Source: Herbiconiux sp. SALV-R1
GTDB lineage: Bacteria; Actinomycetota; Actinomycetes; Actinomycetales; Microbacteriaceae
Direction of reading: 5' to 3'
NCBI RefSeq assembly: GCF_013113715.1
Contig: NZ_CP053344.1
Span: 744,001 to 808,000, forward strand
Length of the DNA stretch: 64,000 nucleotides
Of the stretch, positions 1-64,000 are shown piece after piece. Numbering within the stretch: the first letter of the stretch is position 1; every line of letters starts with the position of its first letter. A model generated the notes under the pieces. It made no database searches and was not told the origin of the DNA. It saw nothing but the letters and a program-made list of their open reading frames with translations. The position numbers and the translations under genes were made by a program.

Positions 1-1837
1 GCAGCCCGGAGAGCAGGGAGCGGTGGATGCCGTCGGGGTTGACGCTCGGCTCGCCGAGGGTGAGGCCGAGGGGCTTCGCGAGCTGCCGGAGCTGCCGGTA
101 GACGTCTTGCCACTCGCGGATGCGCAGGTAGTTGAGGAACTCGGCCTTGCAGAGGCGGCGGAACGCGCTGGAGCTCAGCTCGCGCTGCTTCTCGTCGAGG
201 TAGTTCCAGAGGTTGAGCAGGGTGAGGAAGTCGCTCGTGGGGTCGGCGAAGCGGGCGTGCAGCTCGTCGGCGCGGCCGCGCTTCTCGAGCGGGCGCTCGC
301 GCGGGTCTTGGATGGTGAGGCCCGCCACGATAGCGAGCACCTCACGGCTGGTGTTCGTGCGCTTCGACTCCACGACCATGCGCGCGAAGCGCGGCTCGAT
401 GGGGAGACGGGCGAGGTCGCGGCCGATGCGGGTGAGTTGGGGAGCGTTCGAGACCGTCGCGCGGTTCGAGGCCGTCGCGCCGAGCTCCGCCAAGAGATCG
501 AGCCCATCCTTGATGCCCCGTGAATCAGGCGGTTGGAGGAAGGGGAACGAGGCGATGTCGCCGAGGTCGAGCGAGATCATCTGCAGGATGACCGCGGCGA
601 GGTTCGTGCGGAGGATCTCGGGGTCGGTGAACTCCGGCCGCCGCTCGAAGTCCTCCTGCGAGTAGAGACGGATGGCGATGCCGTCGCTGGTGCGGCCCGA
701 ACGGCCCGAACGCTGGTTCGCGCTCGCCTGCGAGATCGCCTCGATCGGCAGGCGCTGCACCTTCGATCGCACCGAGTAGCGGCTGATGCGCGCGGTGCCG
801 GCGTCGATCACGTACTTGATGCCCGGCACCGTGAGGCTCGTCTCGGCGACGTTGGTCGAGAGGATCACCCGGCGACGGATGCCCGGCGTCGAGCTGCGCT
901 GAAACACCTTGTGCTGGTCGGCGGCACTCAGCCGCCCGTAGAGAGGGAGCACCTCGGTGTCGGCGATGCGGCCGCTCGAGGCGAGACGACCTCGGAGGGC
1001 CTCCTCCGCATCCCGAATCTCGGTCTCCCCCGAGAGGAACACGAGCACATCGCCCGGGGCCTCGCGGGCGAGCTCGTCGAGGGCGTCGCCGATCGCCTCG
1101 AGCAGGTCTTTCGGTTCGGGAGCGGAGGCGCCGGGGGCGACGGGCGCGCGGGCGGGACGGGCCGACCGGTCGCGGCGTTCATCCGTCTCGTCGGGATCGT
1201 CCGGGTCGTCGGTCGGCGCCTCGGGCGCGAGCGGGCGGTACCTGATCTCGACCGGGAAGGTGCGCCCCGAGACCTCGACGATGGGTGCTGACGTGCCCTG
1301 CGCATCCGCGAAGTGACGGGCGAAGCTCTCGGGGTCGATCGTCGCGCTCGTGATGATGACCTTGAGGTCGGGGCGACGGGGGAGCAGCTGCTTGAGGTAG
1401 CCGAGGAGGAAGTCGATGTTGAGGCTGCGCTCGTGCGCCTCGTCGATGATGATGGTGTCGTAGCGCGACAGCATCCGGTCGTGGTTCATCTCGTTGAGCA
1501 GGATGCCGTCGGTCATCAGCTTGATGCGCGTCGCCTTCGACGCGCGGTCGGTGAAGCGCACCTGGTAGCCGACGAGGCCGCCCACCTCTTGGCCGAGCTC
1601 CTCGGCGATGCGCTCGGCGATGGTGCGCGCGGCGAGACGGCGCGGCTGGGTGTGCCCGATCGACTCGCGGCCGAGCTCGAGGCAGATCTTCGGCAGCTGC
1701 GTCGTCTTGCCCGATCCGGTCTCGCCGGCGACGATCACGACCTGATGGTCGCGGATGGCGCGTGCGATCTCGTCCTTCTTCTGGCTGACCGGCAGCTCGG
1801 GAGGAAAGACGATGCGGAGGGGGGAGTCGGCAGACAT
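1..1837 (-). CDS. hrpA: ATP-dependent RNA helicase HrpA, DEAH-box (3' end outside window)
   Basis: The reading frame starts with ATG at 1837 and runs off the left edge, giving about 612 residues of a protein that is usually around 1,300. Seen: Walker A GETGSGKT at residues 38-45, the DEAH box at 132-135 followed by ERSLN, an ITSATID motif III, and motif VI as QRSGRSGR, where the family norm is QRxGRAGR. An Asp/Arg/Pro-rich insert lies between the two RecA-like domains (around 1,090-1,220). HrpA helicases unwind RNA with ATP and are linked to mRNA processing and rescue of stalled ribosomes. The gene is monocistronic here; the next gene upstream on the same strand is a Tat-exported protein. Identity is firm; the C-terminal domains cannot be judged. 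Confidence 0.95.
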   Translation of the reverse strand, partial: MSADSPLRIVFPPELPVSQKKDEIARAIRDHQVVIVAGETGSGKTTQLPKICLELGRESIGHTQPRRLAARTIAERIAEELGQEVGGLVGYQVRFTDRASKATRIKLMTDGILLNEMNHDRMLSRYDTIIIDEAHERSLNIDFLLGYLKQLLPRRPDLKVIITSATIDPESFARHFADAQGTSAPIVEVSGRTFPVEIRYRPLAPEAPTDDPDDPDETDERRDRSARPARAPVAPGASAPEPKDLLEAIGDALDELAREAPGDVLVFLSGETEIRDAEEALRGRLASSGRIADTEVLPLYGRLSAADQHKVFQRSSTPGIRRRVILSTNVAETSLTVPGIKYVIDAGTARISRYSVRSKVQRLPIEAISQASANQRSGRSGRTSDGIAIRLYSQEDFERRPEFTDPEILRTNLAAVILQMISLDLGDIASFPFLQPPDSRGIKDGLDLLAELGATASNRATVSNAPQLTRIGRDLARLPIEPRFARMVVESKRTNTSREVLAIVAGLTIQDPRERPLEKRGRADELHARFADPTSDFLTLLNLWNYLDEKQRELSSSAFRRLCKAEFLNYLRIREWQDVYRQLRQLAKPLGLTLGEPSVNPDGIHRSLLSGL

Positions 1838-1916
1838 GAGCCTTCCATCCTACGACGGTCGGCTCGCCTGCGACCCACCCCCTCCGCGGCGTCGTGCGCT
1901 GGGGTGCCCGGCCGGG

Positions 1917-2486
1917 CTAGGCGCCGAAGCCGAGCTCGTCGTCGGCGACCTGGTAACCGGGCTCGGCCGCGTCGATCGAGATGACGATGCGGTCGCCCGA
2001 GGCGATCGTGCCTCCGAAGGTGAGCGACGGGAGGGTGGTGGTGGTGTTCGTGCTGGTGAGGCTCGGGCCCTGGAAGACGAGCAGGGTGGGGCTGTCGGTC
2101 GCGACCACCCAGCCCGCGGGCAGGGAGCCGTAGCTGACCGTCACGCCACTCGGGATGACGATCGTGTAGGTGAGCACGCCCGTCTCGGAGCCTTGGGGGA
2201 GGTTGAGCGCCGAGAGGGTGCCGTCGTAGGTGCCCTCGAGGGCGCGCGGGTCGCCGTCACCGGTGAAGGTGACCTGGTTGTCACGCGCGATGGAGAGCGA
2301 GATGGTGGCGCTCGCCGAGGCGAGGGGGGTCGCGACGGCGAGGGCGATGACGGGGGCCGCCCAGGCGGCGGCGGTGGTGAACTGGCGGCGGCTGACGCCG
2401 GTCGAGGCGGCGGCGGTGCCGGCCGCGTCGGCGTCGGCGGAGGCGCCGGTCGAGGAGTTTCCGGGCATGGCTGAAGAGCGGGTCAT
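1917..2486 (-). CDS. Hypothetical exported protein with Tat signal
   Basis: This is a 189-residue protein. A long polar Ser/Thr/Ala N-region is followed by a twin-arginine motif SRRQF (Arg33-Arg34), a hydrophobic stretch AAPVIALAV and an Ala-x-Ala cleavage region near residue 60. The mature part is about 130 residues, rich in Thr, Ser, Gly and Val and with no cysteine. It looks like a beta-sandwich surface domain; that is inference from composition only. It ends 79 bp upstream of hrpA on the same strand, and the gene on its other side is divergent. I recognise no family. Export through the Tat route suggests folding in the cytoplasm before secretion. Confidence 0.75.
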   Translation of the reverse strand: MTRSSAMPGNSSTGASADADAAGTAAASTGVSRRQFTTAAAWAAPVIALAVATPLASASATISLSIARDNQVTFTGDGDPRALEGTYDGTLSALNLPQGSETGVLTYTIVIPSGVTVSYGSLPAGWVVATDSPTLLVFQGPSLTSTNTTTTLPSLTFGGTIASGDRIVISIDAAEPGYQVADDELGFGA

Positions 2487-2625
2487 GGGGTCTCCGATTT
2501 CGGGTCGGTAGGAGCATCCGGGTCGATGCTCCTCGGTAATTTACCCCCGGACGGGGGTCGAGCACAGGGGCGGGATGTCCACGAAACGACATGTTCGGCA
2601 GGTTCTCCGGGCGTACGGTGGAACG

Positions 2626-3462
2626 GTGAGCGACGTCGAGTTCGAAGAGTCCTGGAACAGCTGGCATGAAGCGAGGCTGCGCACCGTCACGGCCCCGCAC
2701 GGCATCGCCGCGCTCGTGGCCACCCACTGGCTGTCGGCCGAGCCGCAGCAGCTCGAGGGGCTCGAGGGGTCGTGGCGGCTCGACGACGGGGCCATCGTCG
2801 GCGACGACTTCACCATCGACGAGGGCGGCGAGACGCTCGTCGGTGGCCTGCTGCTGCGGCACTTCCGGCGCGACGACGACGTCGCACTGCGGGTGCTCGA
2901 CCCCGAGGCGGCGAGCCGCGCATCCGTCGTCGGCATCGACGCGTACCCGGCCGACGAGGCATGGGCGCTGAGGGGGCGCTTCCACCCGGCCGAGGCCGAC
3001 GCCACGGTCGAGATGAACCTCGTCGACGGCTACGTCGAGAGCTCGAAGCTGGCCGGCACCATCGCGCTCGAGGTCGGCGGGCGTGAGGTCGAGCTGGTGG
3101 CCACCGGCGACGCGAGCGGGATGCTCGTGGTCTTCGGCGACACCACGAACGGAGACGAGACCTATCGGTTCCGCTTCCTGCGCCTGCGGGCCGACGCGGG
3201 CGGCGGCGAGATCGAGGTCGACTTCAACCGGGCCTTCCTGCCGCCGTGCGCGTTCGCCGACTTCTACGTCTGCCCGTTCCCGCCGCCGCAGAACCGGCTC
3301 GACGTGCCGGTGCGGGCGGGGGAGAAGGCCGTGGTGCGGCGTTCCGCCGGCGAGGGCGGCGCGGGCGCGGGCGGCGCTGTCGCGGGGAGCGCCGACGGGG
3401 GCGGCGCGGCCGCGGGAAGCGCCGTCGGGGGCGGCGCGGCCGCGGGGAGCGCCGTCGCGTGA
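2626..3462 (+). CDS. DUF1684 family protein with Gly/Ala repeat tail
   Basis: The family signature is near the C-terminus: a conserved Pro-Pro-Cys-Ala-Phe block, then [23 protein letters not shown]1684 proteins have no established biochemical role that I know. I chose the GTG start at 2626 because the conserved part ([10 protein letters not shown]) begins there; an in-frame ATG lies 51 bp upstream. After the domain comes a roughly 37-residue Gly/Ala/Ser tail made by a 30-bp tandem repeat (3385-3459). The stop TGA overlaps the GTG of the next gene (GTGA), so the two are probably translated together. Confidence 0.85.
3385..3459 (+). repeat. 30-bp tandem repeat, 2.5 copies, in-frame
   Basis: Units at 3385-3414, 3415-3444 and a half unit at 3445-3459 are nearly identical and begin gggagcgccg. 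Each encodes a 10-residue Gly/Ala/Ser block at the C-terminus of the DUF1684 protein. The array runs right up to the start codon of the following gene. Confidence 0.85.
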
Positions 3463-5489
3463 CCAACCGCCTCGCCTCCGCCATCAGTCCGTACCTGAGG
3501 TCGCACGCCGACAACCCGGTCGACTGGTGGGCGTGGGGTGAGGAGGCGTTCGCCGAGGCGCGGCGGCGCGACGTTCCGGTGCTGGTGTCGATCGGGTACT
3601 CCACCTGCCACTGGTGCCACGTCATGGCTCGCGAGAGCTTCAGCGACCCGGCGCTCGCCGCGGTGCTGAACGAGCGGTTCGTGGCCGTCAAGGTCGACCG
3701 GGAGGAGCATCCGGAGGTCGACTCGGCGTACCTCGCCGCGGCGGGAGCGTTCACGCAGAACCTCGGCTGGCCGCTCAACGTGTTCACGACGGGCGACGCG
3801 AAGGTGTTCTACGGGGGCACGTACTCGCCGCCGGTGCCGGTCGACGGGCATCCGTCGTTCCGGCAGGTGCTCGACGCGGTGTGGGAGGCGTGGACGGCGC
3901 GGCGCGGTGAGGTGGAGACGCTCGCGGGGGAGGTCGCGGCGGCGGTGGGGGCCGCGGGGGCTGCGGGGGCTTCGGGTTCTGGTGCTGCGGGTTCTGCGGG
4001 GGTGGGTGCGCTGCCCGGTGCCGACGTGCTCGCGGAGGCGGTGGGCGAGCTGCTCCAGTACGAGGACACCAGGCACGGCGGGTTCGGCGGGGCGCCGAAG
4101 TTCCCGGTGGCGCCGGTGCTGCGCTTCCTGCTCGCCTCGCCGGCACTGGGAGCGCGTGAGCTGGCGCACCGCACGCTGCGCGCGATGGCTTCATCGCCGC
4201 TGCGAGATGCCGTGGAGGGCGGCTTCTTCCGGTACTCCACCCGGCGCGACTGGAGCGACCCGCACTACGAGCGGATGCTCTACGACAACGCCCTGCTGCT
4301 CGACGTGTACACGATCGCGTGGACTCAGGATGCTTCTGCCGAGGGTCGCTGGGCTCGCGACACGGCTGCGGGGATCGCGTCGTTCCTGGTGTCGGTGCTG
4401 CAGCTGCCCGGGGGCGGCTTCGCCTCGGCGCAGGACTCCGAGAGCACCGTCGACGGGCGGCGCGTGGAGGGCGGGTACTACCTGCTCGACGCCGCGGCGC
4501 GCGCCGCGCAGACCCCGCCGGCCCTCGACGACAAGGTGCTCACCGGCTGGAACGGACTCGCCATCTCGGCCCTCGCCCGTGCCGGCCTCGCGCTCGACGA
4601 TCCCTCGCTCACCACCGCCGCGCAGCACGCCGCCGACTTCCTGCTCGCCTCGCACCTGCGCGGCGACCTGCTCGTGCGCGCCTCGGTCGACGGCGTGGCC
4701 TCGGACGCCCGCGCCACCCTGGAGGACTACGGCATGCTCGCCGAGGGCCTCCTCCGCCTCGCCGCCGCCACCGGCTCCGTCCGCTACGCCGAGGCCGGCC
4801 GGATGCTCGTCGACGCCGTGCTCGGGGGTGCGGGCGGCGCGGTCGCGGGCGCGAACGATCAGGCCGGCGCCGGCGCGGATGGAGCGGTCGGCGCGAGCGC
4901 GAGTGACCCGGCGGGCGCGGATGGCGCGGACGTGCTCGGGGGAGCGCGCGGCGGGTTCCGCGTGCCCGGCGGGGGTGACCCCGTGCTGGGGGCGCGGGGG
5001 CTCGCGGTCGAGCTCGATCCGTCGGAGGGGGCCTACCCGTCGGGGCCGAGTGCGGTGTGCTCTGCGGCCCTGGTGCTGCACTCGCTCACCGGGCGGCGCG
5101 AGTATCGCGAGGCGGTCGTCGCGGCCGTGGCGCGGGTCGCTCCGCTCGCGGTCACCCGGCCCATCTCGTTCGGCACCACGCTCGAGCTGCTCACGCGGCT
5201 CGCCGCCCCCTTCGAAGAACTCGTGCTCATCGAGCCCGACACGCCTCCCGCTGCCCTGTCTGAAGAGGCTGTCATGGCGGCGGAGGGCCTCCGCGCCGCT
5301 GTGCGCATGGCGACGAGCGACCTCGTCGCCGTCGCCACCGAGTCCGCCGCGGCGATGCTCACCTCCGCCGGATTCGAGCTCTTCGCCGGCCGCACCGCCC
5401 CCGCCGGCGTGCCGACCGCCTACCTCTGCCACGACTCGGTGTGCCGCCTCCCCACCACCACCGCCTCGGGCCTCACCGTTTCCCGCTGA
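3459..5489 (+). CDS. Thioredoxin-domain protein of the YyaL / SPATA20 family
   Basis: This 676-residue protein begins [18 protein letters not shown], the hallmark N-terminus of the family. A thioredoxin-like domain follows with CHWC at residues 50-53 ([14 protein letters not shown]), then a six-hairpin glycosidase-like (alpha/alpha toroid) region containing LYDNALLL and [14 protein letters not shown]. The family is widespread, and its function is not established beyond possible redox or sugar epimerase-like roles. It starts with GTG overlapping the previous stop by 4 bp. Two low-complexity Gly/Ala/Ser/Asp inserts (near 3950-4015 and 4820-4970) are absent from the usual core and look like recent repeat expansion. 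Confidence 0.9.
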
Positions 5490-5542
5490 GCCGCCCCGCG
5501 CATCCGGAGCCCGGGTCGACCCCGCGTCTGCGCCCACCAGCT

Positions 5543-5598
5543 TTCTTGCGGACAAAGTCCGTCAAGACTGCAGTTCTGACGGACTTTGTCCGCAAGAA
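5543..5598. repeat. 56-bp near-perfect palindrome
   Basis: Arms of 22 bp (beginning ttcttgcggacaaagtcc) are exact reverse complements and flank a 12-nt centre containing the palindrome ctgcag. It lies in the gap between the YyaL-type gene and the ABC exporter operon, both on the plus strand. No T-run follows, so it is not a classic intrinsic terminator, though the transcript would form a very stable hairpin. It shares the outer motif ttcttgcgg with the dispersed hairpin repeat at 20196-20262; the relation is uncertain. Confidence 0.85.
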
Positions 5599-5716
5599 CG
5601 CGCACGCGCGCGGGCCGCGCGCATGTCAGCGGCACGTCAGTGCCGGGTAAGCGGCCGGGAGGAGAGTCGTGGCAGAGCGAGACGCTCACCACGAACCCCT
5701 CCCGAAAGGAGACCGC

Positions 5717-6799
5717 ATGTCGACCATGAACCCGAACGCCCGCATCCACGGCGACTGGGCAGTCGAAGCCCACGGACTCGTCAAGGTCTTCGGCGACAAC
5801 CGCGCCGTCGACGGTGTCGACCTCAGCGTGCGCACCGGCACCGTCTACGGTGTGCTCGGCCCGAACGGTGCCGGCAAGACCACCACCATCCGCATGCTCG
5901 CCACCCTGCTGAAGCCCGACGGGGGCGAGGCCACCGTCTTCGGCCACGACATCCGCCGCGAGGCGCAGATCGTGCGGCAGCTCATCGGCGTCACCGGCCA
6001 GTACGCGAGCGTCGACGAGACCCTCAGCGCCACCGAGAACCTCGTGCTGTTCTCCCGCCTCAACGGGCTCAGCCGAAAAGATGCGCACAAGAAGTCCACA
6101 GAGCTCCTCGAGGAGTTCGGACTCACAGAAGCGGCAAAACGCCCCCTCAAGAAGTTCTCCGGTGGTATGCGCCGCCGCCTCGACCTCGCCGCCAGCCTCA
6201 TCTCGCAGCCGCCGCTCATCTTCCTTGACGAGCCCACCACCGGCCTCGACCCGCGCACCCGCGCGCAGATGTGGGACACCATCCGCCGGCTCGTCTCCAC
6301 CGGATCGACCGTGCTCCTCACCACCCAGTACCTCGACGAGGCCGACCAGCTCGCCGACCGCATCGCCGTCATCGACCGCGGTGTGGTCGTGGCCGAGGGC
6401 ACGGCCGATGAGCTGAAGGGCTCGGTCGGTCAGGCCTCGCTGCTGCTGCGGCTTGCCGATGCGGCGAACCTCGAACGGGCGCGCTTCGCCATCCTCGACG
6501 TGCTCGGCGTCGAGTCGGTGCTGAGCCCCGAGGCCGGGCGCGTGACCGCCCCCATGACCGACCCCGACTCGGTCACCGACCTGCTCATCCGGCTGCGGGC
6601 CGACGGCATCGCCGTCGCCGAGCTGTCTGTGCAGCAGCCCACCCTCGACGAGGTGTTCCTTGCCCTCACCGGGCACGCCGCCGGAGACGGAACGGATGCT
6701 GCCGACGCGAGCCGCGCATCCGGAACCGGCGCCCCCGGCGGCGCACCCGCCACCCCCGGCGCATCCGCCCCCGAACTCGAACTGGAGACCAGCCGATGA
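5717..6799 (+). CDS. DrrA-type ABC transporter ATP-binding protein
   Basis: This 360-residue ATPase has Walker A GPNGAGKTT (residues 48-56), the signature FSGGMRRRLDLA, Walker B IFLDEPTTGLDP and a C-terminal extension of the DrrA kind (QQPTLDEVFLALTG). DrrA proteins pair with a DrrB permease to export drugs or lipids. ATG at 5717 is preceded by aaaggag. The last codons overlap the permease start (ATGA). The extreme C-terminus is a Gly/Ala/Pro-rich tail. The substrate cannot be read from sequence; daunorubicin-type specificity should not be assumed. Confidence 0.93.
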   Translation: MSTMNPNARIHGDWAVEAHGLVKVFGDNRAVDGVDLSVRTGTVYGVLGPNGAGKTTTIRMLATLLKPDGGEATVFGHDIRREAQIVRQLIGVTGQYASVDETLSATENLVLFSRLNGLSRKDAHKKSTELLEEFGLTEAAKRPLKKFSGGMRRRLDLAASLISQPPLIFLDEPTTGLDPRTRAQMWDTIRRLVSTGSTVLLTTQYLDEADQLADRIAVIDRGVVVAEGTADELKGSVGQASLLLRLADAANLERARFAILDVLGVESVLSPEAGRVTAPMTDPDSVTDLLIRLRADGIAVAELSVQQPTLDEVFLALTGHAAGDGTDAADASRASGTGAPGGAPATPGASAPELELETSR

Positions 6800-7623
6800 C
6801 CACCACCCTCGCCCCCACCACGATCGCCCCCGGGGTGACCCGCACCCTCAAGAACCACGTCAGCATCGCGCAGACCGTGCAGAACTCGTTCAGCATGGCG
6901 GCTCGCGGGCTCATCAAGATCAGGCGAACGCCCGAGCAGCTCATCGACGTGACGCTGCAGCCGATCATCTTCACGCTGATGTTCACGTACATCTTCGGCG
7001 GCGCGATCGCGGGCAGCATCGCCGACTACCTGCCGCAGCTGATTCCGGGAATCCTCGTGCAGACGGTGATCACGACCTCGGTCGTCACCGGCATCCAACT
7101 GCGGGAAGACATGGACAAGGGAGTGTTCGACCGCTTCAAGTCGCTGCCCATCGCCCGCATCGCGCCCCTCGCCGGTGCGCTGCTCGCCGACACCGTGCGC
7201 TACGCGATCGCCACCACGCTCACCTTCACGATGGGCGTCATCATGGGCTACCGTCCGGGCGGCGGCTTCGGGTTCGTGGTGCTGGCGGGGCTGCTCGTCA
7301 TCGCCTGCTCGTGGGCGATCAGCTGGATCTTCGCGTTCTTCGGCGTCATCGCCCGCAGCGCGTCGAGCGTGCAGGGCATCTCGTTCCTCGTGCTGTTCCC
7401 GCTGACGTTCCTCTCGAACGCGTTCGTGCCGGTCGACACGCTGCCGACGTTCCTTCAGTGGTTCGTGAACATCAACCCGGTGTCGCACCTCGTGACCGCG
7501 GTGCGCGACCTCGCGAACTCGGGGATGTGGACGAGCGACGCGTGGATCTCGCTGCTCGGCGCCGCGATCATCGTCGCGATCTTCGCGCCGCTTACGGTGC
7601 GGGCGTACATGAAGAAGGCGTGA
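6796..7623 (+). CDS. DrrB-type ABC transporter permease
   Basis: This 275-residue membrane protein carries the ABC-2 type fold with about six hydrophobic segments. Typical DrrB features are an N-terminal RTPEQLIDVTLQPIIF block, the DMDKGVFDRFKSLPI loop and a C-terminal FLSNAFVPVDTLP motif. It overlaps the ATPase gene by 4 bp and must form the exporter with it. The operon ends here; a 135-bp GC-rich gap separates it from the convergent SARP regulator, which could regulate it but shows no direct link in sequence. Confidence 0.93.
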   Translation: MTTTLAPTTIAPGVTRTLKNHVSIAQTVQNSFSMAARGLIKIRRTPEQLIDVTLQPIIFTLMFTYIFGGAIAGSIADYLPQLIPGILVQTVITTSVVTGIQLREDMDKGVFDRFKSLPIARIAPLAGALLADTVRYAIATTLTFTMGVIMGYRPGGGFGFVVLAGLLVIACSWAISWIFAFFGVIARSASSVQGISFLVLFPLTFLSNAFVPVDTLPTFLQWFVNINPVSHLVTAVRDLANSGMWTSDAWISLLGAAIIVAIFAPLTVRAYMKKA

Positions 7624-7758
7624 GGCGGCGCGGCGCGCGTGGCGCCCGGTGCGTGGCGCGCGTCGTCGTCGCTGGGCGGTGCGTTGTGCGCGTGGCGCGC
7701 GCCGGTTGTCGGACCCCGCGCGGGGTGGCTTCGAGCCATCCTGGCGCGGGGTTCGGCG

Positions 7759-10700
7759 TCAGTGCCAGCCCCACGACCAGGGGGCGGGGGTGCCGAGGAG
7801 CGCGGTGATGCGGGCGGGTCGGTCGACTGCGGGGAGGGCGGCGGCGGATGCGCGGGCAGCGCTGAGCGGGTCGGCAGCGGAGGCGGTGCTCGCCGCGGCA
7901 GACGTGGCGGGGGTCGCCGCGTCGTGCTGGTACCCGTCGAGGAGGGGGCCGAGGTGGAGGGCGGGGGAGTCCTGGCGGGCGCCCATCGACTCGGCGAGGG
8001 TGAGGAGTTCGAGGGTGACGTCGGGGTGGAAGGGCTGCACCCAGACGGCGAGTCCTATGACGGATGCGCCCAGCACGGGGTGGTCGACCCGGCCACCCAT
8101 CCGGAGTGTCGCGAGCGTGCGCGAGCGCAGCCGCCGAGCGAGCAGGAGGCGCTCGGCGGCGAGCGACTCCGGGGTGAGGTGCGCGCCCGCGAGGTGCAGG
8201 GCGTCGAGGGTCTGCGCGACGAGGGCTGCCGAGAGCACGATGAGGTACCACGGCGACGCGCGCATGCGCGGGGCGGAGGCGAAGGTGCCGACGGCGCGGG
8301 CGTAGTGCTCGCGGGCGTCGGCGAAGCGGCCCTCGGCCCGGGCGAGCTCGGCGAGGCCGGAGTGGCCGATCGCTGCGATGTCGACGCCGTCGCTCTCGCC
8401 CGGGCTCACCACGAGCCGCTCGAACACCTCGCGTGCCGCATCGAACTCGCCGGTGGCGATCTGGTTGCTGGCGATCACCCACTCGATCTGCCGGAGGTCG
8501 TCGGCGGCGCCGAGCCGTGCGAGACCGGTGCGGGCTTGCTCGGCCCAGCGGAGCGCATCCGTCGGCTCGTTGCTCTGGCTGTGCAGGGCGCCGAGCATCT
8601 GCGCGGCCATCGCGCCGCCCCAGGTGTCGTCGAGCGACTCGGCAAGGCGGGCCGCGGCGCGGGCGGAGGCGACGGCGTCGGCCCGGCGACCCTCGTTCTC
8701 GGCCCAGACGCTGCCCATGATCGCGCCGAGCAGAGTGGTGGGCCGGTGCGACGACTTCATCGCCACCTCGACGCGCCCACGCAGAAGGTTCTCGTCGCCC
8801 GAGGCCAGCAGCACGCCCGCCATCGTCGCCAGGCGTTCGTCGACCGGCGGATGCTCGCTCACCAGCCGCCGCAGCTGCGACAGCGGTCGCACCGCGAAGC
8901 GCAGATCGGTGAGCACGTTGGTCGCGACGACGATCACGAGTCCGAGCGTGAGCAGTTCGCGTCGCGCATCGTTGGGCGCATACCCGCGTAGCACCTCGTA
9001 GACCGGTCGGCTGAACGCCAGCACCTCGCTGTGGGCACTGCGCAGCGACCAGTAGTAGCCGAGCAGCGCGAACACCGACGCCACTACCTCGGCGCGCCCG
9101 CTGTCGATGGCGCGGCGGAGCAGGTCGATGAGGTTGTCCTCCTCGACGGCGATGACCGCGAAGGTCTCGACCTGGCGCGCCCCGTCGGTGTCGGGCAGCA
9201 GTCGCAGCGCGAGTGCGTCGGCCCAGCCGAACAGCGCGTCGCGCACCGCGTCGCGCCGACCCTCGAGGTCGAGCTGCTGCTGCCCGAACTCGCGCACCGT
9301 CTCGAGCATGCGGTACCGCATGCCCACCCGTCCTTCCACCATCACCACGAGCGACTGGGCCACGAGCGCGTCGAGCAGCTCGAGCGCCTCGAGTTCGTCG
9401 ACGCCGAGCACCGCGGCGGCCCCCTCGAGGCCGAACCCGTCGGCGAACTCCGACAGGCAGGCGAGGGCGCGCTGCTCGTCGCGGCCGAGCAGGTTCCAGC
9501 TCCATTCGATCACCGCGAACAGGGTGCGGTGCCGCTCGGGGGCCGAGCGGTCGCCGCCCGTGAGCAGCACGAAGCGGTTCGAGAGCCTGCGCTCGATCTC
9601 GTCGATCGACAGCGAACGGATGCGCGCCGCCGCCAGCTCAATCGCCAACGGAAGACCGTCGAGCCGCGAACACAGCCGCGCCACGGTGTCGAGCGGAAGG
9701 AGCGCGTCGGGGCGGGCGGCCGTGGCCCGGTCGACGAACAGCCGCACGGCGGGGTCGTCGAGTTGGGTGGGGTCGGCCTGGAGGGGCGTGCTGTGGACGG
9801 GTGCCGCGGGCGCGGGGCCGGGGCCGGACGCGGCCGTGGTCGACGGTGCGCTCGCGCTCGGCGCGATCGTGCTCGATGCGGCCGCGCCGCTCGCCCGCCC
9901 GGTCGGCGCGAGCGCATTCGTCGCGGCCACCCCGTTCGCGCGCCCGAGGGGCGGCAGCGCGTAGACCCGCTCGCTCGAGATCGCGAGCGGCGTGCGGCTG
10001 GTGGTGAGCACGGTGAGCTCGGGCAGCTCGCCGGTGAGCTCGGCGCACCAGGCCGCGGCAGCCTCGATGAGGTGCTCGCAGTTGTCGACGACGAGCAGGG
10101 TGCGACGCTCGCCGAGCCGGTTCAGGATGCGCGTGCGCAGGTCGGCCCGCACCACCTGGTCTCCGATGCGCCGACTGGTCGCCACCTCCCTGATGCCGAG
10201 GGCCGCGGCGAGCGCGAATACCACGTCGTCGCCCGACCGAACACCGGCGAGTTCGACGACGACGATCGACTCGAACGCACCGGCCGACGCCGCCCGGGCC
10301 GCGAGCTCGTGCGCGATGCGCGTCTTGCCCAGCCCGCCGGGCCCGAGCACGGTCGTGATCCGCGAGCGTCGAAGGAGCTGCTCGAGCGCGGCAAGGTCGC
10401 CGTCGCGCCCGATGAGGGCGTTCGGCGCCGCGCGCACGCCGCGCACGATCGCGGTGGGGGTCGATGCGCGCGCTACCGGCGGCGGGGCGACGACCACCGC
10501 GGAGCGCGGCGCCCCGGGCGTCACGTCATCGCGCGCAAGCAGTTCGAGGTGGAGCGCCTGCAGTTCGGGCGAGGGGCTCGTGCCGAAGGTCTCCTGCACC
10601 GCTGACCGGTACTGCGCGAAGACCTCCAGCGCCTCGGTGGGACGGCCCAGCGCATCGAGCGCCTGCATGAGCAGGAGTCGCGCGCTGTCGTCGAAGGGGG

Positions 10701-11301
10701 CGACGGCGGTGAGGCGACGGGCGAGCTCCTCGGCTTCGAGGGCTCGGCCGAGTCGCAGGGCCGCTGTCGCCTGGGCCGCCGTGAGGCCGTGGGAGGCCGC
10801 CGCCGCACGCTCCCGGAGAGCCTCCGCCGTTGCACCCGCGCCGAGGTCGGCCCCCGGCTCCGCACGCCACAGAGCCAGGGCGCTGCGGGCGAGCGAGTGC
10901 GCGCTCTCGTCGTCGCCGTCGTCGAGGGCCGCGCGGGCACGGTCGAGGGCATCCTCTGCGGCTCCGAGGTCGAGCTCGTCGGGCTCGATGTCGAGTCGAT
11001 AGCCCGAGGGCAGCGAGACGACGATCTCGTCACCCACGGTCGCCCGCAACCGCGACACGAGGGTCTGCAGCGCTGCCTTTGCGCCTGCGGGCGGGTCGTC
11101 GCCCCACACCTCGTCGATCAGCTGCGCCGTCGTGAGCGAGCGGGGCGCGGCGAGCGCGAGCGCCACGACGAGGGTTCGCGCGCGCAGCCCGGCCGGCTCC
11201 ACCCGCTCTCCCGTCCCGGACAGCACAGCGACAGGCCCGAGCACGGCCACGCGGCTGGGCTCCCCGCCCGCCACGGGGGTCGGGTGCCTGGCGTCGCTCA
11301 C
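7759..11301 (-). CDS. SARP/AfsR-type transcriptional regulator with ATPase and TPR region
   Basis: This protein of about 1,180 residues has an N-terminal winged-helix domain (RARTLVVALALAAPRSLT...LIDEVWGDDPP) and a bacterial transcriptional activation domain ending near residue 260 (ALEVFAQYRSAVQETFGTSP). An NB-ARC/AAA-like ATPase follows (P-loop GPGGLGKTR near residue 320; LLVVDNCEHL), then a long helical TPR-like C-terminus. AfsR-like regulators activate secondary metabolism and stress genes. I prefer GTG at 11301; a TTG lies 6 bp upstream. An Ala/Thr/Ser-rich low-complexity insert sits within the ATPase part (about 9,770-9,950). It is convergent to the ABC exporter and divergent from the guanidinium exporter. 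Confidence 0.9.
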   Translation of the reverse strand: MSDARHPTPVAGGEPSRVAVLGPVAVLSGTGERVEPAGLRARTLVVALALAAPRSLTTAQLIDEVWGDDPPAGAKAALQTLVSRLRATVGDEIVVSLPSGYRLDIEPDELDLGAAEDALDRARAALDDGDDESAHSLARSALALWRAEPGADLGAGATAEALRERAAAASHGLTAAQATAALRLGRALEAEELARRLTAVAPFDDSARLLLMQALDALGRPTEALEVFAQYRSAVQETFGTSPSPELQALHLELLARDDVTPGAPRSAVVVAPPPVARASTPTAIVRGVRAAPNALIGRDGDLAALEQLLRRSRITTVLGPGGLGKTRIAHELAARAASAGAFESIVVVELAGVRSGDDVVFALAAALGIREVATSRRIGDQVVRADLRTRILNRLGERRTLLVVDNCEHLIEAAAAWCAELTGELPELTVLTTSRTPLAISSERVYALPPLGRANGVAATNALAPTGRASGAAASSTIAPSASAPSTTAASGPGPAPAAPVHSTPLQADPTQLDDPAVRLFVDRATAARPDALLPLDTVARLCSRLDGLPLAIELAAARIRSLSIDEIERRLSNRFVLLTGGDRSAPERHRTLFAVIEWSWNLLGRDEQRALACLSEFADGFGLEGAAAVLGVDELEALELLDALVAQSLVVMVEGRVGMRYRMLETVREFGQQQLDLEGRRDAVRDALFGWADALALRLLPDTDGARQVETFAVIAVEEDNLIDLLRRAIDSGRAEVVASVFALLGYYWSLRSAHSEVLAFSRPVYEVLRGYAPNDARRELLTLGLVIVVATNVLTDLRFAVRPLSQLRRLVSEHPPVDERLATMAGVLLASGDENLLRGRVEVAMKSSHRPTTLLGAIMGSVWAENEGRRADAVASARAAARLAESLDDTWGGAMAAQMLGALHSQSNEPTDALRWAEQARTGLARLGAADDLRQIEWVIASNQIATGEFDAAREVFERLVVSPGESDGVDIAAIGHSGLAELARAEGRFADAREHYARAVGTFASAPRMRASPWYLIVLSAALVAQTLDALHLAGAHLTPESLAAERLLLARRLRSRTLATLRMGGRVDHPVLGASVIGLAVWVQPFHPDVTLELLTLAESMGARQDSPALHLGPLLDGYQHDAATPATSAAASTASAADPLSAARASAAALPAVDRPARITALLGTPAPWSWGWH

Positions 11302-11402
11302 GCACAAAGCCTAGGCGGAACCGCGTGTGTGCATCCGCCCGTGCACAGCCGCCGGTGAGCAGGCTGGCGTGCGACACTTGTCGCAAGGCCGCGGTGCGGC
11401 CT

Positions 11403-11447
11403 CCGGACGAGGGCGCAGTACCCGGCACGCGACAAGACTGACCACGC
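11403..11447 (+). promoter_or_regulatory. Guanidine-III (ykkC-III) riboswitch
   Basis: The conserved blocks of the class appear in order: CCGGACGAGG (11403-11412), GUACCCGG (11418-11425) and GACAAGAC (11431-11438). A GCGCAGU segment can pair with ACUG downstream to form the H-type pseudoknot. From memory this matches the Thermobifida fusca guanidine-III aptamer closely. It ends about 15 nt before the ATG of an SMR exporter, and the ribosome binding site (gggag, near 11449) lies just after it. Ligand binding probably frees or blocks translation initiation. Confidence 0.9.
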
Positions 11448-11462
11448 AGGGAGTGGACTGTC

Positions 11463-11777
11463 ATGTCATGGATCGTGCTCATCGCATCCGGCGTTCTCGA
11501 AGCCGTGTGGGCGACCGCGCTCGGCAAGTCGCAGGGCTTCACGAAGCTCTGGCCGACGGTGATCTTCGGGGTGGGCCTCATCGCGTCGATGGGTGGGCTC
11601 GCCTACGCGCTCCGCACCATCCCAGTCGGCACCGGGTACGCGGTGTGGGTCGGCATCGGCGCCTCACTCACCGTCATCTATGGCATGACCTTCGGCGGCG
11701 AGGGCTTCTCGCTCGTGCGCGCCCTCCTCGTGCTCGGCATCGTCGCCTGCGTGATCGGCCTGAAGCTCACCCACTGA
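11463..11777 (+). CDS. gdx: SMR-family guanidinium exporter Gdx (SugE type)
   Basis: This 104-residue protein has four transmembrane helices. Seen: Glu13 in helix 1 (GVLEAVWATALGKSQGFTK), the proton/guanidinium-coupling residue of SMR proteins, and the Trp and Lys/Ser pattern of the SugE/Gdx branch rather than the EmrE branch. Gdx proteins export guanidinium in exchange for protons and act as antiparallel homodimers. A single gene is present, which fits a homodimer. The guanidine-III riboswitch directly upstream supports the substrate independently. The stop codon lies at the head of a 62-bp tandem repeat array. Confidence 0.93.
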   Translation: MSWIVLIASGVLEAVWATALGKSQGFTKLWPTVIFGVGLIASMGGLAYALRTIPVGTGYAVWVGIGASLTVIYGMTFGGEGFSLVRALLVLGIVACVIGLKLTH

Positions 11778-11792
11778 TCCACCGGATGCGCG

Positions 11793-12065
11793 CTGAGCCG
11801 CCGGATGCGCGCATCAGTCGTCATGCTGCGTGGCAGTCGGGCGGAGGAACGGCACTGACCCGCCGGATGCGCGCACCGGCAGTCATGCACCGTGGCAGTC
11901 GGGCGGAGGAACGGCGCTGAGCCGCCGGATGCGCGAAGCGGCAGTCATGCACCGTGGCGGGCGGTCGAAGTAACGGCACTGACCCGCCGGATGCGCGCAC
12001 GTGAGGTCATGCACGGTGGCAGCCGGTCGGAGGAACGGCACTGAGCCGCTGCAGCCGCGCACCGG
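11793..12065. repeat. 62-bp tandem repeat array (4 full copies plus partials)
   Basis: Four consecutive units of exactly 62 bp (11793-11854, 11855-11916, 11917-11978, 11979-12040) share ctga[g/c]ccgccggatgcgcg at the head and ggaggaacgg near the tail. A partial fifth unit follows, and a partial copy at about 11772 includes the gdx stop codon. Divergence between units is modest. The units are contiguous, with no unique spacers. The 328-bp gap between gdx and the convergent yeiH gene holds nothing else that I can see. Confidence 0.92.
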
Positions 12066-12105
12066 CCACGTACGCCGGCCCGCCCGCCCGTTCCCCGCCG
12101 CGCGC

Positions 12106-13167
12106 CTACGCGAGCAGATACACCGCGCCCAGCGAGAGCACCGCGATCAGCGCCCACGACGCCAGCCCCACGATGAGCGCCCTCCAGCCCGTGCGGGCCA
12201 GCGCCCGGAAGCGGATGTTCGACCCGAGCGCGAACAGCGCCATCGAGAACAGGATGGTCTGCGCGACGTCGGCGATCTCGAGCACGGCGCCAGACGCGCC
12301 GGAGTCGAGGAGGGGCACTACGAAGGTGCGGGCGAGCATCGCGACGATGAAGCCCACGATGAACAGCGGCACGATCGGCGGCCGCTTCGTCGTGGGCCGC
12401 TCGACGGAGTCGGGGTGCCCCGCGCCGAGTGCCGCGAGACGCGCGTCTCGCCGCCGCTCCACGAGCCCGACCACCGCGACCATCGGCGCGAGCGTCAGCA
12501 CCCGGGTGAGCTTCACCACGACGGCGGCGGCGAGCGCAGCGGGCCCGGCGATCTGCGCCGTGGCGACGACCTGGCCGACGTCGTGCACGCTGAGCCCGAC
12601 CCACAGCCCGAAGTCTTCGGCCGAGAGGCCGAGCGGGATGCGCAGCACCGGCAGCACGAAGATCGCCAGCGTGCCGCAGAGGGTGACGAGCGCGATGGGC
12701 GTCGCCGTGTCTTCGTCTTTGCTGCGGGTGACCGCGCTCATGGCTCCGACCGCCGAGGCGCCGCAGATGGAGAAACCCGCCGCGACGAGGATGGGCTGCG
12801 TGCCCGGAAGCCGGAGCAGCCTTCCGAGCCACAGCGTCGCGACGAAGGTGAGGGTGACGACGAGCACGATGACGACGATCGTCTCCCAGCCGAGACCGGC
12901 GATGTCGACGAGGCTGAGCTTCAACCCGAGCAGCACGATGCCGATGCGCAGCAGTCGCCTCGCCGCCACACCGATGCCCGGCTTCAGCACTCCGTCGAGG
13001 ATGCGCTGCACGGCCGGGATCTGCCCGGCCACCATGCCGAGACCCACCGCCGCCGTGAGCTGCGGCACCACGGGGAACACAAGGTGCAATGCGAACGCGA
13101 GAGCCGCCGCCGCGCCGGCCACGGCCAGCCCCGGAAGGGCCGACCGGGCGGCGAGCCCGCGGCTCAT
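12106..13167 (-). CDS. YeiH / UPF0324 family membrane transporter (putative sulfate exporter)
   Basis: This 353-residue, highly hydrophobic protein has about ten membrane segments and the family motifs LLRIGIVLLGLKLSL, FSICGASAVGAM and GLSVHDVGQVVATA. The family is annotated as putative sulfate exporters on thin evidence; the substrate is unknown. ATG at 13167 overlaps the stop of the protein mannosyltransferase gene by 4 bp, so the two are co-transcribed and probably translationally coupled. Downstream lies the 62-bp repeat array. Confidence 0.9.
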   Translation of the reverse strand: MSRGLAARSALPGLAVAGAAAALAFALHLVFPVVPQLTAAVGLGMVAGQIPAVQRILDGVLKPGIGVAARRLLRIGIVLLGLKLSLVDIAGLGWETIVVIVLVVTLTFVATLWLGRLLRLPGTQPILVAAGFSICGASAVGAMSAVTRSKDEDTATPIALVTLCGTLAIFVLPVLRIPLGLSAEDFGLWVGLSVHDVGQVVATAQIAGPAALAAAVVVKLTRVLTLAPMVAVVGLVERRRDARLAALGAGHPDSVERPTTKRPPIVPLFIVGFIVAMLARTFVVPLLDSGASGAVLEIADVAQTILFSMALFALGSNIRFRALARTGWRALIVGLASWALIAVLSLGAVYLLA

Positions 13168-14789
13168 CGCCACGTGGGCAGCCAGTAGTGCAGGCTGAGG
13201 AACCAGGACGGCACGGGCATCGCCGTCCACACCGGCAGGAACCATGCCGACACGAGCACGCAGAGGGCGAGAAACCCGCCGACCACGAGCAGAGCCCTCG
13301 TGCGCTGGGGTCTCGGATCGCCCCGCGAGCCGAGCGCGAGCCCGATGACGAAGGTGAGCCCGAGGATCATGTAGGGCTCGAACGCGATCGTGTAGAACTG
13401 GAATACCGTGCGGTTGAGGTACATCAGCCACGGCAGGTAGCCGGCGACCATCCCCATGAGGATGAGCCCCACCTGCCATTCGCGCTTCACGACGAGGCGG
13501 TACACGAGGTAGAACAGCGCGGCGGTGGCGCACCACCAGATGACGGGGTTCGCGATCGAGGTGATGTTCTCGTAGCAGGTCTGCCCGCCGCAGACGCTGT
13601 CGTCGACCTGGTTCACGTACATCTGCGTCGGCCGTACGAGGAACAGCCAGCTCAGCGGGTTCGCCTGGTAGGGGTGGGGCGAGTGCTCGTTGACGTGGTA
13701 GTTGTACACCGCCACCTCGAGATGCCAGAAGTTCTGCACCGCGAGCGGCACCCACGAGAGCGCCCCCGTCCACTCCCCGTTGTTGCTCTGCGCCCAGGTG
13801 CGGTACATGCCGCCCGAGGTGGCGAACCAGCCGGCCCAGGTGACGAGGTAGCTCACGGCGGCGAGCGGCACGAGCAGCAGGAACGTGACCGGGCCCTGCT
13901 TCAGCACGGCCGAGCTGAACCAGAACGGGATGCCGAGCCGGCGCCGGGCCAGCGCGTCGACGACGATGAGGTACACGCCGAAGGCGGCCAGGAAGTAGAA
14001 GCCCGACCATTTCACCGAGGAGGCGAGCCCGAAGGCCACCGCCGCGGCCAGCACCCACGGCCGATTCCACAGCACCGGACCCCACTCCGGCACCGACCCG
14101 GAGCTCTGCTCACGAGCCGCCACGGCGGCTGCCAATCGGGTCGCATGCCACTGCCGGTCGAGCAGCACCGCTCCAAAGCCGAGCAGCAGGAACAGCGCCG
14201 AGATGCCGTCGAGGATGCCCACCCGGCTCATCACGATGGCATGCCCGTCGATGGCGAGCAGGAACCCGGCGATCGTGCCGAGCAGCGTCGACTTCAGCAG
14301 CATCGTGCCGATCACAGCTGTGAGGAGCACGAGCAGGATGCCGCACACCGCGACCGAGAACCGCCAGCCGAACGAGTTGTCGGGGCCGAACAGCGCCATG
14401 CCGGCGCCGATGATCCATTTGCCGAGCGGCGGATGCACCGCGAACGAAGCGTCGGTCTTGAACAGGTCGGCGCCGCCCGCGGCGAACTGCGCATCGACGT
14501 CGGCGGGCCAGCTGGCCTCGTAGCCGAGGTTCCAGGTGCTCCAGCCGTCTTTGACGTAGAACGTCTCGTCGAACACCAGCGAGTGCGGGTGCCCGAGGTT
14601 CACCAGCCGCAGCACGGCGGCGAGCAGCGTCACCGCGATGGGCCCGCCCCAGCGCCAGAGCCGCTCGCGGGCGGGCGTCGCCATGAGCCGCAGCCACCAG
14701 TCGTCGAGCCGCGACCCGGTGGGCCCGGCGTAGCCGGCCGGCCCGGACGGGGGCGACGGCTCTGCGTCGGTCGCCACCTCTGTGCTCAC
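13164..14789 (-). CDS. pmt: Dolichyl-phosphate-mannose--protein mannosyltransferase (Pmt)
   Basis: This 541-residue GT39/GT-C membrane enzyme has a DE dyad in the first extracytoplasmic loop (HPHSLVFDETFYVKD), then HPPLGKW and about eleven predicted membrane helices. Actinobacterial Pmt transfers mannose from polyprenyl-phosphate-mannose to Ser/Thr of exported proteins. The start is GTG at 14789 (VSTEVATD). It is divergent from rsmI, an arrangement common in actinobacteria. The overlapping yeiH gene downstream is unusual and suggests shared expression. Confidence 0.94.
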   Translation of the reverse strand: MSTEVATDAEPSPPSGPAGYAGPTGSRLDDWWLRLMATPARERLWRWGGPIAVTLLAAVLRLVNLGHPHSLVFDETFYVKDGWSTWNLGYEASWPADVDAQFAAGGADLFKTDASFAVHPPLGKWIIGAGMALFGPDNSFGWRFSVAVCGILLVLLTAVIGTMLLKSTLLGTIAGFLLAIDGHAIVMSRVGILDGISALFLLLGFGAVLLDRQWHATRLAAAVAAREQSSGSVPEWGPVLWNRPWVLAAAVAFGLASSVKWSGFYFLAAFGVYLIVVDALARRRLGIPFWFSSAVLKQGPVTFLLLVPLAAVSYLVTWAGWFATSGGMYRTWAQSNNGEWTGALSWVPLAVQNFWHLEVAVYNYHVNEHSPHPYQANPLSWLFLVRPTQMYVNQVDDSVCGGQTCYENITSIANPVIWWCATAALFYLVYRLVVKREWQVGLILMGMVAGYLPWLMYLNRTVFQFYTIAFEPYMILGLTFVIGLALGSRGDPRPQRTRALLVVGGFLALCVLVSAWFLPVWTAMPVPSWFLSLHYWLPTWR

Positions 14790-14874
14790 CCGGCCATGCT
14801 AACGGGCTGAGGGTGTGCACATCCGTCACCGGAGCATCCTGTGGATGGTCTCGGCCGAATGGGAGACTGTGGAG

Positions 14875-15696
14875 ATGTTGGTTCTCGCGGCGACGCCCAT
14901 CGGCAACCTCAAAGACGCCTCCCAGCGGCTCGTCGAACTGCTCGAGTCGGCGGAGGTCGTGGCCGCCGAAGACACCCGGGTCACCGCCAAGCTGCTGCGC
15001 GCTCTCGGCATCGAGAACCGGCCGCGCCTCATTCCGGTGCACGAGCACAACGAGCGGGAGAAGGCGGCGTCGCTCGTCGAGCTGGCGCGCGACGGCGACC
15101 TCGTGCTGGTGAGCGACGCCGGCATGCCCGCTGTCTCCGACCCCGGATACCAGCTCGTCGTCGCCGCGATCGACGCCGGTGTCGACGTCACCGTCGTGCC
15201 CGGGCCGTCGGCCGTCGTCACGGCGCTGGCGCTCTCGGGCCTGCCGACCGACCGCTTCACCTTCGAGGGCTTCCTGCCGCGGAGGCAGGGTGAGCGGCTC
15301 GCGACGTTCCGCGAGCTCGCCCGCGAGCGGCGCACGATGGTGTTCTTCGAGTCGCCCAACCGCATCGCCGACGCGCTCACCGACCTCGCCACCGCGCTCG
15401 GGGCCGACCGCCGCGTCGCGGTGGTGCGGGAGCTCACGAAACTGTATGAAGAGGTGCGGCGGGGCACCGCATCCGAGGTCGCCGCGTGGGCTGCGGGCGG
15501 GGTGAAGGGCGAGATCTGCCTGGTGGTGGCGGGAGCCGCGGCGCTCGAGATCGACCTCGCCACGGGCGTCGAGCAGGTGCTCGAGCTGGTCGCCGACGGC
15601 CAGCGGCTGAAGGATGCGGCGGCCGCCATCGCCGACGCGACCGGCCTCGGGCGCCGCGACCTCTACGAGGGGGCGCTCGCGGCCCGTCGGGCCTGA
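14875..15696 (+). CDS. rsmI: 16S rRNA (cytidine-1402-2'-O)-methyltransferase RsmI
   Basis: This 273-residue SAM-dependent methyltransferase of the tetrapyrrole-methylase fold shows MLVLAATPIGNLKDAS at the start, VAAEDTRVTAKLL, SDAGMPAVSDPG and VPGPSAVVTALALSGLP. It 2'-O-methylates C1402 of 16S rRNA in the decoding centre. ATG at 14875 puts the family N-terminus directly after the start. It is divergent from pmt, with about 85 bp for both promoters. Confidence 0.95.
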   Translation: MLVLAATPIGNLKDASQRLVELLESAEVVAAEDTRVTAKLLRALGIENRPRLIPVHEHNEREKAASLVELARDGDLVLVSDAGMPAVSDPGYQLVVAAIDAGVDVTVVPGPSAVVTALALSGLPTDRFTFEGFLPRRQGERLATFRELARERRTMVFFESPNRIADALTDLATALGADRRVAVVRELTKLYEEVRRGTASEVAAWAAGGVKGEICLVVAGAAALEIDLATGVEQVLELVADGQRLKDAAAAIADATGLGRRDLYEGALAARRA

Positions 15697-15797
15697 GGCA
15701 CGGCGATCCGGCACCCACCTGGGAGCCCCGTCCACGAAGGCATAGTCCGCGCCCGACGGTGGTTGGGTGGAAGAGGTAACGGATGCGGGAGGTCGCG

Positions 15798-16745
15798 ATG
15801 ACGAAGGCAGTGCGGTTCGACGAGTACGGCGGCAGCGAGGTGCTGAAGGTCGTGGAGGTCGAACGGCCCGAGCCCGGGCCGGGCGAGGTGCGCGTGTCGG
15901 TGGTCGCGTCGTCGGTGAACCCGGGGGAGGCGAAGATCCGGTCGGGGGAATTGCACGAGCTGTTCCCCGCGACCTTCCCCTCTGGCGAGGGCAGCGACCT
16001 GGCCGGGCGGGTGGAGCGGCTCGGCGACGGGGTGACGGGGGTGAGCCTCGGCGACGAGGTGATCGGCTTCAGCGACACCCGGTCGGCGCACGCCACCGAT
16101 GTGGTGGTGCCGGTGGAGAACATCGTGCCGAAGCCCGACTCCGTCACCTGGGAGGAGGCGGCGACGCTCTACGTCGCAGGCACGACCGCTGTCGCCGCCG
16201 TGCGCGCGGTGGGCGTCGAGCCGGGTGACGTCGTCGTGGTGGCGGGTGCGACCGGCGGGGTCGGCGTGTTCGCCGTGCAGCTCGCCAAGCACGCCGGGGC
16301 CACCGTGATCGGCACCGCGCGTGCCGACGACGCCGACGTGCTGCGGTCGTGGGGCATCGTGCCGGTGGAGTACGGCGACGGGGTGGCCGAGCGCATCCGT
16401 GACGCCGTCGCCGCGCTGCCCGCCGGCGGTGAGGCGGGAGGCGTCGACGCGTTCATCGACACGGTCGGTGCGGGGAACGTCGAGCTAGCGCTCGAGCTCG
16501 GGGTGGCGCCTGAGCGCATCGACACCATCGCCGACCCGGGCGCCGCGAAGACGCACGGCGTGAAGATCGATGGCAATGCGGCGGGCGGTCGTGCGCGCAC
16601 GCTCGCCGAGCTGGCCGCGCTCATCGTCGAGGGCGCGCTCACGGTGCCCGTCGACACGATCTACCCGCTCGAGCGGGTGGCGGAGGCCTACGACCACCTC
16701 GCGGAGCGGCACGTGGTGGGCAAGGTCGTGCTGCGCATGGAGTGA
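15798..16745 (+). CDS. NADP-dependent quinone oxidoreductase-like protein (MDR family)
   Basis: This 315-residue medium-chain reductase lacks the structural zinc cysteines. The N-terminal GroES-like domain contains EVRVSVVASSVNPGEAKIRSG; the Rossmann part carries VVVAGATGGVGVFAVQLAKHAGATVIGTA, an NADP-binding glycine motif. The second ATG at 15798 is chosen because gggagg precedes it; another lies 15 bp upstream. It probably reduces quinones or activated alkenes; the substrate is unknown. It stands alone between rsmI and metG. Confidence 0.88.
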   Translation: MTKAVRFDEYGGSEVLKVVEVERPEPGPGEVRVSVVASSVNPGEAKIRSGELHELFPATFPSGEGSDLAGRVERLGDGVTGVSLGDEVIGFSDTRSAHATDVVVPVENIVPKPDSVTWEEAATLYVAGTTAVAAVRAVGVEPGDVVVVAGATGGVGVFAVQLAKHAGATVIGTARADDADVLRSWGIVPVEYGDGVAERIRDAVAALPAGGEAGGVDAFIDTVGAGNVELALELGVAPERIDTIADPGAAKTHGVKIDGNAAGGRARTLAELAALIVEGALTVPVDTIYPLERVAEAYDHLAERHVVGKVVLRME

Positions 16746-16796
16746 CAGCCGTCACACAAGCGGGGCCCGGCCGACCCGACCTTTAGGATGGTGTGC

Positions 16797-18368
16797 ATGT
16801 CCGACGGCTCCTCCTTCTACGTCACCACGCCGATCTTCTACGTGAACGACGTGCCCCACATCGGGCACGCCTACACCGAGGTCGCCGCCGACGTGCTGGC
16901 GCGCTGGCACCGCCAGGCCGGCGACGACACCTGGTTCCTCACCGGCACCGACGAGCACGGGCAGAAGATCCTCCGCACCGCGACCGCGAACGGCGTCACC
17001 CCGAAGGAGTGGGCCGACAAGCTCGTGGCCGAGGCCTGGGAGCCGCTTCTTCAGACCATCGACATCTCGAACGACGACTTCATCCGCACCACCGAGCCGC
17101 GGCACGAGAAGAACGTGCAGCTGTTCCTGCAGCGCCTCCACGACGCGGGCCACATCTACACGGGTGAGTACGAGGGCTACTACTGCGTGGGTTGCGAGGA
17201 GTACAAGCAGCCTTCCGACTTGGTCGACGGCACCGGGCAGTACGAGGGAGTGCTGGTCTGCGCCATCCACTCGAAGCCGGTGGAGCTGCTCAAGGAGCGC
17301 AACTACTTCTTCCGCATGAGCGCCTTCCAGGAGCAGCTGCTCGAGCTCTACAAGACGCGCCCCGACTTCGTGCAGCCCGAGAGCGTGCGCAACGAGATCG
17401 TCTCCTTCGTCAGCCGCGGCCTCACCGACCTCTCCATCTCGCGCCAGACCTTCGACTGGGGCATCAAGGTGCCGTGGGACGACTCGCACGTCGTCTACGT
17501 CTGGTTCGACGCCCTCCTCAACTACGCCACGGCGGCGGGCTACGGCTACGACGAGGAGAAGTTCGCGCGCCTCTGGCCCGCCACCCACATCGTGGGCAAA
17601 GACATCGCCCGCTTCCACGCGGTCATCTGGCCGGCCATGCTGCTGGCCGCGGGGCTCGAGGTGCCGAAGCAGGTCTACGGGCACGGCTGGCTCCTGGTCG
17701 GCGGCGAGAAGATGTCGAAGTCGAAGCTCACGGGCATCGCCCCCGAGCAGATCACCGACACCTTCGGCTCCGACGCGTTCCGCTACTACTTCCTGCGCGC
17801 CATCAACTTCGGCCAAGACGGTTCCTTCTCCTGGGAAGACCTCGCCGCCCGCTACCAGGCCGAGCTCGCCAACGGCTTCGGCAACCTCGCGTCGCGCGTG
17901 GTGGCCATGGTCACCCGCTACTTCGACGGGGTCGTGCCCGCCGCGGTCGAGGGGGCGGTGACGGATGCGGAACGCAGCATCCGAGACACCGAACGCCGCG
18001 TTACGGCAGCCGCCGACGAGGCAATCGAGCGCCTCGCCGTGCACGAGGCGATCGCGCGCGTGTGGGAGCTCGTCGACGAGTTGAACGGGTACATCACGGC
18101 GCAGGAGCCGTGGGCACTCGCGAAAGATCCGGCGAACGCCGACCGGCTCGCCACGGTGCTGCACACGGCCGTGCGCGGTCTCGGCACCCTCGCCGTGCTG
18201 CTGTCGCCGGTCGTGCCGGAGGCTGCTTCGAAGCTGTGGACCGCTCTGTCGGGGTCGGGCACTGTGCAGGAGCAGCGCATCCGTGCCGCCTTCGACTGGA
18301 CGGGAGGGCCTCGCGTTCAGCCCCTCGAAGCGCTCTTCCCGCGCATCGAGGTCGAGGCCACGGCGTGA
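16797..18368 (+). CDS. metG: Methionine--tRNA ligase
   Basis: This 523-residue class I synthetase has HIGH at residues 21-24 and KMSKS at 305-309, followed by an anticodon-binding helical domain. The zinc knuckle keeps CVGC and one later cysteine (CAIHSKP), so it belongs to the short MetRS form with a reduced metal site. There is no C-terminal tRNA-binding (EMAP-like) domain. Its last base pairs overlap tatD (GTGA), starting the metG-tatD-rsmA operon known from other actinobacteria. Confidence 0.97.
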   Translation: MSDGSSFYVTTPIFYVNDVPHIGHAYTEVAADVLARWHRQAGDDTWFLTGTDEHGQKILRTATANGVTPKEWADKLVAEAWEPLLQTIDISNDDFIRTTEPRHEKNVQLFLQRLHDAGHIYTGEYEGYYCVGCEEYKQPSDLVDGTGQYEGVLVCAIHSKPVELLKERNYFFRMSAFQEQLLELYKTRPDFVQPESVRNEIVSFVSRGLTDLSISRQTFDWGIKVPWDDSHVVYVWFDALLNYATAAGYGYDEEKFARLWPATHIVGKDIARFHAVIWPAMLLAAGLEVPKQVYGHGWLLVGGEKMSKSKLTGIAPEQITDTFGSDAFRYYFLRAINFGQDGSFSWEDLAARYQAELANGFGNLASRVVAMVTRYFDGVVPAAVEGAVTDAERSIRDTERRVTAAADEAIERLAVHEAIARVWELVDELNGYITAQEPWALAKDPANADRLATVLHTAVRGLGTLAVLLSPVVPEAASKLWTALSGSGTVQEQRIRAAFDWTGGPRVQPLEALFPRIEVEATA

Positions 18369-19315
18369 GTTCCACGAGCGACGCCCAGAGCCCGAACCCC
18401 CTGGGCCCGCGCGCGGAGGGCAGCCCCGCCTTCCTCCGCCAGCGCGAGCCCTCCGACCGCACCGAGCAGGCCTACCCGCCGCTGCCCGAGGCGCTCGTGG
18501 TGCCGGTCTACGACAACCACACGCACCTCGAGATCGCCCATGGACTCGACCCCCTCGACTACCACGAGCAGCTCGACCGGGCCTCCGCGGTCGGGGTGCG
18601 CGGTGTGGTGCAGGTCGGCACCGACCTCGAGACCTCGCGCTGGTCGGCCGAGCAGGCCGCCAAAGAACCCCGGATGCTCGCCGCCGTCGCCCTGCACCCC
18701 AACGAGGCCCCGGTGTACGACGAGGCGGGCGGGCTCGACGACGCGCTCGCCGAGATCGCCGAACTCGCCTCGTGGCCGCGCGTGCGCGCCGTGGGGGAGA
18801 CCGGGCTCGACTTCTTCCGCACCGGAGACGAGGGGCGTGCCGCGCAGTACCGCTCCTTCGAGGCGCACATCGAGATCGCGAAGGAGAACGGCATCGCGCT
18901 GCAGATCCATGACCGCGACGCGCACGCCGAGGTGATCGCGACGCTGCAGCGGGTGGGTGCGCCCGAGCGCACGGTGTTCCATTGCTTCTCGGGCGACGCC
19001 GAGCTCGCCGAGATCTGCGCCGAGAACGGCTGGTACATGTCGTTCGCGGGCAACGTCACGTTCAAGAACGCGGGCAACCTGCGCGAAGCCCTCGAGGTCG
19101 CGCCGCGCTCGCTGCTCCTGGTCGAGACGGATGCTCCCTACCTCACGCCGATGCCCTACCGCGGGCGGCCCAACGCGCCCTACCTCGTGCCGCACACGCT
19201 GCGGGCGATGGCGGCGCACCTCAGCACCGACGTGTCGATGCTCGCCGCGCAGATCTCCTCGAACTCCGAGCTGGTCTACGGCCGGTGGGAGGACGAGCCG
19301 GTGCAGGCGTCGTGA
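18365..19315 (+). CDS. TatD-family metal-dependent hydrolase
   Basis: This 316-residue TIM-barrel hydrolase shows the metal motif DNHTHLEI, VGETGLDFFR, QIHDRDAHAEVI, HCFSGD and a terminal VETDAPYLTPMPYRGRPN. TatD proteins are Mg-dependent 3'-5' DNases involved in nucleic acid turnover. The start GTG at 18365 overlaps the metG stop. An extra 45-residue polar N-terminus precedes the barrel; no better start is visible, so it may be a true extension. Its stop overlaps the rsmA start. Confidence 0.94.
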   Translation: MSSTSDAQSPNPLGPRAEGSPAFLRQREPSDRTEQAYPPLPEALVVPVYDNHTHLEIAHGLDPLDYHEQLDRASAVGVRGVVQVGTDLETSRWSAEQAAKEPRMLAAVALHPNEAPVYDEAGGLDDALAEIAELASWPRVRAVGETGLDFFRTGDEGRAAQYRSFEAHIEIAKENGIALQIHDRDAHAEVIATLQRVGAPERTVFHCFSGDAELAEICAENGWYMSFAGNVTFKNAGNLREALEVAPRSLLLVETDAPYLTPMPYRGRPNAPYLVPHTLRAMAAHLSTDVSMLAAQISSNSELVYGRWEDEPVQAS

Positions 19316-20193
19316 GTGACGCATCCGTGAGTCTGCTCGGCCCCGCCGAGATCCGCGATCTCGCGGCGCTGCTCGACCTCACGCCGACGAAGAAGCTGGG
19401 CCAGAACTTCGTCATCGATGCGAACACCGTGCGCAAGATCGTGCGGGTGGCGCAGGTCGAGGCTGGCGACACGGTGGTGGAGATCGGGCCGGGGCTCGGC
19501 TCGCTCACCTTCGGGCTGCTCGAGGCGGGGGCGTCCGTCGTGGCGGTCGAGATCGACGGGCGGCTCGCCGCGCAGCTGCCGCTGACGGCGGCGGAGCTCG
19601 CGCCCGATGCGCGGCTCACGGTCGTGCACGACGACGCGATGCGCATTGTCTCGCTGCCCCAGGAACCGAGCCGGCTGGTCGCGAACCTGCCCTACAACGT
19701 GTCGGTGCCGGTGCTGCTGCACTTTCTCGAGCACTTCCCGTCGATCCGGTCGGGGGTCGTGATGGTGCAGGCCGAGGTGGGGCATCGGCTGGCCGCCCAA
19801 CCGGGGTCGAAGGTATACGGGTCGCCGAGCGTGAAAGCGGCCTGGTACGGGGAGTGGCGCACGGCGGGGCAGGTGAGCCGGCAGGTGTTCTGGCCGGTGC
19901 CGAACGTCGACTCGGTACTCGTCGGATTCGAACGGATGGGCGAGGGGCTCGACAGCGAGGAGCTGCGGGTGCGCACCTTCGAGATCGTCGACGCCGCGTT
20001 CGGGCAGCGGCGCAAGATGCTGCGGCAGGCGCTGTCGGGGTTGTTCGGCGACTCGGCGGCGGCCGTGCGGGTGCTGGAGGCGGCGGGGGTCGACCCGATG
20101 GCGCGGGGGGAGCAGCTCGATGTGCGGGCGTTTCTGGCGATCGCGCGGGCGTGGGGGGCTGGCGGCGGTGCTGGGGCTGGGGTTGCCGGGTAG
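19312..20193 (+). CDS. rsmA: 16S rRNA dimethyladenosine transferase RsmA/KsgA
   Basis: This 293-residue SAM methyltransferase has KKLGQNFVIDANTV, motif I VVEIGPGLGSLT, the target motif NLPYNVSVP and a C-terminal RRKMLRQALSG helix. It dimethylates A1518 and A1519 of 16S rRNA late in 30S assembly. The start GTG at 19312 overlaps the tatD stop. In many actinobacteria ispE follows directly; here a hairpin repeat and two accessory genes come in between. The C-terminus is Gly/Ala-rich. Confidence 0.96.
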   Translation: MSDASVSLLGPAEIRDLAALLDLTPTKKLGQNFVIDANTVRKIVRVAQVEAGDTVVEIGPGLGSLTFGLLEAGASVVAVEIDGRLAAQLPLTAAELAPDARLTVVHDDAMRIVSLPQEPSRLVANLPYNVSVPVLLHFLEHFPSIRSGVVMVQAEVGHRLAAQPGSKVYGSPSVKAAWYGEWRTAGQVSRQVFWPVPNVDSVLVGFERMGEGLDSEELRVRTFEIVDAAFGQRRKMLRQALSGLFGDSAAAVRVLEAAGVDPMARGEQLDVRAFLAIARAWGAGGGAGAGVAG

Positions 20194-20195
20194 TC

Positions 20196-20262
20196 GCGGT
20201 TCGAAACTGCAAGTCTGACGAAGACCGAGTCGTATAGGGGCTCGGTCTTCGCGATTCTTGCG
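20196..20262 (-). repeat. Dispersed hairpin repeat, copy A
   Basis: This 67-bp element begins 2 bp after the rsmA stop. Read on the minus strand it matches copy B (47434-47500, plus strand) at 58 of 67 positions without gaps. The core is an 11-bp perfect stem cgaagaccgag / ctcggtcttcg around an 11-nt loop, with partly pairing outer arms and a conserved tail gtttcgaaccgc. It may act as a terminator or an mRNA 3'-end stabiliser; no T-run is present. Confidence 0.9.
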
Positions 20263-20355
20263 GTTCTGAACCTCGACGCGTCACACGGCGTCATGGTCTT
20301 ACCTTGTGTGTCGGGCGGGAGGGCGCTTCGGCGCCGCCGCCTTTAGCGTCGAGGC

Positions 20356-21795
20356 GTGGCCAGGTACATCGACACGATCGTGATCGGCGCGGGGGCGACC
20401 GGCTCCGCGGCGGCCTGGCACCTGGCGGGTCGAGGCGGCGAGGTCGTCGTGTTCGAGCGCGAGGGCGCGGAGGTGACCGCCTCGGGCGGCCTCGTCTCGC
20501 TCGCCCCGTTCACGGATGATGCGCTCACGCTCCGTCTCGCGACCGACGCGACCGGGTGGTGGAGCGAACTCGAGTCGCGGCTCGGGCGGCGTCTGCTCGA
20601 CACCGGCTCCGCGGTCTGGGTGTCGGGGAGCGACTCGCCGCCGCGGGTGGCGGGGGTGGAGTCCGAGCTTCTCGACGAGGCGGCGGCGACGAGGGAGTGG
20701 CCCGGCATCCGGTTCCCGGGCTCGGTGCTCCACGTGCCGCGGGCGGTGCGTCTCGATGCGGGGGTCGCCGTGCGAGCGCTTCGCGATGCCGCCCGCGACG
20801 CGGGGGCTGAGCTGCGGTATCGCGAGCGGGTGACGCGCATCAGGGTGCTGGGCGACGACCGGGCCCTGGTGGAGGTCGCCGCGGTCGACGCGGCGGGCGA
20901 GCCCGTCGACCAGCAGACGACGGAGTTCGAGTGCCGCCGCCTCGTGGTGACCGTCGGCGCCCACACCACGAAGCTGGCCGGCGGCGTGCTCGTGCTGCCA
21001 CGCCTCGTGGTCACGCAGCAGCAGCCCGGCCGCTTCCCGCTGCGCGGCGGGGCCGGGACGGGGGTAGCGCCATGGCAGGGCAGTGCGCAGGGGGCCGACG
21101 CGGGGCGAGTCGATGCGGCTACCGGCGATGACGTGAGTCGCGGCGGAGAGCTCCGCGCGTGGACGGGCGGGGACGCGGCGGGTGAAGGGCCATGGCGGGG
21201 GAGTGCGCAGGGCGCCGACGCGGGGCGAGTCGATGCGGCTACCGGCGGTGCGGTGAGTCGCGGCGGGGAGCTCCGCGCGACGACGGGCGGGGCCGCGGCG
21301 GGGAGCGGGGCGTGGCCGATCTGGCGGCACGATCCTGTCGTGGGTGATCCGCGGTCGGGGTACTGGCGCGGGTCGGTGTGGGGAGCGCCGGCGGGAGACG
21401 GAGTGGAGGTCGTGTGGTCGGCTCCCGGGGCGGCGGCCGCGCCCGACGCCGCCGGGTTCCGCTCGGAGCGGCGTCGCCGCACGGCGCTGCAGCACTACGT
21501 GCGCGAGTGGCTGCCGGGACTCGACCACGAGCAGTTCACCGAGCGCGGCGAGGTCGCGGTGTCGACGCGCGACGGGCGCGCGGTCATCGACCGCGTCGGG
21601 CCCGTCGTCGTGGCCACAGCACTCTCGCACCTGGGCAGCGGCTTCGCCCCGGCCGTGGGCGCACTGCTCGCCGACCTCGCTGACGGCGTCCGCGCACCCG
21701 CCGCGTTCTCCCTCCGCGCCGACCGCCGTGCCTCCACTGCGAGCGCGGCCCCCGCGTCGGCGTCGGCGTCGCCCGACGCCTCCCCCGGCCGATAG
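20356..21795 (+). CDS. FAD-dependent oxidoreductase (DAO / sarcosine oxidase-like) with internal repeat insert
   Basis: This 479-residue protein starts with GTG. The N-terminal dinucleotide fold is TIVIGAGATGSAAAWHLAGRG. The body resembles monomeric sarcosine/N-methyl-amino-acid oxidases (VRLDAGVAVRALRDAARDAGAE; LSHLGSGFAPAVGALLADL near the end). Residues 236-315 are two in-frame 40-residue Gly/Ala/Arg copies that replace a short loop of the family. I see no SxxxC flavin-attachment motif of classic sarcosine oxidase. The substrate is unknown. The C-terminus is an Ala/Ser/Pro tail. It sits in the accessory stretch between rsmA and ispE. Confidence 0.85.
   Translation: MARYIDTIVIGAGATGSAAAWHLAGRGGEVVVFEREGAEVTASGGLVSLAPFTDDALTLRLATDATGWWSELESRLGRRLLDTGSAVWVSGSDSPPRVAGVESELLDEAAATREWPGIRFPGSVLHVPRAVRLDAGVAVRALRDAARDAGAELRYRERVTRIRVLGDDRALVEVAAVDAAGEPVDQQTTEFECRRLVVTVGAHTTKLAGGVLVLPRLVVTQQQPGRFPLRGGAGTGVAPWQGSAQGADAGRVDAATGDDVSRGGELRAWTGGDAAGEGPWRGSAQGADAGRVDAATGGAVSRGGELRATTGGAAAGSGAWPIWRHDPVVGDPRSGYWRGSVWGAPAGDGVEVVWSAPGAAAAPDAAGFRSERRRRTALQHYVREWLPGLDHEQFTERGEVAVSTRDGRAVIDRVGPVVVATALSHLGSGFAPAVGALLADLADGVRAPAAFSLRADRRASTASAAPASASASPDASPGR
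21061..21300 (+). repeat. 120-bp in-frame tandem duplication inside the FAD oxidoreductase gene
   Basis: Units 21061-21180 and 21181-21300 are mostly identical (for example cggggcgagtcgatgcggct in both). The start of a third unit follows at 21301. Because 120 is 40 codons, the frame stays open and the protein gains 80 residues. Confidence 0.93.
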
Positions 21796-22240
21796 GCCCG
21801 CACGGCCGCCGCGCCGCGGCTCGGAGGTGGGGCCAGTGGCCAGCGGCCAGCGGCCAGCGGCCGGCAGCCAGTGGCCAGCGGTCAGCCGCCGGCAGCAAGC
21901 GGCCAGTGGTCAGCGGCCAGAGGCCGGCGGTCTGTGGCCAGCGGTCAGCAGCCAGCAGCAAGCGGCCAGGGGTCAGCGGCCAGCGGTCAGCAGCCGGCAG
22001 GCATTGGCCGCCAGCCAGTGGCCGCCGTGGTGCCGGGGCTCGGAGGTGGGGTCAGCAGTCAGTGGCCCGCGGCCGGCAGCCAGCGTTCGGCAGCCAGTGG
22101 GAGCCGCGGTGTCGCGGCTCGGAGGTGGGGTCAAGCGCCAGCGGCGCAGCCGGGCGGCCAGATCCTCCGACTGGCCGAGGGCAGAGCCTCGTCCGGCGGC
22201 CGCGAACCGTGCGGACGCCGCAGTGGCAGGATGGGGTGCC
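21796..22240. repeat. Minisatellite-like region rich in ggccagc/ggtcagc heptamers
   Basis: This 445-bp stretch has no credible gene. It is dominated by degenerate heptamers of the form gg[c/t]cagc and [a/g]gccagt (21833-22110). A longer motif cggctcggaggtgggg occurs three times (ending at 21832, 22051 and 22130). Every reading frame through it is low complexity, which argues against coding. The hydrolase gene begins right after it. Confidence 0.85.
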
Positions 22241-23215
22241 ATGACCGACCCGTCGACCGTCATCCCCGCGCCCGCCACCGCCTCCGCGCCCGCCTCCGCC
22301 CCCGTGCCCGTTCGGCTCGCCATCCTCGAGTGGGGCACCGACCACCGGTCGCCCGAGCGCCCCGTCGACACCGACGCCCCCACCCAAGCCGCGACCCGCC
22401 ACACCCCCACCCAATCCGCGACGCACGACACCCCCACCACCGACGCCCCGCGGGCGCTGCTGCTGCACGGGTTGCCGTCGGCGGCGGGAACCTGGTGGCG
22501 GGTCGCGTCCGAGCTCGCCGACCGGGGTTGGGTGGTCACGGCCCCCGACCTGCGCGGCCACGGCGCCTCCCCGCGGTCGACCCGCTACCGCCTCGCCGAC
22601 TACGCCGCCGACGTCACCGAGTTTGCTCCGGCCACGGGCCGCCCGTGGGATCTCGTCGTCGGCCACTCCCTCGGCGGCGCCATCGCCGTCGTCGCCGCCG
22701 CGGCCGACCCGGGGTGGACGCGCTGCCTCCTCCTCGTCGACCCCGTGCTCGCCCTCGGCGAGGAGCAGGCCGAGCAGATCCTCCCCGACCTCCTCGCCGA
22801 CCTGCACGGCGACCGACTCGACCCTGCTGCGTTGATGCGCGAGCATCCGCTCTGGCACGTCGAAGACGCCGTGCAGAAAGTGAACGCCGCCCGGGTCGTG
22901 AGCCCGTTCGTGGTCGAGCGCACGATTCGCGACAACGCCGGCACCTGGCAGCTCGAAGCCCTGGCGACGACGCTCGCCGCGCGGGTGCACGTGCTCGCCG
23001 CCGACCCGCTGCTGGGCGCCTCGTTCACGGTCGAGGAGGGCGAGCGGATGCGCGCGGCGGCCCCCACGATGAGCTACACGGTGGTCGAGGGAGCGGGTCA
23101 TTCCGTGCACCGCGACGACCCCCGGCGGGTGGTGGACGAGGCCGTCGCGCTCGTGCAGGAGGCGGCTGCGGGCGCCGCGGCGACCGGCCCCACGGGGGCG
23201 ACCGGCGCCCTGTGA
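22241..23215 (+). CDS. Alpha/beta hydrolase
   Basis: This 324-residue hydrolase has the oxyanion [11 protein letters not shown], the nucleophile elbow [11 protein letters not shown] (Ser), an aspartate after the LLLVDP strand and the terminal histidine [11 protein letters not shown], giving a plausible Ser-His-Asp triad. The N-terminal 70 residues are Pro/Ala/Thr-rich and contain a short repeated HTPTQ / HDTPTT block, another repeat-derived extension. The substrate is unknown. It lies 34 bp upstream of ispE and may be co-transcribed with it. Confidence 0.88.
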
Positions 23216-23249
23216 AGGGCCCGCTCCGCCGTGGGATAGGGTCGGGGGT

Positions 23250-24185
23250 ATGAGCAATCGGGGTGCCACGGACGCGGTTCACGTGCGGGCCCCCGGCAAG
23301 ATCAACGTCTTCCTCAAGGTCGGCGCGGTGATGGGCGATGGCTATCACGACGTGGCCACCGCCTACCAGGCCGTCTCGCTCTACGAAGACGTCTACGCCT
23401 CGCCCGCCAGCGATTTCTCGGTTGAGTTCGGCGGACACATCGACACCAGCGGGCTCGAGACCGACGGGTCGAACCTCGCCATCAGAGCGGCCCGCCTGCT
23501 CGCTCGCCGGGCCGGCTACCGCGAGGGTGTGCGGTTGCGCATCGAGAAGAACGTGCCGATCGCCGGCGGTATGGGCGGCGGCTCGGCCGACGCCGCCGCG
23601 ACCCTGCTCGCCTGCGACACGCTCTGGGGCACCGACCTCGGCCGCGACGAGCTGCTCTCGCTGGCCAGCGAGTTGGGCGCCGACGTGCCCTTCGCCTTCA
23701 CGGGCGGCACCGCCATCGGCACGGGTCGCGGCGACCAGCTGAGTCCCGCGCTCGCCAAGGGCCAGTTCCAGTGGGTGCTCGCGCTGCCCGACCACGGTGT
23801 GAGCACGCCGGAGGTCTACCGCGAGCTCGACCGGCACCGCGAGCGCCACGCCCAAGACATCTTCCCGGCGCAGGGGCAGCCCACGGTCGACGCCGACGTG
23901 CTGCAGGCGCTGCGCGCCGGCGACCCGCACATGCTCGCGGAGTCGCTGCACAACGACCTCCAGGCGCCGTCGCTGCACCTGAACCCCGGCCTCTCGACCG
24001 TACTCGAGGTCGGCGAGGCCAACGGTGCGCTCGCCGGGATCGTGTCGGGATCAGGCCCCACCATCGCCTTTCTAGCCCCGGATCTCGACGGCGCGCTCGA
24101 GCTGCAGATCGCGCTCAGCGCGGCGCGGTATCAGGTCGTGCGCGTGACGGGGCCGGTCGCGGGCGCGCGCGTCTACGGCGACTGA
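23250..24185 (+). CDS. ispE: 4-diphosphocytidyl-2-C-methyl-D-erythritol kinase
   Basis: This 311-residue GHMP kinase has KINVFLKVG, the ATP loop [32 protein letters not shown] and a C-terminal [13 protein letters not shown]. It phosphorylates CDP-ME in the non-mevalonate isoprenoid pathway, so this organism makes isoprenoids by MEP. ATG at 23250 follows a gggg-rich site. The family usually sits next to rsmA; the separation here is noted as a finding. Confidence 0.96.
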
Positions 24186-24268
24186 GCCCGTGGGCTGAAG
24201 GCCTCGACTCGGGCCCTCGCCTCGACGCCTCGACCCCTCGTCGCGGGGACGCCCTCGCGGCACCGGCC

Positions 24269-24823
24269 TCAGAGCACGAGCAGCGGATGCACGGGTGCGT
24301 CGGTCTCGGCCGCCACCACCGCGCGGCCTCCGAGCCCGTCGAGCTCGATCACCACCGAGATCCCGGCCACCACCCAGCCCGCGCGCCGCATGAGGCGCAC
24401 CGTGGCGGCGACGGTGCCGCCGGTGGCGAGCACGTCGTCGACGAGCAGCACGCGCGATCCGGCGGGGAGCGTGTCGGGGTGCACCTCGAGTGCGGCGGTG
24501 CCGTACTCGAGCGCGTAGCGCTCGGTGAGCACGTCGCCCGGCAGCTTGCCGGCCTTGCGCACCGCGAGCATGCCCAGGCCGCCCGCCATCGCGGCCGCCG
24601 TGCCCAGCACGAAACCGCGCGCTTCGATGCCGACCACCGCATCCAGATGTCCGAACGGCGACGGCTCGTCGTCGCGACCGACCAGCGCGGCGCCCACGGC
24701 GGGCAGACCCTCGGGGTCGGCGAACAGCCCGGAGAGGTCGCGGAACAGGATGCCCGGCTCGGGGAAGTCGGGCGTCTCCGTCATTCCGCGGCGGATGATG
24801 TCGTCGATCGGGGCTGCAGGCAC
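24269..24823 (-). CDS. apt: Adenine phosphoribosyltransferase
   Basis: This 184-residue type I phosphoribosyltransferase has DFPEPGILFRDLSGL, GIEARGFVLGTAAA, RKAGKLPGD and the PRPP loop VLLVDDVLATGGT. It makes AMP from adenine and PRPP. GTG at 24823 includes the family's N-terminal helix (PAAPIDDIIRR); the internal ATG at 24784 would cut that helix off. It is convergent with ispE. Confidence 0.93.
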   Translation of the reverse strand: MPAAPIDDIIRRGMTETPDFPEPGILFRDLSGLFADPEGLPAVGAALVGRDDEPSPFGHLDAVVGIEARGFVLGTAAAMAGGLGMLAVRKAGKLPGDVLTERYALEYGTAALEVHPDTLPAGSRVLLVDDVLATGGTVAATVRLMRRAGWVVAGISVVIELDGLGGRAVVAAETDAPVHPLLVL

Positions 24824-24927
24824 CCGATCATCGTACTGATCGCTGGGTAGCAATTGCTCATGCGGCAGGTCGCCCGACCAGCTGTAGCGTTCTCGCGTTC
24901 GAAGTCCCGATCGAGAAAGGCACCGAC

Positions 24928-24960
24928 ATGGGTACCCTCCCGCCGAAGCCGCGGCCGTAG
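24928..24960 (+). other. Possible 10-residue ORF (MGTLPPKPRP)
   Basis: An ATG with a well-spaced gagaaagg site 7 nt upstream opens a 10-codon frame ending in TAG, in the gap between two minus-strand genes. No plus-strand gene follows for 1 kb. It contains a Pro-Pro pair and basic residues. It could be a leader-type or stand-alone microprotein, or chance. Confidence 0.25.
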
Positions 24961-24995
24961 CGCCGCGCCGCCCCCGGTTCGGGCCTGACCGGCGC

Positions 24996-25874
24996 TCAGG
25001 CGTCGCCGAAACGGGGGTCGCCGAGGGAGGGGGAGTCGGTGGCGGTGGTGTCGGTCATCGGTGGGGCATCGGCGACCCAGGCGGCGAGCTCGGGGCCGCT
25101 CAGCACGAACGGCGGGTGGCCGGGCGACTCTCCCGCGCCCGCGAAGAACTCCGGCGGCTCGAGCGCGGCGAGGGGCGCGTCGCTGGCCACGACGAGAACG
25201 TTGCCGAGCGGGTCGTTTCCCGCGGCGGTCGGCCGCTCCGGCAGCACCACCGCGACCTGCTCGAACACCGCGCCGAGGGTTGCCACCTGGCGCCGGGCGT
25301 ACTCGTACCGCCCCCCGTCGAGCAGGTTCACCGCCACCACCGCGCCGGGCGCGAGCAGCCGGGCGACGAGCGCGTAGAACTCCCGGCTCGCCACGCGCGC
25401 CCGCACGGTCGACGCCTCCCACAGGTCGATCACTGCGAAATCGACGGGGGCGCCGAGTTCTGCCGGCGATGCGCTCTCGGTGACCTGCCTGGCGTCGCCG
25501 TACAGCATCCTCACCCCGTGCCTCTCGGGCAGGGGCAGCGCGTCGAGCACCGCCTCGGCGAGCTCGCGCTCGAACTCGACGACCACCTGTGGCGAGCCCG
25601 GCCTGGTGTGCTGCACGTAGCGCGGCAGCGTGAGGGCGCCCGCCCCGAGGTGCAGGCAGCGCAGGGGCGCACCCGCCGGTGCCGCGGCGTCGAGGAGCCT
25701 GCCGATCTGCTGCACGTAGGGCCAGTCGAGGAAGGTCGGATCGATCGCCGACACGATCGACTGCGGAACGTCGTCGACGGCCAGCTCGTACAGCTGCCGC
25801 TTCTTCTCCACCAGGAGCAGCACCGCTTCGTGCCCGGCGAGGGGAAGGACGAAGCTCCGATCGACGACTCTCAT
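24996..25874 (-). CDS. Spermidine synthase-like protein
   Basis: This 292-residue protein has a class I SAM-type fold: LRCLHLGAGALTLPRYVQ, VVEFERELAEAVL, VRMLYGDARQV, DFAVIDLWEAS. It belongs to the spermidine-synthase-like methyltransferase-fold group found as an orphan in many actinobacteria. I see no SAM decarboxylase or speE partner nearby, so true polyamine synthesis is doubtful. ATG at 25874 follows ggatggag. It is divergent from the ABC-F gene. Confidence 0.82.
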   Translation of the reverse strand: MRVVDRSFVLPLAGHEAVLLLVEKKRQLYELAVDDVPQSIVSAIDPTFLDWPYVQQIGRLLDAAAPAGAPLRCLHLGAGALTLPRYVQHTRPGSPQVVVEFERELAEAVLDALPLPERHGVRMLYGDARQVTESASPAELGAPVDFAVIDLWEASTVRARVASREFYALVARLLAPGAVVAVNLLDGGRYEYARRQVATLGAVFEQVAVVLPERPTAAGNDPLGNVLVVASDAPLAALEPPEFFAGAGESPGHPPFVLSGPELAAWVADAPPMTDTTATDSPSLGDPRFGDA

Positions 25875-25953
25875 CACTCCATCCTACCCAGCGAGGCGAG
25901 CAATCGTCGGCTTCGGCGGCGGGGCGTGGAGGTGGAGCGGGTAGCCTCGACGG

Positions 25954-27771
<1,818 letters not shown>

Positions 27772-27782
27772 TGGCCGCGCGA

Positions 27783-27843
27783 ACGGTATGAGAATCGGGC
27801 CGTCGAGCCGTGGACGGGCTCGGTGGCGCGATTCTCATACCGT
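27783..27843. terminator. Large inverted repeat between convergent genes (putative bidirectional terminator)
   Basis: Arms acggtatgagaatcg (27783-27797) and cgattctcataccgt (27829-27843) are perfect 15-bp reverse complements. An inner stem cgagcc/ggctcg lies between them. It sits between the stops of the ABC-F gene (plus) and marR (minus). No T-run is seen on either side. Confidence 0.75.
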
Positions 27844-27882
27844 CCGAACGGTGCCGCGTGGCGCCTGGCCTCGGCATCCCGC

Positions 27883-28380
27883 TCAGGCGATGTCGAGCGA
27901 GAGGCGGCGCAGCAGAGCGGCGAGCCGGTCCTGGTCGGCGCGGCTGAGGCCCGAGAGCAGCTCGGTCTCGGCGGCGACGAGGTGCGAGATGGCGCGGTCG
28001 ACACGGTCGCGGCCCTCCGCCGTCATCGACACGAGCACGCCCCGCCCGTCGTTCGGGTCGGTGCGGCGCTCGACGAGGCCGCCGCGCACCATGCCGTCGA
28101 TGCGGTTCGTCATGGTGCCACTCGACACGTAGGTCTGCTCGAGCAGCGCCTTCGGGCTCAGCTCGTTCGGCTCGCCCGCGCGCCGGAGCGCAGCCAGCAC
28201 GTCGAACTCCCACGGTTCGAGCCCCGCGGTGGCGAACGAGGCGCGCCGGGTCTTCTCGAGCTGCTTCGCCAGCCGGGTCACCCGCGACAGGATCTTCAGC
28301 GGCGAGAAGTCGAGCCCCGGATGCTCGCGCACCCACGCGTCGACGATCTCGTCGACGGTGTCGCGTTCGCGGTTCGTCAT
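27883..28380 (-). CDS. MarR-family transcriptional regulator
   Basis: This 165-residue winged-helix protein contains LEPWEFDVLAALRRAG, the recognition helix region VSSGTMTNRIDGMVRGGLVERR, the wing DPNDGRGVLVSMT and a C-terminal dimer helix. I start it at ATG 28380 (MTNRERD), directly ahead of the domain. No target gene can be assigned; it is convergent to the ABC-F gene and divergent from tRNA-Gln. Confidence 0.9.
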   Translation of the reverse strand: MTNRERDTVDEIVDAWVREHPGLDFSPLKILSRVTRLAKQLEKTRRASFATAGLEPWEFDVLAALRRAGEPNELSPKALLEQTYVSSGTMTNRIDGMVRGGLVERRTDPNDGRGVLVSMTAEGRDRVDRAISHLVAAETELLSGLSRADQDRLAALLRRLSLDIA

Positions 28381-28509
28381 CCACCCATTATGCGCATCCG
28401 GCCCCTGCGCACCCGGCTCGCGCATCCGGTGAGCACGGATGCTGTACAGCGCGTGGTCCGCGCACGCCCGGGGTCTGGCAGACTTGACTACTGCATCGCC
28501 TGGCGATGT

Positions 28510-28581
28510 TCCGCGATGGTGTAATGGCAGCACGACAGCCTTTGGAGCTGTTAGGTCTAGGTTCGAGTCCTGGTCGCGGAG
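28510..28581 (+). tRNA. tRNA-Gln (anticodon TTG)
   Basis: A 72-nt cloverleaf: acceptor tccgcga/tcgcgga, anticodon stem acagc/gctgt around loop ctttgga (anticodon TTG), T arm ctagg-ttcgagt-cctgg, discriminator G. No CCA is encoded. A perfect hairpin starts at the next base. Confidence 0.95.
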
Positions 28582-28616
28582 CTGTCGTTTTCGATCCGGT
28601 GGATCGAAAACGACAG
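28582..28616 (+). terminator. Perfect 16-bp hairpin after tRNA-Gln
   Basis: Arms ctgtcgttttcgatcc (28582-28597) and ggatcgaaaacgacag (28601-28616) pair completely around a 3-nt loop, starting one base after the tRNA. It has no downstream T-run. The likely role is termination or 3' processing of the tRNA transcript. Confidence 0.8.
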
Positions 28617-28698
28617 GTCCGAAAGGCGGCAGCCCCGTCTCAGGCAGTGCTTGGTTCGTGACTCTCGCGGTCTCGAGTCATCGAAGGAGATCCGGAAC

Positions 28699-30141
28699 GT
28701 GACCGACCCCCACCTCGCCATCGTCGTCCTCGCCGCAGGCCAGGGCACTCGCATGAAGTCGCAGACCCCGAAGCTGCTGCACGAGATCGCGGGCGTCCCG
28801 CTCATCGGCCACGTGCTCGCCACCGCCGGCGAGATGGACGCCGCCTACACGGTGAGCGTGGTGCGCCACGAGCGCGACCGCGTGGTCGAGGTGATCGAAG
28901 ACCACTTCCCGTCGTCGATCATCGCCGACCAGGACGAGGTCGCCGGCACGGGCCGCGCGGTCGAGCAGGCCATCGCCGCGCTCCCCGCCGACTTCGAGGG
29001 CGACGTGCTCGTCGTCTCGGGCGACGTGCCCCTCCTCGACGCAGACACCCTCCGCGGCCTGGTCGCCGAGCACCGCGCGAGCGCTGCCTCCGCCACCCTG
29101 CTGAGCGCCGTGCTCGACGACGCGACGGGTTACGGGCGCATCGTGCGCGGCGACGGGGGTCTCCTCGACCGCATCGTCGAGCACAAAGACGCGAACGACT
29201 CCGAGCTCGCCATCCGCGAGATCAACGCCGGCGTCTACGTCTTCGGGCTCGCCGAGCTGCGCGACCAGCTCGCGCAGGTGAGCACCGACAACGCCCAGGG
29301 CGAGAAGTACCTCACCGACGTCATCGGTCTGCTCCGTCGGGCCGGGTCGGATGTCGCGGCCGTGCCGGTCTCCGAGCCGTGGCTCGTCGCCGGCATCAAC
29401 GACCGCGCCCAGCTGAGCGAGGCCGCCGCCAAGCTCAACGCCCTCATCGTGCGCGGCTGGCAGCTGAACGGCGTCACCGTCGTCGACCCCGCCACCACCT
29501 GGATCGACCTCAAGGCGAGCTTCGAGACCGACGTCACCCTGCTCCCCGGCACCCAGATCAAGGGCGCGACGAGCATCGCGCGCGGCGCGGTCGTCGGCCC
29601 CGACACCACCCTCGTCGACTGCGAGGTGGGGGAGGGTGCCGAGGTGAAGCGCACCGACGCGACGCTCTCGGTGATCGGTGCCGGAGCATCCGTCGGCCCC
29701 TTCGCCTTCCTGCGGCCGAACACGGTGCTCGACGCCGACGGCAAGATCGGCACCTTCGTCGAGACCAAGAACTCGCACATCGGCGCCGGGTCGAAGGTGC
29801 CGCACCTGTCGTACATCGGCGACACCGAGGTCGGCGTCGGCTCGAACGTGGGCGCCGGCACCATCACCGCCAACTACGACGGGGTGAACAAGCACCGCAC
29901 CCGGGTGGGGTCGCACGTGCGCACCGGCTCGCACAACGTCTTCGTCGCCCCGGTTAGAATCGGAGACGGCGCCTACACGGGTGCCGGAACGGTGGTCCGC
30001 AAAGACGTGCCCGCCGGTTCGCTGGCGATCAACGTGGCCCCGCAGCGCAATCTGGCGGGGTGGGTCGAGCAGAACCGTCCGGGAACGGATGCGGCTACCG
30101 CAGCGGCCGAGGCCCAGTCGGCCGAACAGATCGGAGAATAG
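28699..30141 (+). CDS. glmU: Bifunctional GlmU: GlcNAc-1-P uridyltransferase / GlcN-1-P acetyltransferase
   Basis: This 480-residue protein has the N-terminal nucleotidyltransferase motif LAAGQGTRMKSQTPKLLHEI, SGDVPLLDADTLRGL and NAGVYVFGLAEL. The C-terminal left-handed beta-helix contains GPFAFLRPNTVLDADGKIG, ETKNSHIGAGSKVPHLSYIG and NVGAGTITANYDGVNKH. It makes UDP-GlcNAc for peptidoglycan. GTG at 28699 follows aaggag. prs starts with the very next base, so the two form an operon. Confidence 0.97.
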   Translation: MTDPHLAIVVLAAGQGTRMKSQTPKLLHEIAGVPLIGHVLATAGEMDAAYTVSVVRHERDRVVEVIEDHFPSSIIADQDEVAGTGRAVEQAIAALPADFEGDVLVVSGDVPLLDADTLRGLVAEHRASAASATLLSAVLDDATGYGRIVRGDGGLLDRIVEHKDANDSELAIREINAGVYVFGLAELRDQLAQVSTDNAQGEKYLTDVIGLLRRAGSDVAAVPVSEPWLVAGINDRAQLSEAAAKLNALIVRGWQLNGVTVVDPATTWIDLKASFETDVTLLPGTQIKGATSIARGAVVGPDTTLVDCEVGEGAEVKRTDATLSVIGAGASVGPFAFLRPNTVLDADGKIGTFVETKNSHIGAGSKVPHLSYIGDTEVGVGSNVGAGTITANYDGVNKHRTRVGSHVRTGSHNVFVAPVRIGDGAYTGAGTVVRKDVPAGSLAINVAPQRNLAGWVEQNRPGTDAATAAAEAQSAEQIGE

Positions 30142-31119
30142 GTGTCCGGAATCAAGGCCAGCACGGAGAAGAGCCTCGTCGTCGTCTCGGGACGAGCGCA
30201 CCCGCAGCTGGCGGAGGACATCGCTGCCGAGCTCGGCACCACCCTGGTGGAGACCGAGGCGCGCACCTTCGCGAACGGCGAGCTGTACATCCGCTACGGC
30301 GAGAGCGTGCGCGGCAGCGACGTGTTCGTCATCCAGTCGCACACCGCCCCCATCAACGAGTGGCTCATGGAGCAGCTCATCATGGTGGATGCGCTGAAGC
30401 GGGCCTCGGCGAAGCGCATCACCGTCGTCGCGCCGTTCTACCCGTACGCCCGGCAAGACAAGAAGGGCCGTGGGCGCGAGCCCATCTCGGCCCGCCTCGT
30501 GGCCGACCTGTTCAAGGCCGCCGGCGCCGACCGCATCATGTCGGTCGACCTGCACGCCGCGCAGATCCAGGGCTTCTTCGACGGTCCCGTCGACCACCTC
30601 TTCGCCATGCCCGTGCTGCTCGAGCACATGCGCAAGTCGCTCGACCCGTCGACCCTCACGGTGGTCTCGCCCGACATGGGCCGCGTGCGCGTCGCCGACA
30701 TCTGGAGCGACAAGCTGGGGGCGCCGCTCGCGATCATCCACAAGCGTCGCGACCCTCGGGTGCCGAATCAGGTGAGCGTTCACGAGATCGTCGGTGACGT
30801 GCGTGGGCGGGTGTGCCTGCTCGTCGACGACCTCATCGACACCGGCCGCACCATCGTCGCCGCCGCCGAGGCGCTGAAGGCGAACGGGGCGACGGGAGTC
30901 GTGGTGGCGGCGACGCACGCCGTGTTCTCCGACCCGGCCACCGAGATCCTGCAGTCGCCGTTCATCGACCAGGTCGTCGTCACCGACACCCTGCCCCTTC
31001 CCGAGTCGAAGCAGTGGGACAGGCTGACCATCCTGCCCATCGCACCGCTGATCGCGCGGGCCATCAACGAGGTGTTCAGCGACGGCTCGGTCACTACCAT
31101 GTTCGACGGAGATGCATGA
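30142..31119 (+). CDS. prs: Ribose-phosphate pyrophosphokinase
   Basis: This 325-residue enzyme has RTFANGELYIRYGESVRG, PFYPYARQDKKGRGREPIS, DLHAAQIQGFFDGPVDHL and the PRPP loop LVDDLIDTGRTI. It makes PRPP for nucleotides, His and Trp. The GTG start abuts the glmU stop. glmU-prs adjacency is common across bacteria. The mycoredoxin gene begins one base after its stop. Confidence 0.97.
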   Translation: MSGIKASTEKSLVVVSGRAHPQLAEDIAAELGTTLVETEARTFANGELYIRYGESVRGSDVFVIQSHTAPINEWLMEQLIMVDALKRASAKRITVVAPFYPYARQDKKGRGREPISARLVADLFKAAGADRIMSVDLHAAQIQGFFDGPVDHLFAMPVLLEHMRKSLDPSTLTVVSPDMGRVRVADIWSDKLGAPLAIIHKRRDPRVPNQVSVHEIVGDVRGRVCLLVDDLIDTGRTIVAAAEALKANGATGVVVAATHAVFSDPATEILQSPFIDQVVVTDTLPLPESKQWDRLTILPIAPLIARAINEVFSDGSVTTMFDGDA

Positions 31120-31120
31120 C

Positions 31121-31393
31121 ATGAGCGCACCCACCCTTGAGACCTTCACCCCCGACGCCGGGGCCGTCACCATGTTCTCGACCAGCTGGTGCGGCTACTG
31201 CGCACGCCTCAAGCAGCAGCTGAAGGCCCAGGGCATCGCGTACACCGAGGTGAACATCGAGGAGGTCGAGGGCACCGCCGAGCTCGTCGCCTCGGTGAAC
31301 GGCGGCAACCAGACGGTGCCGACGCTCGTCTTCCCCGACGGCTCCACCGCGACGAACCCCTCGGCACGAGAGGTCGCCGAGCGTCTTGGCTGA
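31121..31393 (+). CDS. Mycoredoxin (glutaredoxin-like)
   Basis: This 90-residue protein has the redox motif SWCGYCARLKQQL and the TVPTLVFPDGS cis-Pro loop of the mycoredoxin-1 group. Mycoredoxins reduce mycothiol mixed disulfides in actinobacteria, so a mycothiol system is likely. I chose ATG 31121 over ATG 31112, which has no room for a ribosome binding site. Its end overlaps ftsY by 8 bp, giving a tight prs-mrx-ftsY arrangement. Confidence 0.9.
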   Translation: MSAPTLETFTPDAGAVTMFSTSWCGYCARLKQQLKAQGIAYTEVNIEEVEGTAELVASVNGGNQTVPTLVFPDGSTATNPSAREVAERLG

Positions 31394-32258
31394 ACGCAGC
31401 TGGTCGCTCTCGGGAGCGCTCCGCGGCATGTTCGCGAAGCGCACCATCGACGACGACACCTGGGACGATCTCGAGAGCGCTCTCCTCAAGGCCGACTTCG
31501 GGCCCACCGTCACCGAGGAGGTCGTCGACGACCTCCGGGCGAAGGTGCAGCGCTACTCCACCACCGACCCGCGCGACCTGCAACGGATGCTGCGCGAGAC
31601 GATGGAGGAGCGCCTCTCGAAGTACGACCCCACCCTGAAGCTCACCGAGCGCCCCGCCGTGGTGCTCGTGGTCGGGGTGAATGGCGTCGGCAAGACGACG
31701 ACGATCGGCAAGTTCGCGCGGTTCCTCCGCACCTACGACCGCTCGGTCGTGGTGGGGGCCGCCGACACGTTCCGCGCGGCGGCCGTGGAGCAGCTCGCCA
31801 CTTGGGCTGCACGCGCCGGCGTCGACATCGTGCGGCCGCAGCACGAGGGGCAAGACCCGGCGTCGGTGGCGTTCCAGACCATCGAGCGGGCCAAGGCGAA
31901 CGGCACCGAGATCGTCATCATCGACACGGCCGGCCGGCTGCAGACCAAGGGCGGGCTGATGGACGAGCTCGGCAAGATCCGCCGGGTCATCGAGAAGCAG
32001 GCGCCGGTGTCGGAGGTGCTGCTCGTGCTCGACGCCACCACGGGGCAGAACGGGCTCGCCCAGGCCGACGCGTTCATCCAGCACGCCGGAGTCACCGGCC
32101 TCGTCATCACGAAGCTCGACGGCTCGGCCAAGGCCGGCTTCGTGCTCGCGGTGCAGGAGAAGACCGGCATCCCCATCAAGCTCGTCGGCCAGGGCGAGGG
32201 CATCAACGACCTCACGGGCTTCACGCCCCACGTGTTCGCGCAGAACCTCGTCGGCTGA
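31386..32258 (+). CDS. ftsY: Signal recognition particle receptor FtsY
   Basis: This 290-residue SRP-type GTPase has G1 VNGVGKTTTIGKFA, ADTFRAAAVEQL, DTAGRLQTKGGLM and TKLDGSAKAG. It has only the N and G domains; the acidic A domain common in longer FtsY is absent. The start is TTG at 31386, inside the end of the mycoredoxin gene. The partner Ffh is in this window 10 kb away. I infer membrane docking of ribosome-nascent chains to the Sec translocon. Confidence 0.96.
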   Translation: MAERSWSLSGALRGMFAKRTIDDDTWDDLESALLKADFGPTVTEEVVDDLRAKVQRYSTTDPRDLQRMLRETMEERLSKYDPTLKLTERPAVVLVVGVNGVGKTTTIGKFARFLRTYDRSVVVGAADTFRAAAVEQLATWAARAGVDIVRPQHEGQDPASVAFQTIERAKANGTEIVIIDTAGRLQTKGGLMDELGKIRRVIEKQAPVSEVLLVLDATTGQNGLAQADAFIQHAGVTGLVITKLDGSAKAGFVLAVQEKTGIPIKLVGQGEGINDLTGFTPHVFAQNLVG

Positions 32259-32348
32259 CCCGGCGCGCCGCCGCGGCGGTGGCGCTGCAGCGCTGCGGCG
32301 CGCCGCGCGGTGCCCGATTCCGACGTGGATGGACATCCGCAGCTCCCA

Positions 32349-32402
32349 CGGAAGCGGATGGAGCCTCAGGCGGTTTCCGCCGCCCGCCTCCATCCGTTTC
32401 GG
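32349..32402. repeat. Inverted repeat in the ftsY / hydrolase gap
   Basis: Arms cggaagcggatggag (32349-32363) and ctccatccgtttcgg (32388-32402) pair with one mismatch. They lie between the convergent ftsY and hydrolase genes. The rest of this 312-bp gap (32259-32570) is GC-rich with small palindromes such as cggcgcgccg and shows no gene. The repeat may terminate both genes. Confidence 0.6.
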
Positions 32403-32570
32403 GTGAACGTCTCCACCCGTACCTCCCTCCGGCTCCGCCGCCCCCGCGTCCGAAGTCGATGGAATCGTGAGGGCCTGACGGAACTGGGTGGAGTTTCGGC
32501 GGTGTGTCGCAGTGGAACTCCATCGAGTTCGGGGTGCGGGTGCCACCGCAGCAGCCGCGGCAGCCGCGGG

Positions 32571-33389
32571 TCAGGGGGCGGCGTCGACGGCGGCGAAGAA
32601 GGTGCGGAGTGCCGGGGCCACCTCGGGGCGGCGCGGGGTGGTGCCATGGTCGGCGCCCTCGAGGAGGAGGAGCTGCGCGGTCGGCAGCAGAGCACGCACG
32701 TGCTCGGCGGCCGCGAGGCGCGGGTGGTCGCGGGTGCCCGCCACGAGCAGCACCGGCATCGGGAACGCGGCGATCGCCGCATCGTCGACCCGCTCGGCCG
32801 CCTCGGCCGCGCGCATGTAGGAGGCGAGGGCGGCGGCGTCGTTCGCGAGGAACGCGCCGCGCGTGGCGGGGTCGACCTCGCGGCCGGATGCTGCAGCCCA
32901 CTCCTCGAGGAAGAGCTCGACCCCACCGCGCTCGAGCGCGTCGATGCTGCCGGGGAAGAACACTCGGTCGAACACGCCCACGCCGGTGCCGGGCGCTCCG
33001 GCGATGCTCGCGAAGCTCGCCAGGCGCTGCGGATGCTCGGCCGCCAACGAGAACCCCAGTCGCCCCCCGAGGGAGTAGCCCGCGTAGTGAACGCGATCGA
33101 GTTCGAGGGTATCGAGCAGCGCCACGACGTCGTCGACGAAGCGCTGCATCGCGTAGTCGTCGACTCCGTACGGCTTGTCGCTGCGCCCGTGCCCACGCAG
33201 GTCGACGGTGACGACCGGTCTGTCGACGGCGAGTTCGCGGAGGTACCCGAAGCCGCGCCAGATGGCCTGCGAGAGCGCGGTGCCGTGCACGAGCAGGGCG
33301 GGAGGTGCGGTGGCGCCCGACGGGGTCGAGGCCGCCGTCCTGCGGTAGGCGATCCGGATGCCGCCGGTGGAAGAGCTGACGAAGTCCAT
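32571..33389 (-). CDS. Alpha/beta hydrolase
   Basis: This 272-residue hydrolase has the oxyanion motif LLVHGTALSQAIWRG, VDLRGHGRSDKPYG, the nucleophile elbow YAGYSLGGRLGFSLA (Ser), VAGTRDHPRL and a late GADHGTTP histidine. Bulky side: it resembles haloperoxidase/3-oxoadipate enol-lactonase-type enzymes; the exact substrate is unknown. ATG at 33389 follows gggaggtg. It is divergent from a small membrane protein gene. Confidence 0.87.
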   Translation of the reverse strand: MDFVSSSTGGIRIAYRRTAASTPSGATAPPALLVHGTALSQAIWRGFGYLRELAVDRPVVTVDLRGHGRSDKPYGVDDYAMQRFVDDVVALLDTLELDRVHYAGYSLGGRLGFSLAAEHPQRLASFASIAGAPGTGVGVFDRVFFPGSIDALERGGVELFLEEWAAASGREVDPATRGAFLANDAAALASYMRAAEAAERVDDAAIAAFPMPVLLVAGTRDHPRLAAAEHVRALLPTAQLLLLEGADHGTTPRRPEVAPALRTFFAAVDAAP

Positions 33390-33499
33390 CACCTCCCACG
33401 CTACTGCGTGCCGCTCAGCCTGGCGCACGCCACTGGTGCCGTATTGGCATCTTGATGTGGACCCTTTAGAACCGGCAAAGTAGAGCCAATCGGTGACCC

Positions 33500-33511
33500 G
33501 ATGACGTCATC
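33500..33511. promoter_or_regulatory. Palindrome gatgacgtcatc (possible operator)
   Basis: A perfect 12-bp palindrome lies in the 159-bp divergent gap between the hydrolase and the 49-residue protein. Flanking it, gtattggcat (33441-33450) and atgccaatac (33525-33534) form a second, widely spaced inverted repeat. The regulator is unknown. Confidence 0.45.
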
Positions 33512-33548
33512 ATCAGTCCACGCAATGCCAATACTCCCGGAGGTGCCC

Positions 33549-33698
33549 ATGGTTCTCATGCTGATCGTTCTCGCGTTCGCGGCGGTGCTCGGAGTCATCG
33601 CCACCGTCGTCGACCTGGCCCGTGACGGCTACCGGCCGCGCGCGGTGAAAGCCACTGACGGCATCCGCGATCCGTTCGCCGAGGAGGCCCAGTTCTGA
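33549..33698 (+). CDS. Small single-pass membrane protein, 49 residues
   Basis: The protein starts MVLMLIVLAFAAVLGVIA, a membrane helix, followed by a short cytoplasmic tail (DLARDGYRPRAVKATDGIRD). ATG at 33549 has ggaggt 7 nt upstream. A strong hairpin follows the stop. I recognise no family. The good ribosome binding site, membrane helix and terminator together support a real gene. Confidence 0.6.
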   Translation: MVLMLIVLAFAAVLGVIATVVDLARDGYRPRAVKATDGIRDPFAEEAQF

Positions 33699-33724
33699 CT
33701 CACCCACCACCCCGGGAACACGGG

Positions 33725-33766
33725 AGAGGCCGGTCGCTCCGACTGTTCGGAGAGCGACCGGTCTCT
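33725..33766. terminator. Bidirectional terminator between small membrane protein and araA
   Basis: A stem of about 18 bp with a 2-nt bulge joins agaggccggtcgct to agcgaccggtctct around loop ctgt. It is flanked by short T/A-poor ends. It is positioned between two convergent stops. Confidence 0.75.
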
Positions 33767-33790
33767 GTGCTTCGCAGCCGGGCCCGGCGC

Positions 33791-35317
33791 CTAGAGGCCC
33801 TGGGCGAGCCGGTAGTAGGCCTGGTTCCAGCGCACCTCGTTGGCGAAGCCGCGCAGGGTGGTGTCGGCGTCGATGCGGAGCAGCTCGGTGCGGGCGATGG
33901 CGGCGAAGTCTTCGAAGACCTCGATGCCGACGGCGGTCGACATCACCGTGTGGTGGGCGGCGCCGGCGGTCAGCCAGGCGGCGGCCGAGGTCGCGAAGTC
34001 GGGTGCCGGGCGCCAGACGGCGCGACCCACGGGCAGGTGGGGGAGCGCCGCGCGCGGCTCGACGACCTCGACCACGTTCGCCACCAGGCGGAAGCGGTCG
34101 CGCAGGTCGCTCATGGCGACTACGACGGCGGGGCCGGGGTCGGCCGTGAACACGAGTCGCACGGGGTCGTCTTTGCCGCCGATGCCGAGCGGGTGGATCT
34201 CGAGGCTCGGCTTGGCCGAGGTGAGCGAGGGGCTCACCTCGAGCATGTGGGCGCCGAGGATGGTCTCGGCTCCGGGGACGAGGTCGTAGGTGTAGTCCTC
34301 CATGAGGCTGGCACCGCCGGGGAGGCCGGCGCCCATCACGTTCGCGGCGCGAACGAGGATGGCCGTCTTCCAGTCGCCCTCGGCGCCGAAGCCGTAGCCC
34401 TCGGCCATGAGGCGCTGCACCGCGAGGCCCGGCAGCTGCTTCAGTGCACCGAGGTCTTCGAAGCTCGTGGTGAAGGCGCCGAAGCCACCCTCCTCGAGGA
34501 AGGAGCGCAGCCCGATCTCGATGGCGGCGCCGTCGCGCAGCGACTGGTGGCGATCGCCGCCCTTGCGCAGCTCGGGCACCACGTCGTAGAGCTCTTCGTA
34601 CTCGGCCACCAGCGCGTCGATCTCCGACTCCGGGGCGGCGGCCACCGCATCCGCCAGCTCGTTCACACCCCAGGTGTTGACCTGTACGCCGAACTTCAGC
34701 TCGGCTTCGGTCTTGTCGCCCTCGGTCACCGCCACGTAGCGCATGTTGTCGCCGAAGCGGGCGAGCTTGAGCGTCTTCACGGCCTGCCAGCCGGCAGCCG
34801 CGCGCGCCCACTCGCCGATCTTCGACTGCACCTCGGGGTTGGACGCGTGACCGACGACGGTCTTGCGGGCGACGCCCAGGCGAGTCTGGATGTACCCGAA
34901 CTCGCGGTCGCCGTGCGCCGCCTGGTTGAGGTTCATGAAGTCGAAGTCGATCTCGGCGTAGGGGAGCTCGACGTTGGCCTGTGTGTGCAGGTGCAGCAAC
35001 GGCTTCTGCAGGGCATCGAGGCCGGCGATCCACATCTTCGCCGGGCTGAAGGTGTGCATCCAGGCGATGACGCCGATGACCGAGTCGTCGGCGTTGACGT
35101 CGAGGGCGGCGCGGCGGATCGACTCGGAGTCTTTCAGCACCGGCTTCCAGACGATCTTCACCGGAATGCCGGAGGCGGCCTCGAGGGTGGCTGCGATCTC
35201 CTGCGACTGCTCGGCGACCTGGCGGAGGGTCTCCTCGCCGTAGAGGTTCTGGCTGCCGGTGAAGAACCAGATCTCATAGGGGTCGAGGGAGGTGGAGAGA
35301 GGAGTGCGAGTGCTCAA
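33791..35317 (-). CDS. araA: L-arabinose isomerase
   Basis: This 508-residue protein shows the family start [20 protein letters not shown], then [51 protein letters not shown] and [16 protein letters not shown]. It converts L-arabinose to L-ribulose in the cytoplasm with Mn2+. TTG at 35317 overlaps the araD stop by 4 bp. It is the last gene of the araB-araD-araA operon. Confidence 0.97.
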
Positions 35318-36039
35318 TTCAGGGATCCTGTCGGGTTCTGTCCGTAGACGTTCTGGTAGCGGTCGAAGAGGGCGTCGATGGCCTCGGGGGCGATCGGCTG
35401 GGGGGTGCCGAGCTGGCGGGAGAAGTGCACGGTGCGGGCGACGTCTTCGACCATGACTGCGGCTTTCACGGCGTCGCGCGCGTCTTTGCCGATGGTGAAC
35501 GGGCCGTGGTTCTTCATGAGCACCGCGCGGGAGCGGTGGCCCTGCAGGGTCTCGACGATGCCACGGCCGATGGAGTCGTCACCGATGATGGCGAACGGAC
35601 CGATGGGCACCTCGCCACCGAACTCGTCGGCCATGGCGGTGGTGACGCACGGGATCGGCTCGCCGAGCGCTGCCCACGCCACGGCGTAGGGGGAGTGGGT
35701 GTGCACGACGCCTCCCACGTCGGGCATGTTGCGGTAGACGTAGGCGTGCGCGGCGGTGTCGCTCGAGGGTGAGCGGTCGGAGCCGGGGGTGCCGGGCACG
35801 ACGTTACCGTCGAGGTCGCAGAGGATCATGTTGTCGGCAGCGAGGTCGTCGTAGTCGACGCCCGAGGGCTTGATGACGAAGAGGTCGGCGCCGGGCACGC
35901 GGCCCGAGATGTTGCCGCCCGTCCACACCACGAGGCCGTAGCGGGTGAGCTGGGCGTGAAGTGCCGCGACCTCGGCGCGGAGGCGCGCGATGGTCTCCTC
36001 GAGGTGGGCGGGTACGGCGGGTGGCTCCGTGGCTGTCAC
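35314..36039 (-). CDS. araD: L-ribulose-5-phosphate 4-epimerase
   Basis: This 241-residue class II aldolase-fold enzyme has [20 protein letters not shown], the zinc site [12 protein letters not shown] and [10 protein letters not shown]. It converts L-ribulose-5-P to D-xylulose-5-P, the last step of arabinose entry to the pentose phosphate pathway. The GTG start at 36039 has aggaagg upstream. A 279-bp gap separates it from araB. Confidence 0.96.
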
Positions 36040-36318
36040 GGTGTCTGTCCTTCCTGCTGGGCGGATGCTGTCGCTCGGTGAGCGGGATCTGCGGTGTCAT
36101 GGGCGGCCGGGTGGGGCTGGAGGTGTCGTGGAATCGGGCGGATGCGCTGGTTCGGCGAGGCGGGCGGTGCCGTGGCCTCGAGCTGATGCTCTAGCTGGGC
36201 GGGGGTGTCGGTGCGAGATCGAGAGGGTCGTGGTGGCGGAAAGGGGGCGGATGCTGTCGCTGGGTCGGCAGGGCGTGTGCTGTCGTGGGCGGCTGGGTGG
36301 GGATGCGGTCGGGGTCGC
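36040..36318. repeat. araB-araD gap with imperfect direct repeats
   Basis: Two related segments of about 58 bp, at roughly 36059-36117 and 36244-36302, both begin gggcggatgctgtcgct and end in gggcggc[c/t]gggtgggg. A shorter related piece starts near 36133. No reading frame with a recognisable product is present. Such a gap is long for an operon. Confidence 0.6.
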
Positions 36319-37962
36319 TCAGGCGAGGTTCTCGACGGCGGCGCGTTCGACGGTGAGCCCTGCGCGGTAGCGCTCGAGGTAGGCGGCGAAGCCCGCGACG
36401 TCGCTCTCGAGCGGGTCGGCGGTGGAGAACTCGGCCCCGGCGAACACGATGTCGTCGAGGTAGGCGCCGAGCTGGAGGTCGTCGCCGGCCTGCTCGCGTG
36501 CCCGGAGGAAGGAGGCGAGCACCGCGATGCCCCAGGCGCCGCCCTCGGAGGCGGTAGCGGCGACCGCGACGGGGGCGTCGAGTGCTCCGGCGAGGAAGCG
36601 CTGCGCGACTCCCGCCGTGCGGAACATGCCCCCGTGGGCGAACATGCGGTCGAGCTCCACGCCCTCGTCGCTCAGCACGCGCATGCCGAGGCTCAGCGTG
36701 CCGAAGACGCCGTAGAGCTGTGCGCGCACGAAGTTCGGGAGTGTGAGCCTGCTGTCGGGACTGCGTACGACGAGCGGGCGCCCCTCGTCGAGCCCGGCGA
36801 TGGGCTCGCCCGCGAGGTGGTTGTAGGCGAGCAGCCCGCCGGCGTCGGCTTCGCCCTCGAGGGCTGCGCCGAACAGGGCGTCGAACACGGCGTCGGAGTC
36901 GAGCGGGGTGCCTGCCGCGGCCGAGAAGGCGCCGAACAGGCCGGCCCAGGCGGCGAGCTCGCTCGCGCCGTTGTTGCAGTGCACCATCGCCACCGTGTCG
37001 CCCGCGGGCGTGGTGACCAGGTCGAGCTCGTGGTGGAGGCCGCCCAGCGGCCGTTCGAGCACGACCATGGCGAAGATGCTGGTGCCCGCGCTGACGTTGC
37101 CGGTGCGGGGAGCCACGGCGTCGGTGGCGACCATGCCGGTGCCGGCGTCGCCCTCGGGCGGGCAGAACGGGATGCCCGGGGCGAGCGCGCCCGTGGGGTC
37201 GAGGAGCGCCGCACCCTCCGCGGTGAGTTCTCCGGCGGCTTCGCCCGCCACGAGCACCTCGGGCAGGACGGCGGTGAGGTCGATGCCCGCGGCGCGGGGC
37301 GTGGGGAGCCCGGCGTAGCGCTCGAGCAGGATCGCGTCGTAGTCGCGGGTGGAGGAGTCGATGGGGAACATGCCCGAGGCGTCGCCCACGCCGAGCACCC
37401 GGCGGCCGGTGAGCTTCCAGTGCACGTACCCGGCGAGGGTCGTGACGAAGTCGACCTGGCCGACGTGCGGCTCGGCGTCGACGACGGCCTGGTGCAGGTG
37501 CGCGATCGACCAGCGCAGCGGGATGTTCACGCCGAACAGCTCCGTGAGCTCGGCGGCCGCGACACCCGTGGTGGTGTTGCGCCAGGTGCGGAAGGGGACG
37601 AGCAGCTCACCCGCGGCGTCGAACGGCAGGTAGCCGTGCATCATGGCGGAGATGCCGACCGCGCCGAAGCCCTCGGGCCGCACCCCGTGGCGCTCCTCGG
37701 CGTCGGCGACGAGGGCGGCGTAGGCGGCCTGCAGCCCGGCCCAGACCTCGTCGAGCGAATACGTCCAGAGGCGGCCGACGAAGCTGTTCTCCCAGTCGTG
37801 GGAGCCGACGGCGAGCACGGTGGAGTCGTCGTCGACCAGGCAGGCCTTGATGCGGGTCGACCCGAACTCGATGCCGAGCGAGGTGCGGCGGCCGAGGATG
37901 GCGGCGGCACCTGGGCTGGTCGCCTCCGGGCTGGTCGCCTCCGGGAGGTCGGCGGGCGTCAT
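36319..37962 (-). CDS. araB: FGGY-family ribulokinase
   Basis: This 547-residue sugar kinase has the phosphate motif SLGIEFGSTRIKACLVDDD, VGISAMMHGYLPF, GVGDASGMFPID and SAGTSIFAMVV. The operon context makes it the L-ribulokinase, although its sequence is of the actinobacterial FGGY type rather than E. coli AraB. The start is ATG at 37962 after gaggagc. A short repeated PEATS block sits near the N-terminus. It is the first gene of the operon, with a palindromic operator upstream. Confidence 0.92.
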   Translation of the reverse strand: MTPADLPEATSPEATSPGAAAILGRRTSLGIEFGSTRIKACLVDDDSTVLAVGSHDWENSFVGRLWTYSLDEVWAGLQAAYAALVADAEERHGVRPEGFGAVGISAMMHGYLPFDAAGELLVPFRTWRNTTTGVAAAELTELFGVNIPLRWSIAHLHQAVVDAEPHVGQVDFVTTLAGYVHWKLTGRRVLGVGDASGMFPIDSSTRDYDAILLERYAGLPTPRAAGIDLTAVLPEVLVAGEAAGELTAEGAALLDPTGALAPGIPFCPPEGDAGTGMVATDAVAPRTGNVSAGTSIFAMVVLERPLGGLHHELDLVTTPAGDTVAMVHCNNGASELAAWAGLFGAFSAAAGTPLDSDAVFDALFGAALEGEADAGGLLAYNHLAGEPIAGLDEGRPLVVRSPDSRLTLPNFVRAQLYGVFGTLSLGMRVLSDEGVELDRMFAHGGMFRTAGVAQRFLAGALDAPVAVAATASEGGAWGIAVLASFLRAREQAGDDLQLGAYLDDIVFAGAEFSTADPLESDVAGFAAYLERYRAGLTVERAAVENLA

Positions 37963-38013
37963 GGGAGCTCCTCACTCGAGCGGGGAGCGCGTTCTCCCGA
38001 CTCGCATCACGGC

Positions 38014-38046
38014 ATTGTGATCGATCACAATTCGACGTTCAGTGTA
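38014..38046 (-). promoter_or_regulatory. araB promoter and LacI-type operator
   Basis: The perfect 18-bp palindrome attgtgatcgatcacaat occupies 38014-38031. Just upstream on the minus strand is a TACACT -10-like element (38041-38046), so the operator would cover the transcription start of araB. LacI-family proteins bind such CG-centred palindromes. The adjacent LacI gene is the obvious repressor, probably released by arabinose or a derivative (inference). Confidence 0.8.
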
Positions 38047-38125
38047 CGGCACGGTGTCACCGAGGGGAATAACCGGCGCCCGATTGTGGAGAACATCCCG
38101 TGAGGATCAGCTGGGGAGAAGTGAC

Positions 38126-39280
38126 TCAGCGCGAGGGCGACGCAGTCGAGTGCCGCACGACGAGACGGGTCTCCGACGACGTGCCCCGCGCATCCGTCGA
38201 CCCGCCGAGCAGCCGGTCAACGGCGAGCCGGCCGATCTCGGCGAAGTCCTGACGCACCGTGGTGAGCGGCGGCAGGTAGTGGGCGGCCTCGGGCGCGTCG
38301 TCGAAGCCCACCACACTGAGGTCGCGCGGCACGCCGAGTCCCGCGTCGTGAGCCGCATGCAGCACGCCGAGCGCCATCTGGTCGTTCGACGAGAACACCG
38401 CGGTGACGTCGAACTCCGCGAGCCGGCCGAAGGCCAGGTAGCCCGACGAGGCGCTCCAGTCCCCGGCCGTCACGGCCGCAGCGCTCAGCCCGCGAGCAGC
38501 GAGCTCCCACTCGAAGCCGGCGCGTCGTGAGCGTGCGTCGATCCAGTCGCTCGGCCCCGCGATGTGCCCGATACGACGGTGACCCAGCCCGGCGAGATGC
38601 GCGACAGCCCGTCGCGCGCCCTCCACCTGATCGACCGCCAGCCCGGCATCCCCGGCCGCCGCAACAGCGGCGCCGGCGGCCGACGCCGCCGCGCCGGCCG
38701 CCGCAGCGGCTGCGCCGACTGACGCAGCCGCAGCCGCCGCGCCGGCCGACGTGGCCGCACCGCCCGCACCCGCCGACAGCCCCAGCTCCTGCGTCGTCAC
38801 GTACGGGATGGTGAACGAGGTGGCGACCAGCGCATCCATCACTCCGACCTGCGGTGCCACGACGATGATGCCTTCCGCGGACAGGTTGCCGAGGTGGTCG
38901 AGGGCCTCGGCGACGGAGGCGGGGTCGAGCCCGTCGGCGTTCGCGATGCTGACGCTGTACCCCCGTCGCCGGGCCGCCGCCTCGACCGCGGCGATGGTGG
39001 AGGCCGGCCCGTACTCCCCGCTCGACGTCGACAGGATGCCGAGGATGCGCGACCGGCTCGACGACAGCGTCCGCGCCGCGAAGTTCGGCCGGTAGCTGAG
39101 CTCCGACATGGCGTCGAGCACCTTCTGCCGGGTCGAGGTGCGCACGTTCGGGTGGTCGTTGAGCACGCGCGACACGGTCTGGTGCGACACCCCGGCGACC
39201 CGCGCCACGTCGAACACGCTCGCGGCGCGTCCGCCCGTCGGTCTGGTCGCCTCGGGCACCTCCCGCTGCTCGCCCGTCAT
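38126..39280 (-). CDS. LacI-family transcriptional regulator of the arabinose operon
   Basis: This 384-residue protein has the HTH at residues 22-45 (VFDVARVAGVSHQTVSRVLN), the hinge NFAARTLSSSRSR and a periplasmic-binding-like effector domain (FSSNDQMALGVLHAAHDAG; VVGFDDAPEAAHYLPPLTTV). Residues 169-212 are an Ala/Gly/Ser low-complexity insert in a loop of the effector domain, unusual for the family. The gene lies upstream of araB on the same strand, with 163 bp and the operator between. Repression of araBDA is inferred from that position. Confidence 0.9.
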   Translation of the reverse strand: MTGEQREVPEATRPTGGRAASVFDVARVAGVSHQTVSRVLNDHPNVRTSTRQKVLDAMSELSYRPNFAARTLSSSRSRILGILSTSSGEYGPASTIAAVEAAARRRGYSVSIANADGLDPASVAEALDHLGNLSAEGIIVVAPQVGVMDALVATSFTIPYVTTQELGLSAGAGGAATSAGAAAAAASVGAAAAAAGAAASAAGAAVAAAGDAGLAVDQVEGARRAVAHLAGLGHRRIGHIAGPSDWIDARSRRAGFEWELAARGLSAAAVTAGDWSASSGYLAFGRLAEFDVTAVFSSNDQMALGVLHAAHDAGLGVPRDLSVVGFDDAPEAAHYLPPLTTVRQDFAEIGRLAVDRLLGGSTDARGTSSETRLVVRHSTASPSR

Positions 39281-39334
39281 GGTTCGATTATGGGGGCAGG
39301 CGAGTGGATGCCCGCACAGGCATATGTCACATCG

Positions 39335-40303
39335 TCACCTCGCGAAACGCGAAGCCACCTCCACGAGAACCTCCTCCGACCCGGCGTAGATGCCCGAATC
39401 GCGCGGCCAGTGGGCGATGACGTCGGTGAACCCGAGTTCGGCGGCGTGCCCGACCGCGTCGTCCCACGCGCCGACGCTCGACAGCGAGAAGAAGGCCTCG
39501 GAGTCGAGCGAGAGGTACCGGTCGATCGACCCAGGATCGCGCCCCGCTGCGACTGCCGCATCGTCGAGCCGCCCGCAGAGCCCGGCGAGCAGACGCCAGC
39601 GCTCGGCCCCGACCACGTCGTCGTGCGCCGTGGTCACCCAGCCCTGCCCGTACCGGGCCGCGAGCGCCAGCCCCTTCGGCCCGTTCGCGGCCACGACGAA
39701 GGGGAGTCGCGGCGACTGCGCCGGAACTCCCACCATCCGCGCATCGCGCGCCGCGAACCACTCCCCATCGAACGACAAGCCCGAGCCGACAGAGCCGCCC
39801 GAGCCGCCAGAGCCGTCCGACCCGTCCGAGCCGACAGAGCCGTCCGCCCCGTCCGACCCGCCCGAGCCGTCGGTCCCGTCCTCTTCATACCGCAGCAGCG
39901 CATCCAGCCGCTCCACGAACTCCGCGAACCGCTCATGCCGCTGCCGCGGCGACAGCGCCGTCTGCCCGAGCACCGTCGCGTCGAACCCCGTGCCGCCCGA
40001 CCCGACGCCGAGCACGAACCGCCCGCCCGACACGTCGTCGACCGTGCCCAGCTCCTTCGCGAACGGCACCGGGTGCCGGAAGTTCGGCGACGCCACGAAC
40101 AGGCCGAGACGGATGCGTGTGGTCGCCACCGCCGCCGCGGTCAACGTAGGAACGGATGCGCCCCACGGCTGGTCGGCGAGCGAGCGCCAGGAGAGGTGGT
40201 CGTAGGTCCAGGCGTGATCGAAACCGAGCTCTTCGGCGAGCTTCCAGCGCCGCTCCGACTCAGGCCACGAGTACTGGGGAAGGATGACGATTCCGTGCCT
40301 CAT
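39335..40303 (-). CDS. LLM-class flavin-dependent oxidoreductase
   Basis: This 322-residue luciferase-like TIM-barrel protein has LAEELGFDHAWTYDHLSW, TTRIRLGLFVASPNFRHPV, DVSGGRFVLGVGSGG and FVVAANGPKGLALAARYGQG. The cofactor could be FMN or F420. Residues 143-175 are almost only Gly, Ser and Asp, an insert from a short-unit repeat where the family has a plain loop. ATG at 40303. It is 19 bp downstream of the MFS gene and probably in the marR-MFS transcription unit. Confidence 0.88.
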   Translation of the reverse strand: MRHGIVILPQYSWPESERRWKLAEELGFDHAWTYDHLSWRSLADQPWGASVPTLTAAAVATTRIRLGLFVASPNFRHPVPFAKELGTVDDVSGGRFVLGVGSGGTGFDATVLGQTALSPRQRHERFAEFVERLDALLRYEEDGTDGSGGSDGADGSVGSDGSDGSGGSGGSVGSGLSFDGEWFAARDARMVGVPAQSPRLPFVVAANGPKGLALAARYGQGWVTTAHDDVVGAERWRLLAGLCGRLDDAAVAAGRDPGSIDRYLSLDSEAFFSLSSVGAWDDAVGHAAELGFTDVIAHWPRDSGIYAGSEEVLVEVASRFAR

Positions 40304-40322
40304 GAGCACACTGTGCCACGCC

Positions 40323-41732
40323 TCAGGCCCGGCGGGCGTCGGCCTCCTCGGTCTCGAGATCTTCCCGCAGCTCTTCGGCGCGCGCGGCGTCGGCGCGTTC
40401 CCCGGCGGAGGCGAGCTCGTCGGCACCGCCCACCACCCCCGAGAACGACCCCGTCGCCGTCACCTGGTCGCGCATCCGGTCGCCCGGCCCGAACTCGAGC
40501 CGCACCCCGCGAACCGAGCGCCGCAGCCGCGCGTCGCGGTACACGACGAGCCACGCGGCCCCGATTGCGAACGCGACCACCCCGGCCAGCGCCGCCACAC
40601 CCAGCGCCCAACGCGGCCCGAGCGTGTTCGCCACCGCGCCCAGCACGGGCGCGCCGATCGGGGTGCCGCCCATGAAGATCGCCATGTACAGCGCCATCAC
40701 GCGCCCGCGCATCGCCGGGTCGGTCGTGGTCTGCACCGTGCCGTTCGCCGTGGTCATGAGCACCTGCCCGGCGAAACCGATCGCCACGAGTGTCACCGCG
40801 AAGAAGGCGTAGCCGGGTGACAGGGCGGCGGCCAGCGCGGCAACACCGAACCCGAGCGACGCGGTCACCACGAGCCGCCCCCGCGGCTTGTCGCGGCTGG
40901 CCGAAAGCAGCGCCCCGGCCACCGAGCCCACCGCCATGATCGAGGTGAGCAGGCCGAAGCCCGCCGAGTCGAGCCCGAACTCGACGGTCGCCATGGTGGA
41001 GGTGAAGATCGCGTAGTTGAAGCCGAAGGTGCCGATGACGAACACGATCACGAAGATCACCATCAGGTCGGGCCGACCGCGAACATAGCGGAAGCCCTCG
41101 AGCAACTGCCCCTTGCTGCGCGGTGCGCGAGTCACCGGCACGAGCCGCGAGGGACGGATGAACCTCAGCGACACGAGCACCGCCGCGAACGAGATCGCGT
41201 TGATGAGGAACACCCAGCCCGCGCCGACGGCCACCACGAGCAGCCCCGCCACGGCGGGCCCGATGGTGCGCGCTGCGTTGAACGACGCCGAGTTGAGGGC
41301 CACCGCGTTGCCGAGGTTCGGGCCGGTCACGAGCTCCGACACGAAGGTCTGTCGCACCGGCGCGTCGATCGCCGACGCGATGCCGAGCAGCAGGGCGAAG
41401 ACGTAGACGATCCAGAGCTGCGCGACCCCCAGGAGCACGATCGCGCCGAGCGCGGCTCCGAGCAGTCCCATCGAGAGCTGCGTGAGCATGAGCGTGCGGC
41501 GCCGGTCGAAGCGGTCGGCGATGAGCCCCGAGAGCGGCACGAGAAGCAGCTGCGGCCCGAGCTGCAGCGCCGTCGTGATGCCGAGCGCGACGGCGTCGTG
41601 GTCGCTCAGCTCGGTGAGCACGATCCAGTCCTGGGCCGTGCGCTGCATCCAGGTGCCCACGTTCGACACCAGTGCACCGGCGAACCAGATGCGGTAGTCG
41701 ATCGTCGCCAGGGAGCGGAAGACGGCGCTCAC
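40323..41732 (-). CDS. MFS transporter, enterobactin-exporter-like
   Basis: This 469-residue protein has about twelve membrane segments and the MFS loop motif GLIADRFDRRR. The N-terminal VSNVGTWMQRTAQDWIVL block is typical of the EntS-like (MFS_3) group. The hydrophilic C-terminus is acidic. The GTG start overlaps the marR stop, which implies control by that MarR and an efflux role. The substrate is unknown. Confidence 0.9.
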   Translation of the reverse strand: MSAVFRSLATIDYRIWFAGALVSNVGTWMQRTAQDWIVLTELSDHDAVALGITTALQLGPQLLLVPLSGLIADRFDRRRTLMLTQLSMGLLGAALGAIVLLGVAQLWIVYVFALLLGIASAIDAPVRQTFVSELVTGPNLGNAVALNSASFNAARTIGPAVAGLLVVAVGAGWVFLINAISFAAVLVSLRFIRPSRLVPVTRAPRSKGQLLEGFRYVRGRPDLMVIFVIVFVIGTFGFNYAIFTSTMATVEFGLDSAGFGLLTSIMAVGSVAGALLSASRDKPRGRLVVTASLGFGVAALAAALSPGYAFFAVTLVAIGFAGQVLMTTANGTVQTTTDPAMRGRVMALYMAIFMGGTPIGAPVLGAVANTLGPRWALGVAALAGVVAFAIGAAWLVVYRDARLRRSVRGVRLEFGPGDRMRDQVTATGSFSGVVGGADELASAGERADAARAEELREDLETEEADARRA

Positions 41733-42169
41733 GCCTCCAACAGCTTCCGGATGATCGCGGCGGCTTCCCCGAGCACGTCGCGATCGTCGGCGCTCAGCCC
41801 GTCGAGTCTGCCCTCGAGCCAGGCGTCTCGGCGACGGCGCGTCTCGTTCACCACGAGGCGCCCCGCATCCGTCACCGACACCGACACCATGCGGCGATCG
41901 TCGGGGCTCGGCGTGCGGTCGATGTAGCCGGCCTCCTGCAGCGAGTTCAGCGTGCGGTTCATCGACGGCGGGCTCACGTGCTCGAAGGCGCTGAGTGCGG
42001 CGGGCGACTGTGCCCCGCTGCGGTCGAGGTAGGCCAGCACGCTGGTCTGCCCGTCGCTCAGCTCGTCGTCGGCCTTCTCGAGCCTCAGCCGGCGCGCGAG
42101 GCGGAGCGTCGCCTGGCGCAGCTCGGCGGCGAGCGGATGCGGGGGTGCGGCAGGCAGGATCGTGGACAT
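41729..42169 (-). CDS. MarR-family transcriptional regulator
   Basis: This 146-residue winged-helix protein includes LSDGQTSVLAYLDRSG, the recognition helix VSPPSMNRTLNSLQEAGYI and the wing SPDDRRMVSVSVT. It leads an operon with the MFS exporter (4-bp overlap) and the LLM oxidoreductase. Palindromes directly upstream (42183-42200) suggest autoregulation, as is usual for MarR-efflux pairs. Confidence 0.92.
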   Translation of the reverse strand: MSTILPAAPPHPLAAELRQATLRLARRLRLEKADDELSDGQTSVLAYLDRSGAQSPAALSAFEHVSPPSMNRTLNSLQEAGYIDRTPSPDDRRMVSVSVTDAGRLVVNETRRRRDAWLEGRLDGLSADDRDVLGEAAAIIRKLLEA

Positions 42170-42182
42170 ATCGTTATCATAC

Positions 42183-42200
42183 GCTAATTAGCTTTGCTAA
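42183..42200. promoter_or_regulatory. AT-rich palindromes upstream of marR (putative MarR operator)
   Basis: gctaattagc (42183-42192) is a perfect palindrome and overlaps ttagc-ttt-gctaa (42188-42200), an inverted repeat. The site is strikingly AT-rich for this genome and lies in the 95-bp divergent gap between marR and ffh. It could affect both promoters. Confidence 0.65.
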
Positions 42201-42264
42201 CGACGTGGTGTTCGCCCAGAGCACGCCGAGGAGCCCGCCCCGCACCGGTTAAACTGAATGCACC

Positions 42265-43842
42265 ATGGCTACTTTTGGAAATCTCTCGGACAGGCTCTCC
42301 GAAACCTTCAAGAACCTCCGCACGAAGGGCAAGCTGAGCCCCGCCGACGTCGACTCGACTGTCCGCGAGATCCGCCGCGCCCTGCTCGACGCCGATGTCG
42401 CGCTCGAGGTCGTGAAGGAGTTCACCGGCAAGGTGCGCGAGCGCGCCCTGGGCGACGAGGTGAACCGCGCGCTGAACCCCGCGCAGCAGGTCGTGCAGAT
42501 CGTCAACGAGGAGCTCGTGCAGATTCTCGGCGGCCAGCAGCGCCGGCTCGAGTTCGCCAAGCGCCCGCCGACCATCATCATGCTCGCCGGCCTCCAGGGT
42601 GCCGGTAAGACGACGCTCGCGGGCAAGCTCGCGAAGTGGCTCGCCAAAGACAACCACACCCCGCTGCTCGTGGCTGCCGACCTCCAGCGCCCGAACGCGG
42701 TGAACCAGCTGCAGGTCGTGGGCGGCCAGGCCGGCGTCGCGGTGTACGCGCCCGAGCCCGGCAACGGGGTGGGCAACCCGGTCAAGGTGGCGAAAGACTC
42801 CATCAAGTTCGCGGTCGACAAGCAGTACGACACGGTCATCATCGACACCGCCGGCCGTCTCGGTGTCGACGCCGACATGATGAAGCAGGCCGCAGACATC
42901 CGTCGTGCGACGAACCCCGACGAGGTCCTCTTCGTCATCGACGCCATGATCGGTCAAGACGCCGTGGCCACGGCCCGCGCCTTCCAGGAGGGCGTCGACT
43001 TCACCGGCGTCGTGCTCACGAAGCTCGACGGCGACGCCCGCGGTGGCGCCGCGCTCTCGGTCGCGTCGGTCACCGGCCGCCCCATCATCTTCGCGTCGAC
43101 GGGTGAGACCCTCGACGACTTCGAGGCCTTCCACCCCGACCGCATGGCGTCGCGCATCCTCGACCTGGGTGACATCCTCTCGCTCATCGAGCAGGCGCAG
43201 TCGGCGTTCGACGAAGAGGAGGCGCGGAAGGTCGCCGAGAAGTTCGCGACCGACAGCTTCACGCTCGACGACTTCCTCAAGCAGATGCAGCAGCTGCGCA
43301 ACGTCGGCTCCATCAAGAAGATGATGGGCATGCTGCCGGGCGCCGGAGGTCTCAAGCAGCAGCTGGAGAACTTCGACGAACGCGAGATCGTGCGCACCGA
43401 GGCGATCATCCAGTCGATGACCCCGGCCGAGCGCACGAACCCCAAGCTCCTGAACGGCTCGCGGCGCCTGCGCATCGCGCGCGGCTCGGGCATGACGGTC
43501 ACCGACGTGAACTCGCTCGTGCAGCGCTTCGAGCAGGCGGCGAAGATGATGAAGACGGTCGCCAAGGGCGGTGTGCCGAACGTTCCCGGCATGGGCCCCA
43601 TCCCGGGCGCCGGCTTCGGCGGCGGCCGCGGCAAGCAGCAGGCGAAGAAGAAGAGCGGATCGCGCTCGGGCAACCCGGCCAAGCGTGCGGCGGAGAACGC
43701 GGCGCGGGCCGCGGGCGAGAAGCCCGCCGTCACCGCGGGCACCAGCGGGGGAGCGGGTTTCGGGCTCGGCTCGAAGGGGCCGAACGGCTCGGCGAACCCC
43801 AGCCCCGAGGAGCTCGAGGCGCTCCAGCGGTTCTTGCGCTGA
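42265..43842 (+). CDS. ffh: Signal recognition particle protein Ffh (SRP54)
   Basis: This 525-residue GTPase has the N domain, G1 AGLQGAGKTTLAGKLA, LLVAADLQRPNAV, DTAGRLGVDADMM and TKLDGDARGG. The methionine-rich M domain binds 4.5S RNA and signal peptides (MMGMLPGAGGLKQQ; RRLRIARGSGMTVTDVN). The C-terminus is extended by about 80 Gly/Lys/Ala-rich residues. It works with FtsY. Here it starts a block leading to rpsP. Confidence 0.97.
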   Translation: MATFGNLSDRLSETFKNLRTKGKLSPADVDSTVREIRRALLDADVALEVVKEFTGKVRERALGDEVNRALNPAQQVVQIVNEELVQILGGQQRRLEFAKRPPTIIMLAGLQGAGKTTLAGKLAKWLAKDNHTPLLVAADLQRPNAVNQLQVVGGQAGVAVYAPEPGNGVGNPVKVAKDSIKFAVDKQYDTVIIDTAGRLGVDADMMKQAADIRRATNPDEVLFVIDAMIGQDAVATARAFQEGVDFTGVVLTKLDGDARGGAALSVASVTGRPIIFASTGETLDDFEAFHPDRMASRILDLGDILSLIEQAQSAFDEEEARKVAEKFATDSFTLDDFLKQMQQLRNVGSIKKMMGMLPGAGGLKQQLENFDEREIVRTEAIIQSMTPAERTNPKLLNGSRRLRIARGSGMTVTDVNSLVQRFEQAAKMMKTVAKGGVPNVPGMGPIPGAGFGGGRGKQQAKKKSGSRSGNPAKRAAENAARAAGEKPAVTAGTSGGAGFGLGSKGPNGSANPSPEELEALQRFLR

Positions 43843-43927
43843 GGCACGGGGGCGGCGTGCGCTGACCCGGTGCGCGGCGCGGCGGGCGGCTGCCGCGCCG
43901 CGGGTCTTGGTGCCTATGCTGGCACTC

Positions 43928-44734
43928 ATGACCACAACCTCCCGCCCTGTGCGCGTCGGCGTGCAGATCGCCCCCCAGCACTCCTCCTACGCCACCATCC
44001 GCGACACCCTCGCCGAGCTCGAAGACCTCGACGTCGACGTCGCCTTCAACTGGGACCACTTCTACCCGCTCTCGGGCGAGCCCGACGGCCTGCACTTCGA
44101 GGGCTGGACCATGCTCGCCGCCTGGGCCGAGCAGACCTCGCGCATCCAGTTCGGCCCGCTCGTCACCTGCAACAGCTACCGCAACCCCGACCTGCTCGCC
44201 GACATGGCCCGCACGGTCGACCACATCAGCGCCAAGGACGGCGGCGAGGGCCGGCTCGTGTTCGGCATCGGCTCGGGCTGGTTCGAGCGCGACTACGACG
44301 AGTACGGCTACGAGTTCGGCACCGCCGGCCAGCGGCTCGACGCCCTGTCGGAGGCGATGCCGCGCATCGAGGCGCGCTGGGCGAAGCTGAACCCGGCGCC
44401 CACCCGCGACATCCCGGTGCTCATCGGCGGAGGCGGCGAGAAGAAGACGCTCCGCATCGTCGCCCAGCACGCCGACATCTGGCACTCCTTCTCCGACACC
44501 GAGACCCTCGAGCGCAAGCTCGGCGTGCTCGGCGAGTGGTGCGAGAAGGTCGAGCGCGACATCTCCGACATCGAGATCTCGGTGGGCACCCGCTCGGCCG
44601 ACAACTCCACGCTGCGCGACCGCGACCGTCAGCTCGAGCTCGGCGTCACCCTCTTCACCCTCGGCGTCTCCGGCCCCGACATCGACATGGACGAGGTGCG
44701 CGACCTCGTGAAGTGGCGCGACTCGGTGCGGTAA
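43928..44734 (+). CDS. LLM-class F420-dependent oxidoreductase
   Basis: This 268-residue luciferase-like protein has VDVAFNWDHFYPL, RIQFGPLVTCNSYRNPDLLADMARTVD, RLVFGIGSGWFERDYDEYGYEF and PVLIGGGGEKKTLR, which fit the actinobacterial F420-dependent LLM subgroup. The substrate is unknown. ATG at 43928 is chosen because the domain starts immediately after it. It ends 4 bp from the convergent ligase gene. Confidence 0.88.
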   Translation: MTTTSRPVRVGVQIAPQHSSYATIRDTLAELEDLDVDVAFNWDHFYPLSGEPDGLHFEGWTMLAAWAEQTSRIQFGPLVTCNSYRNPDLLADMARTVDHISAKDGGEGRLVFGIGSGWFERDYDEYGYEFGTAGQRLDALSEAMPRIEARWAKLNPAPTRDIPVLIGGGGEKKTLRIVAQHADIWHSFSDTETLERKLGVLGEWCEKVERDISDIEISVGTRSADNSTLRDRDRQLELGVTLFTLGVSGPDIDMDEVRDLVKWRDSVR

Positions 44735-44738
44735 CCCC

Positions 44739-45932
44739 TCAGATCACGAAGTCTTCTTGCGGCTCCTCCGGCTGCGGCTCCTCCGGCTTCTGGGGGAGCC
44801 GCTTGAGGCCGTGGCGGAGTTCCTTGGTGAGGGAGGAGACGACGGCGCGGAGGCTGCCGCCGTTCTCCTCGGCGACGCGGAGCTGACGCTGGTAGCTGGC
44901 TCCGTGGTCGAGGATGAGGTTCACCTGATCGAGTTCGGCCACGCAGCCCAGCCGCTCGGCGACCGGGGCGAGGCGTTCGAGTTCGCGGCGGATCGCATCC
45001 GACACCGGCTCCTCGTCGCCGGCGGCGTTCAAGATGATCTCCGCCTCCATGCCGTAGCGGGCCGCGCGCCATTTGTTCTCGCGCACGAACCACGGCTGCA
45101 TGGTGGGCAGCACCTCGCCGGCGTCGAGCTTCTCCGACATGTCGTCGACGAGGCACTGGATGAACGCGGCGACCGCCCCGATCTCCTCCGGGCTCGACAG
45201 TCCGTCGCACGCCCGCATCTCGACGGTTCCCCACTGCGGGCTCGGCCGCACGTCCCACCGCACCTCGGTGTGATCGCTGATCACGCCCGTCTTGATGAGG
45301 TCGGCGACGTACTCCTCGTAGTTCGCCCAACTGCCGAACTGGTAGGGGAGCCCCGCCGTCGGCAGCTGCTGGAACATCAGCGCCCGGTTGCTCGCGTACC
45401 CCGTGTTCACCCCGCCCCAGAACGGGCTCGAGGCGCTGAGCGCCTGCAGGTGCGGGTAGTAGTCGAGCAGCGAGTTCGCCACCGGCAGCGCCTTCTCGCG
45501 GTCGTCGATGCCGACGTGCACGTGGATGCCCCAGATCATCATGTTCCGGCCCCACCACTGGGTGCGGTCGATGAGCTTGTGGTAGCGCTCCTTGTCGGTG
45601 ACCGTCTGCTCGAACCACTGGCCGAACGGGTGCGAGCCCGCGCACATGAGCTCGACGTCGAGCGGGTCGGCGATGGCGCGCACCTCCGCCAGCTGCCCCT
45701 GGAGGTCGTCGACCGCATCCGACACCTTGTGGTGAACGCCGCTGACCAGCTCGACGGTGTTGAGCAGCAGCTCCTCGGTGATGTGCGGGTGCGGTGCGTC
45801 GCCCTCGCCCCGGAGTGCGGTGAGCACGACGTCGGCCGCCGAGACCAGATCACCCGAGGACCGCTCCACCATGGCGACCTCCCACTCGATCCCGAGGGTC
45901 GAGCGCTCCGACTCGGCGAACTTGATCTCCAT
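44739..45932 (-). CDS. Carboxylate-amine ligase, YbdK / GCS2 family
   Basis: This 397-residue glutamate-cysteine ligase type 2 family member has STLGIEWEVAMVER, PHITEELLLNTVELVSG, IWGIHVHVGIDDREKALPV and MRACDGLSSPEE. Family members ligate glutamate to an amine or cysteine; in mycothiol-producing actinobacteria the real substrate is usually unknown. ATG at 45932 has gagggg 5 nt upstream. The C-terminus is a charged Pro/Glu tail. Confidence 0.88.
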   Translation of the reverse strand: MEIKFAESERSTLGIEWEVAMVERSSGDLVSAADVVLTALRGEGDAPHPHITEELLLNTVELVSGVHHKVSDAVDDLQGQLAEVRAIADPLDVELMCAGSHPFGQWFEQTVTDKERYHKLIDRTQWWGRNMMIWGIHVHVGIDDREKALPVANSLLDYYPHLQALSASSPFWGGVNTGYASNRALMFQQLPTAGLPYQFGSWANYEEYVADLIKTGVISDHTEVRWDVRPSPQWGTVEMRACDGLSSPEEIGAVAAFIQCLVDDMSEKLDAGEVLPTMQPWFVRENKWRAARYGMEAEIILNAAGDEEPVSDAIRRELERLAPVAERLGCVAELDQVNLILDHGASYQRQLRVAEENGGSLRAVVSSLTKELRHGLKRLPQKPEEPQPEEPQEDFVI

Positions 45933-46107
45933 CTGCACCCCTCGCGAATTACCGCTTGTGCGGCGTTATCTGTCAGAATAGCCAGTCGAGTCCGTCTGCG
46001 CCCGACCCTCTAATCAGGCCGTGACGGAATCCCTCAGAGCTTGTGCCGAGTGTGCCCCCACGCTCACGGCCCTCAGTTCGCCCACCTTTACATCACACAG
46101 GAGAATT

Positions 46108-46575
46108 GTGGCTGTCAAAATCCGCCTGAAGCGCCTCGGCAAGATCCGTGCGCCCTACTACCGCATCGTCGTGGCCGACTCGCGCACCAAGCGCGACGGT
46201 CGTGTCATCGAGGAGATCGGTCTGTACCACCCGACCGAGGAGCCCTCGCTCATCCAGGTCGACTCCGACCGCGCCCAGTACTGGCTCTCGGTCGGCGCCC
46301 AGCCCACCGAGCAGGTCGCCGCGCTGCTGAAGCTCACCGGCGACTGGGGCAAGTTCAAGGGCGACAAGGACGCCGTGTCGACCGTGCGCGTCAAGGGCGA
46401 GAAGGAAGCCTTCGTCGCCGACGAGAAGAAGAAGCCGGTGCTGAAGCCCAAGGCCGAGAAGCCCGCCGCCGTCGAGGCCGAGGCCGCCGCCGACGCCGAG
46501 GCCGCCGCAGCGACCGACTCCGAGGCGAACGAGGCAGCCGTCGAGGCCGCCGAAGACGCCGCAGACAAGGCGTAG
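46108..46575 (+). CDS. rpsP: 30S ribosomal protein bS16, with long acidic tail
   Basis: The first 85 or so residues are a standard bS16 ([24 protein letters not shown] is split across the start; [11 protein letters not shown] follows). The protein totals 155 residues against 80-100 in most bacteria. The extra part is Lys-rich, then Ala/Glu-rich. GTG at 46108 has aggag just upstream. It opens the rpsP-khpA-rimM run, with only 2 bp to khpA. Confidence 0.96.
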
Positions 46576-46577
46576 CC

Positions 46578-46814
46578 TTGCTCGCACCCGCACTCGAGCA
46601 CCTCGTCAAGGGGATCGTCGACAACCCCGCCGAGGTGCGGGTCATCACGAAGAGCTCACCACGCGGCGAGGTTCTCGAGGTGCGCGTGCACCCCGACGAC
46701 CTCGGCCGCGTGATCGGTCGTTCCGGGCGCACCGCCAAGGCGCTGCGCACCCTCGTGACCGCACTTGCCGACGGACGTCGGGTGCGGGTGGACGTGGTGG
46801 ACACCGATTACTGA
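46578..46814 (+). CDS. khpA: KH-domain RNA-binding protein KhpA
   Basis: This 78-residue KH protein has ALEHLVKGIVDNP, then VHPDDLGRVIGRSGRTAKAL containing the GRxGRT type RNA-binding loop. KhpA binds small and messenger RNAs and, in some bacteria, affects cell division. The only workable start is TTG at 46578, 2 bp after the rpsP stop, which suggests coupled translation. The stop overlaps the likely rimM start. Confidence 0.92.
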   Translation: MLAPALEHLVKGIVDNPAEVRVITKSSPRGEVLEVRVHPDDLGRVIGRSGRTAKALRTLVTALADGRRVRVDVVDTDY

Positions 46815-47433
46815 GAACGAGAAGACCCAGCTCCGAGTCGGTCGCCTCACCAAGGCCCATGGCCTGAAAGGCGCGATCAAGCTCGAACTGTTCACCGACG
46901 ACCCGGAACGACGCTTCGTTCCGGGCGCGGTGTTCACCCTCCAGGTGCCGACCTCGTCGCCCTGGCACGGCAAGACCCTCGAACTGGCTGAGCTGCGCTG
47001 GTACAACGGGCATCCGGTGGGCTTCTTCAAGGGCGTGCCCGACCGCACGGCGGCGGAGGCGCTGGTGAAGGCGATCCTCTGGATCGACCTCGACGCCGAC
47101 GCCACCAGCGACGAGGAAGACGCCTGGTACGACCACCAGCTCGTCGGCCTGCGCGTGCTGCGCGACGGCGAGCAGGTGGGCACCGTGAAGCTCGTGGAGC
47201 ACCTGCCCGCGCAAGACCTGCTCGTGGTGAAGACTCCCGACGCCCGGGAGGTGATGGTGCCGTTCGTCAAGGCGATCGTGCCCGCCGTCGACCTCGCCGC
47301 CGGCACCGTGACGGTGACGCCGCCCGCCGGGCTCTTCGAGGAGCTGCCCGACGAGGAGGAGCCCGGCGCCGACGCGTCAGCGGCCGAGCCGGCCGCTGAC
47401 GCGGCGGTCGCCCCGCCGGACGGCGTTCAATAA
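46807..47433 (+). CDS. rimM: Ribosome maturation factor RimM
   Basis: This 16S rRNA processing protein of about 208 residues shows [35 protein letters not shown] and the PRC-barrel [22 protein letters not shown]. The start is uncertain: no ATG or GTG lies in frame near the family N-terminus. The choices are a non-standard ATT at 46807, overlapping the khpA stop, or TTG at 46765, 50 bp inside khpA. I list the ATT version because it matches the expected N-terminus (TENEKTQ). The C-terminus adds an acidic Ala/Glu tail. Confidence 0.85.
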
Positions 47434-47500
47434 CGCAAGAATTTCGAAGACCGAGGCCGTATGCGCCTCGGTCTTCGTGATATTTGCAGTTTCGAACCGC
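47434..47500 (+). repeat. Dispersed hairpin repeat, copy B
   Basis: This begins at the first base after the rimM stop and lies before trmD. It matches copy A (20196-20262, opposite strand) at 58 of 67 ungapped positions. The 11-bp stem cgaagaccgag / ctcggtcttcg is intact. In this copy the element has the opposite orientation to transcription compared with copy A. Confidence 0.9.
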
Positions 47501-47584
47501 CATCAGCCCGGTGCAGGTCTGGGCTCCCGCGTGCGGCTACCGCGTGCGGCGGCCGCGGCTGAGCCGCGAAGCTACGCTGGGGGG

Positions 47585-48283
47585 ATGCGCATCGACGTCG
47601 TCACGATCTTCCCCGAGTTCTTCGACGTGCTCGACATCTCGCTGCTCGGGAAGGCGCGCCAGTCGGGCCTGCTCGAGGTGACGGCGCACTCGCTGCGCGA
47701 CTTCACGCACGACCGTCACCGCACCGTCGACGACACGCCCTACGGGGGCGGCGCGGGCATGGTGATGAAGCCCGAGCCCTGGGGCGAGGCGCTCGACTCG
47801 GTGCTGGGCGATGCGCCGAGCGCCGAGGCCCCCGTCGTCATCTTCCCCTCGCCCGCCGGCACCGTGTTCACCCAGAAGATGGCGCGCGAGCTCGCCACCC
47901 GTGATCACCTGGTGTTCGGATGCGGCCGCTACGAGGGCATCGATCAGCGCGTCTTCGAGAACACGGCCGAGCGCGCCGAGGTGCGCCTGGTGAGCATCGG
48001 CGACTACGTGCTGAACGGCGGCGAGGTCGCCGCGATGGCGATGATCGAGGCGATCGGGCGGCTCATCCCAGGCGTGGTCGGCAACCCCGACAGCCTGGTC
48101 GAGGAGTCGCACGAAGACGGGCTGCTGGAGTACCCGAGCTACACCAAGCCGGCCAGGTGGCGCGGGCTCGAGGTGCCGCCGGTGCTGCTGAGCGGCAACC
48201 ACAAGGCGATCGCCGAGTGGCGCCGCGAGCAGCAACTCGAGCGCACGCGCCGGGTGCGGCCCGACCTGCTGCCGCCGGAATAG
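47585..48283 (+). CDS. trmD: tRNA (guanine-37-N1)-methyltransferase
   Basis: This 232-residue SPOUT methyltransferase has [44 protein letters not shown] and [19 protein letters not shown], which forms the knot. It methylates G37 of tRNAs to prevent frameshifting. ATG at 47585. It is normally cotranscribed with rimM; the intervening hairpin repeat could reduce read-through. Confidence 0.96.
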
Positions 48284-48315
48284 CGGGGCAAGGCGCTCGA
48301 GGTGCCCGAGCCCCC

Positions 48316-49083
48316 CTACCTGGCCGTGAGGATGAGCGGCCCGTCCTCCGTGATGGCCACCGTGTGCTCCATGTGCGCCCCCACCGACCCGTCGGCCGAC
48401 CGCAGCGTCCACCCGTCCTTGTCGGTGTAGATCTTGTCGGTGGTCTCGAGGAACCACGGCTCGATCGCGATCACGAGCCCCGCCCGCAACGGCAGCCCGC
48501 GCCCTGCGCGTCCCTGGTTCGGAACGTGCGGGTCGCCGTGCATCGTGCGCCCCACCCCGTGCCCGCCGAAGTCGGTGTTCACCCCGTAGCCCGCCTCGGT
48601 CGCGACGGCCCCGATCGCCGCCGAGATGTCGCCGAGGCGCCCGCCCGGCTGTGCGGCCGCGATGCCCGCCTCGAGCGCCGCGGTCGTCACCTCGATGAGC
48701 CGCGTGTCCTCCGCCGAGCGCGGCGTGCCCACGATCACCGTGAGCGCCGAGTCGGCGACCCAGCCGTTCACCGACGCGGCGAAGTCGAGGCTCACCACGT
48801 CTCCGTCGCGGAGCGCGTAGTCGAACGGCAGCCCGTGCAGCACGGCGTCGTTCACGCTCGTGCACAGCACCTTGCCGAAGGGGGAGGCGCCGAACGAGGG
48901 GTGGTAGTCGATGTAGCACGACTCGGCGCCGCGGGCCTTGATCATGTCGTGGGCGATGCGGTCGAGCTTCAGCAGGTTCACCCCCACCGCCGCTTGGCGG
49001 GCGAGCTCCGTGAGCACCTCGGCGACGAACGCGCCGGCGGGGCGCATCTCCTCGATCTCCGCAGGGGTCTTGAGCTCGATCAT
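48316..49083 (-). CDS. map: Methionine aminopeptidase, type I
   Basis: This 255-residue metalloprotease has the family motifs SFGASPFGKVLCTSVNDAVLHGLP and DGDVVSLDFAASVNGWVADSA (metal Asp), GGHGVGRTMHGDPHVPN (His), an IEPWF motif and a late EHTVAI (Glu). It removes the initiator Met. The start is ATG at 49083 with aaggaagg upstream. It is convergent to trmD and divergent from a membrane protein gene. Confidence 0.95.
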   Translation of the reverse strand: MIELKTPAEIEEMRPAGAFVAEVLTELARQAAVGVNLLKLDRIAHDMIKARGAESCYIDYHPSFGASPFGKVLCTSVNDAVLHGLPFDYALRDGDVVSLDFAASVNGWVADSALTVIVGTPRSAEDTRLIEVTTAALEAGIAAAQPGGRLGDISAAIGAVATEAGYGVNTDFGGHGVGRTMHGDPHVPNQGRAGRGLPLRAGLVIAIEPWFLETTDKIYTDKDGWTLRSADGSVGAHMEHTVAITEDGPLILTAR

Positions 49084-49167
49084 GGGGGTACCTTCCTTCG
49101 CGTCCATGAAGACCCTACCCATCCGGGACTCAGCGAACATCCGGAGAGGCTGCATACGCTTGACCCC

Positions 49168-49665
49168 GTGATCATCCGTCGGGCCTTCTTCTATTGGCAG
49201 TTCCCCGCTGCGGTGATCCTCCCCGCGTGGATCCTGGTCGGCTGGGGCGTCTTCGCCGCCACCGGCTGGCAGATCATCGGCCTCATCGTCGGCGTCATGA
49301 TGCTCACCGTCGCCATGCTGGCCACCGCGGCACTCATCTTCGCGCGCAAAGACGTGCGGGCCGAGCGCGCCGTCTCGTGGCTCGACGTCGGTCTGCTCAC
49401 CGTGCTGCACGGCCTCGTCATCGCCGTCGGTTTCTTCACCGAGGCGACGGGCCTCCTCGGCACCCTCGCCATCGTGGCGGTGATCGCCCTGTTCTGGTCG
49501 GGCATCATCCAGCTCGTCATGGAGACCCGGCGACGCGTGCGCGAGGCGCTCTCGAACTACGAAGCGCAGGCGGCGCGCATCACGAACACTCCCCGCCGCC
49601 CGCGGCACGACGGCGACTACATCGTCATCGAGACCAGCGACGGGCCGGCCTCTCCGCGCATCTGA
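49168..49665 (+). CDS. Hypothetical four-helix membrane protein
   Basis: This 165-residue protein has four hydrophobic segments within residues 10-115 (for example FPAAVILPAWILVGWGVFA and GLIVGVMMLTVAMLATAAL) and a charged cytoplasmic tail with RRPRHDGDYIVIE. The start GTG at 49168 is inferred. I recognise no family; similar small membrane proteins are common between map and rplS in relatives (recollection, not checked). Confidence 0.7.
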   Translation: MIIRRAFFYWQFPAAVILPAWILVGWGVFAATGWQIIGLIVGVMMLTVAMLATAALIFARKDVRAERAVSWLDVGLLTVLHGLVIAVGFFTEATGLLGTLAIVAVIALFWSGIIQLVMETRRRVREALSNYEAQAARITNTPRRPRHDGDYIVIETSDGPASPRI

Positions 49666-49740
49666 GCCCCGCGCATCCGCTCGTCTGAGACCAGGGCGAC
49701 GGATGCTCGTCCCGGCTTTTGCGCCGCCCGCGATGCGTAT

Positions 49741-49861
49741 GGCACAATTGACGATTGTGCCGCGGCCAGGCTCTGCCACAGGGGAGCCAGCATTTCTCGG
49801 GCACGACCTCGACCGACAATAAGCCGTAGTCGACCTGTGGCGGGTACAGATTGCGAACAAC
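49741..49861 (+). promoter_or_regulatory. rplS promoter and structured leader
   Basis: A small inverted repeat ggcacaat-N5-attgtgcc (49741-49761) sits over a cacaat -10-like element, with ttgcgc about 18 bp upstream as a possible -35. The leader then contains a long-range 10-bp pairing, ctgccacagg (49773-49782) with cctgtggcgg (49834-49843), enclosing smaller hairpins. It may mediate feedback by L19 (inference). Confidence 0.5.
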
Positions 49862-49864
49862 ACC

Positions 49865-50212
49865 ATGCACATCCTCGACTCCGTCGATGCAGCATCGCTC
49901 AAGAGCGACATCCCGAACTTCCGTGCCGGCGACACCGTCAAGGTGCACGTGAACATCATCGAAGGCACGCGCTCGCGTATCCAGGTCTTCCAGGGCGTCG
50001 TCATCGGCCGCTCGGGCGAAGGCGTGCGCGAGACCTTCACCGTGCGCAAGGTCAGCTTCCAGGTCGGCGTCGAGCGCACCTTCCCGGTGCACTCGCCGGT
50101 CATCGACCACATCGAGCTCGTCACCCGTGGTGACGTGCGTCGTGCGAAGCTCTACTACCTGCGCAACCTCCGTGGCAAGAAGGCCAAGATCAAGGAGAAG
50201 CGCGACGCGTAG
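49865..50212 (+). CDS. rplS: 50S ribosomal protein bL19
   Basis: This 115-residue protein shows the L19 core: [75 protein letters not shown]. It lies at the 30S-50S interface. A strong hairpin follows its stop, before lepB. Confidence 0.97.
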
Positions 50213-50230
50213 TCGCTCCACCCAGCTATC

Positions 50231-50267
50231 CTGAGCTCCCGACCGTTACAGTTGGTCGGGAGCTCAG
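50231..50267 (+). terminator. 14-bp perfect hairpin between rplS and lepB
   Basis: Arms ctgagctcccgacc (50231-50244) and ggtcgggagctcag (50254-50267) flank a 9-nt loop. There is no T-run. The stem ends only 8 nt before the lepB ATG at 50276, so it may both end the rplS message and influence lepB translation. Confidence 0.75.
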
Positions 50268-50275
50268 GCGGTTAA

Positions 50276-51169
50276 ATGACAGATACATCAGTGCCCTCGT
50301 ACGACACGAGCGACGACACCGCCCCCGAGCGGAGGCCCAGACGGTCGAAGCGTTCCAAGAGCGCGTGGCTGTTCGCCCGCGACCTGCTCGTCATCTTCGT
50401 GATCGCGCTGCTCGCCTCGGTGCTCATCAAGACGTTCCTGGTGCGCTCGTTCTACATCCCCTCCGGGTCGATGGAGAACACGCTGCAGGTCAACGACCGC
50501 ATCCTGGTCAACCAGCTCGAGCCTGCGCTCATCCCGATCAGTCGCGGCGACGTCGTGGTGTTCAAAGACCCGGGCGGGTGGCTCAACCCCACCGCCGAGC
50601 CCGAGAAGAACCCCATCGCCGCCGCTGTCGACTGGGTGCTCGAGGGCGTCGGCCTCGCCGCCGACGACGCGAACGACCACCTCATCAAGCGCGTCATCGG
50701 CCTGCCGGGCGACACCGTCGCCTGCTGCAACGCGCTCGGGCAGATGACGGTGAACGACGTGCCGCTCGACGAGTCGGCCTACCTCAAGCTCCCCGATGGG
50801 GTCTCCGCGGTGTCGCAGGAGCCGTTCGAGGTCACCGTGCCCGCCGATTCCCTCTGGGTGATGGGCGACAACCGCTACAACTCCGCCGACTCGCGCTTCA
50901 ACCAAGACCAGCCGGGCAAGGGCTTCGTGCCGATCGGCAATGTCGTGGGCCGCGCCATCCTCGTCACCTGGCCGATGGACCACTGGACCTGGCTCGACAA
51001 CTACGGCGCCGTGTTCGACGGCATCCCGACGGTCGCGCCCGCGGGTGTTCCGGCCGGTGGCTCCGACGACTCGCCCGCCACGCCCGAGTCGGCTCCTGCC
51101 GCGGCGGCGTCGGTTCCGGATGCTGCGGCGGGCGTAATCGCAGCGCCCGCGCTTCCCGGAGCCCACTGA
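50276..51169 (+). CDS. lepB: Signal peptidase I
   Basis: This 297-residue membrane protease has an N-terminal membrane helix (about residues 32-52), catalytic Ser65 in YIPSGSMENTL and Lys138 in HLIKRVIGLPGD, plus the MGDNRYNSADSR box. It cleaves signal peptides of Sec and Tat substrates outside the membrane. The C-terminus carries about 45 low-complexity Ala/Pro/Ser residues. The stop overlaps the rnhB start (TGATG). Confidence 0.95.
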   Translation: MTDTSVPSYDTSDDTAPERRPRRSKRSKSAWLFARDLLVIFVIALLASVLIKTFLVRSFYIPSGSMENTLQVNDRILVNQLEPALIPISRGDVVVFKDPGGWLNPTAEPEKNPIAAAVDWVLEGVGLAADDANDHLIKRVIGLPGDTVACCNALGQMTVNDVPLDESAYLKLPDGVSAVSQEPFEVTVPADSLWVMGDNRYNSADSRFNQDQPGKGFVPIGNVVGRAILVTWPMDHWTWLDNYGAVFDGIPTVAPAGVPAGGSDDSPATPESAPAAAASVPDAAAGVIAAPALPGAH

Positions 51170-51933
51170 TGTCGCCGGTCGCCGACCCGACCCTGCGCTT
51201 CGAGCGCTCGCTGCTCCCCGAGCGCACGGGCTTCGTGATCGGCTGCGACGAGGTGGGGCGCGGGGCGCTCGCCGGACCGGTCGCGGTCGGGCTCGCGGTG
51301 GTGCGCGTGACGAACGGCACCCGCGTTCCCAAGGGGCTCCGCGACTCGAAGATGCTGTCGGAGGCGCGACGCGAGGAGCTGTCGCCGGTCGCGCGGCGCT
51401 GGAGCGTGGCGCACGCGGTGGGCTACGCCTCGGCCGAGGAGATCGATCGACTGGGCATCAGCGTCTGCCTCGGACTCGCCGGGGCCAGGGGACTCGCCGA
51501 GATCGCCGCGGCCGGCATCGACGTCAGTGCCACGACGATCGTGCTCGACGGCCAGTGGGACTGGCTGTCGGCGGCGGTGCCGCACCCGGTCACTGTGCGC
51601 ACGAAGATCAAGGCCGACCGTGACTGTGCGTCGGTGGCAGCCGCATCCGTCATCTCCAAGGTGGCCCGCGACAGGCTGATGATCGAGCACCACGAGGTGC
51701 ACGACGGGTACGGCTGGGTGCGCAACAAGGGGTATGCGAGCGAGGAACACCGCGATGCGATTCTCTCGCTGGGGGCCACGGAGCTGCACCGGCACACCTG
51801 GTTGTCGAAGATGCTCGCCGCCGCCGAGGCGGACGCGAGTGCTGTCGAGCTGTTCGACCTGGAAGGGCTTGCGGGCGCTTCGGGTGCGGACGTCGTCGAC
51901 CCGGCGGCGGAGACCGCGGAGTCTGCGGCTTAG
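51169..51933 (+). CDS. rnhB: Ribonuclease HII
   Basis: This 254-residue protein has GCDEVGRGALAGPVAVG (catalytic Asp-Glu), LRDSKMLSEARREEL and KADRDCASVAAASVISKVARDRLM (catalytic Asp). It removes ribonucleotides from DNA. The ATG at 51169 overlaps lepB. The C-terminus has a short acidic Ala tail. Confidence 0.95.
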   Translation: MSPVADPTLRFERSLLPERTGFVIGCDEVGRGALAGPVAVGLAVVRVTNGTRVPKGLRDSKMLSEARREELSPVARRWSVAHAVGYASAEEIDRLGISVCLGLAGARGLAEIAAAGIDVSATTIVLDGQWDWLSAAVPHPVTVRTKIKADRDCASVAAASVISKVARDRLMIEHHEVHDGYGWVRNKGYASEEHRDAILSLGATELHRHTWLSKMLAAAEADASAVELFDLEGLAGASGADVVDPAAETAESAA

Positions 51934-51945
51934 ACTGGAGTCACG

Positions 51946-52269
51946 ATGGACGAAGACGAATTCGAGGACTACGACCGCGAGGTCGAGCTTGCCCTGTACC
52001 GCGAGTACCGCGACGTTGTCTCCCAGTTCAAGTACGTGATCGAGACCGAGCGCCGTTTCTATCTCGCGAACGAGGTCGAGCTCAGCCGTCGTGACACCGA
52101 GCACGACTTCTACTTCGAGCTCACCATGAACGACGTCTGGGTGTGGGACGTGTACCGCTCCGACCGCTTCGTGAAGTCGGTGCGCGTGCTCACCTTCAAA
52201 GACGTGAACGTCGAGGAGCTCTCGAGCAAAGACTTCGAGCTGCCCAAGGAGCTCGCGCTCGACGAGTAG
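51946..52269 (+). CDS. DUF2469 family protein
   Basis: This 107-residue acidic protein begins MDEDEFEDYDREVELALYRE and contains FKYVIETERRFYLANEVEL, the DUF2469 signature confined to actinobacteria. Its function is unknown, but the position between rnhB and yraN is strongly conserved in the phylum. It starts 12 bp after rnhB. Confidence 0.93.
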   Translation: MDEDEFEDYDREVELALYREYRDVVSQFKYVIETERRFYLANEVELSRRDTEHDFYFELTMNDVWVWDVYRSDRFVKSVRVLTFKDVNVEELSSKDFELPKELALDE

Positions 52270-52388
52270 TGGGTTCCCGCGGTCCTCCCGTGTTCTCCAC
52301 AGCCGGCTAGTTCTGGCGTTCCTCCACAGATTCGCCGCCCGCGCCTCGCGCTCCGCCCCGCCTCTCCAGGCTGGACGCGGAGGCAACG

Positions 52389-52748
52389 ATGAAGGCGAAA
52401 GACGAACTGGGCCGACGGGGCGAGACCCTGGCGGCGGCACACCTCGAGCGGAACGGCTACCGGGTGGTGGAGCGCAACTGGCGCTGCCACGTCGGTGAGA
52501 TCGACATCGTCGCCTACGACTGCGACTGTCTGGTCGTGGTCGAGGTGAAGACGAGGTCGTCGCCGGCCTTCGGGCATCCGCTCGAGGCCATCACCGAGGC
52601 GAAGCTGCGGCGACTGCATCTGCTGCTGCGGCAGTGGGTGACGGAGCGCGAGGTGCACCGGCCCGCAGCCAGTCGGGTCGACGTGGTGGGCATCGTCTGG
52701 CCCGAGCTCGGCGAACCCGCGGTGCGGCACCTGAAGGCGGTCGGCTGA
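52389..52748 (+). CDS. YraN / UPF0102 family nuclease-like protein
   Basis: This 119-residue protein has the endonuclease-like fold motifs LGRRGETLAAAHLERNGYRV, GEIDIVAYD and VVVEVKTRSS, typical of Holliday-junction-resolvase-like folds. The biochemical role is unsettled. The stop overlaps the comM start (TGATG), and a yraN-comM-dprA cluster is common. Confidence 0.93.
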   Translation: MKAKDELGRRGETLAAAHLERNGYRVVERNWRCHVGEIDIVAYDCDCLVVVEVKTRSSPAFGHPLEAITEAKLRRLHLLLRQWVTEREVHRPAASRVDVVGIVWPELGEPAVRHLKAVG

Positions 52749-54310
52749 TGGTGGCGCGCACGGTGTCGGTGGCGCTGCTCGGTATCACGGGCGCGGTGGT
52801 GGAGGTCGAGGCTCACATCGCGGACGCGATACCCGGCTTCCAGATCATCGGTCTGCCCGACGCTGCCCTCTCCGACTCGAAAGACCGGGTGCGGGCGGCG
52901 GCCGCCAACGACGGGTGCCCGCTGCCGACGAAGAAGATCGTGGTGAACCTGTCGCCGGCGTCGCTGCCGAAGCACGGCTCCGCCTACGACCTCGCCATCG
53001 CCGTGGCGGTGCTCGCGGCCGAGGGAGCGGTCGACGCCTCGGCGATCGAGGGCGTGGTGCACTTGGGTGAGCTCAGCCTCGACGGGAGGGTGCGGCCCAT
53101 GAGCGGGCTGCTGCCCGCCATGGTGGCCGCCCGCGCGGCCGGCTACTCACGCTTCGTGGTGCCGCGGGGCAACGAGGCCGAGGCGGCACTGGTGCCCGAC
53201 GTGCGGGTCACCGCCGTCACCTCGTTGCGCGAGGCACTCATCGCGCACGGCGCCGAGCTCGAGTCTCTCCCGGTCGAGCCGCTGGTGCTGGCGTCGCGAG
53301 CCGCCGAGGAGTCGCGCGCGGGCGATCTGGGCGACGTCGTGGGCAACACCGATGCGGTCGAGGCGCTCGTCGTGGCGGCGGCCGGCGGGCACCACCTGCT
53401 CATGCTCGGCCCGCCCGGGGCGGGCAAGACGATGCTGGCGCAGCGGCTGCCCGCGCTGCTGCCCGATCTCGATGCGGAGCAGTCGCTCGTGGCCACGTCG
53501 GTCTCGTCGCTCGCGGGGCGGCCGGTGCGCGGACTGCTCACGCGGCCGCCGTTCGAGAGCCCGCACCACACCACGTCGGCGGCGGCGCTCGTGGGTGGTG
53601 GGTCGAAGATCATCCGCCCGGGTGCCGCGGCGCGCGCCGCGAACGGCGTGCTGTTCCTCGACGAGGCGCCGGAGTTCCCGGCGTCCGTACTCGATGCGCT
53701 CCGGCAGCCGCTCGAATCGGGGACGATCAGCATCCATCGCGCTCAGGCGGTCGCCGAGTTCCCGGCGCGGTTCCAGCTCGTGCTGGCGGCGAACCCCTGC
53801 CCCTGCGGGCAGTTCGGTGCTTCCGACATCGCGTGCACCTGCACCCCGATCGCCCGGCGGCGCTACCTCGCGCGACTGTCGGGTCCGCTGCTCGACCGCG
53901 TCGACCTGCAGCTGCGGGTGAACCGAGTGACGTCGGCGGCCATGCGACTCGCCGCCGACGACGGGCCGGGCGGGTTGCCGCACACCACGACGGCGGTGGC
54001 GCGAGAGCGCGTGCTGCGGGCGCGGGCCGTGAGCGCGGAGCGCCTCCGCGGCACGGGGTGGAAGACGAACGCCGAGGTGCCGGGAGCCTGGTATCGATCG
54101 GGCGCGCAACGACTCCCGTCCACCGTCACGGCACCGATCGACCGGGCGCTCGAACGCGGAACGCTCACCATGCGCGGCTACGACCGGGTGCTGCGCGTCG
54201 CGTGGACCCTCGCCGACCTCGACGACGCCGTCGGGGGAGCATCCGGCGGGTCGCCCAACGGCGACCACATCGGATGGGCGCTGTTCCTCCGCAAGTCGGT
54301 GGCCGTATGA
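52748..54310 (+). CDS. YifB/ComM-type Mg-chelatase-like AAA+ ATPase
   Basis: This 520-residue protein has an N-terminal Lon-protease-like domain (FQIIGLPDAALSDSKDRVRAA; KKIVVNLSPASLPKHGSAYDLA), then AAA+ with Walker A GPPGAGKTMLAQRLP, LFLDEAPEFP and LVLAANPCPCGQFG. ComM helicases promote branch migration during integration of transformed DNA. It overlaps both neighbours; with dprA downstream it suggests at least a partial competence apparatus. Confidence 0.93.
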   Translation: MVARTVSVALLGITGAVVEVEAHIADAIPGFQIIGLPDAALSDSKDRVRAAAANDGCPLPTKKIVVNLSPASLPKHGSAYDLAIAVAVLAAEGAVDASAIEGVVHLGELSLDGRVRPMSGLLPAMVAARAAGYSRFVVPRGNEAEAALVPDVRVTAVTSLREALIAHGAELESLPVEPLVLASRAAEESRAGDLGDVVGNTDAVEALVVAAAGGHHLLMLGPPGAGKTMLAQRLPALLPDLDAEQSLVATSVSSLAGRPVRGLLTRPPFESPHHTTSAAALVGGGSKIIRPGAAARAANGVLFLDEAPEFPASVLDALRQPLESGTISIHRAQAVAEFPARFQLVLAANPCPCGQFGASDIACTCTPIARRRYLARLSGPLLDRVDLQLRVNRVTSAAMRLAADDGPGGLPHTTTAVARERVLRARAVSAERLRGTGWKTNAEVPGAWYRSGAQRLPSTVTAPIDRALERGTLTMRGYDRVLRVAWTLADLDDAVGGASGGSPNGDHIGWALFLRKSVAV

Positions 54311-55575
54311 GCGCCGATGCCGCACCGCGGCTGCACCAGCTCGACGCGACGCTCGTGCGGAGGCTGGTCGAGGGTGTGCGAGGCGGGGCCGTCGACGAGG
54401 ACGAAGCCGGACTCTGCTTCGGGACGGCCGCGTGGGGAACGCTGACCGAGCCCGGCGACGCGGTCGCGGGGGCGGTGACGCAGGCGGTCGGAGCTGCCCG
54501 GGCGCTGGCTCTGCTCATCGACCGCCAGCCGGCCGAGCGGTGGCACGCTGAGCTCCCCGCCGGCATGGGCGACGAGCTGGCGGTCGGCGACCTCGCGTCG
54601 GGGATCGAGCGCTGGGCGCCGCGGCTCTCGTCGTCGACCGTGGTGTCGGCCTTCCAGTCGTCGGCCCGATTCGGGGCGCGGCTGGTGCTGCCGGATGATC
54701 CGTGGTGGCCGTCGGGGCTCCTCGATCTAGGGGTGCACGCGCCCCTGGCGTTGTGGGTGCGTGGGCACCCCGAGCACCTCGTCACCGCGGGCGGGTCCAT
54801 CGCGGTGGTCGGGTCGCGCGACGCGACGTCGTACGGCGAGCACATGGCTGCCGAGATCACGAGCGGTCTCGTCGACCGCGGCATCGTCGTCGCCTCGGGT
54901 GCGGCCTACGGCATCGACGGCATGGCGCACCGTGCGGTGCTCGCGGCGGGCGGGCCGACCGTCGCGTTCCTCGCCGGTGGCGTCGACCGGCTCTACCCTG
55001 CGGCCCACCACGACCTGCTCCTGCGCGTGGTCGAGACGGGTGCCCTGGTATCGGAGCTGCCGTGCGGGTCGTCGCCCACCAAATGGCGCTTCCTGCAGCG
55101 CAACCGGCTCATCGCTGCCTCGACCCTCGCGACGGTCGTCGTCGAGGCGGGCTTCCGGTCGGGCTCTCTCAACACGGCCGGGCATGCGGCGGCCCTGGGC
55201 AGGCCCATCGGAGCGGTGCCGGGGCCTGCCACCAGTGCGACGTCGGCGGGCTGTCACAGGCTGCTGCGCGAGTACGACGCCACCTGCGTCACCTCGGCCG
55301 AGGAGGTGGCGGAGCTGGCAGGGCTCGCCCCGGGCAAGTCGGCCTCCCGTGACGGGGCCGCCCGCAGAGACGCGCTGCAGACCGCCTCCGGCGCCGGCGC
55401 CCATGGGCCCGATGGCACCCGCCTCCTCGACGCCCTCAGCCGGCGAACCGCCCGCGGCGTCACCGAACTCGCCCGCCTCACCGGTCTCGCACCGCGCTCG
55501 ATCACCGCGGCTCTCGGCGTGCTGCTCCTCGAGGGCTCCGCCCGAGAGACCACCTCGGGCTGGCTGCGGGCGTGA
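54307..55575 (+). CDS. dprA: DNA-processing protein DprA
   Basis: This 422-residue protein has the Rossmann-like DprA domain: IAVVGSRDATSYGEHMAAEI, VVASGAAYGIDGMAHRAVL, GGVDRLYPAAHHDLL, PTKWRFLQRNRLIAA and a C-terminal winged helix (TARGVTELARLTGLAPRSITAAL). DprA loads RecA on incoming single-stranded DNA. The start overlaps comM (ATGA). Confidence 0.95.
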   Translation: MSADAAPRLHQLDATLVRRLVEGVRGGAVDEDEAGLCFGTAAWGTLTEPGDAVAGAVTQAVGAARALALLIDRQPAERWHAELPAGMGDELAVGDLASGIERWAPRLSSSTVVSAFQSSARFGARLVLPDDPWWPSGLLDLGVHAPLALWVRGHPEHLVTAGGSIAVVGSRDATSYGEHMAAEITSGLVDRGIVVASGAAYGIDGMAHRAVLAAGGPTVAFLAGGVDRLYPAAHHDLLLRVVETGALVSELPCGSSPTKWRFLQRNRLIAASTLATVVVEAGFRSGSLNTAGHAAALGRPIGAVPGPATSATSAGCHRLLREYDATCVTSAEEVAELAGLAPGKSASRDGAARRDALQTASGAGAHGPDGTRLLDALSRRTARGVTELARLTGLAPRSITAALGVLLLEGSARETTSGWLRA

Positions 55576-55635
55576 AGTCGCGCCGGTTCAGAACGGCGGG
55601 GGTGGTGTTCACCGGGGTTTGAGACACTGAGAGGT

Positions 55636-56550
55636 ATGAGCCAGTACGGGGAGCCCCTGCACACGATCGTCCACATCAGCGACACCCACTTCCTCGCCGG
55701 CGAGAGGCCTCTCTACGGGAAGGTCGACACGGATGCGACGCTGGCTCAGGCGTTCCGGCAGCTGGAGGCGGGTGGCATCCGGCCCGAGGCGATCGTGTTC
55801 ACCGGAGACATCGCCGATCTCGGCGAGGGCGACGCGTACCGTCGGGTGCGGTCGATCGTCGACCCGGCCGCCGAGCGGCTCGGAGCCCGTGTGGTGTGGG
55901 TGATGGGCAACCACGACGACCGGGCACGGCTGCGCACCGAACTCCTTGACGAAGAGGCCTCGACCGAGCCCGTCGACTCCACGATCATGCTGGGCGGACT
56001 GCGGCTCATCGCGCTCGACTCGAGCGTGCCGGGGTTCCATCATGGTGAGCTCTCCGAGAACCAGCTCCGGCGCCTGCGGGAGGAGCTGGCTCAGCCCGCG
56101 CCCGAGGGAACGATCGTGGCCCTTCACCACCCGCCCGTGCCCACCAGCATCCCGCTCATGCCCGTGCTCGAGCTGCAGCGGCAGCACGAACTCGCCGCCG
56201 TGATCGAGGGCAGCGACGTGCGGGCCATCCTCGGTGGGCACCTCCACTACTCCACCACGAGCACCTTCGCCGGGGTGCCGGTCTCGGTGGCGGCGGCCAC
56301 CTGCTACACCATGGACGTCGCCGCTGCGGGCGGCGGCGCCCTCGTCGGGCGCGACGGCGGTCAGTCGTTCAGCATCGTGCACGTCTACGACGACCGCATG
56401 GTGCACTCGATCGTCCCCATCGGCGACTTCCCCATCGTCAACGGCTTCGACCGCGACTTCGTGCAGACCCTCTACACCCTCCCCGAACCCGAGCAACTCG
56501 ACCGCTTCTCCCGCCAAGTCCCCCCGATCTCCGAACCCCGCGCCGACTGA
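55636..56550 (+). CDS. Metallophosphoesterase, CpdA-like
   Basis: This 304-residue calcineurin-type phosphoesterase has HISDTHFLAGERPLYG, FTGDIADLGEG, VWVMGNHDDRARLR, ALHHPPVPTSIPLM and GGHLHYSTTSTFAG, the full two-metal set. It is closest to 3',5'-cyclic-nucleotide phosphodiesterases of the Rv0805/CpdA kind. Whether it cleaves cAMP is inference. ATG 55636 follows gagagg. Confidence 0.9.
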   Translation: MSQYGEPLHTIVHISDTHFLAGERPLYGKVDTDATLAQAFRQLEAGGIRPEAIVFTGDIADLGEGDAYRRVRSIVDPAAERLGARVVWVMGNHDDRARLRTELLDEEASTEPVDSTIMLGGLRLIALDSSVPGFHHGELSENQLRRLREELAQPAPEGTIVALHHPPVPTSIPLMPVLELQRQHELAAVIEGSDVRAILGGHLHYSTTSTFAGVPVSVAAATCYTMDVAAAGGGALVGRDGGQSFSIVHVYDDRMVHSIVPIGDFPIVNGFDRDFVQTLYTLPEPEQLDRFSRQVPPISEPRAD

Positions 56551-57366
56551 CCCGAGCCGCCCTCCTCCGCTGGCGTCAGGTGGGCGGTCGCGCCCTCTCC
56601 CGCGCCCCCGTGCTCTGCCCGCGCCAGGCTCCCAGCGGGTGCTGCGTCCCGTGGGCCGTGGCGCGGGTTCCCACTACCGTGCATCCCGCCCCGCCCCGCG
56701 CCGACCCTGGCGTGGTCGGCCCCTCCCACTGGGCTCGATGTGCGCGGGCAGAGCACGCTTGCGCCCGTCGGGTCGCGTCCGCGTGAGGGTGCGCCTGCTC
56801 GCGAGCGATTGTCCTCGACCCGCCTCGCGCGCGGCATGCTTCTGCCATCATCACGCTGTGCGGCCAGGCACCGACTACAGCCGACGCTCTCAGCTACGCG
56901 CGCGTCCAACGCGCCGTGCGCTGCGCAGCGGACGCGGCGTCGAGCGGGTGGTCGCGCGGGCTCCCGCACCAGCGGGCGTACTGCAGTCATTCCGCTACGC
57001 CGGTAGGCGTCGGCGGCAACTGCCGCACTGGGGCGCGGCGCACCTGTGCGGACGAGTGCCGCACTGCGGGCGCGGCGAGGGCGGCCCGCCCGGGTGGATG
57101 GGTGCGGCGTGAGTGGCGCAGTCGGGTGGATGGGTGCGGTGTTGTGGGCGTGGCGTGGGCGCCGCGGCCGGGCGGACGAGCATGGCGCAGCGGGCGCGCC
57201 ACCGTACGGGCGCCGCAGGCGCTGGAGGCGGAACGGGTGGGGGAGTGGGTGTGGGCGCAGCGCTGGGGAGCGGCGCACCCGAATGGATGGGTGTGGCACT
57301 GCGGGCGCGGCGGCGCGCGGGCGCGGCGGAGCCGGGCGCGGGTGGGGGAGGGGGCATGCTGGTGGG
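56551..57366. other. 816-bp gap without a credible gene
   Basis: All frames through it are low complexity. It holds an inverted-repeat element (56610-56756) and degenerate direct repeats of ggtggatgggtgcgg (57093, 57124) and aatggatgggtgtgg (about 57282), with neighbouring gcgggcgcggcg tracts. It appears to be noncoding repeat-derived DNA between the phosphoesterase gene and xerC. Confidence 0.65.
56610..56756. repeat. 147-bp element with 15-bp perfect terminal inverted repeats
   Basis: gtgctctgcccgcgc (56610-56624) and gcgcgggcagagcac (56742-56756) are exact reverse complements. Pairing continues imperfectly inward (ggctcccagcggg against cccactgggctcg). No clear target-site duplication flanks it. 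It could be a decayed miniature mobile element. Confidence 0.6.
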
Positions 57367-58278
57367 GTGGAGATCGGTGAGGCGCGGGGGGAGTATGAGC
57401 GGCATCTGCGGATCGAGCGGGGGTACTCGGAGCACACGGTGCGGTCGTATGTGTCGGATCTCGTGGATCTCGGCGCGTTCGCCGAGGGGCGTGGGGTGAC
57501 GCGGGTCGGGGGGCTCGATCTCGAGCTGTATCGGGACTGGTTGTGGGCGGCGTCGCAGAAGTCGCTGGCGAAGTCGACGCTGGCGCGGAGGGCTGCGAGC
57601 GCGAAGGGGTTCTCGGCGTGGCTGCGCCGGTCGGGGCTCGTGGAGGTGGACGAGGCGGCGCGGCTGCGGGCACCGAAGCCCGATCGTGCGCTTCCGCGGG
57701 TGCTGTCGAACGACTCGGTCGATGTCGTGATCGAGAGTCTGCGCCTGCGGGCTGCCGAAGGTGACGCCGTGCCCCTACGCGACCTCGCGATCGTCGAGCT
57801 GCTCTACGCCTCTGCCCTCCGGGTGTCGGAGACCGTCGGTATCGACCTCGCCGACGTCGACCTCGATCGTCGAACCGTGCGCGTGCTCGGCAAGGGGCAG
57901 AAGGAGCGGGTCGTGCCCTTCGGTGGCCCCGCCCATCTCGCCGTCACCGACTATCTCGCGCGCGGCCGGCCGGGCCTCGCCGCCCAGCGCCCCACACCTT
58001 CCGCCGCGCTCTTCCTCGGCGCCAGGGGCGGGCGGCTCGGCACCCGCGCGGTCTACGAGCTGGTCGCCCGACTGCTGCACGATGTGCCCGGCAGCGGCCC
58101 GGCCGGTCCGCACGCCTTCCGCCACACCGCGGCCACCCACCTGCTCGATGGCGGGGCCGACCTGCGGGCAGTGCAGGAGATCCTCGGCCACGCCAGCCTC
58201 GGCACGACCCAGATCTACACCCACGTGACGGTCGAACGCCTGCGCAGCACCTACCTGCAGGCCCACCCCCGAGCCTGA
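57367..58278 (+). CDS. xerC: Tyrosine recombinase XerC
   Basis: This 303-residue site-specific recombinase has an N-terminal SAM-like domain (GYSEHTVRSYVSDLVDL) and the catalytic set Arg in ASALRVSETVG, Lys in GKGQKERVVPFGG, His-Arg in PHAFRHTAATHLLDGGAD, His in LGHASLGTTQIYTHV and Tyr in the same stretch. It resolves chromosome dimers at dif with XerD. The start is GTG at 57367. dprA-xerC-rpsB is a common neighbourhood in actinobacteria. Confidence 0.95.
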   Translation: MEIGEARGEYERHLRIERGYSEHTVRSYVSDLVDLGAFAEGRGVTRVGGLDLELYRDWLWAASQKSLAKSTLARRAASAKGFSAWLRRSGLVEVDEAARLRAPKPDRALPRVLSNDSVDVVIESLRLRAAEGDAVPLRDLAIVELLYASALRVSETVGIDLADVDLDRRTVRVLGKGQKERVVPFGGPAHLAVTDYLARGRPGLAAQRPTPSAALFLGARGGRLGTRAVYELVARLLHDVPGSGPAGPHAFRHTAATHLLDGGADLRAVQEILGHASLGTTQIYTHVTVERLRSTYLQAHPRA

Positions 58279-58334
58279 GACACGCCAAAGGCCGCGGCCC
58301 CGCCACGCGCAGGCCACGCCCCGCCACACAACCA

Positions 58335-58832
58335 TCACGGCGGCAACAACACCGCGCGCGGCACCCCTCCGTACAGCAACCGCGGGTTCACGTACTCGCC
58401 ATCGACCCGCACCCCGAGGTGCAGGCACGCCGCGGCGCAGTGCCCGCCCGACGCCACCACACCGATCGGGTCTCCGCGCGCGACCGCATCGCCCACCGCC
58501 ACCGTCGCGGTGACCGGTTCGAGGCTCGACCGGTAACCGTCCGGATGCTCGATCGCGATCACCGGCCGGTCACCCACGACACCGGCGTACGCGACCACAC
58601 CCGCCTCGGGGGCCACGACGAGGCCACCCGGCGAGGCGCGGAGGTCGAGACCACGGTGACCGGCGGAGTACCGCGTCGCCGGCGCGCGGAACTCGGCGAC
58701 CACGGTGGCGGGTTCGACCGGCCACGCCCAGATCGAAGCCCCCGGCGTCACCAGCACGACCGAGACGACGAGAGCCGACCATCCACAGAGGGCCCGCCAG
58801 CCACCGAGACGTCGCATCACACCGTTCCGCAT
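58335..58832 (-). CDS. M23-family (LytM-like) exported protein with altered active site
   Basis: This 165-residue protein has an N-terminal membrane/signal segment (WSALVVSVVLVTPGASIWAW) and an M23 domain with HRGLDLRA (metal His and Asp). The second metal motif, normally HxH, reads CLHLG, so one ligand is a cysteine. This form is known upstream of rpsB in actinobacteria. It may bind peptidoglycan without full hydrolase activity. ATG at 58832 is preferred; another ATG follows 15 bp later. Confidence 0.85.
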   Translation of the reverse strand: MRNGVMRRLGGWRALCGWSALVVSVVLVTPGASIWAWPVEPATVVAEFRAPATRYSAGHRGLDLRASPGGLVVAPEAGVVAYAGVVGDRPVIAIEHPDGYRSSLEPVTATVAVGDAVARGDPIGVVASGGHCAAACLHLGVRVDGEYVNPRLLYGGVPRAVLLPP

Positions 58833-58970
58833 GCGACGACTCTCACCACGAAAGATCCGCCGCACACCCCTCAACGACACAGATGTGGAGGAACCGTGCC
58901 AATATCGGAGTTGTGGGGGAGTGGCAGTCGCATCGGATGCGCTCCTCGACCTGGTACGAAGGAGTCCGCC

Positions 58971-60527
58971 ATGACGTCGAATGACCCTGCCCGGGACAGG
59001 AACACCACCGGAACGACGGGAGCGGGCTCAGCCCCGCGCACCGCCGACAACCGCACCCCCGACGACCCCGCCGCCTCGAAGAAGCTCCGACGCAAGGTCA
59101 TCGCCCTCTCCATCGCCGCCGCCCTCGGCGGCTTCCTCTTCGGTTTCGACTCCTCCGTCATCAACGGCGCCGTCAAGGCGATCGAGGAGGACTTCGACCT
59201 CGGCAGCCTGCCGCTGCTCAGCGGCTTCACCGTCGCATCCGCTCTTCTCGGTTGCGCCGTCGGCGCCTACGTGGCCGGCCGTATCGCCGACCGCATCGGC
59301 CGCATCCCGGTGATGCTCATCGGCGCCGCCCTGTTCCTCGTCTCGTCGATCGGCTCCGGTCTCGCCTTCGCCGTCTGGGACCTCATCGCCTGGCGCGTCA
59401 TCGGCGGCCTCGGCATCGGCATCGCGAGCGTCATCGCCCCCGCCTACATCGCCGAGATCGCCCCGAAGGCCGTGCGCGGCGCGCTCGCCAGCCTGCAGCA
59501 GCTCGCCATCACCCTCGGCATCTTCGCGGCGCTGCTCTCCGACACCCTGCTGCAGGGCGCCGCCGGCGGCGCCAACGAGCCGCTCTGGTTCGGCGCGGAT
59601 GCGTGGCGCTGGATGTTCATCGCCTGCGCCGTTCCCGCCATCGTCTACGGCCTGCTCGCCTGGCGCCTCCCCGAATCGCCCCGCTTCCTCGCAGGCAAGG
59701 AGCGGCGCGACGACGCCCGCGACGTGCTCGCCAGCGTGATGCCGCAGAGCGAGGTCGACTCGGCCCTCGAGGAGATCGAGCGCGGACTCAAGGAAGACCG
59801 CGAGAACGACCGCACCGCGAGCCTTCGCGGCAAGATGCTCGGCCTCCTCCCGGTGGTCTGGGTCGGCATCCTGCTGTCGATGTTCCAACAGCTGGTGGGC
59901 ATCAACGTCATCTTCTACTACTCGCAGAGCCTCTGGGCCTCGGTCGGCTTCGACACCACCAACCAGAGCACGAGCTTCATCATCTCGGTCATCACGAGTG
60001 TCATCAACGTGGCGGTGACCTTCGTCGCGATCTTCTTCGTCGACAAGATCGGCCGTCGACCGCTGCTGCTCACCGGTTCCGCGGGCATGGTCGTCTCGCT
60101 CGGCCTCATGGCGCTGTCGTTCTCGCAGGCCGTGGTGACCGACGGCGGCACCCCGCAGCTGCCCGGCGCCTGGGGCCCGCTCGCCCTGGTGGGTGCGAAC
60201 CTCTTCGTCATCTTCTTCGGCGCCACCTGGGGCCCCATCGTCTGGGTGCTGCTCGGCGAGATCTTCCCCAACCGCATCCGTGGCAAGGCGCTCGGTGTCG
60301 CCGCGGCAGCGCAGTGGCTCACGAACTTCGCCATCACCGAGACCTTCCCGGCGCTGTCGGGCTTCTCGCTCGCCTTCACCTACGGTCTGTACACCTTCTT
60401 CGCGCTGGTGTCGTTCTTCTTCGTGTTCTTCGCGGTGCCGGAGACCAAGGGCCGTTCGCTCGAGAGCATGGACAGCCTCAAGGTCGTGCGCAAGAACAGC
60501 AGGCAGGCCGTCGACGCCCCGAGCTAG
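58971..60527 (+). CDS. MFS sugar porter (sugar:H+ symporter family)
   Basis: This 518-residue transporter has twelve helices and the sugar-porter marks GGFLFGFDSSVINGAV, GRIADRIGRIPVM, RVIGGLGIGIASVIAPAYIAEIAPK, LPESPRFL, FQQLVGINVIFYYSQSLW and a terminal PETKGRS. The likely substrate is a pentose or hexose; with the arabinose operon in the same window L-arabinose is one candidate (inference). ATG 58971 follows aaggag. It lies between the M23 gene and rpsB, where actinobacteria normally have none. Confidence 0.92.
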   Translation: MTSNDPARDRNTTGTTGAGSAPRTADNRTPDDPAASKKLRRKVIALSIAAALGGFLFGFDSSVINGAVKAIEEDFDLGSLPLLSGFTVASALLGCAVGAYVAGRIADRIGRIPVMLIGAALFLVSSIGSGLAFAVWDLIAWRVIGGLGIGIASVIAPAYIAEIAPKAVRGALASLQQLAITLGIFAALLSDTLLQGAAGGANEPLWFGADAWRWMFIACAVPAIVYGLLAWRLPESPRFLAGKERRDDARDVLASVMPQSEVDSALEEIERGLKEDRENDRTASLRGKMLGLLPVVWVGILLSMFQQLVGINVIFYYSQSLWASVGFDTTNQSTSFIISVITSVINVAVTFVAIFFVDKIGRRPLLLTGSAGMVVSLGLMALSFSQAVVTDGGTPQLPGAWGPLALVGANLFVIFFGATWGPIVWVLLGEIFPNRIRGKALGVAAAAQWLTNFAITETFPALSGFSLAFTYGLYTFFALVSFFFVFFAVPETKGRSLESMDSLKVVRKNSRQAVDAPS

Positions 60528-60575
60528 GCGCCGCCCCGGGCGCCCGCGCCAGGTGCCGCCCCGGGCGCCCGCGCC
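60526..60575 (+). repeat. 25-bp tandem repeat overlapping the sugar porter stop
   Basis: Two units (60526-60550, 60551-60575) differ at one base and each carries a GC palindrome (gccccgggc). The first unit begins inside the TAG stop codon. The pair could act as a terminator for the transporter gene. Confidence 0.75.
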
Positions 60576-60593
60576 AGGCAGAGCACCCGGGTG

Positions 60594-60771
60594 ATATAGT
60601 TCTCGGAGCACCCCGCTCGTCGGGGTGACTTCGCGTGCCCACCAGGCAGCAGCATCCGTTCGGTCCCCTTCCCCTCGCGCGAGCGAATCGAGAACGGGCC
60701 GGATGCGCGCCGGGCACCAGGATCCGCGGCCACCGTCGCGGAAGACAACCGAGAACAGAAGGAGTACGGCC
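60594..60771 (+). promoter_or_regulatory. rpsB promoter region and structured leader
   Basis: A tatagt -10-like box lies near 60594-60600. Downstream, caccccg/cggggtg forms a small hairpin, and a nested arm pairs gtgccc (60635-60640) with gggcac (60712-60717), gcatcc with ggatgc, and gttc with gaac inside it. Ribosomal protein S2 often represses its own operon through such leaders; that role here is inference. Confidence 0.45.
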
Positions 60772-61794
60772 ATGGCCGTCGTCACCATTCGCCAGCTGCT
60801 CGACAGCGGCGTCCACTTCGGACACCAGACCCGTCGCTGGAACCCCAAGATGAAGCGATTCATCTTCACCGAGCGCTCCGGCATCTACATCATCGACCTT
60901 CAGCAGTCGCTGGGCTACATCGACAAGGCCTACGACTTCGTGAAGGAGACCGTCGCGCACGGCGGAACCATCCTCTTCGTCGGCACCAAGAAGCAGGCGC
61001 AGGAGTCGATCGCCGAGCAGGCGACCCGCGTGGGCCAGCCCTACGTCAACCAGCGCTGGCTGGGTGGCCTCCTCACCAACTTCCAGACCGTGTCGAAGCG
61101 CCTCGCGCGCATGAAGGAGCTCGAGGAGCTCGACTTCGAAGACACCTCGAAGAGCGGCTTCACCAAGAAGGAGCTCCTCATCAAGAAGCGCGAGCTCGAC
61201 AAGCTGCACAAGTCGCTCGGCGGTATCCGCAACCTGTCGAAGACCCCGTCGGCGCTCTGGGTGGTCGACACCAAGAAGGAGCACCTCGCCATCGACGAGG
61301 CCAAGAAGCTCGGCATCCCGGTCATCGGCATCCTCGACACCAACTGCGACCCCGACGAGGTGCAGTACCCGATCCCGGGTAACGACGACGCCATCCGCTC
61401 GGTCGCGCTGCTCACCCGCATCGTCGCCGACGCCGCGGCCGAGGGCCTCATCCAGCGCCACCAGAAGCCCGAAGAGGGCGAGCAGGCGGAGCCCCTGGCC
61501 GAGTGGGAGCGCGAGCTCCTCCAGGCCTCGGAGAACCCGCAGTCGGAGGCCGAGAAGATCGAGGCCGTCGACGGTCTCGTCACCGGCACCGAGAACGCTG
61601 AGGCCGTGGCCGAGGTCGTCGCCGCCGAGGTTCCCACCGAGGAGAACGACGCCGACGCCGCCGCGCAGGCCGACCTCGCCGCCGTCACCGACGAGTCGCT
61701 CGTCGTGGAGCACCACGTGGTCTCCGACGCCGAGGCCGAGGCGAAGATCGAGGCCGAGGCGACCGACGCCGAGAAGGCTCCCGCCGCCGAGTAG
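60772..61794 (+). CDS. rpsB: 30S ribosomal protein uS2, with long acidic tail
   Basis: This protein begins with the S2 hallmark [20 protein letters not shown], then [25 protein letters not shown] and [29 protein letters not shown]. It totals 340 residues, about 70-90 more than usual, the extra being a Glu/Ala-rich tail. A good aaggag precedes ATG 60772. It heads the conserved rpsB-tsf-pyrH-frr run. Confidence 0.97.
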
Positions 61795-61863
61795 TCGCCC
61801 GCCGTTCATCCTCGAACGGCACGATGACATCGACCACAACCTTTTCAAGGAGTACGAAGAAAC

Positions 61864-62691
61864 ATGGCAAACATCAGCCTGGCCGACGTGAAGGCGCTGC
61901 GCGAGCAGCTCGGCACTGGCATGGTCGACACCAAGAACGCCCTGGTCGAGGCCGACGGCGACATGGAGAAGGCCGTCGAGATCCTGCGCCTGAAGGGCGC
62001 CAAGGGCAACGCGAAGCGTGCCGACCGCTCCACCAGCGAGGGCCTCGTCGCCGCGAAGCAGGGCGACGGCGCTGCGACGCTCCTCGAGCTCGCCTGCGAG
62101 ACCGACTTCGTGGCGAAGGGCGACAAGTTCATCGCCCTCGCCGACGCCGTTCTCGAGGCCGTCTTCGCCGCCGGTTCGACCACCGTCGAGGAGGCCCTGG
62201 CCGCCTCCGCCGGTGACAAGACCGTCGCCGACCTCATCAACGACGAGGCCGCCATCCTCGGCGAGAAGATCGAGCTGCGCCGCATCGCGCGTCTCACCGG
62301 CGACTCGTTCGAGATCTACCTGCACAAGACGAGCAAAGACCTGCCCCCGCAGGTCGGCGTGGTCGTGGCCTACACCGGCGCCGACGCCGACACCGCCCGC
62401 TCCATCGCGCAGCACATCTCGTTCGCCGACCCGCAGTACCTCTCCCGCGACGACGTGCCCGCCGAGGCCGTCGAGAAGGAGCGTGCGATCGTCACCGAGA
62501 TCTCGAAGAACGAGGGCAAGCCCGAGGCGGCTCTGCCCAAGATCGTCGAGGGTCGCGTCACCGCCTACTTCAAGCAGGTCGCCCTGCTCGAGCAGGACTA
62601 CGCGAAGGACAACAAGCTCTCGGTGTCGAAGGTGCTCGCGGATGCGGGCATCCAGGTCACCGGCTTCGCCCGATTCAAGGTCGGCGCGTAA
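61864..62691 (+). CDS. tsf: Elongation factor Ts
   Basis: This 275-residue protein has the UBA-like N-terminus with KALREQLGTGMVDTKNALVE, the TDFVAKGDKF core motif and a two-subdomain body ending FKVGA. It recycles EF-Tu-GDP. ATG 61864 is preceded by aaggag. An intrinsic terminator follows the stop, so pyrH is at least partly separately transcribed. Confidence 0.97.
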   Translation: MANISLADVKALREQLGTGMVDTKNALVEADGDMEKAVEILRLKGAKGNAKRADRSTSEGLVAAKQGDGAATLLELACETDFVAKGDKFIALADAVLEAVFAAGSTTVEEALAASAGDKTVADLINDEAAILGEKIELRRIARLTGDSFEIYLHKTSKDLPPQVGVVVAYTGADADTARSIAQHISFADPQYLSRDDVPAEAVEKERAIVTEISKNEGKPEAALPKIVEGRVTAYFKQVALLEQDYAKDNKLSVSKVLADAGIQVTGFARFKVGA

Positions 62692-62706
62692 CGCACAATC
62701 ACGAGG

Positions 62707-62742
62707 ACGGGCTCGGGTCGAACGACCCGGGCCCGTTTTCTC
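62707..62742 (+). terminator. Intrinsic terminator after tsf
   Basis: acgggctcgggtc (62707-62719) and gacccgggcccgt (62724-62736) form a 13-bp stem with one wobble pair and loop gaac, followed by ttttctct. It is the most canonical terminator in the window. Confidence 0.88.
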
Positions 62743-62782
62743 TGTAGCCTGAACACGGACACGACGAAGGGACGCACGACGG

Positions 62783-63505
62783 ATGTCAGAGCCGGACGGC
62801 AAGCGCAGGGTACTCCTCAAACTCTCCGGTGAGGCCTTCGGGGGTGGAGCGCTCGGTGTGAACCCCGACGTGGTCTCCGGCCTCGCGAAGGAGATCGCCG
62901 AGGCGGCGAAGGAGGTCGAGGTCGCGATCGTCGTCGGCGGCGGCAACTTCTTCCGTGGCGCCGAGCTCTCGCAGCGCGGCATGGACCGAGGACGCGCCGA
63001 CTACATGGGCATGCTCGGCACCGTCATGAACGCCCTCGCCCTGCAGGACTTCCTCGAGCAGGCGGGCGCCGACACGCGCGTGCAGTCCGCCATCTCGATG
63101 ACCCAGGTCGCCGAGCCCTACATCCCGCTGCGGGCCATCAGGCACCTCGAGAAGGGGCGCGTCGTCATCTTCGGTGCGGGTGCCGGCCTGCCGTACTTCT
63201 CCACCGACACGGTCTCGGCGCAGCGTGCGCTCGAGATCCACGCCGACGAGGTGCTGGTCGCGAAGAACGGCGTCGACGGGGTCTACTCCGACGACCCGCG
63301 CACGAACCCCGACGCGATCAAGCTCGACACGCTCACCTACAACGACGCCCTCCTCCAGGGGCTCAAGGTCGTCGACTCGACGGCGTTCAGCCTCTGCATG
63401 GACAACGGGATGCCCATGCACGTGTTCGGCATGGAGCCGGCCGGCAACGTGGCCAAGGCGATCCGGGGCGAGCGCATCGGCACCCTCGTCGCCACGAGCC
63501 ACTGA
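62783..63505 (+). CDS. pyrH: UMP kinase
   Basis: This 240-residue amino-acid-kinase-fold enzyme shows [40 protein letters not shown] and [22 protein letters not shown]. It makes UDP from UMP and is essential for pyrimidine nucleotides. ATG at 62783. The usual rpsB-tsf-pyrH-frr order is intact. Confidence 0.97.
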
Positions 63506-63582
63506 GCCACGAGCACTGAGCCGATGAGCCCCCAGGGCCACTGACTACACTTGACAGCACTGATCCACCGAAGGAGCTCCCC

Positions 63583-64000
63583 GTGATCGCGGATGTACTG
63601 GCAGACGCCACCGAACGCATGAACAAGGCCGTCGAGGTCACCAAAGACGACTTCTCGAACGTGCGCACCGGCAGGGCGAACCCGGCCCTGTTCCAGAAGA
63701 TCCTGGTGTCGTACTACGGCACCCCCACCCCGCTGGCCCAGCTCGCCTCGCTGCAGAACCCCGAGGCGCGCTCGCTCATCGTCACCCCTTACGACAAGGC
63801 GGCACTGCGCGACATCGAGCAGGCCATCCGCGACATGCCGAACCTCGGTGCCAACCCCACGAACGACGGCACCATCATCCGTGTCACCCTGCCCGAGCTC
63901 ACCGAGGAGCGCCGCAAGGAGTACGTGAAGATCGTGCGCACCAAGGCCGAAGACGGCAAGGTGTCGGTGCGCAACATCCGTCGCAAGGCCAAGGACGACC
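63583..64000 (+). CDS. frr: Ribosome recycling factor (3' end outside window)
   Basis: This is the first 139 codons of a protein usually about 185 long. Seen: [45 protein letters not shown] and [32 protein letters not shown] at 63583 follows aaggag. It dissociates ribosomes after termination, with EF-G. It is cut by the right edge. Confidence 0.97.

Follow-up and report, generated by a model that had tools for sequence, protein, structure and literature searches.

The gdx locus and its neighbourhood

The window, i.e. the whole 64,000-nt stretch of Herbiconiux sp. SALV-R1 DNA analysed here, contains an SMR-family gene, gdx, whose leader harbors a guanidine-III aptamer and is preceded by promoter-like elements (Table 1). 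Searching the window against all Rfam families with cmscan placed the guanidine-III model (RF01763) upstream of the gene over its full length (positions 1–67 of 67) and with 53.9 bits (E 2.3e-8), 18 bits over the gathering score of 36. Such a search had been suggested as a check in a preliminary description of this DNA, which recognized the class by three motifs in characteristic order and spacing; these indeed lie at 11403–11412 (CCGGACGAGG), 11418–11425 (GUACCCGG) and 11431–11438 (GACAAGAC). Two of its measures needed correction: the aptamer had been taken to begin at 11403, but the model begins 20 nt further 5′ and includes the 5′ hairpin, and the gap from the end of the match to the ATG is 17 nt rather than 15 nt. 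Infernal found one guanidine-III match in the window, which is also the one reported (E ≤ 0.001) for the strain's own 4.5-Mb genome.

Table 1 Features of the gdx locus (window coordinates)
Feature	Position	Strand	Basis
Promoter box: half-sites TGCACAG (11342–11348) and TGAGCAGG (11356–11363)	11342..11363	+	Letters; consensus in relatives
Extended −10-like element TGCGACACT; predicted transcription start ~11384–11386	11370..11378	+	Place of TANNNT in relatives
Guanidine-III riboswitch aptamer	11383..11445	+	RF01763, 53.9 bits
5′ hairpin of the aptamer model, GGCCGC/GCGGCC (GGCCGC-GGT-GCGGCC)	11387..11401	+	cmscan match, letters, relatives
Pseudoknot helix, CCGG 11403–11406 with CCGG 11422–11425	11403..11425	+	cmscan match; pairing in relatives
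Conserved core GACAAGAC	11431..11438	+	cmscan match and letters
GGGAG, ribosome binding site 9 nt 5′ of the ATG	11449..11453	+	Letters, comparison
gdx, SMR-family predicted guanidinium exporter, 104 aa (ATG at 11463, stop ends 11777)	11463..11777	+	Frame, PF00893, NCBIfam, PDB match

The two CCGG strands form the pairing of nucleotides 1–4 with 21–24 of an H-type pseudoknot, and the ligand-contact residues C6, G7 and G17, as numbered in PMC5696562, are by position present as C11408, G11409 and G11418. The Thermobifida fusca guanidine-III RNA (ykkC-III, RF01763; structure 5NWQ, PMC5696562) is like the window RNA in core letters and pseudoknot, in the ribosome site close by and in the exporter gene downstream. 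The two differ in P2, where the Rfam alignment of the window aptamer marks two non-standard pairs, and the 41-nt crystal construct lacks the 5′ hairpin that the Rfam model includes. The promoter box of the window is a DNA feature outside the definition of the class.

The Gdx protein matched PF00893 with 71.8 bits (cut-off 23.7), which places it in the SMR family. The best of its 21 NCBIfam matches, the SugE equivalog PRK11431.1, scored 90.4 bits and thus below the cut-off of 126, so that the protein is not assigned to this model, whose range is narrower than that of the Gdx subtype. Its closest PDB match was 6wk5 (E 3e-20); this and its sister entries are titled only 'Multidrug resistance protein, SMR family' in the match list, and we take them to be Gdx-Clo. 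E13, W16, S42, Y59 and W62 are common to both proteins, including the Glu13 singled out in the preliminary description. These five residues and their roles are named for Gdx-Clo in PMC9574504. Both proteins are SMR members, with diverged sequences, and the combined matches support reading the window protein as a putative SMR guanidinium exporter. The eight nearest named relatives are 79–89% identical, six of them from Herbiconiux.

A second SMR-family gene of the genome (C1:3100622–3100888) has ATCGGC hexamers repeated in a row within its reading frame; the own-genome search gave no guanidine-III match beside it, the single match lying elsewhere. Divergent from gdx, a frame of 1182 aa (7759–11307, minus strand) presumably encodes a BTAD/SARP-type regulator, to judge by its sequence. 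On the other side, a 19-bp repeat unit covers 11774–11812 and a tandem array with a 62-bp period (4.4 copies, 11793–12066) starts 16 nt downstream of the gdx stop codon. A 186-nt piece of this array occurs at no other place in the genome.

Conservation of the leader and its predicted promoter in the Microbacteriaceae

Guanidine-III RNAs were detected in 146 of 299 genomes of the same family, the Microbacteriaceae, and exceeded the cut-off in 138. From the resulting 147 loci we read 111, a mutually related and non-random sample made up of the own-genome locus, the 30 best-scoring ones and 80 picked by hand from the rest (36 left out). A gdx-like gene follows the RNA in 103 of the 111, with a glutamate at position 13 in 99 of the 103, and another small membrane protein does so in seven. 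At one further locus (L099) our script recognized no gdx frame downstream of the match; the gene there is possibly broken or divergent. Starting from the protein, an aptamer core was present within 250 nt upstream in 64 of the best 80 named Gdx relatives.

The pseudoknot helix pairs at all 111 loci, with compensatory types at the first pair (CG in 88, GC in 22, GU in one) and the third (GC in 109, CG in two), counts that are partly expected from the search itself, whose model contains related pairs. In 108 of 111 loci, the 5′ hairpin exceeds the average of its shuffled versions in stability, and GACAAGAC is exact in 101 of the 111 leaders (100 by another parser's count). Both the guanidine-III class of the RNA and the Gdx-type SMR identity of the gene, as proposed earlier, are thus backed by separate tools and by recurrence of the same pairing across the family.

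In the 18 nt immediately 5′ of the aptamer, TANNNT is present at 78 of the 111 loci; of its 80 occurrences, 74 start 8–11 nt 5′ of the aptamer, a placement from which transcription probably starts at the aptamer's first bases. The window lacks TANNNT at this place, where TGCGACACT sits instead, and a sigma-70 scan returned no promoter-like site. Overall, the comparison shows −10 element, aptamer and gene arranged in a single compact unit throughout the family.

Further upstream, a tandem TGnnCAG motif, TGCACAGnnnnTGATCAGG, scored at least 12 of 15 at 46 of the 111 loci, vs. 0.16% of order-1 resampled sequences and none of the 111 sequences of a control stretch; at a threshold of at least 10 of 15, it was found at 69 of 111 loci vs. 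5.6% of resampled sequences and 6/111 in the control stretch. These scores are favored because the consensus was picked by eye from the same loci that were then scored, and 65 of the 111 fall short of 12. TANNNT was in range at 27 of the 46 box loci, starting 28 bp after the motif in every one of them, with none in range at the other 19; so constant a spacing from the −10 element speaks for the box being a DNA site. The pattern TGCNCAGnnnnTGATCAGG occurred once each in eight of 15 other genomes of the genus, and neither in the own genome nor in 24 others. All eight matches directly precede a guanidine-III core, five at loci already used and three at new ones (G299, G301, G305). A stricter palindromic form of the box had no match in the own genome (backward control, 2 and 2). 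The box reached 12 of 15 or better in 18 of the 64 named relatives that have a core, and these come from Herbiconiux, Plantibacter, Agromyces, Cryobacterium, Microbacterium, a Microbacteriaceae bacterium and 'Corynebacterium-like bacterium B27'; in the rows scored for Demequina, Cellulomonas and Streptomyces it reached 10 at most.

The window's own box is degenerate, with a best score of 11 of 15 and half-site starts 14 bp apart vs. 11 bp in the consensus, while its second half-site keeps 17 bp to the −10-like GACACT. This respacing may point to protein control that has been altered or lost in this species. We know of no protein that binds the TGnnCAG box. Tentatively, and at somewhat less than even odds, Microbacteriaceae gdx genes may be under two layers of control, a putative DNA-binding protein at this dedicated box, whose start lies 28 bp upstream of the −10 element, together with the guanidine-III riboswitch at the mRNA 5′ end. 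GGAM-2, reported in PMC7736828 as an Actinobacteria motif that was found only before sugE and did not bind guanidine, is a possible lead for the box. The listings of our literature search contained nothing on promoter control of sugE in actinobacteria, which does not prove its absence from print. The conserved DNA box is the less ordinary point of the window locus, and the comparison raises the possibility that a regulator of guanidine export acts at the promoter.

Proposed riboswitch function and level of control

The window locus is itself ordinary, a new example of the known guanidine-III/gdx pairing, and we hold it to be very probable (about 0.95) that the gdx leader is a guanidine-III riboswitch raising Gdx output upon guanidinium, for export. 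Its transcript would probably begin with the opening bases of the aptamer. As guanidinium accumulates, it would bind the H-type pseudoknot of the leader and stabilize it; the stabilized pseudoknot would in turn increase Gdx output via translation and/or mRNA stability, and Gdx would export guanidinium by proton antiport. The basis for this explanation here consists of class, gene family, gene linkage and conservation, with ligand, ON direction and transport taken from the literature. For guanidine riboswitches, PMC9574504 gives dissociation constants of about 60–200 µM.

Given the two non-standard pairs in P2, the window RNA might instead be a degenerate, non-functional relic, yet its core letters are intact, its score clears the cut-off by the margin given above, and the identical pair of P2 strands is found in 18 loci, the window included, leaving such decay very unlikely. 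We give just as little credence to an anti-aptamer switch, in which CTTGTCGC (11377–11384) would compete with the aptamer as the exact 8-nt complement of the core GCGACAAG (11429–11436). The same strand contributes one half of the perfect 7-2-7 inverted repeat at 11370–11385 (TGCGACA-CT-TGTCGCA), which is in part complementary to the aptamer core and probably a product of chance. Despite its exact complementarity, CTTGTCGC was rejected as an anti-aptamer strand, being present near the aptamer in one of the 111 loci, that of the window, absent by eye from eight same-genus leaders, and located mostly 5′ of the predicted transcription start. The remaining alternative concerns only how the switch acts.

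Translational control had been proposed in the preliminary description because the ribosome binding site lies right after the aptamer, and it also accords with published inference for the class: in PMC5696562, guanidine-III is an ON switch, and its pseudoknot in the bound state is proposed to make the ribosome site accessible. The position of the site held, but folding gave no indication of its masking. Partition functions were computed for 80 of the 103 gdx-like loci (22 were excluded because their ribosome site was missing or weak, and one was unparsed), by a method that models neither pseudoknot nor ligand. Across these 80, the mean chance of the ribosome site being unpaired was 0.648 in unconstrained RNA vs. 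0.494 once the aptamer core was blocked (Wilcoxon p 5e-6); for the window locus, the values were 0.78 and 0.22. The 80 folded loci thus lend no support to a masked site in the unconstrained RNA, and the numbers run opposite to simple unmasking. Swapping aptamers between the same loci yielded a mean of 0.640, and the own aptamer left the site less open than swapped ones in only 34% of cases (p 0.024), so the idea of aptamers matched to their own ribosome sites for masking was dropped for want of any sign of it in the 80 loci. A terminator scan found none, which says little because none would be expected by chance either.

Within the riboswitch reading, bound guanidinium might mainly shield the mRNA 5′ end from decay instead of opening the ribosome site. 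In the relatives, the likely −10 element lies so near the aptamer (8–11 nt before it) that hairpin and pseudoknot would form the mRNA 5′ end. Such protection would agree with the unsupported unmasking and with PMC12186494, according to which guanidine-III hinders RNase E scanning. The transcription start is itself a prediction, however, and translational control is still compatible with these observations; we rate 5′-end protection a little below an even chance. We infer that the guanidine-III leader of gdx is likely an ON switch that works through translation, mRNA stability or both.

Shortened cores in related leaders

In relatives only, guanidine-III-like cores also precede genes for a small membrane protein. 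A core was present upstream of 14 of its 15 strong homologues (E 2.4e-17 or better; L122–L132 and L134–L136), and none was found upstream of L133. In ten of these 14 Microbacteriaceae leaders, the core GACAAGACG is shortened to GACGACG, while L122, L123 and L136 retain GACAAGACG and L132 has GCAAGACG. Compared with NCBIfam, four proteins, three of them from Microbacteriaceae and the fourth, trimmed to 130 residues, from L161 in a different family of the order, were all assigned above cut-off to the CBU_0592 family membrane proteins; Pfam returned nothing over its cut-offs for the three Microbacteriaceae proteins. No CBU_0592-like small membrane protein was found in the own genome.

Pattern scans for the shortened core had matches in 32 of 297 genomes of the order and 41 of 296 of the class, most of which look like chance coding sequence. 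Of the order-scan matches, six picked by eye were read (class-scan matches were left out): L157, L158, L161, L162 and L169 show the shortened form, and L177 is without it. In L157, L158 and L169, which belong to other families of the order, the shortened core lies by eye 5′ of gdx-like genes and therefore need not mean a new ligand. Listings from our literature search contained neither a guanidine-III variant riboswitch nor a paper on CBU_0592, which for both does not prove absence from print. The shortened-core leaders, many of them before CBU_0592-family membrane proteins, offer a lead towards a guanidine-linked membrane protein outside the SMR family or towards a changed ligand.
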